A DNA stretch of 42,934 nt from a virus: the IMG/VR virus record IMGVR_UViG_3300033144_004364, positions 1 to 42,934 of that record; one strand, given 5' to 3'. Under the pieces are notes generated by a model. It worked only from the letters and a program-made list of their open reading frames with translations, did no database searches and was not told the origin of the DNA. How positions within the stretch are numbered: the stretch's first letter is position 1; the number at the start of each line of letters is the position of its first letter. This document shows, piece by piece, positions 1 through 42,934 of this stretch. Made by a program: the position numbers and the translations under genes.

Positions 1-361
1 GACTTTTGAACTGGCGCATGGTGCTTGCCCTGAAACATAGGCGCTGCCAAACGTACAGCACAAGAGCGTGGTAGGTGTGTTCAGGTCTGAGGGTGTACAT
101 CATGCCAAGGATCAACGTGCCAGGATGTCACACTGCACTGGTATGGGCCTGCACTGGTGAGCGTAGGCATTAAATTGAATAAGCATCCTTTTCTACAGCG
201 GGGGGACGGCGATCCTGCACTGTAAAATGATCCCGCGCGTTGGCAGCGTCCTTGCCCCCCTTTATATATACCACCTAGCCACACGCACACACGTTTTCGG
301 AATAAATTTTAAAATTCTGTGGAAAAACCGGAAATATGGGTGTACTGTATGACACCACTCT
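1..361. other. Left-end stretch without a supported gene
   Basis: No convincing coding region is seen. A short + frame open from the window edge to a stop at 72-74 could be the last 23 codons of a gene that starts outside, but it has no recognisable motif. A 69-codon frame on the - strand (81-290) has a low-complexity, Cys/Gly/Ser-rich product and no visible ribosome site, so it is not called. The segment 292-325 is AT-rich and lies just before the first gene, so it may hold its promoter, but no well-spaced -35/-10 pair is clear. Confidence 0.5.
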
Positions 362-553
362 ATGGAACGATTTATGAAGTTAGATGAAGTGATGAAGTGT
401 GTCAGTTTGTCAAAATCGGGCATTTACCGTGGTATGGCGGCTGGCACGTTTCCGTTGCAGATCAAGACAACAGATGCGGGATCGACTGTGCGGTGGGTTA
501 AGAGTGAGATTGACGAATGGATGGCGGGTCGGATTAATGCGTCGAGGGAATAG
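362..553 (+). CDS. AlpA-family helix-turn-helix DNA-binding protein
   Basis: The 63-residue product has the AlpA/excisionase layout: an N-terminal MKLDEVMKCVSLSKSGIYRG stretch that reads as a winged helix-turn-helix recognition unit (residues 5-24), then a basic turn, and a VRWVKSEIDEWM end typical of the family (residues 44-54). AlpA proteins act as small transcriptional activators or excisionases in phages and islands, so this one may control the downstream early genes or excision; that role is inference. A second ATG at position 374 is spaced better from a GGAA and would give a 59-residue protein that keeps the whole domain. The stop overlaps the start region of the next gene through the repeated junction described separately. 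Confidence 0.8.
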   Translation: MERFMKLDEVMKCVSLSKSGIYRGMAAGTFPLQIKTTDAGSTVRWVKSEIDEWMAGRINASRE

Positions 554-559
554 ATGATG
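547..559 (+). repeat. Junction repeat copy 1 (GGAATAGATGATG)
   Basis: This is the first of three identical 13-bp junctions. It supplies a weak ribosome site (GGAA), the stop of the AlpA-type gene (TAG) and a double start (ATGATG) of the next gene. The other exact copies are at 664-676 and 892-904, between otherwise unrelated small genes. Confidence 0.75.
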
Positions 560-670
560 CGTGGACTTGGGTGGTTTTTCTTGTTGTTTGGTTTGTGGTT
601 ATTGTCGGGTGCAGTGTTTGATTATTTTCATGAGTGCGAGTGTCCGGTAAAAATCGAGTCAAAGGAATAG
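554..670 (+). CDS. Small single-pass membrane protein, 38 aa
   Basis: The product begins MMRGLGWFFLLFGLWLLSGA, a strongly hydrophobic stretch (residues 4-21) rich in Leu, Phe, Trp and Gly, followed by a short polar tail with two Cys (HECECPVK). It is therefore probably a one-segment inner-membrane protein. The start lies directly after the stop of the AlpA-type gene, and its own stop lies in the second copy of the same junction. Tiny membrane proteins of this type in phage early regions are often accessory (host modulation, superinfection exclusion), but nothing in the sequence fixes a role. The coding call rests on exact packing between neighbours and on the shared junction. Confidence 0.55.
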   Translation: MMRGLGWFFLLFGLWLLSGAVFDYFHECECPVKIESKE

Positions 671-676
671 ATGATG
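664..676 (+). repeat. Junction repeat copy 2 (GGAATAGATGATG)
   Basis: This is the second exact copy of the 13-bp stop/start junction. It joins the 38-residue membrane protein gene to the 75-residue gene that follows. Confidence 0.75.
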
Positions 677-898
677 GATAACGTGTCGCTAGGTGAGTTA
701 CGGGATTTCCTGCAGAACCTTGACAAGAAAGGATCGTATTACGTGTGCATTTATTCAAGCAGTTCATCCGGCCTTGGCGATACGGTTCAGGCCTTTATTG
801 AGGGTTGTTCTTGGTACAGGTTTGTTGGTGGTGTGTCTGTATCTCATAGTCTTGGTCACGCCACCTATGTCCAGGCAGTCATGTGTATTGAGGAATAG
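671..898 (+). CDS. Hypothetical protein, 75 aa
   Basis: The protein reads as a small soluble alpha/beta protein: an N-terminal amphipathic helix (SLGELRDFLQNLDKKG), a strand with aromatic residues (YYVCIYSSS), a Ser-rich turn and a C-terminal strand region ending in VQAVMCIEE. I do not recognise a family. An overlapping frame at 693-902 codes for a less plausible product and lacks the shared start junction, so this frame was chosen. It is packed between two copies of the junction repeat, consistent with a cassette of interchangeable small genes. Confidence 0.6.
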   Translation: MMDNVSLGELRDFLQNLDKKGSYYVCIYSSSSSGLGDTVQAFIEGCSWYRFVGGVSVSHSLGHATYVQAVMCIEE

Positions 899-904
899 AT
901 GATG
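892..904 (+). repeat. Junction repeat copy 3 (GGAATAGATGATG)
   Basis: This is the third exact copy of the 13-bp stop/start junction. A looser relative (GGAGACAGATGATG) begins at about 1444, before the 86-residue protein gene. Confidence 0.75.
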
Positions 905-994
905 AATATTGGAAAAGTAAGGCGGTTTTTATTCATGCCCTTCTCATGTAAGTGGAACGCTTGGGTTCGGGATATCACTGCGAAATTTATATAG
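899..994 (+). CDS. Very small basic protein, 31 aa
   Basis: The 31-codon frame starts at the third junction repeat and ends just before a GGAAACTGGTG ribosome-site-like stretch of the next gene. The product (for example KVRRFLFMPFSCKWNAWVRD, residues 6-25) is basic and aromatic, and resembles small phage proteins of the type RRFLFMP-x-WLRW seen in many early regions; that resemblance is from memory and weak. No membrane span or catalytic motif is visible. The call depends on position and start signal rather than on content. Confidence 0.4.
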   Translation: MMNIGKVRRFLFMPFSCKWNAWVRDITAKFI

Positions 995-1004
995 GAAACT
1001 GGTG

Positions 1005-1118
1005 ATGAAAGAATTTAGTGTGTCAATTGGTGGTCCGGCAATATTTATCGTTTGCGTGACTATTGGGTTTGTCGCGTTGGTTGCGCTGATTATTTTCGGT
1101 CCTACCCAATGTGTTTGA
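1005..1118 (+). CDS. Small membrane protein, 37 aa
   Basis: The product is MKEFSVSIGG followed by a hydrophobic helix of about 22 residues (PAIFIVCVTIGFVALVALII) and a short polar end. It is a single-pass membrane protein by reading. The upstream GGAAACTGGTG gives a plausible ribosome site. The stop overlaps the GTG start of the next gene by eight bases, suggesting translational coupling. A competing frame at 1052-1273 was not preferred because its product looks like out-of-frame translation and it has no ribosome site. Function unknown. Confidence 0.5.
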   Translation: MKEFSVSIGGPAIFIVCVTIGFVALVALIIFGPTQCV

Positions 1119-1302
1119 GTTGCGACTTAAACCGTGGATGGTCTGGAATGATCGAGGGTGGCTTTTATGCTTTTGCTGTCCTACCGGCAAGACTACCCAT
1201 AAAGGTGAGGTTATTTATTATCGAGGTATTCAGTGGAACAAGGCCTCTCGCAAGCGCAAGGCGAACTGGTTAAAAAAACACAGGAGTTGTGGATTTGGAT
1301 AA
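1111..1302 (+). CDS. Hypothetical Cys/Trp-rich protein, 63 aa, GTG start
   Basis: This frame begins at a GTG that overlaps the preceding stop, and gives a basic protein with several Trp residues and a CFCCPTG cluster near residue 23, followed by a strand-like EVIYYRGIQW and a Lys/Arg-rich end. The Cys cluster could bind metal, but there is no second CxxC pair, so no zinc-ribbon claim is made. There is no clear ribosome site, so expression would rely on coupling to the 37-residue gene. Its 3' end contains the AGGAG that serves the next gene. Confidence 0.45.
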   Translation: MFELRLKPWMVWNDRGWLLCFCCPTGKTTHKGEVIYYRGIQWNKASRKRKANWLKKHRSCGFG

Positions 1303-1465
1303 AGTCGTACCGATTGCAGCAAAACAAAAGCCACCTGAAAAGGTTTGGGAGTGTAGTTGTGGCTTTCAGCAATTCTGGATATTCATAACTGGTGTTGTTG
1401 AATGTGGGCGGTGTGGCAAACACATGGCGATTACAATGATGAAGGAGACAGATGATGTCTCTTAA
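1295..1465 (+). CDS. Zinc-ribbon-like small protein, 56 aa, TTG start
   Basis: The start was set at TTG 1295 because the AGGAG at 1282-1286 lies eight bases upstream; an in-frame GTG at 1289 is only two bases from it. The product has C20-x-C22 and C37-x2-C40 (WECSCGF and VECGRCGKH), a four-cysteine pattern typical of a zinc ribbon, separated by an aromatic beta hairpin. Such ribbons are common in small phage proteins that bind nucleic acid or protein, but the partner is unknown. The end overlaps the start of the next gene by 14 bases. The non-ATG start makes it easy to miss. Confidence 0.6.
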   Translation: MDKVVPIAAKQKPPEKVWECSCGFQQFWIFITGVVECGRCGKHMAITMMKETDDVS

Positions 1466-1712
1466 ATGGACTTGGATGAATTACCCGATTGGCTTTCCGC
1501 TTGAGGATCGTGATGATCTTGGCGGCGAGAGAACGGGTCCGAAATGCGCCCTTACCATGGAATACACGGATGATGATATTGTCAGCCTGAAACAACAGGT
1601 GATGATGAACGGTTTGCGAGAAGATATTCCCAATCTTGAAAAGTGGAAAGCAAAGTCTTTGATGCTTGGTTGGTTGAGCGATCAGTTTGGAGCGAAAAAA
1701 GATGAAACGTAG
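1452..1712 (+). CDS. Hypothetical acidic protein, 86 aa
   Basis: The start ATGATG follows GAAGGAGACAG, a strong ribosome site at ideal spacing, so start and frame are secure. The product has a Trp/Pro-rich N-terminus (MMSLKWTWMNYPIGFPLEDR) and two probable helices, DDDIVSLKQQVMMNGLRED and LEKWKAKSLMLGWLSDQFGA. No family is recognised. Its last codons overlap the start of the Tat-signal gene by 11 bases, so both are probably translated from one message. Confidence 0.65.
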   Translation: MMSLKWTWMNYPIGFPLEDRDDLGGERTGPKCALTMEYTDDDIVSLKQQVMMNGLREDIPNLEKWKAKSLMLGWLSDQFGAKKDET

Positions 1713-1974
1713 AGAATTTTTAAGACATTCAATCCATGCTGCCCTGGTGGTGGCTGTGCCGACTGCTTTGATTGTTTCACGTGGAACATCATCGGGTCAG
1801 TTGTGGACTGATGGCACGGGCGCGAACGTCACTTTATGGGGTGATGTTCATCCTCATAATGGCGATTATTACGCCTTTGTCCATCCCTCGAACATGAAGT
1901 CTTTTGGTTTGTTTACCGGCGAGATTGGTCATTACGAGGGTGTTCGATTTATTGAACAGGCGACATTATCATGA
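1702..1974 (+). CDS. Tat signal peptide fused to a major-capsid-protein fragment, 90 aa
   Basis: ATG 1702 is chosen because GGAG at 1689-1692 lies nine bases upstream; an upstream TTG would put five residues before the signal. Residues 1-27 form a twin-arginine signal (KRREFLR at 2-8, then a hydrophobic stretch AALVVAVPTALIV). Residues 54-87 match the C-terminal part of N4-gp56-type capsid proteins: GDYYAFVHP at 54-62 and GEIGHYEGVRFIEQ at 73-86. The capsid protein in this same window has GEIGRYEGCRFIEQ at residues 223-236, and the DNA agrees at 23 of 24 bases (1918-1941 against 9948-9971). It may be a degenerate capsid remnant that gained a signal, or an exported decoy-like protein; neither is shown. 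Confidence 0.75.
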   Translation: MKRREFLRHSIHAALVVAVPTALIVSRGTSSGQLWTDGTGANVTLWGDVHPHNGDYYAFVHPSNMKSFGLFTGEIGHYEGVRFIEQATLS

Positions 1975-2219
1975 GATTTGAATACCTGTCGGTGAAAGAC
2001 ACGATTGCTGCGGAACATGATAAGGCGAGGCTGCATGGTCGGATATTGATTGCCGTGCATTTGTCCAAGGAAGAGACAGCTTCCTTTTTTGAGGAAAGCA
2101 AGGCTTTGAGAAACCATAGTGGGCCAGAACAGTTGGATCATGATGAAAATCTGAATATGTGGGATGGCATCAGGATTATTCATACCGGTGTTTCAACCAA
2201 GGGCATTACTGATGGGTGA
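1971..2219 (+). CDS. Hypothetical protein, 82 aa
   Basis: The start overlaps the stop of the Tat/capsid chimera (ATGA at 1971-1974), a coupling seen throughout this window. The product is soluble, with a strand-rich start (MRFEYLSVKDTIAAEHDKAR), a GRILIAVHLSKEE stretch and a helical middle ending in WDGIRIIHTGVS. It has no Cys and no membrane segment. I do not recognise it. It lies between an exported capsid fragment and a metallopeptidase-like gene, so it could be an accessory to either, but that is position only. Confidence 0.6.
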   Translation: MRFEYLSVKDTIAAEHDKARLHGRILIAVHLSKEETASFFEESKALRNHSGPEQLDHDENLNMWDGIRIIHTGVSTKGITDG

Positions 2220-2622
2220 CGTTCTGATCCTGCCGGACTTCCCGCCAAACATTGCTGCGATTCGCGCAGTGTTTCCCTTAACAGGTGACGAGATATTCGC
2301 CTACGACAACGTAATCTACAATCCCTCGAACCAGAGGTTGCCGGAATCATTGATTGAGCATGAAAAGGTCCACTTCAAGCAGCATGAAAAAATCGGTGGC
2401 TCTAAGGATTGGTGGGATTTATATCTGGTGGACGAAGATTTTCGTCTGGAACAGGAATTGGCAGCGCACAGGAAAGAGTATCAGGTGATATGCCGCACGG
2501 TCAGGGGCAAGCGTGAACGCTACAGGTTTCTTGACCTGCTTGCCAAGCGCCTGTCTGCACCCATGTACGGGCGCGTAGTCACCTACCAGTGGGCCATGGT
2601 TCAGATTAAACGGAGACACTGA
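2212..2622 (+). CDS. HExxH zinc metallopeptidase-like protein, 136 aa
   Basis: The frame opens further upstream, but ATG 2212 has AAGGG eight bases before it and overlaps the previous stop by eight bases, as neighbours do. The product carries LIEHEKVHFKQHEK (residues 48-60), a zinc-binding H50-E51-x2-H54 motif, followed about 26 residues later by LEQELAAHRKEYQ (79-91), which offers a glutamate for a gluzincin-type third ligand. This arrangement matches small phage peptidase-like proteins of about 130-150 residues. No signal peptide is seen, so it is probably cytoplasmic. The substrate is unknown. The flanking genes both encode Tat-signal proteins, which is an unusual context. Confidence 0.7.
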   Translation: MGDVLILPDFPPNIAAIRAVFPLTGDEIFAYDNVIYNPSNQRLPESLIEHEKVHFKQHEKIGGSKDWWDLYLVDEDFRLEQELAAHRKEYQVICRTVRGKRERYRFLDLLAKRLSAPMYGRVVTYQWAMVQIKRRH

Positions 2623-3026
2623 TGGAAAAACTGACACGTAGATCCTTTTTAAAAATCTCTGCTACCGCAATCACCATAGCGGCGTTTCCGGCTATTGCCA
2701 TGCCGAAGGCAACAGGCGTTGTCGAAGAGTTACTTCCCGCACAAGAGGTAGTTGTTCCGCAGCGGTTTTGGAGCGTAAGGGTTGGCCCAGGACGTTACTC
2801 GATGAATTGCTTGGTTGGAAACGATTCCAATAGTTTGCGTCATGTAGCGAAGCAATTCGTGGTTGAGAGAAGACAGACAGTTAGTGTTTGTCTGGATAAA
2901 ATCAGGGATGGGAATTTGTACTTTTCCAATCTGACGCTAGAGCGTCTGGACTACGGGCTTCCGAGCGGGGTCAAGCGCCACACGCAAAGGACTGGCAGGG
3001 TTTTTGCCAGATACAGGCCTCGCTAG
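2622..3026 (+). CDS. Second Tat-signal exported protein, 134 aa
   Basis: The start overlaps the previous stop by one base and follows CGGAG at a six-base spacing. The N-terminus TRRSFLK (residues 5-11) matches the twin-arginine consensus exactly, followed by a hydrophobic helix ISATAITIAAFPAIA with a probable cleavage after AIA at residue 26. The mature part is basic, with one YSMNCLVGN segment and a strand-rich middle; it ends very rich in Arg (RTGRVFARYRPR). No family is recognised. Tat export implies the protein folds or binds a cofactor before crossing the inner membrane. Phage genes with Tat signals are uncommon, and two occur within one kilobase here. Confidence 0.7.
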   Translation: MEKLTRRSFLKISATAITIAAFPAIAMPKATGVVEELLPAQEVVVPQRFWSVRVGPGRYSMNCLVGNDSNSLRHVAKQFVVERRQTVSVCLDKIRDGNLYFSNLTLERLDYGLPSGVKRHTQRTGRVFARYRPR

Positions 3027-3028
3027 TA

Positions 3029-3403
3029 ATGCTTGCCCAGGATTGGAAGAACGTTTATATATGCAAACATTGCCGGGACTTGGTTCCGTTTTATTCATTG
3101 TGTACCTGTTTCAAAAGCGTGGTTGCACAAAAACTACTAGGGAGTTTAACTATGAGCAGTAAAAAAGGTCGCTATGAAATTTTTCAGGGTGAAGACGATA
3201 AATGGTATTTCAACCGGATTGCCGGCAACCATGAAGTTGAACATCCTTCACAGGGTTATTCCACTCGCGGTAACGCGATTGCCGCAATAGGCCGTTGCAT
3301 GGAAGATACCTCACATTACGCTATCGTTGATCGCAATGAGCCGATAGAGGCGCTTGATTCAACGTCCGGAATGGCTCACACATCCGTGGATACACACGCA
3401 TGA
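3029..3403 (+). CDS. DUF1508 (YegP-type) protein with Cys4 leader, 124 aa
   Basis: Residues 46-100 match the DUF1508/YegP fold: GRYEIFQGEDDKWYFNRI, then a GYSTRGNAIAAIGRC helix and a HYAIVD strand. Family members are small alpha/beta proteins of unclear function that occur in bacteria and phages. Two starts are possible. ATG 3029 gives an N-terminal C12-x2-C15 and C25-x-C27 cluster that could form a zinc ribbon. ATG 3152 has a strong GGGAG site at 3140-3144 with seven-base spacing and gives an 83-residue protein that is DUF1508 only. Both products could be made. The end overlaps the next gene by four bases. Confidence 0.7.
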   Translation: MLAQDWKNVYICKHCRDLVPFYSLCTCFKSVVAQKLLGSLTMSSKKGRYEIFQGEDDKWYFNRIAGNHEVEHPSQGYSTRGNAIAAIGRCMEDTSHYAIVDRNEPIEALDSTSGMAHTSVDTHA

Positions 3404-3771
3404 AGGAACTACCTGTTTACCAGTGTCACAAACTTGTCAGGGCCGCGCAGATTACCGCAGTTGAACCAAGCAAAATGTTACACGTGGTATTGCATCTTAA
3501 TGGCGGCTTTGAGGTCGAAGTGAACAACGACTGGACGCATAAACATAGCCCGAGAATTGGTGGGTATTTTGTTGTTTATGACGATGGCTATACGTCCTTT
3601 TCACCCTGTAAAGCGTTTGAGCAAGGCTACGATTTGTGGAAGCCGCCAGCCGCGCTACCGGCAATTGATTTAGTGGAGTTAAAGCGCCTTTGTGTGGAAA
3701 ACGGCATGGATCAGGATATTGCAGATATGGCTTTTGACGATGCGCCCGAGAAGCGAAAAACCGATGACTGA
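3400..3771 (+). CDS. Conserved phage protein of unknown function, 123 aa
   Basis: The segment PRIGGYFVVYDDGYTSFSPC with the following KAFEQGY (about residues 51-76) is a signature I recognise from many unrelated tailed phages, where it is annotated only as a hypothetical protein. The rest is a soluble protein with an N-terminal strand region and a C-terminal helix (DLVELKRLCVENGMDQDIAD). It starts inside the end of the DUF1508 gene (ATGA overlap). No catalytic residues are evident. Confidence 0.65.
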   Translation: MKELPVYQCHKLVRAAQITAVEPSKMLHVVLHLNGGFEVEVNNDWTHKHSPRIGGYFVVYDDGYTSFSPCKAFEQGYDLWKPPAALPAIDLVELKRLCVENGMDQDIADMAFDDAPEKRKTDD

Positions 3772-3774
3772 TTA

Positions 3775-3802
3775 TTGGCCTGATAAATTTCTGTGCTAGT
3801 AT
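3775..3802 (+). promoter_or_regulatory. Candidate sigma70 extended -10 promoter
   Basis: TTGGCC (3775-3780) and TAGTAT (3797-3802) are separated by 16 bases, and the -10 is preceded by TGC (extended -10). It lies in the only sizeable gap before the secreted-protein gene, 35 bases before its start. The -10 matches the consensus at four of six positions, so the call is tentative but the spacing and context fit. Confidence 0.45.
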
Positions 3803-3836
3803 GTGTGACGCAAGCTTAACCAAGCAAGGAGCCGTT

Positions 3837-4271
3837 GTGAAAAAATTCATTCTATTTATCGTTTTAATGCTGTTTTCTGTCCCACTTTTCGCCTTGGATG
3901 ATTGTTTTTCAGGTGCGTGGTACGATCCGGAACGCCCTGGTGAGGGCATTTTTTTGGAGGTACAGGCTGAAAGAGTTGTTGGCAGCTATTACACCTTCCG
4001 ACAAAATCGGCTGGACTGGTATGTATTTGCAAGCGATGAAGGTCGAGAAATTACCCTCTATCAACAGGAATTAATAAGCTATGAGCCGTTCAATGTTATT
4101 AATTGGGAGGTAGGCGAAGTTTTTATCTTTCCTGAATCGCAAAATAACTTGGTGTTTACGTGGCGTCTGGATCTCGATCTTTCTCGGGATGTAAGTTTAC
4201 CGCTCTGCTTAACAGACTGTGTTAGGGGGTTTTTATATACGAGGCTTACTCAGCCGATTTCGTGTAATTGA
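3837..4271 (+). CDS. Secreted protein with a SGxWYxPxxxGxG motif, 144 aa, GTG start
   Basis: GTG 3837 is preferred because AAGGAG (3826-3831) is five bases upstream and the product then begins with a clean Sec signal peptide: KKFILFIVLMLFSVPLFA, with cleavage likely after residue 19. The mature start, CFSGAWYDPERPGEGIFLEV (residues 23-42), resembles a motif (SGxWYxPxxxGxG) that recurs in exported proteins of gammaproteobacteria. Several Cys residues in the mature part could form disulfides in the periplasm. It has its own candidate promoter before it and a strong terminator after it, unlike all its neighbours, so it looks like a moron (host-altering cargo gene). Binding partner and activity are unknown. 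Confidence 0.7.
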   Translation: MKKFILFIVLMLFSVPLFALDDCFSGAWYDPERPGEGIFLEVQAERVVGSYYTFRQNRLDWYVFASDEGREITLYQQELISYEPFNVINWEVGEVFIFPESQNNLVFTWRLDLDLSRDVSLPLCLTDCVRGFLYTRLTQPISCN

Positions 4272-4334
4272 TTTTGGTAATGCTCTTGTTGCGCATGGTT
4301 TACGCAAATTCCTACGCGCTCCCAAGAGCAGGTT

Positions 4335-4364
4335 GACTCGGCTCCCCCCCTTGTTGTCCGAGTC
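4335..4364 (+). other. Stem-loop upstream of the terminator
   Basis: GACTCGG (4335-4341) pairs perfectly with CCGAGTC (4358-4364) around a 16-base loop that contains seven consecutive C. It sits ten bases before the terminator stem. It could stabilise the 3' end of the secreted-protein message or act with the next hairpin; there is no U tract of its own. Confidence 0.5.
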
Positions 4365-4373
4365 ATATTTGCG

Positions 4374-4403
4374 GGGAAGTCGGTCGCAGGACTTCCCTTT
4401 TTT
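4374..4403 (+). terminator. Rho-independent terminator before the head module
   Basis: GGGAAGTC (4374-4381) pairs with GACTTCCC (4390-4397) with an eight-base loop, followed by six T (4398-4403). It ends the secreted-protein unit and lies only 11 bases before the first gene of the head module. Transcripts reaching that gene must therefore read through, start inside the gap, or come from a phage-modified polymerase. Confidence 0.85.
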
Positions 4404-4414
4404 AAAGGACACGC

Positions 4415-5035
4415 ATGGACATAAAAGATTTGATTGATTGGGATTCGGCTGAAATGGCCCCCCACATCAGGGATAAGTTGGAAGCAGCCCTTGTTGATCC
4501 GAAACGTATTTCAAAGGGCATGACGCCAGCACAAGCCAAACGCGATGCCAACGCCGAGCCAGAAGGCGTGATCCAAAACCCGAATCACTTTGATAAAAGC
4601 TATCATGGCGCAACGATGTCGCTGGTCAAGGATATTGGCGATTACCTGATCCGGACTTATCCAGGGTGGGGATGGGTCATTCAGGTTAACGAATTCGGGC
4701 ATATGATTTACGTGACCGTTTCAGAACTTCACCCGACCATGGGTATGAAATTGAGAATGGAAGATGTAATCCACGATCCATCACTGCGGCATATCAAAGA
4801 GCAGGCTGGTCAATTGTTAGAGCGTTTTGATATGCTAAGGATGGGTTTACGGGGTGAGAATTTAAGTCGGTTGATTGACGCGCCCCGCGATGCTGTCGGT
4901 AACTGCATACCGCACATCGATGATTTGAAGGACAAAAAGGCCTCAACACAAGCCGCTGTCGCCAGAAAAATCGCTAAAGGAGATATCAAGATTTTCAAGG
5001 TGAACGGTCAAACAATGGTGAGGATTAAAAAATGA
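4415..5035 (+). CDS. Hypothetical protein upstream of portal, 206 aa
   Basis: The start follows AAAGGACACGC, an acceptable ribosome site directly after the terminator. The product is soluble and helical at both ends, with an aromatic middle segment (YPGWGWVIQVNEFGHMIYVT) that reads like a beta hairpin. The C-terminal part (ARKIAKGDIKIFKVNGQTMV) is basic. I do not recognise a family. Its place immediately before the portal, with an ATGA overlap, suggests a role in packaging or head assembly. No ATPase (Walker) or nuclease motif is visible, so it is not a terminase large subunit; a small-terminase or structural role cannot be excluded. Confidence 0.65.
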   Translation: MDIKDLIDWDSAEMAPHIRDKLEAALVDPKRISKGMTPAQAKRDANAEPEGVIQNPNHFDKSYHGATMSLVKDIGDYLIRTYPGWGWVIQVNEFGHMIYVTVSELHPTMGMKLRMEDVIHDPSLRHIKEQAGQLLERFDMLRMGLRGENLSRLIDAPRDAVGNCIPHIDDLKDKKASTQAAVARKIAKGDIKIFKVNGQTMVRIKK

Positions 5036-7287
5036 GAGAAGGCGCAAGACTGGAAAATGCCGGAGTCGCAGAGGGATATACTTCCGAACCTGCCGATGAC
5101 GCCTCAGAAGTAAGAGGAACGGATGACTGGTGGTTGGCGAGGGCAAGATCGGCCTTTCGTGCCTCTACTGACTGGTTTGACTCGTCCATCCGGCGCAAGG
5201 TCGAGGACAACATGAGAATGTTCAACTCGCAACATCCACTCGGTTCCAAATATCACCATAACGCCTACAGCAAACGATCCAGATTATTCCGTCCAAAAAT
5301 TCGCACCGCCACCCGCAAACTCGAAGCAGCAGCATCCAAGGCTTTCTTCTCCACCCAAGATGCGGTTAGTTGTACCGCACCGAACCCTGGGGAACCCGCA
5401 CAAAAATTATCAGCCACGGTGCAGACTGAATTGCTCAACTACCGTCTTGATCTTGATATTCCATGGTATCTGACCTGTATCGGCGCTTTGCAGGATAGCT
5501 TTAAGCAGGGTGTGGTGATTTCAAAACAGTCATGGAATTACCTTGAAATTGAAGAGGTCTATGAGGATTCATATGAAACCGAAAATGGAACGGAAACGGT
5601 CAGGACGATTGACAGCAAAATAATTCATGATCATCCGGACATTCGCCTTATTCCGGTTGAAAATATCCGTTTATCTCCTGCAGCCGATTGGCGCGATCCC
5701 ATCAATTCCTCTCCATACCTGATCGAACGTGAGCCTTTTTACGTACACGAACTGGTCGAGCGCGGTGGACAACCACAGCAGCGCGGTCATGCCAAATGGC
5801 GCGAAATGTCTCTGGATCAGGTTCGCTCTGCCTTGCGCGATACGTATGATTCAATCCGTCAGGCCAGAGAAGGCCATCGTGAAGACCGGTACGATGATGT
5901 GCGCACAGATGTCGAACTGTATGACATCACCTGGGTCCACCATAACTTCATGCGCGTAGACGGAGAAGATTGGTATTTTGATACACTTGGCGAGGAATTC
6001 ATGCTCTCAGAAGAGCCTGTACCGGCCTCACAGATATTTCCCACAATTAAACGTACCTACACATTGGGTTATTCCACACTGGAAACGCATAAGCCCTATC
6101 CGGCAGGCATGATCGAACTGGTTTCGCCTTTGTCGGAAGAGGTCAACGACATTACCAATTTGCGTCTGGACGCCATCAGGCATGTACTATCACCTAGATA
6201 CTTTATCCGTCGCGGTCAAAGCGTGGATATCCAATCACTCATGAAGAACGTGCCTGGTGGTGTCACGACCATGGATGATCCGAATAATGATGTAAATATT
6301 CGGACAGTCCAAGATCCTACTTCTGGAAGTTATCAGGAACAGGCCAATTTGAATGTTGAGTTTGATGATCTGGTCGGCAACTTCTCCGGATCATCGGTTG
6401 CCAACAACCGCCAGTTGAACGAAACAGTTGGCGGGATGGAATTGTTGGGTGAGGGCGCAGATGAAATTACTGAAATGACGATCATGCTTTTTATTGCTAC
6501 ATGGGTAGAGAATACCTTGCAACAGGTGATGGAGTACGAACAGGCATTTGAATCTGACGAGGTAGTGCTTTCAATCGTCGGTAGTCGTTCTGGTGTCCAT
6601 CCTCGCGCAGCATTTGAAATGCTCAAGCAGCCTACCAGGGTAAAGGTGAATGTCGGCGCTGCCGCCACTTCCCCTGAAAAGAAACTGGAAAAGATCAGTA
6701 TTGCTGTCAAGACCGTTGCGGAAGTCAGGCCGGACTTGGTTCAAAAAATCGAGCCGAAAGAATTGCTCAATGAGATATTCGGTGGAATTGGCTACAAGTC
6801 TGCAGAGCGGTTTTTCCCATCCTTGTTCAAGGAAGAGAAAGACCCCGAAGTATTGCAGCTTGAGCAGAAAGTCCAAGAACTCACACAGGCCTTGGAAACG
6901 GATCAGCCGGCAATTGATGGTCGGACCAAGGTTGCAGAGATTCAGTCTAAGGGCAAGATCGAGATTGAAGGTATGCGCCTGAAATCCGGTGATGCCAAGT
7001 CCAAGGCTGATATGCAACTCAAGCACCGCATTGCTCAGAACAAACTCAAGGTTGATATGTTGACCTATGCCATCAAGCGGGAACAGAATGAACTGACCAA
7101 GCAGGAACTCGGGCAGCAGAAACTTGCTCTTGAACATCAGATCATGATGGACGAGTTAGCCATGGAAAAAGAATTATTGAGTGATACAGAAACTACTGAT
7201 AAAGAGGCTCCAAATATGCCGGGGAATGATAAGGCAGGTATCGTTGCGCGGGATCAATATCAAACCGTGCCACAACAAGCAGGATAA
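5032..7287 (+). CDS. Portal protein, 751 aa
   Basis: The product forms the dodecameric ring at the head vertex through which DNA is packaged and ejected. It is recognised by its N-terminal region (KRSRLFRPKIRTATRKLEAA at about residues 80-100, then AFFSTQDAVSCTAPNPGE) and a following DSFKQGVVISKQSWNY, which are characteristic of the long portals of podovirus-type phages. The length of about 750 residues fits that class. The clip and crown-like C-terminus (from about residue 590) is a long Lys/Glu/Gln-rich coiled coil. It starts within the previous stop (ATGA) and is followed by scaffold-like and capsid genes, as expected. Confidence 0.88.
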   Translation: MREGARLENAGVAEGYTSEPADDASEVRGTDDWWLARARSAFRASTDWFDSSIRRKVEDNMRMFNSQHPLGSKYHHNAYSKRSRLFRPKIRTATRKLEAAASKAFFSTQDAVSCTAPNPGEPAQKLSATVQTELLNYRLDLDIPWYLTCIGALQDSFKQGVVISKQSWNYLEIEEVYEDSYETENGTETVRTIDSKIIHDHPDIRLIPVENIRLSPAADWRDPINSSPYLIEREPFYVHELVERGGQPQQRGHAKWREMSLDQVRSALRDTYDSIRQAREGHREDRYDDVRTDVELYDITWVHHNFMRVDGEDWYFDTLGEEFMLSEEPVPASQIFPTIKRTYTLGYSTLETHKPYPAGMIELVSPLSEEVNDITNLRLDAIRHVLSPRYFIRRGQSVDIQSLMKNVPGGVTTMDDPNNDVNIRTVQDPTSGSYQEQANLNVEFDDLVGNFSGSSVANNRQLNETVGGMELLGEGADEITEMTIMLFIATWVENTLQQVMEYEQAFESDEVVLSIVGSRSGVHPRAAFEMLKQPTRVKVNVGAAATSPEKKLEKISIAVKTVAEVRPDLVQKIEPKELLNEIFGGIGYKSAERFFPSLFKEEKDPEVLQLEQKVQELTQALETDQPAIDGRTKVAEIQSKGKIEIEGMRLKSGDAKSKADMQLKHRIAQNKLKVDMLTYAIKREQNELTKQELGQQKLALEHQIMMDELAMEKELLSDTETTDKEAPNMPGNDKAGIVARDQYQTVPQQAG

Positions 7288-7291
7288 TATT

Positions 7292-7612
7292 ATGGGAAGT
7301 GAAAGGCCGCAGATAGAAGATCAACCGCACCCGCACTCAACGCAGTGTGGGTTTTGTGGCAGGGAAAGAAATCTGGTTCCATTGATGATTAATTCACCAG
7401 TAACTAACAACACGATATGTGCCTATTGTGCGATGTCCATTGTCGAACAGACCATGCAGCATATGACCAATGTTTCAGCAGCTTTCAAGCAGGTTGTCAC
7501 TGCCAAGCCGGAATGGTTTGAGCGTGACGAGAAAACTGGCGCGGTCACAATGATTGATCCGGAAAAGACCGTGGATGATCTTGTGGACGATGCCAATGAA
7601 TCAAAACACTAA
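7292..7612 (+). CDS. Four-cysteine zinc-finger protein between portal and scaffold, 106 aa
   Basis: The start at ATG 7292 begins four bases after the portal stop. The product has C19-x2-C22 and C43-x2-C46 (QCGFCGRE and ICAYCAMS), spaced like the zinc-binding domain at the N-terminus of ClpX, which binds clients and adaptors. The rest is helical and ends in an acidic segment (DPEKTVDDLVDDANES). There is no AAA+ domain, so only the zinc part is shared. A zinc-finger protein in the head module might bind ClpX clients or another assembly partner, but that is inference. The 3' end overlaps the next gene by 17 bases. Confidence 0.65.
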   Translation: MGSERPQIEDQPHPHSTQCGFCGRERNLVPLMINSPVTNNTICAYCAMSIVEQTMQHMTNVSAAFKQVVTAKPEWFERDEKTGAVTMIDPEKTVDDLVDDANESKH

Positions 7613-7985
7613 AAAGTACGATCCGCTTGACGGTTTTCGAGCGCGTACAGATGATGATGATGCAAACGAAGAGATTGTCAGGGGTATCCGTGGTCTTTCA
7701 GAAATGGGGATTGACCATGCCCTGATAGCTGACATTGTTTCGTCCAGGGATTTGCGTCACGCCCTCACGGAAGATAAAGTCCTTAGCAAACTGGTTGACC
7801 ACGCTGTTAAGATTATTCACAACAATTCGCTGGCATGGACCGAGAGTAATGAACCCGAGAAGCTGAAAAGGGAGCATCTTGAGGCCCGAGCCGCACACAT
7901 AATCCTTACCTGGGCAGAAGCTATTATTCAGTCGGGCAAGGTCGCAGAGCAACAGGTTGCAGAACAGGAAACAAGCAATGAGTAA
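7596..7985 (+). CDS. Helical hypothetical head-module protein, 129 aa
   Basis: ATG 7596 lies inside the end of the zinc-finger gene, consistent with coupling. The product is mostly helical and charged, with segments such as EEIVRGIRGLSEMGIDHALI and AARAAHIILTWAEAIIQSG-type helices, and an acidic Gln/Glu-rich end. It has no Cys and no membrane segment. I recognise no family. The position between portal and scaffold suggests an assembly factor or minor head protein. Confidence 0.6.
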   Translation: MNQNTKKYDPLDGFRARTDDDDANEEIVRGIRGLSEMGIDHALIADIVSSRDLRHALTEDKVLSKLVDHAVKIIHNNSLAWTESNEPEKLKREHLEARAAHIILTWAEAIIQSGKVAEQQVAEQETSNE

Positions 7986-9246
7986 AAAGACACCGAAAAA
8001 AGATGAACCAGTATTGGCAGATGAATTAAAGCCGGACAATCCGGACCACGTTGTTGCCACCGGAGATGAAGAAAATCCGGTATCGGGCAGCAATTATGTT
8101 GAAGACCGGAAGACCATTTATGCCAAGGCCAGAAAGAACCGTGAACTCACTCAGCGTGAAGAGCAGGACAACATGCCTAGCGTCAAGGAAATGAACGAAA
8201 TGGTAGCGGAAGCCGCCGATGAAGCGGAGTTTGAGCATACCGCCCATGATGTTGATCTTGAGGCTGATGCCAGAGCGGAGGAAACCGAAGAGGAAATTGA
8301 GGACGCGGAATACGTCGAAACACCGACCGACGATACGCTTAATCAGATGGCAGACGAAGCAGCATCCGGCGACGATCCGATTGAGGAAGAAGAGCCAGAG
8401 CCGCAGTCTGATGCAGAGGATGGGGAATCGGCAAGGCCAAAACCCGATTTGGATTATGAAGTCAATGATGGTATGGTTGCCGTGAAAGTTGAAGGTAATG
8501 AGTACATTGTTCCAGAAGCCGATGTAATTGCGGCAGGTTCAAAGGCTCAATATCAAAAGAATCGTTCAGCGAATATACGTTTTGAATCAGCAGCTACCGC
8601 AGGAAAGGCGTTGCAAGATGAAAGACTTGAATTCGAGCAACAGCAGAACGATTCTCCAGCCAAAGGGGATCTACCCGACAAGGATGATCTGAGTAAGGCT
8701 GAGTTAAGGAAGTTTCGAGAGAAGCTTCTTGATGCCTCGCTAGACGGTACGCAGGATGATGTTGATGAAATCGTAAAAGAAATCATTGCATTACGACCCG
8801 CACCAGAGGCAGATAACTCGACCGGAAACGCCGAACCGAGAGCATCGGATCGGATTGTCAACGAGTTTGAAACAGCTTACGGCGCTGATCGCGCAGAAGC
8901 GAATCGGTTACTGATTGATAATTATTCTGACATCATGAATGACTCTGATTTGCGGAAAATCGCGGAAAGCAAGTACAAGGAATTACAGGCCTCGCCCAAT
9001 AGTCGTGGCAGGACCGCAGTAGAAATGGCTAGAGAATCCGGCGACTTTGTTCGCAGAATTTCAAAAGCCAAATCTTCAAATTCCAATGTGCAGAAAACCG
9101 AGTTAGAGAACCGCAGACAGAGAAAGCGCGTTCTACCTCAATCGTCGAAAGCCAGATCAACCTCGAAGGCTCCGGAAACTAAAAAGCCTAGGAGTAGTCG
9201 GGAATATATTAGGGATATACAGCGGCGACAAGGAAACCGCCCTTAG
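7978..9246 (+). CDS. Probable scaffold protein, 422 aa
   Basis: The start at ATG 7978 overlaps the previous stop by eight bases. The protein is very acidic through its first 160 residues (runs such as EETEEEIEDAEYVE and EEEEPEPQSDAEDGESARP), then has a short folded stretch (YEVNDGMVAVKVEGNEYIVP, about residues 160-180), a helical middle, and a basic C-terminus rich in Arg and Lys (ENRRQRKRVLPQSSKA). An acidic, helical protein with a basic C-terminal tail, immediately before the capsid gene, is the classical profile of a P22-type internal scaffold whose tail binds coat protein. No protease motif is present. Confidence 0.7.
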   Translation: MSKKTPKKDEPVLADELKPDNPDHVVATGDEENPVSGSNYVEDRKTIYAKARKNRELTQREEQDNMPSVKEMNEMVAEAADEAEFEHTAHDVDLEADARAEETEEEIEDAEYVETPTDDTLNQMADEAASGDDPIEEEEPEPQSDAEDGESARPKPDLDYEVNDGMVAVKVEGNEYIVPEADVIAAGSKAQYQKNRSANIRFESAATAGKALQDERLEFEQQQNDSPAKGDLPDKDDLSKAELRKFREKLLDASLDGTQDDVDEIVKEIIALRPAPEADNSTGNAEPRASDRIVNEFETAYGADRAEANRLLIDNYSDIMNDSDLRKIAESKYKELQASPNSRGRTAVEMARESGDFVRRISKAKSSNSNVQKTELENRRQRKRVLPQSSKARSTSKAPETKKPRSSREYIRDIQRRQGNRP

Positions 9247-9259
9247 ACCTAAACCCAAC

Positions 9260-9275
9260 TCTCCTTCTCAGGAGA
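9260..9275 (+). promoter_or_regulatory. Hairpin that sequesters the capsid ribosome site
   Basis: TCTCCT (9260-9265) pairs perfectly with AGGAGA (9270-9275) around a four-base loop. AGGAG is the ribosome site of the capsid gene (start 9282). The stem could delay capsid translation until the upstream scaffold gene is being translated; whether it is stable enough in vivo is unknown. Confidence 0.4.
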
Positions 9276-9281
9276 ACGATA

Positions 9282-10274
9282 ATGGCTGGACAATTATGGC
9301 AAGTTGATGTCATTGGCGGGTTCATGTATTCAGATGAACTGTCAGACAAACTCCGTGTTGATGTCCTTCCCTCTGTTAAATTCCGTCAGCTATGTGATGC
9401 GCGGGATGCGATGGAGAAAGGTCTTAACAAGGGTGAACTGTATAACTGGAACGTGTATTCCAGGTTGCAGACCGGTGGTGGTACGCTTGACGAAAATCAA
9501 GAAATGCCTCAGACCAACTTCACGATCACTCAGAACTCTCTGGTTATCACGGAATACGGTAATTCCGTTCCGTACACTGGAAAACTGAATAACCTCTCCC
9601 GGCATCCTGTCGAAGAGATCATCAAAAAGGTGTTGAAGATTGACACCAAAGAAACCCTGGATGGCGCTGCACATGCGCAGTTTAACCTCACAGGCCGAAC
9701 CGTAACTGCCGAAGCTTCTGCTACAGTAGTGACGTTTGAAGAGGGCGGTTGCACCTTGACAAACAACATTGCCATGGGCAAAGAACACATCAAGCTGATC
9801 ATTGACGAAATGAAGGAATCCAATATTCCTCCGTACATGGCTGATGATTATTACGGTATCGGCTGGCCTACCACTTTCCGCAATTTCAAGAATGATCTTG
9901 AAGCCATTTCCTTCTACGTGGAAACCGGTTTTGGTCATATCATGAATGGCGAGATTGGTCGTTACGAGGGTTGCCGGTTCATCGAGCAAACGCACGTTGA
10001 GAAGGGTGGCGCGGTTGATTCAACCACGTGGAACTTCCGAACACGCGATTTGTGGAACAACGGCAAGTCTGACTGGTGTTTCTTCCTTGGCGAAGATACG
10101 GTTGCCGAGGCCATTGTTATTCCGGAAGAGATTCGAGGCCGAATCCCAACCGATTTTGGCCGGTCACGGGGTATCGCTTGGTACGCTCTTTTGGGTTACG
10201 GAATCGTACACCCAGGTAGCGTTGGCGATGCATTTATCAACAATCGCATCATCAAGTGGGAATCCGCAGTCTGA
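9282..10274 (+). CDS. Major capsid protein, N4-gp56/P22 coat type, 330 aa
   Basis: The product is the HK97-fold shell subunit. Recognised features are the N-terminal VLPSVKFRQLCDARDA, the QTNFTITQNSLVITEYGNSV-type E-loop/P-domain entry (about residues 80-100), KVLKIDTKETLDG, and the C-terminal GEIGRYEGCRFIEQ (residues 223-236), which is the hallmark of the N4-gp56 family. Length fits that family. Start follows CAGGAG at ideal spacing. It is separated from the next gene by a 91-base structured gap. A fragment of a related capsid gene, fused to a Tat signal, is present at 1702-1974. Confidence 0.92.
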   Translation: MAGQLWQVDVIGGFMYSDELSDKLRVDVLPSVKFRQLCDARDAMEKGLNKGELYNWNVYSRLQTGGGTLDENQEMPQTNFTITQNSLVITEYGNSVPYTGKLNNLSRHPVEEIIKKVLKIDTKETLDGAAHAQFNLTGRTVTAEASATVVTFEEGGCTLTNNIAMGKEHIKLIIDEMKESNIPPYMADDYYGIGWPTTFRNFKNDLEAISFYVETGFGHIMNGEIGRYEGCRFIEQTHVEKGGAVDSTTWNFRTRDLWNNGKSDWCFFLGEDTVAEAIVIPEEIRGRIPTDFGRSRGIAWYALLGYGIVHPGSVGDAFINNRIIKWESAV

Positions 10275-10285
10275 TGCAAATCTTT

Positions 10286-10343
10286 CGAGGACACTTGATG
10301 CCCTGCACTCTGCGGCCTTTGTGCTTAGTGTCGGGTGTCCTTG
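10286..10343 (+). other. Long stem-loop after the capsid gene
   Basis: CGAGGACAC (10286-10294) pairs with GTGTCCTTG (10335-10343) as a nine-base stem with one G-U pair; within the loop GCAC (10304-10307) can pair with GTGC (10320-10323). There is no T tract, so it is not a standard terminator. It may protect the 3' end of the highly used capsid message. Confidence 0.45.
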
Positions 10344-10365
10344 GATTCAAACGAGGTAAGTAATT

Positions 10366-10797
10366 ATGTCCACTGGATATGACAATTCAAAATTACGGCA
10401 ATATCTCTTCCAAGCTGTGGATTTTGGTGGTTCTGATGTTACTCATGTTATTGCTGCTCCCTTAGCAGGGCGTAACAATGCTGAAGGCACTCCACCTACT
10501 GCGCGAGGAAGGGTTCGAGGTTATATGGTCTTTGAGGTAAGCGAAATTTTCGCTGGTTCCTCTTCTGCTGGCGGTATTGAAGTTGGCGATGGTACGACAC
10601 CCGACCTGTACTTTCAGGATGATCTACCCCTGAATGGTTTGGCGACTACCGAAGCCAGATACGCTATCGACAACGGCGATGCCGTTGACATTCCTGCTGA
10701 TGCAGTAGGTGATATCACAATCACCGTCAAAGCGTCTGTAGGCACTCCAACCGGAATCGCAGACCTCTTAGTTGATGTCGAGTGGTTCGATCTCTAA
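10366..10797 (+). CDS. Probable head decoration or minor head protein, 143 aa
   Basis: The product is a small, Gly/Ala/Asp-rich, beta-strand-rich protein without Cys or membrane segment, starting MSTGYDNSKLRQYLFQAVDF and ending in a predicted strand series (ITITVKASVGTPTGIADLLVD). Small beta-rich proteins directly downstream of the capsid gene are frequently capsid-decorating proteins in tailed phages, but no family motif fixes this. The start is weakly marked (GAGGTAAGTAATT) but lies 12 bases from GAGG. It is followed closely by a 70-residue gene. Confidence 0.55.
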   Translation: MSTGYDNSKLRQYLFQAVDFGGSDVTHVIAAPLAGRNNAEGTPPTARGRVRGYMVFEVSEIFAGSSSAGGIEVGDGTTPDLYFQDDLPLNGLATTEARYAIDNGDAVDIPADAVGDITITVKASVGTPTGIADLLVDVEWFDL

Positions 10798-10803
10798 GGA
10801 GAG

Positions 10804-11016
10804 ATGAAAATGCATGGAAAATATCGCAAAAAGAGCGCTGCAATTGAAAAGTTTGATTCTGCTCCTGGTGGTAGTCTTCACTCTGGTTTAGCTTGTCAGG
10901 AGAAACAAACTGACACGCCCGAACAGTGTGGCATGGGTACTAAGGGCTTTAGCAAGAATCAGGTTCCGATTGGTCCTGATAAAAGCACCGCCAAAGGTCC
11001 GTTCAAGTTCTGCTAG
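10804..11016 (+). CDS. Small basic protein, 70 aa
   Basis: TAAGGAGAG directly precedes ATG 10804, a strong ribosome site. The protein is rich in Lys, Gly and Ser, with three Cys (C31, C42, C70), and low in hydrophobic residues, so it is probably extended or folds on a partner. No family is recognised. It sits between the presumed head protein and a strong terminator, making it the last gene of the capsid transcript. Confidence 0.6.
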   Translation: MKMHGKYRKKSAAIEKFDSAPGGSLHSGLACQEKQTDTPEQCGMGTKGFSKNQVPIGPDKSTAKGPFKFC

Positions 11017-11030
11017 GCTGAAAAGCAATC

Positions 11031-11059
11031 ACAGGCACGGGTAATTCCGTGCCTGTTTT
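11031..11059 (+). terminator. Rho-independent terminator after the capsid genes
   Basis: ACAGGCACGG (11031-11040) and CCGTGCCTGT (11047-11056) form a perfect ten-base stem with loop GTAATT; the descending strand ends in TTTT (11056-11059). It lies between the 70-residue and 68-residue genes, and would reduce expression of tail genes relative to capsid. Confidence 0.85.
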
Positions 11060-11072
11060 GCAGGAGAATATT

Positions 11073-11279
11073 ATGCCGCGTACCAGTTCAGGAATAATGC
11101 GTCCGGACTCTTATCCAGTGGAAGTAGGTTACATGGATGAAGAAATGAATCCGGAAGATTCCCGCTACACACAACATAAAAGTTATGGCGACCGTGCCAG
11201 AACCCCCGAGCAGCTTGAAGCTGACCAAATCCGCAAACCCCGTCTGCACGAAGGGTTAGCATTTCGTGAAAAAATTTAG
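11073..11279 (+). CDS. Hypothetical acidic protein, 68 aa
   Basis: ATG 11073 follows CAGGAGAATATT, a strong site, so the in-frame ATG at 11049 inside the terminator is not the likely start. The product is highly charged with a MDEEMNPEDSRYTQHKSYGD middle and a C-terminal helix (EQLEADQIRKPRLHEGLAF). It is small and probably unfolded alone. Placement after the terminator and before the adaptor suggests a minor virion or assembly protein. No family is recognised. Confidence 0.55.
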   Translation: MPRTSSGIMRPDSYPVEVGYMDEEMNPEDSRYTQHKSYGDRARTPEQLEADQIRKPRLHEGLAFREKI

Positions 11280-11291
11280 GAGAAGGCCGTT

Positions 11292-11615
11292 ATGAGTAAT
11301 ATGCTAGACAGATCCAGAAAATTTGGGCGTTGCCTTGGCAGCGATACAGTCTTTTTCAAGCAGGATGGGTTCGATTTTGACTCAACTGGCAAGGTAATCC
11401 CCGGTTCCAAAAACTCCGGCAAACCAGAGCTTGTAGCTGCCGCGCCAGTTGCCGCTGCAAAACTTCCGTTTGAAGATATGCACATCCAGGCTTTGAAGCG
11501 ACACGTTGATGTTGTTTACAAGCGCCTAGAAGCTGCCGGTGCTGACTTTACACCCGTTGAAAAGGGTGCAGGTATGCAGGCGCGTCTGGTGGAGTTCTTA
11601 AACGAACACGGTTAA
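11292..11615 (+). CDS. Hypothetical head-module protein, 107 aa
   Basis: AGGAG (11278-11282) lies nine bases before the start. The first half is polar (DGFDFDSTGKVIPGSKNSGKP), followed by an Ala-rich linker (ELVAAAPVAAAKLP) and a C-terminal helix pair (IQALKRHVDVVYKRLEAAGA and QARLVEFLNEHG). No Cys or membrane segment. The layout of extended arm, linker and helical end is like small connector or scaffold-associated proteins, but no homology is recognised. Confidence 0.55.
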   Translation: MSNMLDRSRKFGRCLGSDTVFFKQDGFDFDSTGKVIPGSKNSGKPELVAAAPVAAAKLPFEDMHIQALKRHVDVVYKRLEAAGADFTPVEKGAGMQARLVEFLNEHG

Positions 11616-11631
11616 ATAATGAGGAACCTTC

Positions 11632-12378
11632 ATGGACACGTATTTGTCACTTGTCAACGACTTTGTTCGGGAGACAGCACTTAGCGGAGGTTCCGCATTA
11701 GATTCGGTAATCAACGCAACTGGCGATCAGGCCAAGGCTGCTTACTGGATCAAACAGGCGAACAACCAAATCCAAAGAGAATGGCTTAATTGGGATTTTC
11801 TTTGGGTTTCGACAACTCAGAATCTTACGCAGGACAGCACGATTGTTCCTCCCGAAACTGAAAAAATCCCGGTGATCCCCGGTCAACCTGATAAAATTTC
11901 AATCGGTATTATCAATTTCATCAAACGCAAGAGTTTGGCTGTTATTGCTGCAGATGGCGAGGCGCATTTTCCGGTCTTCATGGATTGGAATAATTCGGAC
12001 TTTGTAAGATTTTATACTTACGAAACGCAAGATCCTTCCAATTTCCCTGCTTGGTGGTCAATGCGACCTGATCGAACGATCCTTCTGTCCGAACCAATTG
12101 AGAGTTCTGATTTAACCTGCAGGTACGACTTTCACAGAAAGCCACGGCAGTTTTATGAAGACGCGGATATTCCATTGATACCGGAAGACTTCACTCGTTT
12201 GATTGTTGTGACTGCCAAGATTATGTATGCCGAACACGAAGATGCTCCGGAAGTTTCAGCGGGAGCGCATGAGGAATACGATTATCTTCTGAGTGAAATG
12301 GAAGCTGCACATTTGCCGGATCAAGGTTTCAACAGAGAATCACATTCCGATGCTGATTTGGTGGTTGTTCCAGAATGA
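11632..12378 (+). CDS. Head-tail adaptor protein, 248 aa
   Basis: The N-terminal part (YLSLVNDFVRETALSGGSAL, then GDQAKAAYWIKQANNQIQRE and WLNWDFLW at about residues 50-58) matches the general pattern of phage adaptor (gp4/gp13/SU10-type) proteins: an N-terminal helix, a short loop, a helix bearing NxxxxxIQxxWxxWxF, then a beta-rich domain. Such proteins bind below the portal and receive the nozzle. The C-terminal helix (EDFTRLIVVTAKIMYAEHED) is also typical. It is immediately upstream of the nozzle-like gene, with an ATGA overlap. Confidence 0.7.
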   Translation: MDTYLSLVNDFVRETALSGGSALDSVINATGDQAKAAYWIKQANNQIQREWLNWDFLWVSTTQNLTQDSTIVPPETEKIPVIPGQPDKISIGIINFIKRKSLAVIAADGEAHFPVFMDWNNSDFVRFYTYETQDPSNFPAWWSMRPDRTILLSEPIESSDLTCRYDFHRKPRQFYEDADIPLIPEDFTRLIVVTAKIMYAEHEDAPEVSAGAHEEYDYLLSEMEAAHLPDQGFNRESHSDADLVVVPE

Positions 12379-13712
12379 AGCGATCCGCAGCATATAAGCG
12401 AAACGCTTTCCGCAACCGTGCATCCAGAGTCATAACCAAAATAAAGGTTATTCTTTCGGGTGGCTTGAATCTGGTTCATTCTGCTTTGAAGATTAAGCCA
12501 GGGGAGTTGTTGGTCAGTAAAAACTATGAGCCTTATTTTGTTGATGGCGCATATCAGCGTGTCGGTGGTTTTGAGAGATACGATGGTCAGCCTCAACCGT
12601 CCAAGGCCGATTACTGGAAGGTGGCCTTTTCAGGGATTAACAATGGTCCTTTTCTGGTCAATTCTGTTATCACTGCTGCTACTGGTGAGGCCGGAATAGT
12701 CTCAAGATACGTCCTTACAGATGCAGAGGGCAATGGCTATTTCATTGTTACCGACTTAACTGATCAGGTTAATTCTGGTGTGATCTGGACACAGGGCAGC
12801 GCCACAGCACTTGCGACAACCGGATCAGACTTTGAGGGCGAAAAGGACGAAGACGAGCATGACATTTCACGCTTGTCGGCTGAAACGATCAGGCGCGATA
12901 TGATTGCGGCTGTTGGTGGCGCGTCCAGTAGTGGTGATGTGTTGGGCGTCAAGGTTTACAATGACAAGGTTTACGCTTTCCGAAATAATCTATCTGGCAG
13001 TCAAACGGACCTGTGGGTTAGTTCTGGATCAGGGTGGACGCAAGTGCCTTTGGGTTTCAAGGTTCGCTTTGTCCAGGGCGCAACGCAAATCGTTGAGGGT
13101 CAAACAATTACTGGTTCCGGTTCTGGTGCGAGCTGCATTGTTGGTCGTGTCGTTCTGAATGATGGCTACTGGAGTGGTGGCGATGCCGAGGGTTATATCG
13201 TTACCACAGCAATCACTTCCGGCCCTTTTTCTACCAGTGAGAATCTTCAAGTTTCGGCAGTAACAGTTGCGGTAAGCAACGCGACTACGGCCCAAGAGCC
13301 ACAATCCATTGCGCCTAACGGTGATTATCGTTTCAGGAACTATAATTTTGGTGGTCATTCCGGTACATTCCGGATGCACGGCGTTAATGGTGTTGATAAT
13401 GCCTTTGAGTTTGACGGTACGCTCTATGTGGCGATTGAAACGGGCATGACCGATGATACTCCTACGCATATTGGTGTCCACCGAGGACACTTGCTTCTGG
13501 CGTTTCGTGGTGGCTCTTTACAGAATTCAGGAAAGAATCAAGGTCTGTCATTTACACCAGTAACCGGTGCAGATGAAAAACTTGCTGGCGATGAAATTAC
13601 CGGATTCATTGAGGAGATTGGCGATGTCACCTTTGTCTTCACTCGTAACCAGACATATGACATATCGACTCGAAGGTTTTGTACAGGAAAATCTGGTCCT
13701 AAAACTGCATAA
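12375..13712 (+). CDS. Nozzle-like tail protein, N-terminal part (frameshifted), 445 aa
   Basis: This is the first part of a protein that should be about 707 residues. It begins with a basic arm and IKPGELLVSKNYEPYFVDGA-type sequence, typical of tubular tail/nozzle proteins that prolong the portal channel. Residues 95-150 and 235-290 look like two related beta modules inserted in the main fold. It runs in frame to codon 428 (FTRNQTY), after which the frame yields 17 unrelated residues and a stop at 13712. The rest of the protein continues in the +1 frame. The cause visible in the DNA is a tandem 7-bp duplication at 13652-13665. Either the gene is broken, or this sequence has an error, or the frame is corrected during translation. 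Confidence 0.75.
   Translation: MKRSAAYKRNAFRNRASRVITKIKVILSGGLNLVHSALKIKPGELLVSKNYEPYFVDGAYQRVGGFERYDGQPQPSKADYWKVAFSGINNGPFLVNSVITAATGEAGIVSRYVLTDAEGNGYFIVTDLTDQVNSGVIWTQGSATALATTGSDFEGEKDEDEHDISRLSAETIRRDMIAAVGGASSSGDVLGVKVYNDKVYAFRNNLSGSQTDLWVSSGSGWTQVPLGFKVRFVQGATQIVEGQTITGSGSGASCIVGRVVLNDGYWSGGDAEGYIVTTAITSGPFSTSENLQVSAVTVAVSNATTAQEPQSIAPNGDYRFRNYNFGGHSGTFRMHGVNGVDNAFEFDGTLYVAIETGMTDDTPTHIGVHRGHLLLAFRGGSLQNSGKNQGLSFTPVTGADEKLAGDEITGFIEEIGDVTFVFTRNQTYDISTRRFCTGKSGPKTA
13652..13665 (+). repeat. Tandem 7-bp duplication (GACATAT)x2 that shifts the frame
   Basis: Two adjacent copies, 13652-13658 and 13659-13665. Removing one copy joins NQTY to RLEGFVQENLVLKLH and restores a single frame from 12375 to 14505. 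Codons ACA-TAT occur in both copies in the two frames. Confidence 0.85.
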
Positions 13713-14505
13713 CTTTGAAACTGGCGCAATCAGTGACACGCTACAGCGGATTGGTCGCTCCATTTATCTTGATGATCGAGGTTTTTCCAAGTTACCTACC
13801 ACGGACGCCTTTGGTGATTTCGCGTCAAACCAAATCAGTTTGAAGATAGATCCTTTGATCCAGAACTTTCTTGCCAACGCAAGCATCCAGAAGTCGGTTG
13901 TGCATCGAGGCAAGAGCCTTTATCGGTGCTGGTTCTCGAACAATGAAGCGATTGTGATTGGCTTTTCCGGAAACAAGGTCAATGGGATCATGACCATTGA
14001 CTACGGTATGGATGTTACTGCTGCCACCAATGGTGACATTAACAGCTTGGAGAGGGTTTTTATTGGATCAAATGATGGTTTTGTCTATGAAACGGATATT
14101 GGTCGGAATTTTGATGGCGCAAAAATAGAGGCGTATATCGTCACAGCATATAATTTTGCCAACGATCCGGAAGTCAACAAGCGGTGGCGCGATATGGTCC
14201 TGTACATGGAGGGCGTTGGTCGTGCTTCTATCAGAGTTTCAGCCGATTATAACTACAATGAAACTCCGCAGAATTTTGAAACGATTATGGAGCGCGCCGT
14301 ATTCCTTGGCGGTGGTCGTTACGGCATATCACGGCATGGAGAATTCCTATATTCGGCAGCAAGCAAGACCGATATCAGGGTTTCAATGAATTCACATGCG
14401 CGTAATGTGAGTATGATCATGTATCACAATGAGGCGGCTGAACTGCCGCACATTCTTTACAGTATGCAATTCCATGTGAGCAAACGGAAAATCATCAGAT
14501 CATGA
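13657..14505 (+). CDS. Nozzle-like tail protein, C-terminal part, 282 aa
   Basis: This is the continuation of the nozzle-like protein in the +1 frame. The segment LKLHNFETGAISDTLQRIGR, followed by SIYLDDRGFSKL, is a signature of the central/C-terminal part of tubular tail proteins of podoviruses (the family pattern is TR-N-x-TY-x-L-x-G, then GA, then LDDRG). A possible separate start is ATG 13657, created by the duplication itself, but it has no ribosome site. The open frame extends further upstream to 13567 without family similarity. Without a frame repair, this part would be made poorly or not at all. The end overlaps the next gene (ATGA). Confidence 0.72.
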   Translation: MTYRLEGFVQENLVLKLHNFETGAISDTLQRIGRSIYLDDRGFSKLPTTDAFGDFASNQISLKIDPLIQNFLANASIQKSVVHRGKSLYRCWFSNNEAIVIGFSGNKVNGIMTIDYGMDVTAATNGDINSLERVFIGSNDGFVYETDIGRNFDGAKIEAYIVTAYNFANDPEVNKRWRDMVLYMEGVGRASIRVSADYNYNETPQNFETIMERAVFLGGGRYGISRHGEFLYSAASKTDIRVSMNSHARNVSMIMYHNEAAELPHILYSMQFHVSKRKIIRS

Positions 14506-15041
14506 CTGGCGCACTTGTACCTTACACAAACACGTATACCGACACGGATGGAACGATAGCCGATTCTGACGATATTGTTGCTGAATTTGATCGGGTTGCC
14601 GAATTTATCGGGGCATGGTCTGACAGTTTCGAGACTATCGGGGTCGTTGACGTACACGAATACACCGTACCGTTTGATGGGGATACTGATATCTCGCCAA
14701 CAACGGGTCTTGTGCAGGTAGTCAAGGTCGACGCTTCTGTAGTCACGGTAAACCTCAACATAAAGGCGAGGGTTGCCGGCGATCCTTATCGGATTTACCT
14801 GAATCTCCGCTTCGCCTCAAAAAATACAGTCTTTACAGTAAGCGCCCCAGGCGGTCAAAGTCATATCTTTGGTCTGAATCAGTCAATTTATTCGCCCTCA
14901 CAGGTGCAGATCGATGGATGGTATGCGGGATGCGTGATAGTTACCTATGGAACGGACGCTGCCCATATTCAGGTGTTTGCTGATAATCCCGAAGGAACAA
15001 TCGTTGCCTTGGACGATACTTTACAGTTGGTGGCCTCATGA
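14502..15041 (+). CDS. Tail fibre/virion-associated protein with N-terminal attachment module, 179 aa
   Basis: The N-terminus (YTNTYTDTDGTIADSDDIVA followed by EFDRVAEF) is a common virion-attachment type module in podovirus tail proteins: N-T/A-x6-G followed by EFDRVAxxF. A central beta module (SPTTGLVQVVKVDASVVTVN, about residues 66-86) has counterparts in the two following genes (DPAFGNMQLITVEG and DPANGQLQQITITQ), so the three are paralogous at least in layout. The rest is beta-rich. It starts at an ATGA overlap with the nozzle gene. Probably a small protein that binds the tail end and carries or adapts fibres. Confidence 0.6.
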   Translation: MTGALVPYTNTYTDTDGTIADSDDIVAEFDRVAEFIGAWSDSFETIGVVDVHEYTVPFDGDTDISPTTGLVQVVKVDASVVTVNLNIKARVAGDPYRIYLNLRFASKNTVFTVSAPGGQSHIFGLNQSIYSPSQVQIDGWYAGCVIVTYGTDAAHIQVFADNPEGTIVALDDTLQLVAS

Positions 15042-15562
15042 GTTGCAGGTATGTCAATACACTCAAAGCAGAGTTTGGTCGCAAGATAACTGCAGCGGAG
15101 GCGAACGATCAATTTATTGCCATTGAAGCAGCCATGGCCTGCCTTGAAGACTTGTCAGACAAAAGCGATACCAAGAACGAAGAGATTCATAATTATGGTC
15201 CGGTTAATGATGAAACGATTCTCGATCCGGCCTTTGGAAACATGCAGTTAATTACTGTTGAGGGGAATGTTGACATTTCCTTTCTTGCTCCTGAAAGTGA
15301 TGATCCAAAAATTGTCTATCTTCTGGTTTCCGATGGCGGCGAGGGTTCTTTTACAATGCCAAATGGAGCATCATGGGCGACTGATAGCAATGGACCGGGA
15401 ATCACCGGTATTCCGTGGAATTCTCAGGGCTTGGGCGGCGATTACGGCGCTCTTGTAGTCTGTATTCATGATGGAGTTGGCTGGCTTTACCTTGTGTTTG
15501 CAAGAAACGATATTGATTTCACAGCAATCGCCAACGTAACAGACCTCTACAATTGGAGATAG
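15038..15562 (+). CDS. Tail-associated protein, paralogue of flanking genes, 174 aa
   Basis: The product has the same layout as its neighbours: an N-terminal helix-forming module (NTLKAEFGRKITAAEANDQF), then DPAFGNMQLITVEGNVDISF (about residues 64-84), then a beta sandwich-like end with GWLYLVFARND, which corresponds to the AWLCVAFSRNE segment of the next gene. The shared beta module presumably forms a trimeric collar. The start overlaps the preceding stop (ATGA) and one base separates its stop from the next start. No catalytic motif is visible. Confidence 0.58.
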   Translation: MSCRYVNTLKAEFGRKITAAEANDQFIAIEAAMACLEDLSDKSDTKNEEIHNYGPVNDETILDPAFGNMQLITVEGNVDISFLAPESDDPKIVYLLVSDGGEGSFTMPNGASWATDSNGPGITGIPWNSQGLGGDYGALVVCIHDGVGWLYLVFARNDIDFTAIANVTDLYNWR

Positions 15563-15563
15563 G

Positions 15564-18008
15564 ATGCCGTTTTATACAAATGCTTATAAGGGTCGCGCAA
15601 ATCGCCAAGAAAGCGCAACGCATTTAAGTGATGAATTTGATCGCATTGCAGCGGCGTTTGTCGCGTTGCAGGATAGTAATACAGTTTTTATCGATATCTA
15701 TGATCACTTGGGCGGTACGAACTACGAAGTGATTGATCCCGCCAACGGTCAGTTACAGCAAATTACCATCACACAAGACACTCTGATTTCCGTCAGGGAA
15801 CCTGCGGCTGGATCGGACGCTACAAGCCACAGAATCACATTAATGGTTCATGGTGGCGGCTATCGGATTATCAACGGGTGGGGGCCGCAAACTTGGAAAG
15901 AAGAGGGATTAGTAGACTGGCTGTGGATTTATACAGGACTCGGGGAAAAAGCCAGTGCGGTGCTTGAGTTTTGTTTCGATGGCAAGGCTTGGTTGTGTGT
16001 TGCCTTTTCAAGAAACGAGAACTTCGGAAGTGATGCGGTCCCTGGTACTACGCAAGAGACTTTCCCGTTGATTTCCGGTCTTGTCAGCGAGAGTGGTTTG
16101 TCTACATTAACTTGGCACAGGGCGAGTTATGGTTTTGGCGCTGATGAAGATGGCTCTGAAATCTTATTGCCACAAGACCAAGCCAGATTTACTGGCGCAC
16201 GGTATGTCAGGAATTGGATCGCAACGCCCAAAGACCTTAAATCTGTTGCATGGAAGCCTGATGGCTGCACTGTAGGAACCGAAGCTGGCGGTGGGCAGGA
16301 TGGCGGCGATGTGGATAAAATTACTTTTGATATTACCCACGGAGAATTGCAACATTGGATGTTATTAAACTTTGCCAGAGGGTCAGAGTCAGCAAAGCCA
16401 ATTAAATTCGCCATTTCTTTTGACGCAAAAATGGCAGGAGTGGTTAGCACTGGTAATTGTCGCGCTGTTATAGCAATCATGGGTGTGGATACAGGATCGA
16501 CGGTACGGTGGGATCGGGTAGAGTTAGCCTTAACTGATAGTTGGCAGTCTTTTGGCGCAATTTTGGATCCAATTACAGGCAAAGACCCGAAAGGACTTCA
16601 TATTGCGGCTGCAGCGGGAACGCGAACATTAATTAAATTTGCAATTGAAAGTCCTTCAGATGGGCTTGGCAGTCCAATTCTTGTAGAGAATGTAAATGTA
16701 ACGGTTTTAAAGGATTTAGAGACCGATAAGGTGGCCTTGCCAATCGTTTCGACTATCGGGGCAAGCATAACCCTTGCGGCGACAGTCGGCAGCACTGGTG
16801 CGTGGGTGAACGGAACCAAGACAATGACCCTTTCCCTGCAGCAGTATGTTGATTTTCAAGACAGCCTTGTTGTTGGCAGGTCTTATCTGTGTGTTGCGAC
16901 CAGGGTATCTGGAAATTCCGCGAATGTGTTGATGGAAGATGATCGCATTTACTGGCAGGCCTATTCAAAGTCTGCCAGTGACACTTCTTTTGTCAAGGAC
17001 GCTGCATTTACTTTTCAATATGATGGTGGTGTTTTTAAATTTGTTCAGGGATCAGCGAATAGCGTCTATACGATCAACATTTATCTGGTGTCGAATGAAT
17101 TGTCGGTTTTCGGAACAGTAAACGCGAACACCATCGATGCTGGAAACCGAGTCACTTACATTGAGGGCGACAATATCCAGTCCAATCTTATTCAGGGTGT
17201 TGGCGCTGAAATCAATTACACCGGAGACAATCTTTTTGGCACTGATGCGCATAGAGATTTAAGTCTATGGGTTCCAAGCGTATCAGGAATGTTGGGCAAC
17301 AGGCACGAAATTGGTGTTGATGCGCGGCCTTGTCACGCTTCAATCATTCAGGACAGGAGAACCAGTGCCGCTGCGTATATTGAATACAACATCACGATTC
17401 CGGATGACTCAAAACGATATGTTATGTCGATGTTCCTTCGCAAGATATTTGACAAAGATACTGGCGCTATTATTCATCCGACTGAACAAGAGGGCGTGGT
17501 AACTCCACCTTCTCGATATATGGATGTGAGTATGAAACTTACCGGTGGTTCCAATCCTGTTGGCGGTCAACTTGTTCGTCGGGATGTTCGTACTGGCGCG
17601 GGAAATGCAGGATCGCATGATTATTACCGGTTAGGCAATACCGATTTTACTAATTGGTGGTCCTTGAATTTTGGTTTGCTCAATAATGGAACTGGCAATA
17701 CGAATGTCAGGATCAGGATATATCCAGCAGCGAATAATCTTGCAACATCTATTGGCTCTACTACGCCCTCTAAAACAGGGTATTGCATTGTTGACTGGTT
17801 CCAGCTTGAAGAGGCCGAGGCGAGCAATGGTTTGCCCACTTCAATCGCAATCCCCGGAATTATCCGGCAGGTCGATTCTGTAACTACTGCCCTGACAGAC
17901 GGTATTTTATATGACGCAGTGCCGACCGAGATTGGCGATGTTACTGCAGGTGCATGGACTTTTGACTTTAGCAACATCTGGAAGTTTTTAACCTGGATTA
18001 AATCATAA
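15564..18008 (+). CDS. Large tail fibre/spike with carbohydrate-binding-like domains, 814 aa
   Basis: Residues 1-35 carry the attachment-type module (LSDEFDRIAAAFVALQDSN), and residues about 50-155 the shared beta module ending AWLCVAFSRNE. Beyond it are probably two or three jelly-roll domains of the lectin/CBM type: one around 210-385 (RNWIATPKDLKSVAWKPDGC through PILVENVNVTV), another around 395-510, and a third around 555-765 (from NLFGTDAHRDLSLWVPS to YCIVDWFQLEEAEA), the last with a WFQLEE end typical of such modules. These resemble domains that bind sugars, so this is a candidate receptor-binding protein. No lyase or hydrolase motif is apparent. GGAG precedes the start. Confidence 0.65.
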   Translation: MPFYTNAYKGRANRQESATHLSDEFDRIAAAFVALQDSNTVFIDIYDHLGGTNYEVIDPANGQLQQITITQDTLISVREPAAGSDATSHRITLMVHGGGYRIINGWGPQTWKEEGLVDWLWIYTGLGEKASAVLEFCFDGKAWLCVAFSRNENFGSDAVPGTTQETFPLISGLVSESGLSTLTWHRASYGFGADEDGSEILLPQDQARFTGARYVRNWIATPKDLKSVAWKPDGCTVGTEAGGGQDGGDVDKITFDITHGELQHWMLLNFARGSESAKPIKFAISFDAKMAGVVSTGNCRAVIAIMGVDTGSTVRWDRVELALTDSWQSFGAILDPITGKDPKGLHIAAAAGTRTLIKFAIESPSDGLGSPILVENVNVTVLKDLETDKVALPIVSTIGASITLAATVGSTGAWVNGTKTMTLSLQQYVDFQDSLVVGRSYLCVATRVSGNSANVLMEDDRIYWQAYSKSASDTSFVKDAAFTFQYDGGVFKFVQGSANSVYTINIYLVSNELSVFGTVNANTIDAGNRVTYIEGDNIQSNLIQGVGAEINYTGDNLFGTDAHRDLSLWVPSVSGMLGNRHEIGVDARPCHASIIQDRRTSAAAYIEYNITIPDDSKRYVMSMFLRKIFDKDTGAIIHPTEQEGVVTPPSRYMDVSMKLTGGSNPVGGQLVRRDVRTGAGNAGSHDYYRLGNTDFTNWWSLNFGLLNNGTGNTNVRIRIYPAANNLATSIGSTTPSKTGYCIVDWFQLEEAEASNGLPTSIAIPGIIRQVDSVTTALTDGILYDAVPTEIGDVTAGAWTFDFSNIWKFLTWIKS

Positions 18009-19807
18009 TGGCTATCGATATCAAAACAACAAACCTACATGAGTTCGGGCCTCAAAATCTTGTATGTGCCGGAACTGTTGATGACCAAAGCAATGACCCG
18101 TTATTGGATGAAAGTGGAAATCCTTTATGCGAGGAAGGGATAGCCGATGTGTTGCCTTTTGAATTCACCATAAGTGGTTCGTCTTTTGCAATTGGACTAG
18201 AGGCATCGGCGGGTGGGGCCGGTCCTGCTTTGGTGTATAACTTCACTGTTGATTGGGGCGATGGCAATACTGATGATATTACAGCTTGGGATGATGCAGC
18301 TTTGTCTCATGGGTATTCAGGATCGCAAACATGGGTGATACAAATAAGTGGGATATGCCCGAACTTAAGTCTTGGTTTGTCCGGTCCAGAGAGCGGTGAC
18401 AGGTCTAAAGTAACTTCTATTACCAGATGGGGATCGGTCGTATTCACCTATCTAAATAATGCTTTTAATGACTGCTTCAACATGACCATTACCGCGCCGG
18501 ATAATCCGGATTTTTCCTCTGTTACAGATATTCGATGGTGCTTTAAAGAGTGTCGGTCAATTGTTACTGGACCTGAAGGTTGGAACTTTTCAACCATGCA
18601 AACAACCTCGATGCGCTATTTATTTGATCATTGTGACAATATCAATTTTGATGCTTCTGGCTGGAATCTAACTGGTATTACTGATATGGAGGGTGTGTTT
18701 AATTTCTGCGTGAAATTCAATAGCAGCATTGCAGGATGGGATACCTCTGCAGTTACCGATATGTCGTTCTTATTCTTCTTCTGCGATATCTTTAATCACG
18801 CAAGTATCGTGGACCTCGACACCAGTGCGGTGCAGAATTTTGAGAAAATGCTTTCGTTTGCACAGGCGTTAAACCAACCGATAGGTGTTTGGGATACAAG
18901 CAGTGGAACCAACATGGATTCAATGTTCCGCAGTTGTGATGATTTCAACCAGTCAATTGATGCCTGGAATGTCAGTGGTGTAACTACCATGAAAGCAATG
19001 TTTCAAGATTGCTTCGCTTATAACCAGTCAATGAATTCATGGATTACTACTGCTTGTTTGGATATGTCTTATATGTTCGATGCGAGTTTTGGAATTGCTT
19101 GGGCCGTATTTACGGGGAATGTCGCGGCCTGGGATACATCAAACGTAACCACCATGGAAGGCATGTTCAGGCATCAGAATCTTTTCAACATCGACATTGG
19201 CGGGTGGAATGTTTCGTCCGTTACTTCTTTCTTTGTTTTTATGTTTGAGTGCGAGGCGTTTAATCAAAATCTCAATTCATGGACGCCATTATCTGCATTA
19301 ACCATGGAATCAATGTTTCAAGAGTGTGCAGCATTTAATGGGAATGTTACAAGCTGGAATGTTGGTTCTGTCACCAATATGCAGTCAATATTTCATAGGT
19401 GCGATATATTTGATCAAGATATAAGTGGTTGGAATATGGCGGCTGTTACTGATTTTAGGGGCATGTTTCAGGATTGCTTTGCATTTAATCAGCCAATCGG
19501 CACATGGACAACAACCGCAGGGCTGTTTATGGATTCAATGTTTCGAGGCGCGTCTGCGTTTAACCAAGATATTTCTGGTTGGAATATTTCTGCGGTTGGA
19601 GACTTCTTTAATTTCATGCTCGGAGCAACTTCTTTCAGCACGGCAAATTATGATCTGCTTCTTAATGCGTGGTCACTACTTTCTGTCAGTACCGGAGAAG
19701 ACCCAACATTCGTGCCTTCATACACAATCGCAACATCACAAGCGGCGAGGGATATACTCACTGACCCACCTAACAGTTGGACGATCACCGATGGTGGCGG
19801 GATTTAA
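18008..19807 (+). CDS. Tail protein with DUF285/BspA-type repeats, 599 aa
   Basis: Residues about 70-115 hold a WGDGNTDDITAWDDAALSHGY segment, usual at the front of this repeat family. Then about fifteen repeats of 24-27 residues follow (about 150-560) of the form MFxDCxxFNQxIxxWxxSxVTxM; examples are MFQDCFAYNQSMNSW and MFRGASAFNQDISGWNISAV. The block ends in FSTANYDLLLNAWS, the usual cap, and the C-terminus WTITDGGGI. This is the Pfam DUF285 / TIGR02167 surface-repeat type known from bacterial surface proteins and Mycoplasma lipoproteins. Here it starts at a TAATG overlap after a fibre gene, so it is most likely a virion surface or receptor-contact protein. It has no signal peptide. Confidence 0.8.
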   Translation: MAIDIKTTNLHEFGPQNLVCAGTVDDQSNDPLLDESGNPLCEEGIADVLPFEFTISGSSFAIGLEASAGGAGPALVYNFTVDWGDGNTDDITAWDDAALSHGYSGSQTWVIQISGICPNLSLGLSGPESGDRSKVTSITRWGSVVFTYLNNAFNDCFNMTITAPDNPDFSSVTDIRWCFKECRSIVTGPEGWNFSTMQTTSMRYLFDHCDNINFDASGWNLTGITDMEGVFNFCVKFNSSIAGWDTSAVTDMSFLFFFCDIFNHASIVDLDTSAVQNFEKMLSFAQALNQPIGVWDTSSGTNMDSMFRSCDDFNQSIDAWNVSGVTTMKAMFQDCFAYNQSMNSWITTACLDMSYMFDASFGIAWAVFTGNVAAWDTSNVTTMEGMFRHQNLFNIDIGGWNVSSVTSFFVFMFECEAFNQNLNSWTPLSALTMESMFQECAAFNGNVTSWNVGSVTNMQSIFHRCDIFDQDISGWNMAAVTDFRGMFQDCFAFNQPIGTWTTTAGLFMDSMFRGASAFNQDISGWNISAVGDFFNFMLGATSFSTANYDLLLNAWSLLSVSTGEDPTFVPSYTIATSQAARDILTDPPNSWTITDGGGI

Positions 19808-19821
19808 CAGGAGATTTAAAA

Positions 19822-20601
19822 ATGGCTAGAATACCTTTGTATGCAACCGTGGTGACTCTCAATGAGGGTATGTTCATATATACCGCTATTGATACGAACA
19901 CCGATGGCAATTACGAATCGAGAAACTTCACCCTTGGCACATTGCGGCTTGCGTTGTATGACACAAATTCTGTCATGTTCAGGGGATCAAAGGGCGTCAA
20001 TATTGCTTCTGCAACCGCCCTGCCCATTGGTCTTGATGGTAATTTCTTTAATATCACTGGCACGACTGCAATCACCAGCTTTTCTGATGTCAAGGTAGGC
20101 ACAGAAATCGTATTGGAGTTTGATGCTGTTCTGACATTGACACACCATGCAACCGACCTGATCCTTCCCGGTGGTCTTAATATCGTTACCGCAGCCGGAG
20201 ACAAGGCAGGGTTCATTCAGTACGCTACTGATGATTGGAAATGCTTGTATTACACTCGCGCCGCAGTAAGACCTTCTGTTGCCGGCTCTGTCTTTCCCGT
20301 TTATATGGATGCTGTTCCGCAGGCGTTATCAGGCCCAGGTGCGGTTGATATTCTTTCGCCGGTTACAAATTTCACATCAGCAGGAGCCACGGATGCACTT
20401 ACTTTGGTTGATTCAACTCTTCTCGGGCAAATCAAGGTTCTCAATCATGAAGTTGATGCTGGTGGATATATTCTTACACCTGTTACTCTTTCTGGTGGTA
20501 CTACGATTACTGTCACAGATGTCGGCGTGAGCATCACGCTTATGTGGACCGTTTCTGGTTGGCGTCTTGTTGGTCAGACAGGAGTAGCTGTCATTGCCTA
20601 A
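19822..20601 (+). CDS. Tail fibre-associated protein with shared C-terminal module, 259 aa
   Basis: ATG 19822 follows AGGAG with suitable spacing. The N-terminal half is a beta-rich domain (TLGTLRLALYDTNSVMFRGS onward). The C-terminal half (about residues 165-255) is a recurring module: VPQALSGPGAVDILSPVTNF, then LTLVDSTLLGQIKVLNHEVD and a WRLVG end. The same module is found at 25831-26325 (LPQSLSGPGAIGVTQHSSN, LKMVTHVVDGG), and a similar one is known from other phage fibre proteins. It presumably forms a trimeric beta-stack at the fibre tip or a base for fibres. No enzymatic motif seen. Confidence 0.6.
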   Translation: MARIPLYATVVTLNEGMFIYTAIDTNTDGNYESRNFTLGTLRLALYDTNSVMFRGSKGVNIASATALPIGLDGNFFNITGTTAITSFSDVKVGTEIVLEFDAVLTLTHHATDLILPGGLNIVTAAGDKAGFIQYATDDWKCLYYTRAAVRPSVAGSVFPVYMDAVPQALSGPGAVDILSPVTNFTSAGATDALTLVDSTLLGQIKVLNHEVDAGGYILTPVTLSGGTTITVTDVGVSITLMWTVSGWRLVGQTGVAVIA

Positions 20602-21487
20602 AAAAGAATATATACGCAGGGTTTCAACCTTACTGTTCACTGGAAAGGCCAGTGACTTCGGTGCGTTTTCGCGTGTCCTTCTCGCGCATAGAAATCTTGT
20701 CAACCACCAGATAACCATATCGTCAAGTGGCGTACTGGCGGCAGGTGTTTATGCGCTCCGGATCGTTCCCGAAGAGGATGATACGCTTGAGTCTTCCGTG
20801 GATACTGGCGAGATACTTGATATTGCTGGTAATGATTCGGCTATAGCCATATTTTCGGGAGTCCTTCGAGGGATTCACCTTGAAGTCTTAACGCCTTTGT
20901 CTGGTGGCGAAACGATCAGCGTGGTCTTGTCTTCGTACACCAAGGTTGCGCCACAGCCGACCGACCTTGATTCGCGCACTTATCTATCAACTCAGATCCT
21001 CGACAGTGTGCCAAGCGACCATGGCTCATTCTCTGCCTTGCCGCTTCAACACAGGGATATGTTCTATCACCAGTTGTCCTTGGCCTGCAGTGGTGTGCTT
21101 GCGGCTGGAATTTATAATGTGCGGATTATTCCGGATGTAGAGGAGGTTTTGGAATCGTCAGTCGCTATTGGAAAAGAGCTTGATATTGCCGGAGTCAATT
21201 CTGCCTTGGTGCAGTTTACCGGTGTATTGAAGGGCATCCACCTTGAAGCAACAACACCCTTATCAGCGGGGCAAGCAATCAGTGTGGTTCTTTCGTCCTC
21301 AACAGAACGATATGATGGCGTAATAGCAGATGCGATAGCGGCCTCACCGAGCGGTCATGTGCATGTTGAGGCAGATATCACTGATTTGGACAAGTTCACC
21401 CAGGCGCAAGTGAACGCACTCATTGATGCTCATGCCGCAGACCCAAACACACATACAAATTTAATTGTTAATGCCGGATTTTTTTAG
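20594..21487 (+). CDS. Fibre-region protein with two tandem repeats, 297 aa, TTG start
   Basis: TTG 20594 overlaps the previous stop and has AGGAG about ten bases upstream. The body is two repeats of about 105 residues (approximately 10-115 and 122-230): AYALRI or YNVRIIP after SSGVLAAG and CSGVLAAG, then ESSVDTGEILDIAGND and ESSVAIGKELDIAGVN, FSGVLRGIHLEVLTPLSGG and FTGVLKGIHLEATTPLSAG. A C-terminal segment, SGHVHVEADITDLDKFTQAQ, is like the connector or chaperone-binding ends of tail fibres. The internal duplication suggests a two-domain beta-sandwich shaft. Confidence 0.6.
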   Translation: MPKKEYIRRVSTLLFTGKASDFGAFSRVLLAHRNLVNHQITISSSGVLAAGVYALRIVPEEDDTLESSVDTGEILDIAGNDSAIAIFSGVLRGIHLEVLTPLSGGETISVVLSSYTKVAPQPTDLDSRTYLSTQILDSVPSDHGSFSALPLQHRDMFYHQLSLACSGVLAAGIYNVRIIPDVEEVLESSVAIGKELDIAGVNSALVQFTGVLKGIHLEATTPLSAGQAISVVLSSSTERYDGVIADAIAASPSGHVHVEADITDLDKFTQAQVNALIDAHAADPNTHTNLIVNAGFF

Positions 21488-21498
21488 GAGATTGAACC

Positions 21499-22824
21499 AT
21501 GGCGAATGACATAAGAGTTTTACATTCAGTAACGACCAATACGCCTACGGGTTTGGAGCAAGGCGAAATGGCGAATTCCGAGGCCGGATCACCCAACGGT
21601 ATCAATGAGTTTTTTATTGGCATTAACGGCCCGAGCATTTTAAAACTGATCACCAATACTGGTGGCAATCCGGCAGAGCCGAATGATACCGCACAGAACA
21701 ACCAGACGCTCACAACCGGTCTTGGTATCGGTGGCGCAGATGGCGGTGATGCAGGCAATTTCACGTTAACTTTTGAATCGAACGAACTAGCCGTGGTCGC
21801 TTTGGCTGCGTTGGATCACATTGTATTTAACGACGCCACAGACACAACTCCAAAGAGAGCATTGGTGAGCGGCATCGATCTTGCTCTGTTTGATAATACT
21901 GCTGGTTGGCTTGCTACGGTGAATTTGGCTACAGATGTTACTGGCGATCTGCCCTTTTCAAATATCGCACAGATAGCAACCGCACGTATCCTTGGCAGGG
22001 TTACAGCCGCTACCGGCGACATAGAAGTGTTAACTGGAACGCAAACTACTGCACTGCTTGATGTAGCCACTATTGCCCTGAAAGGCCTCGTTCCTGTTCT
22101 TTCCAACGTAGCTACACAGTTCTTAAACGGAGTCGGCGCTTTTACCACTCCGGCTGGTGGCGGTGATGTCTCTTGGAACGCTGGAACCGCACCGGCTGAC
22201 AATGCCTTGGTTCGGTTCGACGGTGTTACTGGTCAACTGATCCAAGAGTCACAAATTATTGTTGACGATACTGACAATGTTACTGGCATGGGTACGCTCA
22301 ACGGCAAAACGATTGCTAATCTTGTCTCGACAGACGATACAGGTTCCGCTTCATGGAATTGGATTATTGATGAAGACGCCATGGGGTCTGATTCAGCGGC
22401 GCATGTACCCACTCAACAATCTGTCAAGGCCTATGTGGACACAGCAGTAACGTCCTCTCTCACGTATAAGGGAGGGTTTGATCCCACAGCAGCAGCAGGA
22501 TCGGGCAGTCCTGATCTGGACGCGATTACTTCTGAAACTGGTGATTTTTACACGGTCACGGTTGCTGGCACTTACAACTGGACAATCGGCTCTGCGATCC
22601 TTGAGGTTGGCGACGCCCTGATTGCCGAATCTGATGGTGTTTTGAACAACGTTGCTGACTGGACAATTGTGCAAAACAATCTCAGCGAGGCGACTATCTC
22701 TACCCCAGGCTATGTAAATGTTGGGTCGCAGACTTTCGGTGGCACAAAGACCTTTGAGGATATTTCCGGCAATAATGCTGGTGCGACACTTGATTCATTC
22801 ATCATCGATGGCGGTACATTTTAA
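21499..22824 (+). CDS. Tail fibre protein, 441 aa
   Basis: AGGAG precedes ATG 21499. The protein is Gly/Thr/Asp-rich and almost wholly beta. Fibre-type motifs include FSNIAQIATARILGRVTAAT followed by GDIEVLTGTQ, ALVRFDGVTGQLIQES, and MGSDSAAHVPTQQSVKAYVD, all frequent in phage fibre shafts and in collar/baseplate-type fibre proteins. No signal peptide, no Cys-rich region. Presumably forms part of a trimeric fibre shaft; the next gene would supply the distal part. The DNA of this region has the fibre-typical short direct similarities, but no exact long repeats were found. Confidence 0.65.
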   Translation: MANDIRVLHSVTTNTPTGLEQGEMANSEAGSPNGINEFFIGINGPSILKLITNTGGNPAEPNDTAQNNQTLTTGLGIGGADGGDAGNFTLTFESNELAVVALAALDHIVFNDATDTTPKRALVSGIDLALFDNTAGWLATVNLATDVTGDLPFSNIAQIATARILGRVTAATGDIEVLTGTQTTALLDVATIALKGLVPVLSNVATQFLNGVGAFTTPAGGGDVSWNAGTAPADNALVRFDGVTGQLIQESQIIVDDTDNVTGMGTLNGKTIANLVSTDDTGSASWNWIIDEDAMGSDSAAHVPTQQSVKAYVDTAVTSSLTYKGGFDPTAAAGSGSPDLDAITSETGDFYTVTVAGTYNWTIGSAILEVGDALIAESDGVLNNVADWTIVQNNLSEATISTPGYVNVGSQTFGGTKTFEDISGNNAGATLDSFIIDGGTF

Positions 22825-25086
22825 TTGGCTAAAAACAACATATTCCAGTTTTTTGCCGGTCTTGCAGCAGGCAGGACAGGGCAAACTCCTGCCCAGGGTG
22901 AACCGCTGTGGGTCACAGATGATAAGCTTTTATACGTAGGCGACGCAGCAACAGCCGGTGGGGTTCGTGTCTCTACTTATGGTTGGGATTGGAAGGCCGG
23001 TACTGAGCCGGGATTTCATTCATTAGGCTTTGATGATAACGCCACTGAACTGACAGCCCTAATATCCAACGCTGTATTGAGTTTGCAAAAAACAGGTTTA
23101 AATCAAACCTTTACAATCAAAACGAGTCAGACAGATCAAGTGTTGGACATCTGGAGCGGTAGTGATAATGCCGGTGGACGCATTTTACTCAAAGGTTCTA
23201 CGTCTCCTGAAGCAAAAGACATCCTGTTCGCCTCTAATAATGCCCAAGTCGCATTGTATGATTTCTCCGCCTTGCAATGGAATTTTGATGGCCCTTTTGA
23301 CATTGATGGTGATTTAACTTGTGCTGCATTTACCTCTACAGGCATTGATGACAATGCCACATCCGAAAAAATGCAGCTTGCAGATGTACAGCTATCTCTT
23401 GGAAGTGGGGCGACATTTTCCATTGCTCACGGTAGTACGAACCAAACAATGGTTTATTCTGGTGGTAGCACTTCAAATCTAGGTTCAAATTTAGTTTGCT
23501 ATGGCGAGGCCCATGCCACTGCAGGCGACTTCTTATTCAGGTCGAGTGTGAGCAACGAATTGCATTTTGACGCTTCAAATTCATGGTGGAATTTCCAAGA
23601 TAATTATATGAGGAACGCTCGCAATGGCACTGGCGTAACATTGCTTCTTCTTCAATCTGATCTTGGTGTTAATACTAGAAATATGCAAATTCTTGCACCG
23701 GAAACAGACAGCGTTTCTGGACCGTTTATTTTCTCGACGGCTAATTCGTTTCAATTCAGAGTTGACGCTACTAATGCGCTAAGAATTGATGATAGCGGCA
23801 ATGTGGGTGTAGGTCTTATTGCCCCTGCCGGACACCAACTAAATGTACTTTCTGCAAGCGAGGCGAAGGCAACTTTCATCCAAAGGAACTCAGCACAGGG
23901 TATTACCATGTGGGGGGATGGCACTGGCAATTTCATAGTTTCAGAGTCAGCCTCATCTAAAAAATTAACCATTGTTGAGGACTCAGGTGCAGGGTCGATC
24001 ACATTTGAGAATCCACGTGGTTCAGAGCGTATGCGAATTAATTCTGCGGGTGATGTCGGTATCAACCGTACAGCACCAGATTCTATTTTCCATGTTCGTG
24101 ACGCTAATCCGATTATCATCATCCAAGATACGGAGACAGGTACGGGAAATATGCTTTCTACCTTGCGTTTGGCAGAGTCCGGTGCAGCGAGTGTGGTAGA
24201 TAACTATTTTGATGTTGCTTTATCAGGCAGCGCGGTTAGCGGCATCACCAATGGCGGTTTTGTCATTGAATCAAATGGGACGAACAATATCCTTACCCTT
24301 GACAGGATTACAGGCCATTGTGGGTTAGGCGGTGTTCCGCACGCTACAGCGCATTTAGACGTTCATGGTGGTATCACTATGGCCTATCTTATGATGGATA
24401 CCACTAGCGGCATTTATAGACAAGTCGCCAATAGCACTTTACGCATTGGTGGAGGATCAGACGCTTTTTCAGGGGGTAATATCAGATTTCATGGCGAAAG
24501 CGAAACTAATGCAAATAGAGTCTCGATTTTCACCAATACCACTGAACGAGTCCGTATGGGCGATACCGCTAATATTGAAATAATTAACGGTGATCTGGTT
24601 CTGTCCACTGCCGGATCAGGCATCGACTTCTCCGCAACATCCGATGCTTCTGGCGCAACCAGTGAGTTACTGGATGATTATGAAGAGGGTACGTGGACGC
24701 CACTAATACAGGACGATTCTCTTGATGACCAAGGCCAGAGTTATCTGGAGCAAATTGGAAGGTACGTTAAAATCGGAAGAATTGTATATATAACGTGTTC
24801 CGTACAGATGGATAGTCAGGGTTCTTTGACCTCGGGCCAAATAACCAATATAGCTGGACTACCATTCACTAGCGCCTCAGTATCAGGCAGCGAGGGCGGG
24901 GTAACTGCACATGATGGGGTCAGTCTCGCCATAACAGCAGCGGCAAGCGTTACAGGCAAGGTAATATTGGGCAGTACCTATATAGGTATGACTGAATGGA
25001 ACGCTACTTTTGGCGTCTCGACGTTCACAATTGCCAATTTATCTTCTGGCGGCAAACTAAAATTTACGGGTTTTTATGAGGTATAA
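22825..25086 (+). CDS. Distal tail fibre protein, 753 aa, TTG start
   Basis: TTG 22825 directly follows the previous stop; GGCGG about ten bases upstream may serve as the ribosome site. The N-terminus (GQTPAQGEPLWVTDDKLLYV with GD) is the known N-terminal fibre/hyaluronate-type module: GQTPAxGExLWxTDxKxLYVGD. The middle is long and beta-helical with GNVGVGLIAPAGHQLNVLSA and DVGINRTAPDSIFHVRD, the repeated SGNVGIG-type pattern of phage fibre shafts. The end (YEEGTWTPLIQ, about residue 615, then IGRYVKIGRIVYITCSVQ) is the widespread fibre C-terminal beta domain. It is a good candidate for the host-contacting fibre end. Confidence 0.72.
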   Translation: MAKNNIFQFFAGLAAGRTGQTPAQGEPLWVTDDKLLYVGDAATAGGVRVSTYGWDWKAGTEPGFHSLGFDDNATELTALISNAVLSLQKTGLNQTFTIKTSQTDQVLDIWSGSDNAGGRILLKGSTSPEAKDILFASNNAQVALYDFSALQWNFDGPFDIDGDLTCAAFTSTGIDDNATSEKMQLADVQLSLGSGATFSIAHGSTNQTMVYSGGSTSNLGSNLVCYGEAHATAGDFLFRSSVSNELHFDASNSWWNFQDNYMRNARNGTGVTLLLLQSDLGVNTRNMQILAPETDSVSGPFIFSTANSFQFRVDATNALRIDDSGNVGVGLIAPAGHQLNVLSASEAKATFIQRNSAQGITMWGDGTGNFIVSESASSKKLTIVEDSGAGSITFENPRGSERMRINSAGDVGINRTAPDSIFHVRDANPIIIIQDTETGTGNMLSTLRLAESGAASVVDNYFDVALSGSAVSGITNGGFVIESNGTNNILTLDRITGHCGLGGVPHATAHLDVHGGITMAYLMMDTTSGIYRQVANSTLRIGGGSDAFSGGNIRFHGESETNANRVSIFTNTTERVRMGDTANIEIINGDLVLSTAGSGIDFSATSDASGATSELLDDYEEGTWTPLIQDDSLDDQGQSYLEQIGRYVKIGRIVYITCSVQMDSQGSLTSGQITNIAGLPFTSASVSGSEGGVTAHDGVSLAITAAASVTGKVILGSTYIGMTEWNATFGVSTFTIANLSSGGKLKFTGFYEV

Positions 25087-25089
25087 ATA

Positions 25090-25494
25090 ATGGCATTGAC
25101 AGAAAAAAACGTGTATCAGGTAGAGGTAACGGAAAACGACCACGTTCAGGTTCGGGTTCGTCGCCTTATCATGGAGGGTGGCGAGATTATTTCGTCATCA
25201 CTTCATCGTCATGTGGTCGCGCCGGGGCAGGACTATTCGGGTGAGATAGGCAAGGTTCGTCGCATGGCGGCTGCGGCCCATGTTCCGACTGTTGTGGATC
25301 GGCAGCAAAAACTTCGGGGCAAGCAGCGAGCCATTACCGAAAGAGATATGGCTAAAGCAGCCCGAGCAACGGATGATACGCCAGAAACGGAAGCGGCTGA
25401 AATTGCAGCGGAACAAGCATTATTGGATGCAGAGGCCGCAGTGGAAGCCGCCGAAGCAGCACATGAAGCATTTTTACTGTCAGAGGAAAGTTAA
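25090..25494 (+). CDS. Small protein after the fibre gene, 134 aa
   Basis: The ATG follows GAGGT with seven bases between. The N-terminal 50 residues are strand-rich (VYQVEVTENDHVQVRVRRLI), and the C-terminal half is an Ala/Glu-rich helix (EAAEIAAEQALLDAEAAVEA and on). Such a beta head with a long helix often marks fibre-assembly or virion-associated proteins; the position immediately after the last fibre gene agrees. No specific family recognised. Confidence 0.55.
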   Translation: MALTEKNVYQVEVTENDHVQVRVRRLIMEGGEIISSSLHRHVVAPGQDYSGEIGKVRRMAAAAHVPTVVDRQQKLRGKQRAITERDMAKAARATDDTPETEAAEIAAEQALLDAEAAVEAAEAAHEAFLLSEES

Positions 25495-25818
25495 ATGAAA
25501 TTTTGGGATAAGCTAGGAAGAACAGGGAAAGCGGCAGCAGCTATAACTTCGATTATCACTTTGGTTGTGATGATTGGTGGTGGCATATTCATGCTTCAAA
25601 CTGATGCGGAAGCAGAAGAGTGGCGGCAAGGCCATAAATTGAGTCAGACAGAGAAGGCCCAGGCCGACAAGTATCAACGGGCAGACCGCGAGTTAAAGCG
25701 ATTGCAGCTAACCCGATTTGGTGAGGACGATTTGAGCCAGAAAAAGAAAGACATTCTGGACCTTCAAATTGAAGAGTATATTGAATTGAAAAAGTGCATT
25801 AAGCGAAACGAATGTTAA
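25495..25818 (+). CDS. Single-pass membrane protein with coiled coil, 107 aa
   Basis: The start follows the previous stop directly. A membrane helix lies at about residues 14-36 (AAAAITSIITLVVMIGGGIF) and the remainder is charged and helical (EWRQGHKLSQTEKAQADKY, ELKRLQLTRFGEDD, KKDILDLQIEEYIELKK). The Cys at 100 and 107 are near the end. The topology is like phage lysis or membrane-linked accessory proteins. It lies upstream of the lysis cassette but separated by a fibre-module gene, so membership is uncertain. Confidence 0.55.
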   Translation: MKFWDKLGRTGKAAAAITSIITLVVMIGGGIFMLQTDAEAEEWRQGHKLSQTEKAQADKYQRADRELKRLQLTRFGEDDLSQKKKDILDLQIEEYIELKKCIKRNEC

Positions 25819-25830
25819 AAGGAGACAGTC

Positions 25831-26325
25831 ATGGGTAACAGGAAAGTAGTACAGATAGGGCATACTTCGGAAGAGGTCGCTATTCCGGCAAATGCTCAGT
25901 TTTGGTTTGATATTCCGGATGGCGGGTTTCCTCGCCATGCACCGTTTTCACTTGTGTTTGAAGGTCTTGCTTCAACGCCCACGCCTCCGGACTACAATCC
26001 GGTTGTCAAAGCCGCGTTGCCGCAGTCTTTGTCAGGCCCAGGCGCTATTGGAGTCACGCAACACTCAAGCAACGTCACAAGTACCGGCGTTGGTGATGCT
26101 CTTACACTTGCCAATGGCGTAATTGCAGGCCAATTAAAAATGGTTACGCACGTTGTTGACGGTGGATCAGCGGTCTTGACTCCGGTAAGTTTTGCTGACG
26201 GGGCAACAATTACCTTCACGGCGGGTGGTGAACGGTGGGTTGGGATCTGGACAGGCACAGCATGGCAGACCATAGAATTAAGTAATGTTTCTGATGGTGG
26301 TGTGGTTCTTCCGGCGATTGCCTAA
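25831..26325 (+). CDS. Fibre-module protein, 164 aa
   Basis: The start follows AAAGGAGACAGTC. The N-terminal 70 residues look like a strand-rich domain ending in GLASTPTPPDYN. Residues 68-155 are the same module as the C-terminal half of the protein at 19822-20601: LPQSLSGPGAIGVTQHSSNV, LTLANGVIAGQLKMVTHVVD, and a terminal AWQTIELSN. At the DNA level the TCAGGCCCAGGYGC stretch is shared (20329-20342 and 26032-26045). It is therefore a small fibre-module protein separated from the fibre block by two genes. It ends at a TAATG overlap with the DUF5675 gene. Confidence 0.6.
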   Translation: MGNRKVVQIGHTSEEVAIPANAQFWFDIPDGGFPRHAPFSLVFEGLASTPTPPDYNPVVKAALPQSLSGPGAIGVTQHSSNVTSTGVGDALTLANGVIAGQLKMVTHVVDGGSAVLTPVSFADGATITFTAGGERWVGIWTGTAWQTIELSNVSDGGVVLPAIA

Positions 26326-26780
26326 TGGAAACAATTATCTTACAAAGGACTCGCCTTACCGATGATGCCACTTTTGGGATCATGGTGGTGGGTGGCACTA
26401 TGGTTGCCACTTTGGAAGATAAGATACGGAAAGAAAAGGTCTATGGTGAGACAGCAATTCCGGCAGGCCGTTACACGCTCCTGCTAAGGAACGAAGGCGG
26501 CAAAACGCTTAAATATGCCGATAGATATCCTGATATGCACGAAGGAATGATCTGGTTACAGGACGTAAAGGGTTTTACCTATGTTTATATTCATGTTGGG
26601 AACTATCCGAAGGATACTTTAGGTTGTATTTTGGTTGGAGAGCGCGCTAAACAGCATATGATCCAGTCAAGTTCATCGGCCTATAAAAAGATATATCCAA
26701 AAATTGTTAAAATGATAAAGGATAAGGGCTGCCAATTAATCATCAGGGACGAAGATTATGAGGACGAAGATAATGACTAG
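26325..26780 (+). CDS. DUF5675-family protein, candidate cell-wall enzyme, 151 aa
   Basis: The conserved family features are visible: ATLEDK near residue 28, GETAIPAGRY at 41-50, DMHEGMIWLQDVKGFTYVYI at 70-89 and HVGNYPKDTLGCILVG at 90-105. The H90-x10-C101 pair with a GC step resembles, in order, the His-Cys pair of L,D-transpeptidase (YkuD) active sites, which is inference. In phages, DUF5675 genes frequently sit in lysis or tail regions with unclear role. No other endolysin is visible here and the next genes encode membrane, holin-like and spanin proteins, so a peptidoglycan role is plausible. No signal peptide or membrane anchor was found. Confidence 0.72.
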   Translation: METIILQRTRLTDDATFGIMVVGGTMVATLEDKIRKEKVYGETAIPAGRYTLLLRNEGGKTLKYADRYPDMHEGMIWLQDVKGFTYVYIHVGNYPKDTLGCILVGERAKQHMIQSSSSAYKKIYPKIVKMIKDKGCQLIIRDEDYEDEDND

Positions 26781-27012
26781 CATCGAAAAGTGGCATCTTA
26801 AAAAGGAGATTTCTTTTGGCAATCTCCTTACAAGTATTATTAGTATTGCGGCTCTTGCTGCATGGCTTTTTACTTTGCAAGGCAGGGTTTCTATTTTGGA
26901 GGCGCGTCAAACCACTCTTGAAACGACTATTATTTCCCGACTGGATACCATTGCAAACCGCCAGTATGACCATTTATCCGGACAACACGTAAATAAAGGC
27001 AACGGGCCATGA
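26773..27012 (+). CDS. Membrane protein with short coiled coil, possible holin-type, 79 aa
   Basis: ATG 26773 is chosen: GAGGA at 26759-26763 lies nine bases before it, and the frame opens at 26758 with only five more residues. A membrane helix is at about 17-36 (NLLTSIISIAALAAWLFTL) and a short coiled coil follows (GRVSILEARQTTLETTI). It overlaps the DUF5675 gene by eight bases and the next, holin-like gene by four. A single-span protein of this kind could be an antiholin, pinholin or spanin-like factor. Context supports lysis; motif evidence is absent. Confidence 0.55.
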   Translation: MTSIEKWHLKKEISFGNLLTSIISIAALAAWLFTLQGRVSILEARQTTLETTIISRLDTIANRQYDHLSGQHVNKGNGP

Positions 27013-27224
27013 TGGGCTGGATTAACAAGCTTTTTAACGAATACAAATTTGTGCGCCGGTACATGATCTTCTGGTCAACAATTCTTGTTGGGTGGGTTGT
27101 TTGGATGGTATTCACAAATATGGAAGAAGTGTCAACGCCAGTAGCGACCGTGGCGGTTTCCGTCCTTGGTCTTGTCGGCACGGTGCTTACCTTCTATCAA
27201 ATCTTACGCGGAAAGGATAAATAA
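27009..27224 (+). CDS. Holin-like protein with two membrane segments, 71 aa
   Basis: Two hydrophobic helices are visible: about 18-36 (RYMIFWSTILVGWVVWMVF) and about 44-65 (VATVAVSVLGLVGTVLTFYQ), joined by a polar loop, with charged ends (MMGWINKLFNEYKF and RGKDK). Size and topology fit a class II holin, which permeabilises the inner membrane to release or activate the endolysin. The TAATG overlap with the next gene and the spanin pair behind it place it in the lysis cassette. No sequence motif proves holin activity. Confidence 0.65.
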   Translation: MMGWINKLFNEYKFVRRYMIFWSTILVGWVVWMVFTNMEEVSTPVATVAVSVLGLVGTVLTFYQILRGKDK

Positions 27225-27640
27225 TGCCTATTTGGTTAACAGGAAAACTTATTGGAATGGCAGTAGGTAGTATTATTGTCATTGGAATTGGCTTGAAGGT
27301 CTGGAACATGATTGGCAATCATTTTAATGCTGTCGAAAACCTGCAGCAAAGTCTCGCCAATGAGAAGCTTGAGAAAGAGCGCGTGACTTTTCAGTATGAG
27401 GTTTTGGTGGCTACCAATGAAATCGAGAAAGACCATGAAATTGCTGTGGAGGCAATAAGGGAATCACATCAAGCGGAAATTCTTGAGATACGAGTTGAGT
27501 CACAGGAGCAAAAAGCTGTATTGGAGGATCGAGAGCGCCTTGACAGGTTAACGAAGCTTAACCCGAGCCGGATAGAAAGACTGGCAAACAAAGCAACGGA
27601 GGCAAGGTTCAATGAACTTGAAGCTACTTTTAATAATTAG
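27224..27640 (+). CDS. Rz-like inner-membrane spanin, 138 aa
   Basis: The product has an N-terminal membrane helix (KLIGMAVGSIIVIGIGLKVW, about residues 8-27) and a long charged periplasmic coiled coil (SLANEKLEKERVTFQYEVLV, then RESHQAEILEIRVESQEQ and ARLNKATEA-type repeats). Length and layout match i-spanins, which link inner and outer membranes at the last step of lysis. The o-spanin gene starts inside its 3' end in another frame, the usual Rz/Rz1 arrangement. Start overlaps the previous stop as TAATG. Confidence 0.8.
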   Translation: MPIWLTGKLIGMAVGSIIVIGIGLKVWNMIGNHFNAVENLQQSLANEKLEKERVTFQYEVLVATNEIEKDHEIAVEAIRESHQAEILEIRVESQEQKAVLEDRERLDRLTKLNPSRIERLANKATEARFNELEATFNN

Positions 27641-27941
27641 CGTCCTGTCTGTAACGGCCTGTGGGTCGCGTCAGAAGGTCGAACCTTTGCCAGAGGTCAG
27701 ATTTGTCGAGAAATGGCGTACATTTGATTGTGGAGTGCCGCCAGAGCGAGATTTCATTGAATTATCGGCTCCTGCATGGGTTATTACTGATGGTTTGTTT
27801 ACTTTAACGTCAGAGGAATACGCAAAACTCGGAGAAAGTGTCTCTGATATCATTAAGGCCACAAAACAAATGGCGAATGTGATCCAGTTTTATGTTGATT
27901 GCATAGAAGCTGCACAGGAAAAGGAGAGCGAGGATGTCTAG
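27612..27941 (+). CDS. Rz1-like outer-membrane lipoprotein spanin, 109 aa
   Basis: The N-terminus is a lipoprotein signal with lipobox VTAC at residues 14-17 (LLLIISVLSVTACGSRQ), so Cys17 should be lipidated and the protein anchored in the outer membrane. The mature part is Pro-poor relative to lambda Rz1 but longer, with a C-terminal helix (EYAKLGESVSDIIKATKQMA). It starts 29 bases before the stop of the i-spanin gene, in another frame. The pair implies a Gram-negative host. A role as partner of the coiled-coil protein follows from the arrangement. Confidence 0.78.
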   Translation: MNLKLLLIISVLSVTACGSRQKVEPLPEVRFVEKWRTFDCGVPPERDFIELSAPAWVITDGLFTLTSEEYAKLGESVSDIIKATKQMANVIQFYVDCIEAAQEKESEDV

Positions 27942-29091
27942 CGTTTGGGACCCCGATTATGATGAGAGGAGAAACCTTGGTGGTGGCACGATAACTCCTG
28001 GCGGTGGTGGCGGTACTGATGATTCCAATGATACTGGTGATACAGGAGAAGGTTGGGGCGCTATGGGTACTGGTGATACTGCTGATTCTGGTGATGCCGT
28101 TACTGGTAGTGACCGACGTGATGGCGAAAGCACGGCTGATTATTACGCCCGTTTAGCGCAGGAACAAGGCGAGACTGCTGATCCAGTTGATCCGGTTGAA
28201 CCGGCTGATCCGGTTGAAGAGAACCGGTCTAATGTTGCCCCATTGCCACCTAGCGGTGGGGGTAATTCCGGTCCTGATATAAATGTTGATTACACCGTTC
28301 CAGAGGCCGGAGAGGGACCGGGGGCGAGTGAGTCTTCCGGCACTGGCAACGATCCGACCATGACCCCATGGGAAGTCACTGATGAACAGACAGTTGCCGG
28401 TCAGATGGAAAAGAATTATGACCGGAACAGCCCGTTCATGGAAAAAGCTGCAGAAGAGGGGCAGCGGAAGCACTTAGCCAGTGGCGGTCAAAACTCATTG
28501 ATGGCAGGAAAGGCCGGTCAAGTCGCGGCAATGGATGTCGCTTTCAAGATGTCCTTTGCAGATGCGAAAACTTACGCACGATCAGCAGAGTTTAATGCTG
28601 CCATGAAAAATCAGTTTGGCCTTGCCGAGCAACGGTTCATCCAGAATTCATTGTTGTCAGAGCAAAATTTCAATCAGGCAATCGTGATGCAGACACAGAT
28701 GATAGCCGGTCAGCTTGAAGGAATTGCTGCTCAGTATCGTGGTAAAGGCATGTTGATGGACAAGGAATTTGACCAGTTCTTTGACAAGGCTCAATATACA
28801 GCACAATTGAAAGAGTATGCCGAAATGAACGGTTATCAACGTGCCGTTGCACTTCAGGGTGTTATATCTCGCGGCAACTTTATGTCACAGGGTTTCGATT
28901 CAGTCATGCAGTACGCCAACAATCCAAACTTCACTCCGGAACAGTCTGCAGCGGCGGCGCGTTCTGGTATGGGATGGATGAGCGAGACATTCGATATCAT
29001 GGATTCTTTTTGGGCCTCAGTTGGTTCGCCTTCTGATGGTCAGCCTACATTCCCTGGGCAATATGATTGGTGGGATTATAGTGGAGGATAA
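27934..29091 (+). CDS. Internal virion protein, 385 aa
   Basis: The first 140 residues are disordered, Gly/Asp/Ser/Thr-rich (GGGTITPGGGGGTDDSNDTG) with repeats of the VDPVEPADPVEE kind. From about 150 on it is helical: MEKNYDRNSPFMEKAAEEGQ, a NSLMAGKAGQVAAMDVAFKM region, and long helices with QFGLAEQRFIQNSLLSEQNF. Proteins of this shape follow the lysis genes in podovirus-type phages, and are ejection or internal virion proteins. The Pro-Gly-Asp-rich arm would lie extended, while the helical body packs in the capsid. ATG 27934 overlaps the o-spanin stop by eight bases. Confidence 0.6.
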   Translation: MSSVWDPDYDERRNLGGGTITPGGGGGTDDSNDTGDTGEGWGAMGTGDTADSGDAVTGSDRRDGESTADYYARLAQEQGETADPVDPVEPADPVEENRSNVAPLPPSGGGNSGPDINVDYTVPEAGEGPGASESSGTGNDPTMTPWEVTDEQTVAGQMEKNYDRNSPFMEKAAEEGQRKHLASGGQNSLMAGKAGQVAAMDVAFKMSFADAKTYARSAEFNAAMKNQFGLAEQRFIQNSLLSEQNFNQAIVMQTQMIAGQLEGIAAQYRGKGMLMDKEFDQFFDKAQYTAQLKEYAEMNGYQRAVALQGVISRGNFMSQGFDSVMQYANNPNFTPEQSAAAARSGMGWMSETFDIMDSFWASVGSPSDGQPTFPGQYDWWDYSGG

Positions 29092-29093
29092 AA

Positions 29094-29561
29094 GTGATTT
29101 ACAAAGGCCGTATTGAAGATATAAACGATGTTATTCAGATAGGTGGAAAATTATTATCAAGGTCCAACAATCGTGAAGTTCCGATTTGCAGAGAATCCAT
29201 ATTCAGGATGCTCCGGCATTTCGTTAGAGCGCCTGATAAGATTGTACTTCTTGCCAGCCATGATGATTCTGTTACTGGCCTACTCATGGCAGCAGCAGAA
29301 GTCTACTGGTGGGACAACCCAAAATCAGGTAGACGGTACGTTACAGACTGGTGCTTTTATTCTGAGAGAGCAGGAGATGGATTGAAAATGCTTAATATCT
29401 GTACAGCATGGGCGTGGAGTTTGCCGAGAGTTATTGAAGTGAATGTTGCAAGAAACTTCACCAATAACGAGGACCGAGCAGACATTGTATTTGATAAGGC
29501 CGGATTCAGCAGAGCCGGGGCAATGTATACGGCGAAAAAACCGGAGGTTTCAAGTGAGTAA
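29094..29561 (+). CDS. GNAT-like acetyltransferase-fold protein, 155 aa, GTG start
   Basis: GGAGG at 29083-29087 precedes GTG 29094. The pattern of strands and helices is that of a GNAT-type fold: an N-terminal helix (NDVIQIGGKLLSRS), a strand with VTGLLMAAAEVYWW (about 58-72), the RYVTDWCFYSERAGDGLKML beta-bulge/helix region (about 81-100), and a conserved-looking final KAGFSRAGAMYTAKK. Acetyl-CoA contacts cannot be confirmed by eye because the usual Q/RxxGxG/A loop is only partly matched (ERAGDG). Such genes appear within internal-virion cassettes of podoviruses. A role in modifying a virion or host protein is inference. Confidence 0.6.
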   Translation: MIYKGRIEDINDVIQIGGKLLSRSNNREVPICRESIFRMLRHFVRAPDKIVLLASHDDSVTGLLMAAAEVYWWDNPKSGRRYVTDWCFYSERAGDGLKMLNICTAWAWSLPRVIEVNVARNFTNNEDRADIVFDKAGFSRAGAMYTAKKPEVSSE

Positions 29562-30381
29562 GTTAATCAAAAAAGTAGGAAAGGTTTTTAAGAAAGTCGG
29601 AAAATTCGTTAAGAAATACTGGAAAGTGATCGTCATTGCGGCGGCGATCTACTTTACGGCGGGTATTGCCTTATCAGCCATGCCGAGTACCGCTGCCTTC
29701 GCTTCGAGTATGCCGGGATTCGGAACGGCGGGAATATTCTCGAAAGCGGCGGTTGCCATTGGCTTTCAAGGCGCAGCAGGTAGTGGTATAGCATCCACGA
29801 TAGCGGCCTCACAAGCAGCGGCGATTACTGGTGCGGGTGTTGTAACGACAGGTCTTGGCGCAGCGCCGACAGCAACTACCGTTGCAGCAACCGCAGAAGG
29901 TACAGCAATTGCCGGAACAGCGACAACGGGGGCGTTAGCCTCAACCGTGCCTGGGACAATTGCTCCTGTTGCACAGACCGGTGTGCTTGCCAAGACCGGT
30001 GCAGCGATAAAGGGAATGTCTGGACTAGAAAAGATTGCGCTTGCCAGTACGATCTTTCAAGGCGCGGGTGGCTTATTGTCTGATGATCCAAACAAACTGG
30101 ATAAAAAAGCACATGCTCGTCGCTACGGTCAGTCCTTCGGCAAGGGTCGTGATGGTCAAGGCCCAGGGTGGGGTGGTGCAGCCTCAGATGCCTTTGCAGG
30201 CCGTTTTGGTGGCGAGGAAGGAGAGCAAGATCCGAATGAAGTGACTCCATTTACGGCAGCGCCTCCTCCGAACCAAGGCACAACTCCTTTCAGCAACATG
30301 GCTCAGTCCGAGCAGGACGCCTCAAGGGATAAACAAGCCGTTGGTGGCGGGTATAAATCTCGCAACTATATGCCAACTTAG
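29554..30381 (+). CDS. Internal virion/ejection protein with membrane segment, 275 aa, GTG start
   Basis: GTG 29554 is fixed by GGAGG at 29543-29547 with six-base spacing. The N-terminus is a Lys-rich amphipathic helix (KLIKKVGKVFKKVGKFVKKY) leading into a hydrophobic span (WKVIVIAAAIYFTAGIALSA, about residues 23-42), like a membrane-inserting leader. After it come an Ala/Thr/Gly-rich region (about 80-180) and a polar C-terminal part. A cationic membrane-active N-terminus fits ejection proteins that insert into the host inner membrane. It overlaps the end of the GNAT-like gene by eight bases. No family assigned. Confidence 0.6.
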   Translation: MSKLIKKVGKVFKKVGKFVKKYWKVIVIAAAIYFTAGIALSAMPSTAAFASSMPGFGTAGIFSKAAVAIGFQGAAGSGIASTIAASQAAAITGAGVVTTGLGAAPTATTVAATAEGTAIAGTATTGALASTVPGTIAPVAQTGVLAKTGAAIKGMSGLEKIALASTIFQGAGGLLSDDPNKLDKKAHARRYGQSFGKGRDGQGPGWGGAASDAFAGRFGGEEGEQDPNEVTPFTAAPPPNQGTTPFSNMAQSEQDASRDKQAVGGGYKSRNYMPT

Positions 30382-30390
30382 GAGAACGTA

Positions 30391-31065
30391 ATGGAAGATT
30401 TTTTAGATACAAGCGCAAAGCCTGATTTGGGTATGAAGCTTCCAAGGGAGGCCACAATGACCGGCGAGGGTTCCGGCGCAGTTACTCAGAATCCATTGAC
30501 CGCTCCGGATGAACAGGCCAGTCCAGAAGAGCAAGCGGAGTATGACGATGCCCATAAGCGTGTCATGCATATGGTTAATGACACTACCGAGCGTGGCGGT
30601 AAGAAGTCGCTTGCTGATGCCCTTATCAAGACACTTAGTAACTCTACAATGCCCTCGTATCAGGCGATTGGTCAGGCAGCAGGAAACGCCATGCGTTTGT
30701 TTCATGAAAATGCCAAACGTCAGGGCAAGGAATACTCCGGTGATGTTTTGCTGAATGTCGGCCTTGATCTGGTTACGGAACTGATTGATATTGCCAGTGA
30801 GGTTGGTGCTGTTAAGGATATTCCGATGGGCGAGGATTCTCCGGAAGCAGAAGAGTTTCATAAACTGGCCTCGCTGGAAGCAAGCAAAGCTTTTGGTGAG
30901 TATTTACTATCAACTGGTCAGGCCGATGTCCAGGGCGAACAGGAAGTCATGAAGGAACAAATGGAGCGCGAGGCCACATCCGGTGAACTGGATGATTGGG
31001 ATATGAAGGAAATGGACCCTAATGCTTTGCAAGACGCCATGGCAAACAATGGAGGATTCGCATAA
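30391..31065 (+). CDS. Hypothetical internal virion protein, 224 aa
   Basis: GGAGAACGTA precedes the start. After a disordered N-terminal 60 residues, the protein is helical: YDDAHKRVMHMVNDTTERGG, LADALIKTLSNSTMPSYQAI, GNAMRLFHENAKRQGKEYSG and LDLVTELIDIASEVGAVKDI. The C-terminus is acidic (EATSGELDDWDMKEMDPN). The overall composition and place among ejection-type genes suggest a virion-internal protein. No motif for an enzyme. It ends at a TAATG overlap. Confidence 0.6.
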   Translation: MEDFLDTSAKPDLGMKLPREATMTGEGSGAVTQNPLTAPDEQASPEEQAEYDDAHKRVMHMVNDTTERGGKKSLADALIKTLSNSTMPSYQAIGQAAGNAMRLFHENAKRQGKEYSGDVLLNVGLDLVTELIDIASEVGAVKDIPMGEDSPEAEEFHKLASLEASKAFGEYLLSTGQADVQGEQEVMKEQMEREATSGELDDWDMKEMDPNALQDAMANNGGFA

Positions 31066-31694
31066 TGGGGAGTCTTAATTGGTCAGAAGGATTAAAGCAG
31101 ACCGGTCTTGGCTTGAAAGGTTTGCAGGCCGCACGGAAAGACACTCTCGATATGGAGTATCGGAACGTTCATGATGCCAACGTGCGTAGGTTTCAGCTTG
31201 AGGATCAGGCAAGAGATGATCGTCTGACTGCCGATAAGCGAACTTATGATGAAGGCGTTGATGCGCGCAAATTACTTGAGGGCGATGAAGCGAAAGGCAT
31301 TGGTGAGTCTGAAAGAGCCGGCAAGTTTACTGACAAGGCCGATGAAGATCGTCAGAAGAAACAGGACGATGCACTTGAGCGTATTTTTGCCAACAACAAG
31401 GGCAGGCTTTCTGCCAAACACCAAGAGCTAACCAAGAAACAATTCATTGATCGCGGTATGCAAGATTTGCGAAAAAGGTGGCTTGACGCGCAAGGTGACA
31501 TCACCGAGGTTCCAGAGTCAGGCAGCAGGATCATGGGTGCGCGAGAAGAGAACATGTGGTCAGGTAGGTTTGGCAGTTTGTGGGAGGATTTGCAAAAAAC
31601 CGGGGTTCCGGATGGCGATACACCTTTCAGTGTGCCGGAGGAAGAAGAAAATCTTGATCCTTATGGCTTAGGCCTTTCCACGGAGGGTGGTTAA
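31065..31694 (+). CDS. Hypothetical internal virion protein, 209 aa
   Basis: The product is almost entirely helical and highly charged: LGLKGLQAARKDTLDMEYRN followed by FQLEDQARDDRLTADKRTYD, DEDRQKKQDDALERIFANN and AKHQELTKKQFIDRGMQDLR. It ends in an acidic tail (EEENLDPYGLGL). This resembles rod-like virion-internal proteins that line the ejection channel. The start and stop both overlap neighbours as TAATG, so the cassette is translated as a coupled unit. Confidence 0.6.
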   Translation: MGSLNWSEGLKQTGLGLKGLQAARKDTLDMEYRNVHDANVRRFQLEDQARDDRLTADKRTYDEGVDARKLLEGDEAKGIGESERAGKFTDKADEDRQKKQDDALERIFANNKGRLSAKHQELTKKQFIDRGMQDLRKRWLDAQGDITEVPESGSRIMGAREENMWSGRFGSLWEDLQKTGVPDGDTPFSVPEEEENLDPYGLGLSTEGG

Positions 31695-34600
31695 TGTCCG
31701 GAATTGAAACATTCCGAGAGCAGTATCCGCAGTATCAGCACGTTGCTGACGAGGATATTGCCGAAGCAGTTTTCAAAAAAGACTACTCTACTGCAGACCG
31801 CAATGAGTTTATGTCTGCGTTTCTTGGCTCTCCGACTCTGGAACCGGAGCCAACAGCGGTTGACGTTCCCAACGAGGCGGCAATCGATCCTGTTCCGGAG
31901 TCGGTTTTACCTGCCGAGGAAGCGCCAGCAGAGGATGGTTTGAGTTTTACCCGTTCTGGACAGCAGTACGATGTCAATACTGAGGGCTATCCGAATGAAG
32001 AGGCGGCGATGGATTCGTTTCTTGAAGGCGACAACCCACCAACAAAGATTTCTGAGTCTGAAACCTTTGACGAAGACACAACGGTACAGGCTACGCCGGA
32101 TGAAAGCGCTGGTAGTTACGAGTTGGATGCCATTGCAAATCAGCCAGAGCAAGCCAAAACCTCATTTGACCTTCCCGAAGTTGGAGCGAAAGCAACTGCA
32201 CCTGGGGAATCAATACTCAATGCAGATGGATCGCAATCATCCGAAGTAACCAAAACCTTTGGGATAGAAATAGAGGGCGTTGAAAAACAGGTATTGCTGC
32301 CCACAGTTATTCCCAATGCTGATGGTGTGCTTGAGCAGGTCAGCGATGAAGAGGCCTTGTCTCTTTACAAGCAGGGCAAGAACGAACCTGTCGGGATATT
32401 CGATACCGAAGAGGAAGCCAGTAAGTTTGCCGGTGAACGCAGCGAGGCCGGTGGTCGATTCTCTGATAAACCTTCCGCTGATACTCAATTTGAGGACTCA
32501 TTTGCGCCACCGAAAGAGAAAGCGTTTGCTTGGCTTGGTGGTCAGTTGGCGAAAGAAGGTCAGGACGAGACTCGCATTAAGGATGATGTTACCGCAGCAG
32601 AATATACCAAGGGCAGGTTTTCAGCCTTTGCAGGTCGGCAAAACCTGTGGGTGGGTGGTGCAATTGAGACATATGAGGATTTGGATAAAGGCACTTTAGC
32701 CAGTCTCGGCCCTGCCGGTAAAGCCTTGGTTGGCATGCGTAGGACAATTGAGACTTCCGATATCATTCGTGACCTGAAGGATCGGGCAGAAAGGCTCATG
32801 GGCAGGGGTGAGGCAACCAAGCCTGTTGGCTCTGAGGGCGTTACTGGTGCGCTTGGGATGTTAGCCACTGACGTTATTGACGGTGCAGCGAATATGCTTC
32901 CGGCGATTCTTGTGACCAAAGGCGCGGGCGCAGCGGGCGCAACACCAAAAGCAGCAGGTAATCTTGGTCTTGCCGAAATGGGTTTGCAGGTTTGGGGCGA
33001 GACATATGGAACGGCGAAGGATGAAGGCGACGAACCTGCCGAGGCAGCTTATAAAGCTTCAAGACAAACACTATGGGAGGTTGGGCCAGAAAAGTTATTT
33101 GGTTATTTCGATAAACTTGGGGGCAAGGGCGTAAAAGACTGGTTCATGCAAACTCTCAGAGAGGGCGCTAGTGAAATCCTTACGTCAGTGTTGGAGCAAG
33201 GTGATGAACACCTGATTGAAGGCGATCCTTGGCAGGGTTGGGTAACAGCGAGTAAGCGAGCCTTATATGATGGTCTTGTCGGTATTGGCATGGGTGGTGT
33301 GCTTTCAGCGAATATGCTTGTTGGCAAAAAAGGTCAAGACGAAACAGCGCCAGCCGATCCGGATGTCGCAATTGGCGAATATAAAAGCCAGTTTGACGCA
33401 GAACTTGATGAATGGATTTCCGGAGTAGATGAAAAAACCGAACCTACTGGTATGGATAGGGCCATCGAAGAGGCTCTTGATAGGGCCAGAAGCAATATCG
33501 AAACTGAGGAAAGTCAGGCTACAAGGTGGACCGGAAACCTTTTAGACCAAATCGAGCGCGATGTACAAGATCACGCAAAACTGATTGAGATATTTCAGCG
33601 TGAGCGTAGAAGAGAGAAGCACGAAAAAGCAGCAACCGAAAAGCATTACGTTTCTATTGCTCATAAGCTTGCAGCAATAAGAAAAATATCAGAGGAATTC
33701 AAAGCGCCGGGTTTCGATGAAGCTATAGATCATCTTGAGGCGCAAGTGCGGCAACCGCTACTTGGTGTTGGCTCTGACGAACCCGAACTGCTAGAAGATC
33801 GGGTTATGACCGAGGCAGAGGTCCGTGAGTTCATTGCGCCTAAAACCCATGATGAAATGATGGGCAGTCCTGCTTACAAAAAATACTTTGACTCTACCGA
33901 CCTTGGTGAACTGTCTCAGGACCAGTCTGTGCGCGAGCATGAGGCCAGAGAGTCTTTTGTGCGTAAAGCGCAGAACCAAATGAAGTGGAAGCCTATCGTT
34001 GAAGAGGCCCAACGCAAGCAGGACGCAGCGGAGGAAGCCGAACCGTCTGTTGGTATTGATGCTGCAGTAGAAGAGCGCGAGGCCTTTGAGGAAACCAAGG
34101 CTGAATCTGAATCACTTCTTCCAGAGAACTTCGATCCCCTCTACATGGTCTGGTCAAATGCCGATGGCTTTGAACAGGAATGGACAATCGAGGAGGCAGC
34201 AAACGCCGTTGAGAAATTCGACAAGCAGGACAAAGATGAAATCAAAATAACCGTTAACCTTGGTAACGACCAAACACAAAAAGTTACGTTCACCAGAGAA
34301 GAGCGCGATCAGTTATCGGAAGAGATTGATGTTTACCTTCAAGAGTATGAGGAGGGCGAAACACTTGACTCTCCGCGATCCGAAGAGAGAGAAGAAAGGC
34401 CGTTAAAAATGGACAAAGTACCTGTAGTTGAGGTAGATCCGTCCGATGTCACGATCAATGCACCCTTGATGCAGTTTAAATCCGGCACTGACGCCCAGGG
34501 CAGGAGTGAAAGACTGAAAGGCGTCAAGAAGTGGAATCCTGCCAATGCTGGCACTGTAACTTTATGGCAGGACATTGAAGGTAAGTTGGTTTTGGCAGAC

Positions 34601-35662
34601 GGACACCAGCGTTGGAATCTTTTGATGGAAATGCGCGATCAGGGTTTGGAACTTGATACTAAGCTTGATGCTCGAATCTATCGGGAAGAGGATGGATACA
34701 CCGCGAGGGATGTCAGGGTCATTGCTTCCGAAATGAATCTCGCTCAAGGCAGCGGAACAGCCATTGATGCTGCAAAGGTTCTGCGCGGTTTGTCCGAAGA
34801 GGCGGTTGCCGAAGCGTTTGAAACGCTGCCACCGAATTCTGCACTAATCAGGGATGCGAAAGGCCTTGCCAAGTTGGGCGAAGAGGCTTTTGCTGTTGCC
34901 GTAAGTGAAACAATCGAGCCACGGTTCGGGGCCATGGTCGGTGAAGCCTTTGAAGAGTCAGAGCAACTGGCGGCGATGCAGATACTTATCAGGTCCACAC
35001 CTTCAAGTTTTGCGGAAGCGGCTTCGATGATTGCCGACATCCAGGCCGGGGGATTTGTGAAGTCCGAGCAAGGTGGTTTGTTCGGTGAAGTCGAAATGGA
35101 GTCACTGATTAAAGAAAGGGCGCAAATTCTTTCAAGTGCCGAGTCTGCTTTAAAGAAAAACGTCCAAGTCTTTAAAGCACTGACCCAAAACGAAGCGAAG
35201 ATCACCAAGGAAGGTGAAAATAAACTTGATACTAAGACTAACGAAGCAATTGTAAAAAGCGCACAATCCGTCATGGATAGTGCTTTACGGACGATCAACA
35301 CCAATCCGGAGCTAAATGATGCCCTCAACAAAACAGCCAAGCAACTCAGAGCAGGCGAAATCACCAGAGTCGCAGCCGCGAAACAGTTTGTCGAGGCGGC
35401 AACCGCATATACAGAAAGCCGTAGTCGAAAGCTTGCTGACGAATCTCGCAGTGAAGGATCACGCGATAAGGAAAAAGAAAAAACTAAAAAGCCAACAAAG
35501 AAAACAGCAAAAACTCCGGCGCAGGTCACAATAACCGAAGAGGTAAAAATTGAGGAGACAGGTGAGACTGCTACCATTTCAGAGAATGGCGCACAGGCGT
35601 TATTGAAGTTGGACAAGCGGATCAGCGTTCTTGAGCAGCTACGAGATTGTGTATTAGCATGA
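31694..35662 (+). CDS. Large polyvalent virion protein with ParB/DdrB-like domain, 1322 aa
   Basis: This is the largest gene. N-terminal segments are recurring polyvalent-protein modules: IETFREQYPQYQHVADEDIA (3-22), the GQQYDVNTEGYPNEEAAMDS region (about 90-110), and a SILNADGSQSSEVTKTFGIE through DTEEEASKFAGE unit (about 173-240). Residues about 380-550 are an Ala/Gly-rich helical region with possible membrane-inserting stretches. Around 906-1040 is a ParB/DdrB-like domain: MDKVPVVEVDPSDVTINAPL then a WNPANAGTVTLW segment and ADGHQRW at 968-974. The rest is coiled and ends in a Lys-rich tail. Such proteins are thought to be injected with phage DNA and act on host or DNA. No catalytic peptidoglycan motif was found. 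Confidence 0.72.
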   Translation: MSGIETFREQYPQYQHVADEDIAEAVFKKDYSTADRNEFMSAFLGSPTLEPEPTAVDVPNEAAIDPVPESVLPAEEAPAEDGLSFTRSGQQYDVNTEGYPNEEAAMDSFLEGDNPPTKISESETFDEDTTVQATPDESAGSYELDAIANQPEQAKTSFDLPEVGAKATAPGESILNADGSQSSEVTKTFGIEIEGVEKQVLLPTVIPNADGVLEQVSDEEALSLYKQGKNEPVGIFDTEEEASKFAGERSEAGGRFSDKPSADTQFEDSFAPPKEKAFAWLGGQLAKEGQDETRIKDDVTAAEYTKGRFSAFAGRQNLWVGGAIETYEDLDKGTLASLGPAGKALVGMRRTIETSDIIRDLKDRAERLMGRGEATKPVGSEGVTGALGMLATDVIDGAANMLPAILVTKGAGAAGATPKAAGNLGLAEMGLQVWGETYGTAKDEGDEPAEAAYKASRQTLWEVGPEKLFGYFDKLGGKGVKDWFMQTLREGASEILTSVLEQGDEHLIEGDPWQGWVTASKRALYDGLVGIGMGGVLSANMLVGKKGQDETAPADPDVAIGEYKSQFDAELDEWISGVDEKTEPTGMDRAIEEALDRARSNIETEESQATRWTGNLLDQIERDVQDHAKLIEIFQRERRREKHEKAATEKHYVSIAHKLAAIRKISEEFKAPGFDEAIDHLEAQVRQPLLGVGSDEPELLEDRVMTEAEVREFIAPKTHDEMMGSPAYKKYFDSTDLGELSQDQSVREHEARESFVRKAQNQMKWKPIVEEAQRKQDAAEEAEPSVGIDAAVEEREAFEETKAESESLLPENFDPLYMVWSNADGFEQEWTIEEAANAVEKFDKQDKDEIKITVNLGNDQTQKVTFTREERDQLSEEIDVYLQEYEEGETLDSPRSEEREERPLKMDKVPVVEVDPSDVTINAPLMQFKSGTDAQGRSERLKGVKKWNPANAGTVTLWQDIEGKLVLADGHQRWNLLMEMRDQGLELDTKLDARIYREEDGYTARDVRVIASEMNLAQGSGTAIDAAKVLRGLSEEAVAEAFETLPPNSALIRDAKGLAKLGEEAFAVAVSETIEPRFGAMVGEAFEESEQLAAMQILIRSTPSSFAEAASMIADIQAGGFVKSEQGGLFGEVEMESLIKERAQILSSAESALKKNVQVFKALTQNEAKITKEGENKLDTKTNEAIVKSAQSVMDSALRTINTNPELNDALNKTAKQLRAGEITRVAAAKQFVEAATAYTESRSRKLADESRSEGSRDKEKEKTKKPTKKTAKTPAQVTITEEVKIEETGETATISENGAQALLKLDKRISVLEQLRDCVLA

Positions 35663-35940
35663 AGACAATATCAAAAGAACAATTGGAGTTGCAAAAATCT
35701 CGCGGCAAGACCGTCGAGGTAAAACCTGCAGTTACTTTCCGGAAAAAGAAAGAGCCAAAACCAGTAAAGAATAATCTTGAATTCAGTCAGGCGGTTTCAA
35801 AAGGAACTATTGAAATGATTGAAAGGTTAGAGGTCACAGTTCAGAAGCTTTTAAACAAGCCACGCAAACCGTGGAAATTTACCGTAAATAGAAATAAACA
35901 AGGCAGCATCACAACCGTTTCAGCAGATCCTATTGAATGA
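35659..35940 (+). CDS. Small Lys-rich protein, 93 aa
   Basis: The start overlaps the stop of the 1322-residue gene (ATGA). The product is basic with many Lys: KTISKEQLELQKSRGKTVEV, TFRKKKEPKPVKNN, and a helix (SKGTIEMIERLEVTVQKLLN). The C-terminus has a strand motif, PWKFTVNRNKQGSITTVSA, which is frequent in small phage tail/virion proteins (I recall WKFEVKRDRNGRIT-type ends). It is the last gene before a 48-base gap containing a candidate promoter. Confidence 0.6.
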   Translation: MKTISKEQLELQKSRGKTVEVKPAVTFRKKKEPKPVKNNLEFSQAVSKGTIEMIERLEVTVQKLLNKPRKPWKFTVNRNKQGSITTVSADPIE

Positions 35941-35942
35941 CG

Positions 35943-35948
35943 TATAAT
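35943..35948 (+). promoter_or_regulatory. Candidate -10 box before the second structural block
   Basis: A perfect TATAAT occurs at 35943-35948, in the short gap between the Lys-rich gene and the 725-residue structural gene, 41 bases before its start. No good -35 is seen at 16-18 bases upstream (only weak TT-starting hexamers), so activity would need an activator or a different sigma factor. Confidence 0.35.
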
Positions 35949-35988
35949 CATGCAAAGGCCTGTTGGACATAACTAAAGGAATAATATC

Positions 35989-38166
35989 ATGGCAATGGTA
36001 GACGTAGATTGGAGTATTGATCGTGCAACGGGAAATATTCGATACATAGGCGACGATCACACTCTGTCAGGCGGCGCTCCGTCTTACGCGACTGTGATTC
36101 AATTTCACAGGTGGTTACAGGACTTTGCTGATAACGAGGCATACGATTCTGGCGGTGCGGATACGGACAACATTGAAGTCGATATCATATCGTCCAATCC
36201 GTCTACCCGCTCCACCGATAACATCGTTTCCCTTATCAATGGGTTTAACGTGACTGCAGCCGAGATTGAACATCTTTACGATGGCACAATCATCCAGGGT
36301 TCTGGAATAACTGAAGAGCGTTGGGATGGCATTATCAATTTCGGCAATGCCAATGTACACATTCAGGTTTTGAAGGATGGTGCAATTGGCGCTGACGATT
36401 TTTGGAACTACGGCAAAGAGGCCGGTTCCGAAACTGGCGGCGGCAGCGCAACGGTAATGACCGACTCCACACTTGGCGCAACCGTTGACGAGTTTGTTGG
36501 TTACACGATTAAAAACATCACTGACGGTTCTCGCGGAATCATTCTGTCAAATACGGCGACCACAGTTACCGTTTCAGAATTGTATGGCGGCACTTTGGAT
36601 GTATGGACCGCTGCAGATGTTCACCATATTGCAGTACCCCTGAACGCTGATGCCGGACAGGGTATTTCTCACCGCTTCTTGTTGAAGGTCCGTGAAAATG
36701 GAGTTGATATTGATCGCAGACGGTTGGTTGGTACATCCAGGCGGTACGGCAATACCTTTTCCGAGTTTAAGATCAATGGTACTGCACAGGGCAATAATGT
36801 ATTTGCCTTGAGCGATTCCGGTGATTTGAATAACACGACCTCATGGGCAACGATTGATGCGCTTGTAGATATTACCAATACCGAAGGTTTGCGGTTGATT
36901 GATATCTCCGGTGATGCGGTTGATGAGGAATACTATTCTGAATGGACTCGCGGTGCGAATACGATCAATATTTTCTACGAATACATGAAAATGTCCTCTG
37001 CAGATGCTACGGCTGAAACTTTGCAAGGCGAATCCGGTGAACTCCATCGAGGCCCGACCCATAGTATTTCATATGACACTGAAATTGGTGTGCCGGTCAC
37101 TGCGACCAATGACAAGCACGTTTTTGGTACATTTGTGGATACTGGTGTTGTCACTGGTGGTCCATTTGTTGTTGGTGAGGCGGTCCGAGAGACAGGATCA
37201 GACCTTTGGCGAGGGCGTGTCATGGGTGTAGATACTGTCGGCACTTCTTTGGTTGTAGATGTTGAAGTTGGGTCGGTTACGACTGGCGAGGCTATTATAG
37301 GCGACACATCCGGTGCTACTGCGACCACATCTGCAACTCCGGCAGGAGAAGAGATTCAAAATTCTGCGGGTGAATTAAAGGTCTTGGCCTTTGATGATGA
37401 TGGCGCGACTGGTAACTTCTATGGTCAGGTCACGAAAGGTGTGGCAATGGGCGATAACACGCGCCTTTATGACGCCACGGATCATACCGATTTTTACACT
37501 TGCGATGCTGCGGCTGTTGAAAGAGCGATATCAACTCCGTTCATTGGTGTATCAACTGGCTCTGCCTTGATTGGCGGTTATGGTATTGGTCTTGAGTCCG
37601 GTGATACCGGGGTAGCTGATACTTATTTTGATCTGTCAAACACTCCGATCAACCCACCAAATAACGTGGTGTTCACTGCTTCCGGATTTATTTCCGGCGA
37701 TTACGTCCTTTGCACAAACGATCTTGCCGGTGATATCGACCTCGCGCAAATGACATCTGATGCTTCGCTTGTCGGAGGCGCGGAAGTAACGGTCAGTGTG
37801 ATCGCTATTCCATCGGATACTCCGGCAACCGCTGGAACCAAGGGCGGTATAAGGATTGAACGCGATGATGGCCTTTACAGCCTGCACAGGTACACGGCAC
37901 TTGACCTTGGAACGGATGATTTCACCATTCCAAGTTTCAATTTCGTAGCCAATCCTGCAACAACTCCATTCAATGTGTTTGTTTCTTACCTGGACTTGAT
38001 TACTGCGCTGACAGCGGAGACTTTCTCTTATGTCTATGCCTCGGATCGAACGCATTTCGTGAGAGTCAGGGATGGTGGCGCAACGCCCATCAAGCCAGCG
38101 ACAGCGACAGGCATCATGACATCGACAGGTGGTGTTGCATCAGTGAATAGAATTGATGATACCTAA
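35989..38166 (+). CDS. Virion structural protein, beta-rich, 725 aa
   Basis: AAAGGAATAATATC precedes the start. The product is Gly/Asp/Thr-rich with a recognisable N-terminal signature of a phage virion protein: DWSIDRATGNIRYIGDDH, then SYATVIQFHRWLQDFADNEA. I have seen this pattern in a set of podovirus-type structural proteins of about 700 residues, without known function. Internal modules of the GATVDEFVGYTIKNITDGSR type and a VGEAVRETGSDLWRGRVMGV segment resemble those in the nozzle-like protein (12375-13712). The protein is probably an external tail or fibre component. Confidence 0.65.
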   Translation: MAMVDVDWSIDRATGNIRYIGDDHTLSGGAPSYATVIQFHRWLQDFADNEAYDSGGADTDNIEVDIISSNPSTRSTDNIVSLINGFNVTAAEIEHLYDGTIIQGSGITEERWDGIINFGNANVHIQVLKDGAIGADDFWNYGKEAGSETGGGSATVMTDSTLGATVDEFVGYTIKNITDGSRGIILSNTATTVTVSELYGGTLDVWTAADVHHIAVPLNADAGQGISHRFLLKVRENGVDIDRRRLVGTSRRYGNTFSEFKINGTAQGNNVFALSDSGDLNNTTSWATIDALVDITNTEGLRLIDISGDAVDEEYYSEWTRGANTINIFYEYMKMSSADATAETLQGESGELHRGPTHSISYDTEIGVPVTATNDKHVFGTFVDTGVVTGGPFVVGEAVRETGSDLWRGRVMGVDTVGTSLVVDVEVGSVTTGEAIIGDTSGATATTSATPAGEEIQNSAGELKVLAFDDDGATGNFYGQVTKGVAMGDNTRLYDATDHTDFYTCDAAAVERAISTPFIGVSTGSALIGGYGIGLESGDTGVADTYFDLSNTPINPPNNVVFTASGFISGDYVLCTNDLAGDIDLAQMTSDASLVGGAEVTVSVIAIPSDTPATAGTKGGIRIERDDGLYSLHRYTALDLGTDDFTIPSFNFVANPATTPFNVFVSYLDLITALTAETFSYVYASDRTHFVRVRDGGATPIKPATATGIMTSTGGVASVNRIDDT

Positions 38167-38168
38167 GA

Positions 38169-40040
38169 ATGACAGCGGCGGCATATACATCTGATCTGAC
38201 AGACGTATTTCTGTGGGAATCTACAGCTAGTGTTTCGGCTTTTGGTGGTGGGGCGGCTGGCCTCACTGCCGAGACTGAGTTTGCCATGGAAGGCACAAAC
38301 GCCGTTGACAAGCAGGTTACGTCGAGTGCTGATAAGGGCTTTCTCCGCGACAATACAGCCAACTTCACTATCGGTGCTGACGATCATTTTTATCAGTGGA
38401 TTTACTCTGCAGTATTTGGCATTAACGACACTTATGAAAATCACGGTATTGCTCTGTGCATTGGTGACGATACTTCAAACTTTGTGAAGTGCCATGTTGA
38501 CGGTATCAACACGCGACCCTTGGGCGGTGGTCAGGTGTATGCGGTGCGTTTCGTAGAAACCGCTTCGTCTAATCAGAGGACGTTAGTTGGAACACCAGGC
38601 ACTACGCCTTCGTGGATTGGCGCGGGGTTGAACGTTACAGGCAGTTCAAAGGACGTAAACTTGGGCGTGGATGGTACTCGTATTGGATGGGGCTATACCA
38701 TTGAATTTGGTACTGGCGCTGATCCGGAAGCCGATTTTGCAGGGATTGAGGCTGATGATATCTCTACAAATGAAGGTGTTTTACGATTGACCCCCGGTGG
38801 TTATACACTGCTTGGCAAACTCAAGATTGGCTCTGTAACAAACGCTTGCGAGTTTCTTGCTTCCAATACGAACATCCTGATAGCCAGTTCATTCCATCAT
38901 CTTGCGGATTTCTGTGAGATTCTTGTAGAAAATGCTGCAAGCATTGTCACCCTTACCAATGTCAATTTCATATCGACTCCGGATGTCTTTCCGACAGATG
39001 GCAGCGTTACAACCAACAAGGGCAGGTTGGAAGTTCTGACCGATACCGCGACTTTGACGTTTTCGGGTGTCGGGTTCTTTGGTTGGGGCGATACGATTTT
39101 GGGGTCTAATTCGACTCTATTGAATGGCAATTGGGTTAATGCAGGACGTATTGATCTGAATGAGGCTAGTATTGCAGGGTCGGCAATCCAGATCAGTAGC
39201 GTTGCTGCTGACGAGGGCGCGGTGTTCGATGATAGGGCCACTACTGGCGCAACGGATATGACAGAATATACTGGATGTTCCTTTTCACAAGGCGCAAACG
39301 CACATCACGCGATCCGGTTTGGTACAGGTGTTGATGAAGACATTACGCTCACTGGTGTAGATTTTTCAGGCTTTTCCAGTTCGGATAATAACAATGGATC
39401 TGTTTTCAGGTTCGACGGTACAGCAGGTTCGCTCAACCTTAATCTGGTTGACTGCACTCACGATGGCTCTGGTTTTACGGTTGATGATGCAGCGGGTATA
39501 GCGGTTACTGTAGTTATCTCTCCGAAGACTACCAAAATTACTGTGGAGGAAGCAGACGGTACGTTAATTGAGAGCGCCAGGGTGTTGCTTGAAACTGCTG
39601 ACAATGGTGGTGGTTCCGGATTCCCATTTGAAGCAGCCACTTCATCGCTTGTTCAGGCGGCGGGTACTGCGACCCTGACAGCAAGCGCAGTGCATGGACT
39701 CGACACTGGCGACAAAGTTGTGGTGCGTGGTGCGGCAGAGCAGCCTTATAATAGTGTTGTCGCAATTACGGTCACAAGCACGACAGTTTTTACATATCCC
39801 ATAGACTCGGGAGCAACGTCACCGGCAGGCGGGACACCGATCTTTTCATATGTTCCGATTAGCGGATTAACGGATGTAAATGGCGAGATACAATCATCGA
39901 AAACATGGCCTGCTTCACAGGGATTGAAGGGTTGGGGAAGGAAAAGTTCTGGTTCTCCGTTTTTCAGACAAACAGCAATCAGTATTGCAGACGCGAGTGG
40001 CGGCACTGATTTACTTTTAGCACTACAACCGGACGAATAA
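38169..40040 (+). CDS. Virion structural protein, beta-helix-like, 623 aa
   Basis: Start is just after the preceding stop. The protein is beta-rich with repeated turns of parallel-helix type in the middle (EILVENAASIVTLTNVNFIS, LTFSGVGFFGWGDTILGSNS, GAVFDDRATTGATDMTEYTG), preceded by a domain with VKCHVDGINTRPLGGGQVYA and FAGIEADDISTNEG. Near the C-terminus is an Ig/FN3-like region (AGTATLTASAVHGLDTGDKV) and a final GWGRKSSGSPFFRQTAI strand. Probably another tail or fibre component that forms trimers. It pairs with the 725-residue gene before it; both are downstream of the ejection cassette. Confidence 0.62.
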   Translation: MTAAAYTSDLTDVFLWESTASVSAFGGGAAGLTAETEFAMEGTNAVDKQVTSSADKGFLRDNTANFTIGADDHFYQWIYSAVFGINDTYENHGIALCIGDDTSNFVKCHVDGINTRPLGGGQVYAVRFVETASSNQRTLVGTPGTTPSWIGAGLNVTGSSKDVNLGVDGTRIGWGYTIEFGTGADPEADFAGIEADDISTNEGVLRLTPGGYTLLGKLKIGSVTNACEFLASNTNILIASSFHHLADFCEILVENAASIVTLTNVNFISTPDVFPTDGSVTTNKGRLEVLTDTATLTFSGVGFFGWGDTILGSNSTLLNGNWVNAGRIDLNEASIAGSAIQISSVAADEGAVFDDRATTGATDMTEYTGCSFSQGANAHHAIRFGTGVDEDITLTGVDFSGFSSSDNNNGSVFRFDGTAGSLNLNLVDCTHDGSGFTVDDAAGIAVTVVISPKTTKITVEEADGTLIESARVLLETADNGGGSGFPFEAATSSLVQAAGTATLTASAVHGLDTGDKVVVRGAAEQPYNSVVAITVTSTTVFTYPIDSGATSPAGGTPIFSYVPISGLTDVNGEIQSSKTWPASQGLKGWGRKSSGSPFFRQTAISIADASGGTDLLLALQPDE

Positions 40041-40041
40041 T

Positions 40042-40431
40042 ATGAGTGGACTTGGATCAAGCACAGACAAGGGCGACCCGAAAAAAAACATTTTGCCAGA
40101 AGTTCTAGCAAAGCCATTGACTGATGCCGATGCTGATATGAGAACCATAGACGAACTTCGTGGTGTCCAGAAGGTTATGAAAGAGGGCTACGAAAACCTT
40201 CATGAAGCAAAGCTTTCTCTCAATGAAAAGGCCACAGTCCAGGCCTGTCTGGTTGAACTTTCTGTAATGAGGCAGAATCGGGAAAATGACCAAGAGCAAA
40301 TGCGTAGATTGATTGGTATGTACCAGACTTTACAAAATGAATTCACTCAGTTTAAGCAGCAACGGATCAGGGAGTTAAACTTGAGGGTGAATGGGGGATC
40401 GACTTCGCGGGAGGATCAGCGTGGCGATTAG
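40042..40431 (+). CDS. Coiled-coil hypothetical virion protein, 129 aa
   Basis: The start is at ATG 40042, just after the previous stop. The product has an N-terminal disordered part, then a long helix with heptad-like spacing (DELRGVQKVMKEGYENLHEA through MRRLIGMYQTLQNEFTQFKQ), and a short basic end. No Cys-rich or catalytic motif. The end overlaps the next gene by 11 bases. A tail or fibre-linked coiled coil is likely. Confidence 0.58.
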   Translation: MSGLGSSTDKGDPKKNILPEVLAKPLTDADADMRTIDELRGVQKVMKEGYENLHEAKLSLNEKATVQACLVELSVMRQNRENDQEQMRRLIGMYQTLQNEFTQFKQQRIRELNLRVNGGSTSREDQRGD

Positions 40432-40978
40432 CATAAATCCAGCCACAAAGGTAATTTCAATACTCCAAGCCGACCTTACTTTTGTCAGCGGGGATTTGTA
40501 TGAGTTGGATACTGACCAATTCCGAAAGGATGTCATGGATTTGCTTTCTAGCGAACCCTTTGCATGGATGCCTGATGCCTATGACCACAACTCGGAGTAC
40601 ACGGTTGTTGGTGTGACCTATGCCCGTAAGGTCGAAATGATTAACGGCTATAGCATCACTTTTGAGAACAATGTCTACACTGTCCGGCTGGCGGGTAGCA
40701 ATAACAACATATTCGATGTTGAGGGTGGCATTTTGAACCCATCCGGCAACGTAACCGTGGTTGGTCAAAACTCTGCCGGTCTGATCGTGGTCACTTCCGG
40801 CTCTGGCCTGAGTGCTGCACAAGCAACACAGTTAATAGAAATCTATACGCGTCTTGGCCTGAATCTGGCTGATCCGATTACCGACACTACTGGCGGTATA
40901 GATTCTGACAGTGGCGATATCGAAATAACCAGATCGGGTGATGGTGAAACCTCAAGCAGACTGGTGAGGGAGCCATGA
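40421..40978 (+). CDS. Conserved phage structural protein, 185 aa, GTG start
   Basis: GTG 40421 lies seven bases after GGGAGG; an in-frame ATG at 40391 would add ten residues and is less well placed. The sequence SINPATKVISILQADLTFVS and EYTVVGVTYARKVEMINGYS with ENNVYTVRLAGSNNNIFDVE, ending SGNVTVVGQNSAGLI, is a motif block I know from many tailed phages, where it is a tail/virion protein of unknown role (typical forms read YTVAGVTLARTIEIINGYT, then NSNIxDV and NSAGLI). The C-terminus is acidic. It clearly belongs to the virion. Confidence 0.7.
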   Translation: MAISINPATKVISILQADLTFVSGDLYELDTDQFRKDVMDLLSSEPFAWMPDAYDHNSEYTVVGVTYARKVEMINGYSITFENNVYTVRLAGSNNNIFDVEGGILNPSGNVTVVGQNSAGLIVVTSGSGLSAAQATQLIEIYTRLGLNLADPITDTTGGIDSDSGDIEITRSGDGETSSRLVREP

Positions 40979-41190
40979 GTACGCCCTTGCAACACACATC
41001 ATTTGGAGAGTTGGGATACTCGCCTTTGACAACGACATCTATTGGCGAACTGGCATTGGCGTTTATTGCGATTGATGTCAGGCGCGGCGGCTCAAGCGGC
41101 GAATCACATCAGGTTATACTGGCCCGAATCAAGCGCGAGGATGAAGAGATCCTTGCCATCATAATGTCATCGGTGGATTTACTGGAATGA
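40975..41190 (+). CDS. Small hypothetical protein, 71 aa
   Basis: The start overlaps the previous stop (ATGA). The product contains a short hydrophobic/aromatic part (FGELGYSPLTTTSIGELALA) and a C-terminal helix (SHQVILARIKREDEEILAII). No family recognised. It sits between a conserved structural gene and the truncated large gene, with overlaps on both sides, so it is expressed with them. Confidence 0.55.
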   Translation: MSTPLQHTSFGELGYSPLTTTSIGELALAFIAIDVRRGGSSGESHQVILARIKREDEEILAIIMSSVDLLE

Positions 41191-42934
41191 AAATATTTGA
41201 CTGTATAAAAAAGGCCGGCAAGTCACTGGACAAGGGCGATAAGAAAGCTGTAATTCAAGCTATGCCCGAGAAGATCAAGAGCATGGGCGAGGAAAAGGGC
41301 GCTGCTGCTGCTATTGAGGAAGTCATTCTTGATTTACAGATTGAACGCGCAGAACTGAAAGCCAAGATCGAGGAGCAGGGTGCGGAAGTTCCGGACACGC
41401 CAGAAGAAAAAGCAGTCAAGGAAGAGGCTGAAAAGGTCAAAGCAGATAAACAGGCCAAGGCCGAACAAGAGGTTGTTGAATCCAGAAAGAAAGACGCCGC
41501 CATCCTTGTCATGGAAATGACTCAAGATACTGGCAACATCATGAATTTGTCCGGCAAAGCCAATGCAGAGAATCGCCAGTTATTACTTCAAGCGCTGACC
41601 GGTGAACGGTTTACGAAAGCAAAATCTGGAATCACCCGCCTGAGAAGGGAGTTCAACAAGGCCTTTGATGTTGAGGGAAACACTATTGCAGCGCGTGAAG
41701 CCAGCTTGATCGAAATGCTTAACCTGTCTTTGGCTGTTGAGGAGGCCAAACCTGTCGTAGAGGGCGAACTTGTTGATACGTTTGAAGGTGATCCGCGCAC
41801 CGGTAAAGAGATACTTGCAGAAAGGAGTCCTCAACCGGCCCCACCATTGGACCGCGAAGTAACCCAGGAGCAAGTGTCGAAAATATTCAGGTCAAAAGAA
41901 TTCAAGGCGCTGAATATAGATGATGTGCATATTCCTTATGTAAAAAGTCCGGTTGCATTTAAGTGGGCGCAAGGCTGGCTTGATGCAATTGAAGGCTATG
42001 CTCCGAATGAAATGAAATACGAGGATGTTGCTAACCAAGGGTTCAATCCAGTTGACGCTTACATGACAGCGTATATCGCAGCAAGGTATGGATTTTACCG
42101 CGATGTGCGCTCATACAATCTGCACGAAAGCAGGTTGTCTCTGAATGACGATATTTACCTTGATCAGATTGATAAGGCTTATAAGGAAAGGCAGAAGACG
42201 CCACCACTTGATTTAACGCCAGAACCAACAGCAATTGAAGGCGAAGTAATCAAGCAGAAGATTAAAGCTATCGAGCAGGACGAGGTTCCGGTAGAGGCCG
42301 GGGCCGGTGATCTGTTCGCTGGTCAACAGTCTCCCGATCTGTTCCCTGGTACTGCGCTCACTGGTGAACAAGGACCGGCTTATTCTATCGAGGTCATGGA
42401 CGATCAGTTTGAATGGAAGGATTTAGATGAAGGCCCGTTCGACACTCGGCAAGACGCATATGATTATGCAAGAGCAGAAGTCGGAGCGAAATCTCGCGTT
42501 GTCCGTACTGGTCTGGACGGAAAACGAACCGTTGAATTCGATGAAGAGGTTGCGCCTGTAGAATTGTTTAAGGATGATCTTGCCACTCTTGAAAGCGCCT
42601 TGGGAGCCATGCCTGATGCTGATATGGACACCCGCAATGAGTTAGCCGCCACTTACAAAATGCTCACCAAAAAGTCTAATGCCTATACTGACGAATTTGG
42701 TGACACTCAATATTACACCGACAAAATCCTCACCGGCATGGATGATATTCAGGAATTAGCCGGATCATTGCCGGAAGGCGAAGCAGCGAAGCACCTGCAG
42801 ACATTTATTGACTCTGTTCGCGGGAAGTTGGGTCAGGCCGAGACTGAGGATAGAGGCCAATCAGAAAAATATACAGAACACTATCCAGAAGGCTTAAACC
42901 CCAAAGTCGTATTTGCTGTTCTTGCTCTGAATGA
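41187..42934 (+). CDS. Large acidic polyvalent-type protein, truncated by window end
   Basis: ATG 41187 overlaps the previous stop (ATGA) and the frame stays open to 42934 (582 codons plus two bases), so the gene continues outside. The start is rich in Lys/Glu helix (KAGKSLDKGDKKAVIQAMPE, EEVILDLQIERAELKAKIEE), then another Lys/Glu coiled coil, a VEESRKKDAAILVMEMTQD-type segment near residue 105, and further helices. From about residue 225 there is a folded segment with SPVAFKWAQGWLDAIEGYAP and YMTAYIAARYGFYRDV, and around 380-470 a segment with AGDLFAGQQSPDLFPG and DTRQDAYDYARAEVGA. The latter are polyvalent-protein-type sequences. The function cannot be given from the visible part. Confidence 0.7.
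   Translation, partial: MKIFDCIKKAGKSLDKGDKKAVIQAMPEKIKSMGEEKGAAAAIEEVILDLQIERAELKAKIEEQGAEVPDTPEEKAVKEEAEKVKADKQAKAEQEVVESRKKDAAILVMEMTQDTGNIMNLSGKANAENRQLLLQALTGERFTKAKSGITRLRREFNKAFDVEGNTIAAREASLIEMLNLSLAVEEAKPVVEGELVDTFEGDPRTGKEILAERSPQPAPPLDREVTQEQVSKIFRSKEFKALNIDDVHIPYVKSPVAFKWAQGWLDAIEGYAPNEMKYEDVANQGFNPVDAYMTAYIAARYGFYRDVRSYNLHESRLSLNDDIYLDQIDKAYKERQKTPPLDLTPEPTAIEGEVIKQKIKAIEQDEVPVEAGAGDLFAGQQSPDLFPGTALTGEQGPAYSIEVMDDQFEWKDLDEGPFDTRQDAYDYARAEVGAKSRVVRTGLDGKRTVEFDEEVAPVELFKDDLATLESALGAMPDADMDTRNELAATYKMLTKKSNAYTDEFGDTQYYTDKILTGMDDIQELAGSLPEGEAAKHLQTFIDSVRGKLGQAETEDRGQSEKYTEHYPEGLNPKVVFAVLALN

Follow-up and report, generated by a model that had tools for sequence, protein, structure and literature searches.

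The locus described here raises the question of why a phage would encode part of a capsid protein behind an export-type signal; namely, whether this arrangement is a by-product of gene decay or recombination or whether it is a maintained accessory gene with a product destined for the cell envelope. We analysed positions 1 to 42,934 of the IMG/VR virus record IMGVR_UViG_3300033144_004364 (this whole stretch of 42,934 nucleotides is referred to as the window) together with related phage contigs, the nearest of which, L003, encodes a capsid that is 91% identical. The gene in question encodes a predicted protein, P0001 (MKRREFLRHSIHAALVVAVPTALIVSRG...GDYYAFVHPSNMKSFGLFTGEIGHYEGVRFIEQATLS), that we refer to as the capsid miniature (Table 1). 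It overlaps the upstream open reading frame (ORF), which stops at 1712, by 11 bases, and an ATGA overlap at 1971–1974 couples it to the ORF downstream. The first-pass annotation had regarded the gene as expressed, an impression with which the plausible ribosome site (GGAG) and the coupling to both neighbours agree. The miniature belongs to a run of small ORFs 5' of the portal gene (5032–7287), and a terminator-like stem at 4373–4398 forms the boundary between this group and the structural genes; a comparable stem occurs in L003 at about 1320–1363. Also within the run are a short ORF (2212–2622) that has no family match and encodes IEHEKVHFKQH, possibly a metallopeptidase motif, and a gene for a predicted Sec-type secreted protein (3837–4271) that has a counterpart in L003 (752–1231; 32% identity, E = 2e-18) and lies beside the miniature in both phages.

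Table 1. Positions in the window of the miniature gene, its parts and the corresponding parts of the major capsid gene.
Feature	Coordinates	Strand	Remarks
Miniature gene (P0001; Tat-type signal and capsid miniature)	1702..1974	+	90 aa; orthologue L003:191-448
GGAG, ribosome-binding-site-like, 9 bases 5' of ATG	1689..1692	+	Read from the sequence
Tat-type signal region, P0001 residues 1-28	1702..1785	+	KRREFLR, 18-residue uncharged stretch, Arg27
Linker, P0001 residues 29-53, unconstrained	1786..1860	+	dN 1.41, dS 0.99 against L003
DYYAFVHP segment of P0001	1864..1887	+	Matches capsid segment from residue 189 on
GEIGHYEGVRFIEQ segment of P0001	1918..1959	+	Matches capsid residues 223-236
Resident major capsid gene, diverged N4-gp56 type	9282..10274	+	TIGR04387 40.6 bits, E 1.8e-10 (below curated cut-off 60); phrog_1357 E 5e-11
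Capsid residues 187-239, part mirrored in miniature	9840..9998	+	hhalign
Capsid residues 203-218, missing from miniature (16 residues)	9888..9935	+	Alignments

The likeness of the miniature to N4-gp56-type capsids (TIGR04387, phrog_1357, Pfam Phage_capsid_3) lies in its C-terminal 37 residues. When a two-sequence profile built from the proteins of the window and L003 was compared with 16 capsids using hhalign, residues 53–89 of P0001 aligned to capsid residues 187–239 with one clean deletion of 16 residues (probability 97.4%, E = 1e-11). The part of P0001 that follows the signal scores 69 against the resident capsid, a value that none of 2,000 shuffles equalled, and the L003 orthologue (P0002) matches TIGR04387 with 18.9 bits (E = 7e-4). 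Both proteins fall short of the 60-bit cut-off for full-length members of TIGR04387 (11.4 bits for P0001 and 18.9 bits for P0002). Sequence comparison thus places in P0001 and P0002 a segment homologous to the TIGR04387 capsid, and neither protein is a member of that family. Within the capsid family, few parts are as conserved as the segment around GEIG; the miniature reads TGEIGH at this point, whereas the capsid reads NGEIGR. At about 16% of the capsid length, with an internal deletion and an export-type signal in front, the miniature alone cannot be a shell subunit. AlphaFold2 returned unusable models for both the miniature (pLDDT 37) and the capsid (pLDDT 31), and a sequence search of the PDB gave only implausible matches. 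No described family matches the miniature, and a literature search, which had most subscription journals outside its reach, found no description of a comparable protein.

To distinguish a maintained gene from a decaying one, we compared the miniature with its relative in L003. The orthologue (MKRRQFLKLTGQAAVCLAVGVPAIVAAVPKKDG...DYVGFVHPDTYGKLMTGEIGHYEGIRFIEQTHLSL) is intact and 46% identical; the search that retrieved it aligned 92 columns with 42% identity (E = 5e-13). Estimates from a counting method applied to these two sequences, which are rough figures, give dN 0.11 and dS 1.48 for the GEIG core, dN 0.35 with saturated dS for the whole capsid-like part and dN 0.58 and dS 1.38 for the signal region, in contrast to dN 1.41 and dS 0.99 for the linker between signal and core. 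These values indicate purifying selection on the signal and the core and not on the linker, as expected of a functional protein that is constrained at both ends. The first-pass annotation had offered the decay of a duplicated capsid gene as one reading, and had proposed searching related phages for homologues and comparing codons; these checks returned an intact orthologue, rather than a decaying fragment with stops, and a constrained core. Both results count against decay: the reading frame is open throughout in L003, and substitutions in the capsid-like core are largely synonymous. The short ORFs between the miniature and the portal gene were not found in L003, except for those at 3837–4271 and 4415–5035, which suggests that the miniature was kept while its neighbours turned over; the L003 contig starts just 5' of its miniature gene. 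On this comparison the miniature is a real gene with an intact relative and not junk, and we consider it very probable that it is a selected capsid miniature with a Tat-type signal, maintained as an accessory gene of the phage.

The same data bear on the origin of the gene. The first-pass annotation had drawn attention to a match of 23 of 24 bases between the miniature (1918–1941) and the capsid gene (9948–9971), which we confirmed exactly. The six codons that follow the match all differ, even though they encode the same residue at five of the six positions. Given the residues in common, the probability of seven identical codons in a row is about 0.005, a post hoc figure, and the count of identical codons overall does not stand out (P = 0.20). 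Because the next codons differ and overall codon identity is as expected, the base match has no value as proof of a recent duplication. We also considered gene conversion; the 24-base block shared with the capsid gene ends abruptly, and a different block is found in L003. The miniature of the window scores 88 against capsids of other lineages and 69 against the resident capsid, and that of L003 scores 94 against its own capsid and at best 102 elsewhere. Both P0001 and P0002 read TGEIGHYEG, and TGEIGH is absent from all sampled capsids. This shared sequence without a capsid counterpart, together with the higher scores to capsids of other lineages, argues for one old gene lineage rather than a newly made duplicate of the capsid gene in this phage; a recent origin from that gene is not supported.

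The N terminus of P0001 combines RREFLR, 18 uncharged residues with a mean hydropathy of 1.68 and then Arg27; that is, a twin arginine, a hydrophobic pair, a hydrophobic stretch of moderate strength and a basic residue ahead of the mature part. In its RRxFL-type motif, moderate hydropathy and basic residue after the hydrophobic stretch, it is like the signals of known Tat-signal proteins (TIGR01409, PF10518), from which the miniature differs in that its cargo is a viral capsid segment and not a cofactor enzyme or an amidase. TIGR01409 (cut-off 16.7 bits) recognizes P0002 with 18.7 bits, and neither this model nor Pfam TAT_signal reports P0001. Of the first-pass description of the gene as a Tat export signal fused to a capsid fragment, the capsid part stands on the profile alignment, and the signal is of a plausible Tat type that TIGR01409 does not certify. 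A simple pattern search found no clear A-x-A cleavage site beyond the hydrophobic stretch of P0001; VVA occurs only inside this stretch, and P0002 has VAA near the end of its own. Tat transport needs a folded mature domain. We regard Tat-dependent targeting of the miniature as likely from these features, and an uncleaved membrane anchor as possible.

To determine how widespread such proteins are, we took 93 loci of capsid-bearing relatives and scored their 9,688 short stop-to-stop frames with a profile of the capsid segment. After a truncated capsid gene (L022), the best frames were those of L003 (E = 7.5e-8), the window (E = 9e-7), L007 (E = 1.8e-3) and L027 (E = 0.03), followed by a frame with E = 0.19. 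All four of these best small proteins have Tat-type signals; TIGR01409 gives 17.5 bits for L007 and 18.6 and 20.8 bits for L027. The capsid-segment matches of L007 and L027 are weak. As L027 had been retrieved through its likeness to the protein from the window and L003 is the orthologue, L007 is the sole independent and unbiased case. Its 86-aa Tat-type ORF (3163–3423) starts from the portal stop codon and contains RIGRIDNVRFIESPHI; the protein is similar to a portal segment as well (52% over 21 residues), and its assignment to capsids is tentative. In L027, another N4-gp56-type phage, two overlapping Tat-type ORFs lie in tandem (7720–8004 and 8001–8345) just 5' of a portal-type gene, and the second has GRVEDIKFIEAPLL, which is similar to GQVEDVCFVLTPQL of its own capsid. 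An ORF of L005 (6833–7252) joins a Tat-type signal to a segment like the tail-fibre-type protein of the same phage (E = 1.7e-4 with its own profile; phrog_4176 E = 0.0044). A candidate from L024 (GQVGSFYNLRFIG) was rejected as a further member; its match to the capsid profile is not significant (E = 0.27 in a five-sequence search) and it is missing from the ranking of the 93 loci.

Approximately eight convincing Tat-type ORFs, chosen by eye among 38 pattern matches, are present in the 93 loci. Tails of three of the eight matched profiles of long ORFs, compared with 452 of 5,158 other short ORFs, for which E below 0.05 was counted, so that the thresholds of the two figures differ; we assume that the 452 are largely truncated genes. 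The overall enrichment of Tat signals with virion segments is modest. Searches of viral contigs with P0001 and with the two-sequence profile found L003, L007 and L027 only. DNA patterns (a Tat start with RFIE) gave unrelated Tat-type ORFs and chance matches and no more true members, two pattern scans of genome contigs gave nothing, and isolate phages yielded only capsid genes or chance matches; among isolates, Escherichia phage PTXU04 and HelliStehle_Bas95 have the closest capsids. The clear members in the collections searched are two, those of the window and L003.

We propose that the miniature is a selected capsid mimic that is sent to the inner membrane or periplasm, a full reading for which we judge the case to be evenly balanced. 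Two capsid segments, DYYAFVHP and GEIGHYEGVRFIEQ, stand behind the twin-arginine-type signal and have lost the 16 residues that separate them in the capsid; the Tat machinery would insert or export the product, which would bring the capsid-like segment to the inner membrane or into the periplasm. The mimic may then occupy a partner that recognizes the corresponding capsid region; candidates are defence sensors, assembly factors and, before export, the capsid subunits of a competing phage. Binding of this kind is a tentative suggestion as the mode of action. The functions put forward in the first-pass annotation, interference with competing phages or periplasmic sensing of capsid, count as one option among several. 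Given how strongly this capsid family conserves the segment, the mimic would be recognized by whatever recognizes many related capsids. Encapsulins and other exapted HK97-fold proteins are capsid proteins in another use that keep the whole fold and build shells, whereas the miniature keeps two short segments only. Capsids have, to our knowledge, no business outside the cytoplasm, and we know of no precedent for a periplasmic role of a capsid piece. True export would mean that part of a capsid protein is used outside the cytoplasm, and would point to recognition of capsids at the envelope or to a new route of competition between phages. Without export, the product would still be a maintained capsid miniature with a gene of its own, and would offer a small, testable handle on the capsid surface that is recognized by partners or sensors. 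A class of small exported virion mimics, whose site of action is the envelope and whose targets are defence systems or rival phages, is conceivable, although we consider it doubtful; its possible members would be the proteins of the window and L003 (capsid), those of L007 and L027 (probably capsid) and that of L005 (tail-fibre-like segment).

Other functions can be envisaged. The miniature might be a decoy that imitates the sensed region of the capsid and diverts a defence sensor, with the signal placing the decoy or its complex at the membrane. Capsid proteins are established triggers of defence: Gp57 of SEC-phi-27 triggers CapRel and the Gol peptide of T4 Gp23 triggers Lit, the recognized element being part of the major capsid protein, and mutants that escape PifA and Pycsar are found in capsid genes (PMC9712102). 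Those elements are parts of a working, cytoplasmic capsid protein, however, and not separate genes with an export-type signal. A segment highly conserved in capsids is indeed kept in the miniature, but export would take the decoy away from cytoplasmic sensors, and this makes the explanation unlikely in our view. All capsid sensors known to us act in the cytoplasm. Less likely again is an uncleaved inner-membrane anchor that keeps the capsid-like segment in the cytoplasm and assists in collecting capsid subunits, or in nucleating their assembly, at the membrane. Such a role has a precedent in T4, whose proheads are initiated on a portal bound to the inner membrane, with gp40 and YidC assisting (PMC9958956), and would suit both a P0001 without a clear cleavage site and the strong conservation of the GEIG segment. 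A Tat motif, however, would send the C terminus outwards rather than keep it in the cytoplasm; moreover, the terminator-like stem downstream of the miniature sets its transcription unit apart, most of the capsid relatives examined show no such gene, and the tail-fibre-like relative in L005 would be left unexplained. Neither known capsid-sensing defence nor membrane assembly as in T4 fits an exported fragment well.

The miniature might also act in competition between phages, by binding the subunits of another phage that has the same capsid family and poisoning their assembly, either ahead of export or in its course. In favour of this, the miniature in the window is more similar to capsids from other lineages than it is to the resident capsid. 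Defence through blocked virion assembly is reported in other forms (PMC10884400). The L003 miniature, however, scores nearly as high against its own capsid as against the best of the others, such that self-poisoning would be expected, and complementation between fragments is a guess; we consider this explanation quite improbable, below the two already discussed. Small chimeric ORFs arise in phages, and recombination could have put a host-derived Tat signal on a capsid fragment, yielding a harmless ORF that persists without function. That there are two clear members only, and that Tat signals are only modestly associated with virion segments (the comparison of 3/8 with 452/5158, at different thresholds), would be in keeping with such a chance fusion. 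It is nevertheless the least probable of the alternatives: the core is constrained next to an unconstrained linker, and the frame is intact in both phages while neighbouring genes have turned over.

The first-pass annotation described Tat signals as rare in phages, which overstates the case, as phage contigs contain several further Tat-type ORFs. One of these lies in the same gene group as the miniature (window 2622–3026; TRRSFLK, 134 aa); it scores 14.4 bits with TIGR01409, below the cut-off, and we found no match for the tail of its product. Unrelated phage contigs (L044, at 6748–7113, L046, L048 and L059) encode a family of Tat-type proteins of 119–121 aa with no match in PHROGs, and L043 has a 458-aa ORF (3228–4604) with a Tat-type start and a weak match to a tail-spike family (phrog_7458, E = 9.5e-4).

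What the first reader, a model, noticed from the sequence alone, without database searches (positions are those of the whole stretch)
12375..14505. Nozzle-like tail gene split by a 7-bp tandem duplication
Seen: GACATAT is duplicated at 13652-13665. Taking out one copy joins FTRNQTY to RLEGFVQENLVLKLH and gives one 707-residue frame; as written, the first part ends at 13712 and the second lacks a good start. Known: NQTYxLxG then LHxxETGA and LDDRG is a contiguous pattern in nozzle proteins. Inference: (1) slipped-strand mutation or assembly error, (2) reversible phase variation of an essential tail protein, or (3) a ribosome hop, since take-off and landing codons (TAT 13656 and 13663) are identical and the hop of 7 nt would give the right protein.
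Basis: partly seen in the sequence, partly recalled or inferred. Interest (0 to 1): 0.72.

Follow-up and report, generated by a model that had tools for sequence, protein, structure and literature searches.

The report
Phage tail gene with accidental frame break
In one environmental phage sequence the gene for a tail "nozzle" protein is interrupted by an extra copy of seven bases; every relative checked has the gene uninterrupted, so this looks like a chance mutation or an assembly error, not a device.

Summary
GACATAT occurs twice in a row at 13652-13665, and the frame of a tail nozzle gene changes there. The closest relative (L002) has one intact 707-residue gene. Its residues 1-428 match the frame starting at 12375, and the rest match the frame ending at 14505. 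By fold, the relative's protein is a nozzle protein; top Foldseek matches include SU10 nozzle, T7 gp12 and P22 gp10.

Exact 7-base tandems are themselves at chance level (3 in the window, about 2.2 expected). What matters is the exact break against homologues.

Of 105 related viral contigs, 103 reach the homologous point and 103 of 103 are open across it. The 24 other window genes with a homologue lie in one frame. Both halves have diverged no faster than in intact relatives. No RNA structure stands out.

Best reading: a recent, private accident, either a real frame-breaking duplication or an assembly error; reads would decide. A ribosome hop or phase switch has no support. A working split protein is still unlikely.

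The parts
12375..13712 (+). First frame: N-terminal 428 residues of the nozzle protein, then 17 residues out of frame (DISTRRFCTGKSGPKTA), 445 aa in all
13652..13658 (+). First copy of GACATAT
   Evidence: the copy called 'extra' is arbitrary
13659..13665 (+). Second copy of GACATAT
   Evidence: relatives lack seven bases here (alignments and the junction lines)
13564..14505 (+). Second frame, open from the stop at 13561-13563; residues homologous to the C-terminal 279 residues of the nozzle protein run from 13666
13612..13616 (+). AGGAG, Shine-Dalgarno-like, seven bases before ATG 13624; lies inside codons for the conserved EE(I/V)GD stretch, so probably fortuitous
   Evidence: conservation of the residues
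13624..14505 (+). Possible 293-aa product from ATG 13624 in the second frame
   Evidence: expression not shown
13657..14505 (+). Possible 282-aa product from ATG 13657, a start made by the joint of the two copies; no Shine-Dalgarno match beyond 3 bases
   Evidence: expression not shown
11632..12378 (+). Adaptor gene directly upstream (SU10_adaptor, 25.8 bits against a cut-off of 27; PHROG tail protein)

Best explanation
An ordinary nozzle gene of a short-tailed-type phage carries, in this one record, a recent tandem duplication of seven bases that breaks the frame inside the beta-propeller. It is an accident and not a programmed element: either a real slippage-type duplication in the sequenced genome (which would cut the protein to 445 residues, with perhaps a separate C-terminal piece) or an error of assembly (for instance two pieces with a 7-base overlap laid end to end). 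Shown: the duplication, the frame break, the intact state in relatives, the isolation of the lesion. Inferred: its recency and its accidental nature. My split is about 0.5 assembly error, 0.4 real mutation.
For: L002 has the intact 707-aa gene and aligns in two frames to the window. 24 of 24 unique contigs that reach the point (26 found; L029 and L033 do not reach it) are open across it; 80 of 80 more loci are open too, of which 79 are new contigs. Four cultured or complete phage records opened (Vibrio phage D279, MW202426, Bas95, vB_Pun_Y3) each have one CDS there. The other 24 window genes with homologues lie in one frame, so the break is isolated. dN of window against L002 and L005 is 0.267 and 0.258 in the N part (L002-L005: 0.252) and 0.153 and 0.167 in the C part (L002-L005: 0.172), so no sign of long decay. 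A study of frame transitions expects lone, BLASTp-validated frame breaks to be sequencing errors rather than genuine indels (PMC3711429, passages read).
Against: No second copy of this virus was found, so it is not shown that its own population has the uninterrupted gene. Short-read errors rarely make an exact 7-base copy (recalled), which favours real DNA over a base-calling error. dS is saturated, so 'recent' rests on dN alone.
Confidence: 0.91

Rival explanations
1. The nozzle is made as two polypeptides: 445 aa from 12375 and 293 aa from ATG 13624 (or 282 aa from ATG 13657), which assemble together.
For: ATG 13624 has AGGAG at seven bases, as strong as many gene starts of this window (5-base match; 12 of the 26 gene starts scored have a match of 5 or more). 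The C part shows no relaxed constraint. Another group (L010-L020) has the N-terminal region in a gene of its own (175 aa, then a 203-aa gene, then 637 aa; read in full for L013).
Against: The cut at residue 428 of the relative's model falls in a strand (427-431) in the part that aligns with beta-propellers, not at a domain border; the natural split in L010-L020 is elsewhere, between residues 86 and about 172. The AGGAG lies in codons of conserved residues, so it can be chance. No relative has a split at this point.
Confidence: 0.04
2. Leaky ribosomal frameshifting (+1) within the 13567-13712 overlap rescues some full-length product.
For: TTT_T at 13677 and AAA_A at 13701 allow exact +1 re-pairing in the overlap.
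Against: Such sites are not special: 5 of 428 codons of the N part also allow exact +1 re-pairing. No fold beyond shuffles (z 0.10 and 0.76). No relative needs it.
Confidence: 0.03
3. Reversible phase variation of the tail by gain and loss of the 7-base copy.
For: A tandem copy can be lost by slippage.
Against: Only two copies; no relative of 103 has any copy-number variant that breaks the frame here; switching off a core tail protein would stop virion assembly, so there is no evident benefit (inference).
Confidence: 0.015
4. Programmed ribosome bypassing from TAT 13656 to TAT 13663, as in T4 gene 60.
For: Matched codons and an outcome that would give the relatives' protein.
Against: Matched codons are automatic in a duplication. 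Gene 60 has a stop codon in the A site at take-off and a take-off stem-loop (PMC5009743, passages read); here the next codon is GAC and the fold is at shuffle level. No relative has the element.
Confidence: 0.005

Closest known systems
Nozzle proteins of short-tailed phages (SU10 gp17, T7 gp12, Pa223, P22 gp10 tail hub)
   Same: The intact relative's model gives these as its best Foldseek matches (7z4b E 6e-17; 9nwi, 9jyz, 8eap) and aligns over most of its length (9nwi Z 23.1, rmsd 3.5, 441 residues); same position after portal, capsid and adaptor genes.
   Different: No detectable sequence match to solved chains; in the window the frame is broken.
Lone frame-broken genes in databases (sequencing error or recent indel)
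   Same: Single genome, homologues intact, no conserved signal (PMC3711429, passages).
   Different: The lesion is an exact 7-base tandem copy, not a homopolymer indel.
T4 gene 60 translational bypassing
   Same: Matched codons on either side of the skipped bases.
   Different: No stop at take-off, no stem-loop above shuffles, no conservation.

Membership tests
Short-tailed phage nozzle protein | Beta-propeller core with platform and nozzle parts, fold like SU10 gp17 or T7 gp12 | tested here: met
   Model of the relative L002 (77% identical to the window's C part, 69% to the N part), mean pLDDT 74.5, pTM 0.79; 25 of the first 25 Foldseek rows are phage tail, virion or portal-tail entries. The window's own protein was not folded.
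Short-tailed phage nozzle protein | Gene order portal, capsid, adaptor, nozzle | tested here: met
   SU10_portal above cut-off at 5032; major head protein PHROG at 9282; SU10_adaptor just under cut-off at 11632
Short-tailed phage nozzle protein | One uninterrupted gene | tested here: not met
   Two frames in the window; met in 103 of 103 relatives across this point
Programmed ribosomal bypass | Stop or unused codon after the take-off codon | tested here: not met
   Next codon GAC, 23.5 per 1000 in 26 window genes
Programmed ribosomal bypass | Take-off stem-loop | tested here: not met
   z 0.10 and 0.76 against 200 shuffles
Programmed ribosomal bypass | Full-length product made | not testable with these tools
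   needs proteomics or reporters
Slipped-strand phase variation | Repeat tract varying in copy number among relatives | tested here: not met
   All 103 contigs that reach the site are in frame there; within-population variation not testable

The most novel reading that the evidence does not exclude
The duplication has split a core tail protein into two separately started polypeptides (start at ATG 13624 with its own ribosome-binding site, or at the ATG made by the duplication), which still assemble into a working nozzle: a gene fission caught at its first step.
Probability: 0.04. Interest if true: 0.55.

Novelty: already known. Interest (0 to 1): 0.1.

Why it matters
Mainly as a caution: a one-record frame break in an essential phage gene, with identical codons on both sides, is easily mistaken for a ribosome hop. 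If it were a working split nozzle it would show gene fission in a core virion protein in progress, but nothing here shows that.

Tried and rejected
Null for the repeat: the tool's expectation of 0 was set aside for the count of all exact 7-base tandems (3 against 2.24). Chimera of two different phages at the joint: both flanks are equally distant from the same two relatives (protein identity 69% and 77% to L002, 70% and 77% to L005), and G+C of the parts is 0.483 and 0.452, so no sign of it. Low-quality record: rejected, as no other gene with a homologue is broken (some queries and two also hit a second frame because the genes at 15038 and 15564 are similar to each other, or because they are antisense frames). 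A same-species second copy: not found by DNA patterns (0 matches each) or by blastn in phages; the tools warn that very near records may be left out. Genome contigs: 595 pattern stretches, none a relative. First model with 6 rows was poor (pLDDT 40.5) and was not used. Sequence search of solved chains found nothing convincing. Papers: search listings only; passages read of PMC9509320, PMC3711429 and PMC5009743. No paper on 7-base tandem errors in viral metagenomes was found; that is no claim that none exists.

Caveats on counts: the best 80 of 176 confirmed loci were kept, and ranking by match score might disfavour broken genes. Of the 54 phage records, four were opened. Structure statements concern the relative L002, not the window's protein.

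Full report
What is there. The window is a virus record of 42,934 bases. Around the finding lie a portal gene (SU10_portal, above cut-off), a major head protein gene, an adaptor gene and then the gene in question. GACATAT stands twice in a row at 13652-13665. Read from ATG 12375 the frame ends at 13712 after 445 residues; the rest of the gene lies in another frame, open from 13564 to 14505.

What it should look like. The nearest relative, L002 (IMG/VR 3300033429_000022), has one open gene of 707 residues between the same neighbours. Its residues 1-430 match the window at 12375-13664 (69%), and residues 415-706 match at 13624-14499 (77%) in the other frame (alignment). The two matches meet at residue 428, the end of the TRNQTY motif, which is where the second copy begins.

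Is the repeat more than chance? By itself no: three exact 7-base tandems occur in the window and 2.24 are expected (sd 1.45, 50 first-order Markov sequences). The match between the size of the insert, its sequence and the point of the frame break is what makes the duplication convincing.

Is it shared? Searches gave 26 different contigs; 24 reach the point and all 24 are open across it, while L029 and L033 stop short. One search kept 80 of 176 further loci; 80 of 80 are open across it, and one of them is a contig already counted. That makes 103 of 103, with 105 contigs found in all. Among 54 phage records with a match, the four opened each show one CDS. So the break is private to this record.

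Is the gene decaying? dN between window and L002 or L005 is 0.267 and 0.258 in the N part, where L002 against L005 gives 0.252; in the C part it is 0.153 and 0.167 against 0.172. dS is saturated. Neither part shows extra change. Either the break is recent, or it is not in the virus at all. The other 24 window genes with homologues in five contigs are each in one frame, so the record is otherwise sound. Both flanks look equally related to the same two relatives, so a join of two unlike phages is not indicated.

What the protein is. No Pfam family matches; PHROG 5107, labelled amidase, matches weakly. The model of L002 from 16 sequences (pLDDT 74.5, pTM 0.79) finds SU10 nozzle, Pa223 tail, T7 gp12 and P22 gp10 as best Foldseek hits, and VIA-align gives Z 23.1 over 441 residues to Pa223 (rmsd 3.5), although many unrelated propellers score about 21, so the family call rests on the coverage and on Foldseek's ranking. 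[quoted passage not shown] A cut there is unlikely to be harmless (inference).

Could it work as it stands? A hop: the identical TAT codons are a necessary result of any tandem copy and carry no weight. Known bypassing in T4 gene 60 has a stop codon in the A site and a take-off stem-loop (PMC5009743, passages); here the next codon is GAC, and folds of the 101 bases up to the first stop and of the 101 bases from the repeat are at shuffle level. A +1 slip: exact re-pairing sites exist at 13677 and 13701, but 5 of 428 codons of the N part have the same property. Two polypeptides: this is the reading that survives best among the functional ones. But the AGGAG lies in codons of a conserved EE(I/V)GD stretch, and no relative is split here. 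A different natural split exists in L010-L020, nearer the N-terminus.

Verdict. A private frame break in an ordinary nozzle gene, by real duplication (about 0.4) or assembly error (about 0.5). The published expectation for lone frame breaks with intact homologues is sequencing error over genuine indel (PMC3711429). An excisionase-like gene near the left end leaves open that the contig is a provirus, in which a dead tail gene would be no surprise. Reads over 13600-13720 would settle it.

Noticed in passing
L010-L020, for example L013:3761-6812: In a related group the nozzle region is arranged differently: its N-terminal part is a gene of its own (175 aa in L013), followed by a 203-aa gene and then the remaining 637 aa. 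The N-terminal match lies apart from the rest in all 11 contigs.
   Followed up: partly
window 362-553: AlpA/excisionase-type regulator (Pfam PF05930, PHROG 66) near the left end, in a stretch without structural genes; the contig may be a temperate phage or provirus edge.
   Followed up: partly
window 1687-1974: Small frame with a twin-arginine-like start (recalled) whose end resembles a short piece of the major head protein at 9282 (17 of 48 identical, GEIG.YEG.RFIEQ).
   Followed up: partly
PHROG 5107; Vibrio phage D279 CAL9968067.1: The nozzle-type gene is labelled 'amidase' in PHROGs and in Vibrio phage records, while the fold of the relative says tail nozzle; the label looks wrong for this group.
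   Followed up: partly
window 15038-15562 and 15564-18008: Two neighbouring genes are similar to each other over about 150 residues (28-29% through relatives), as if one were a shortened copy of the other's N-terminus.
   Followed up: no
window 18008-19807: A 599-aa gene made of DUF285 (BspA-like repeat, recalled) stretches, 321 bits, in a phage tail region.
   Followed up: no
window 20594-21487: Internal duplication: one relative's 120-aa frame matches both 20618-20941 and 20978-21304.
   Followed up: no
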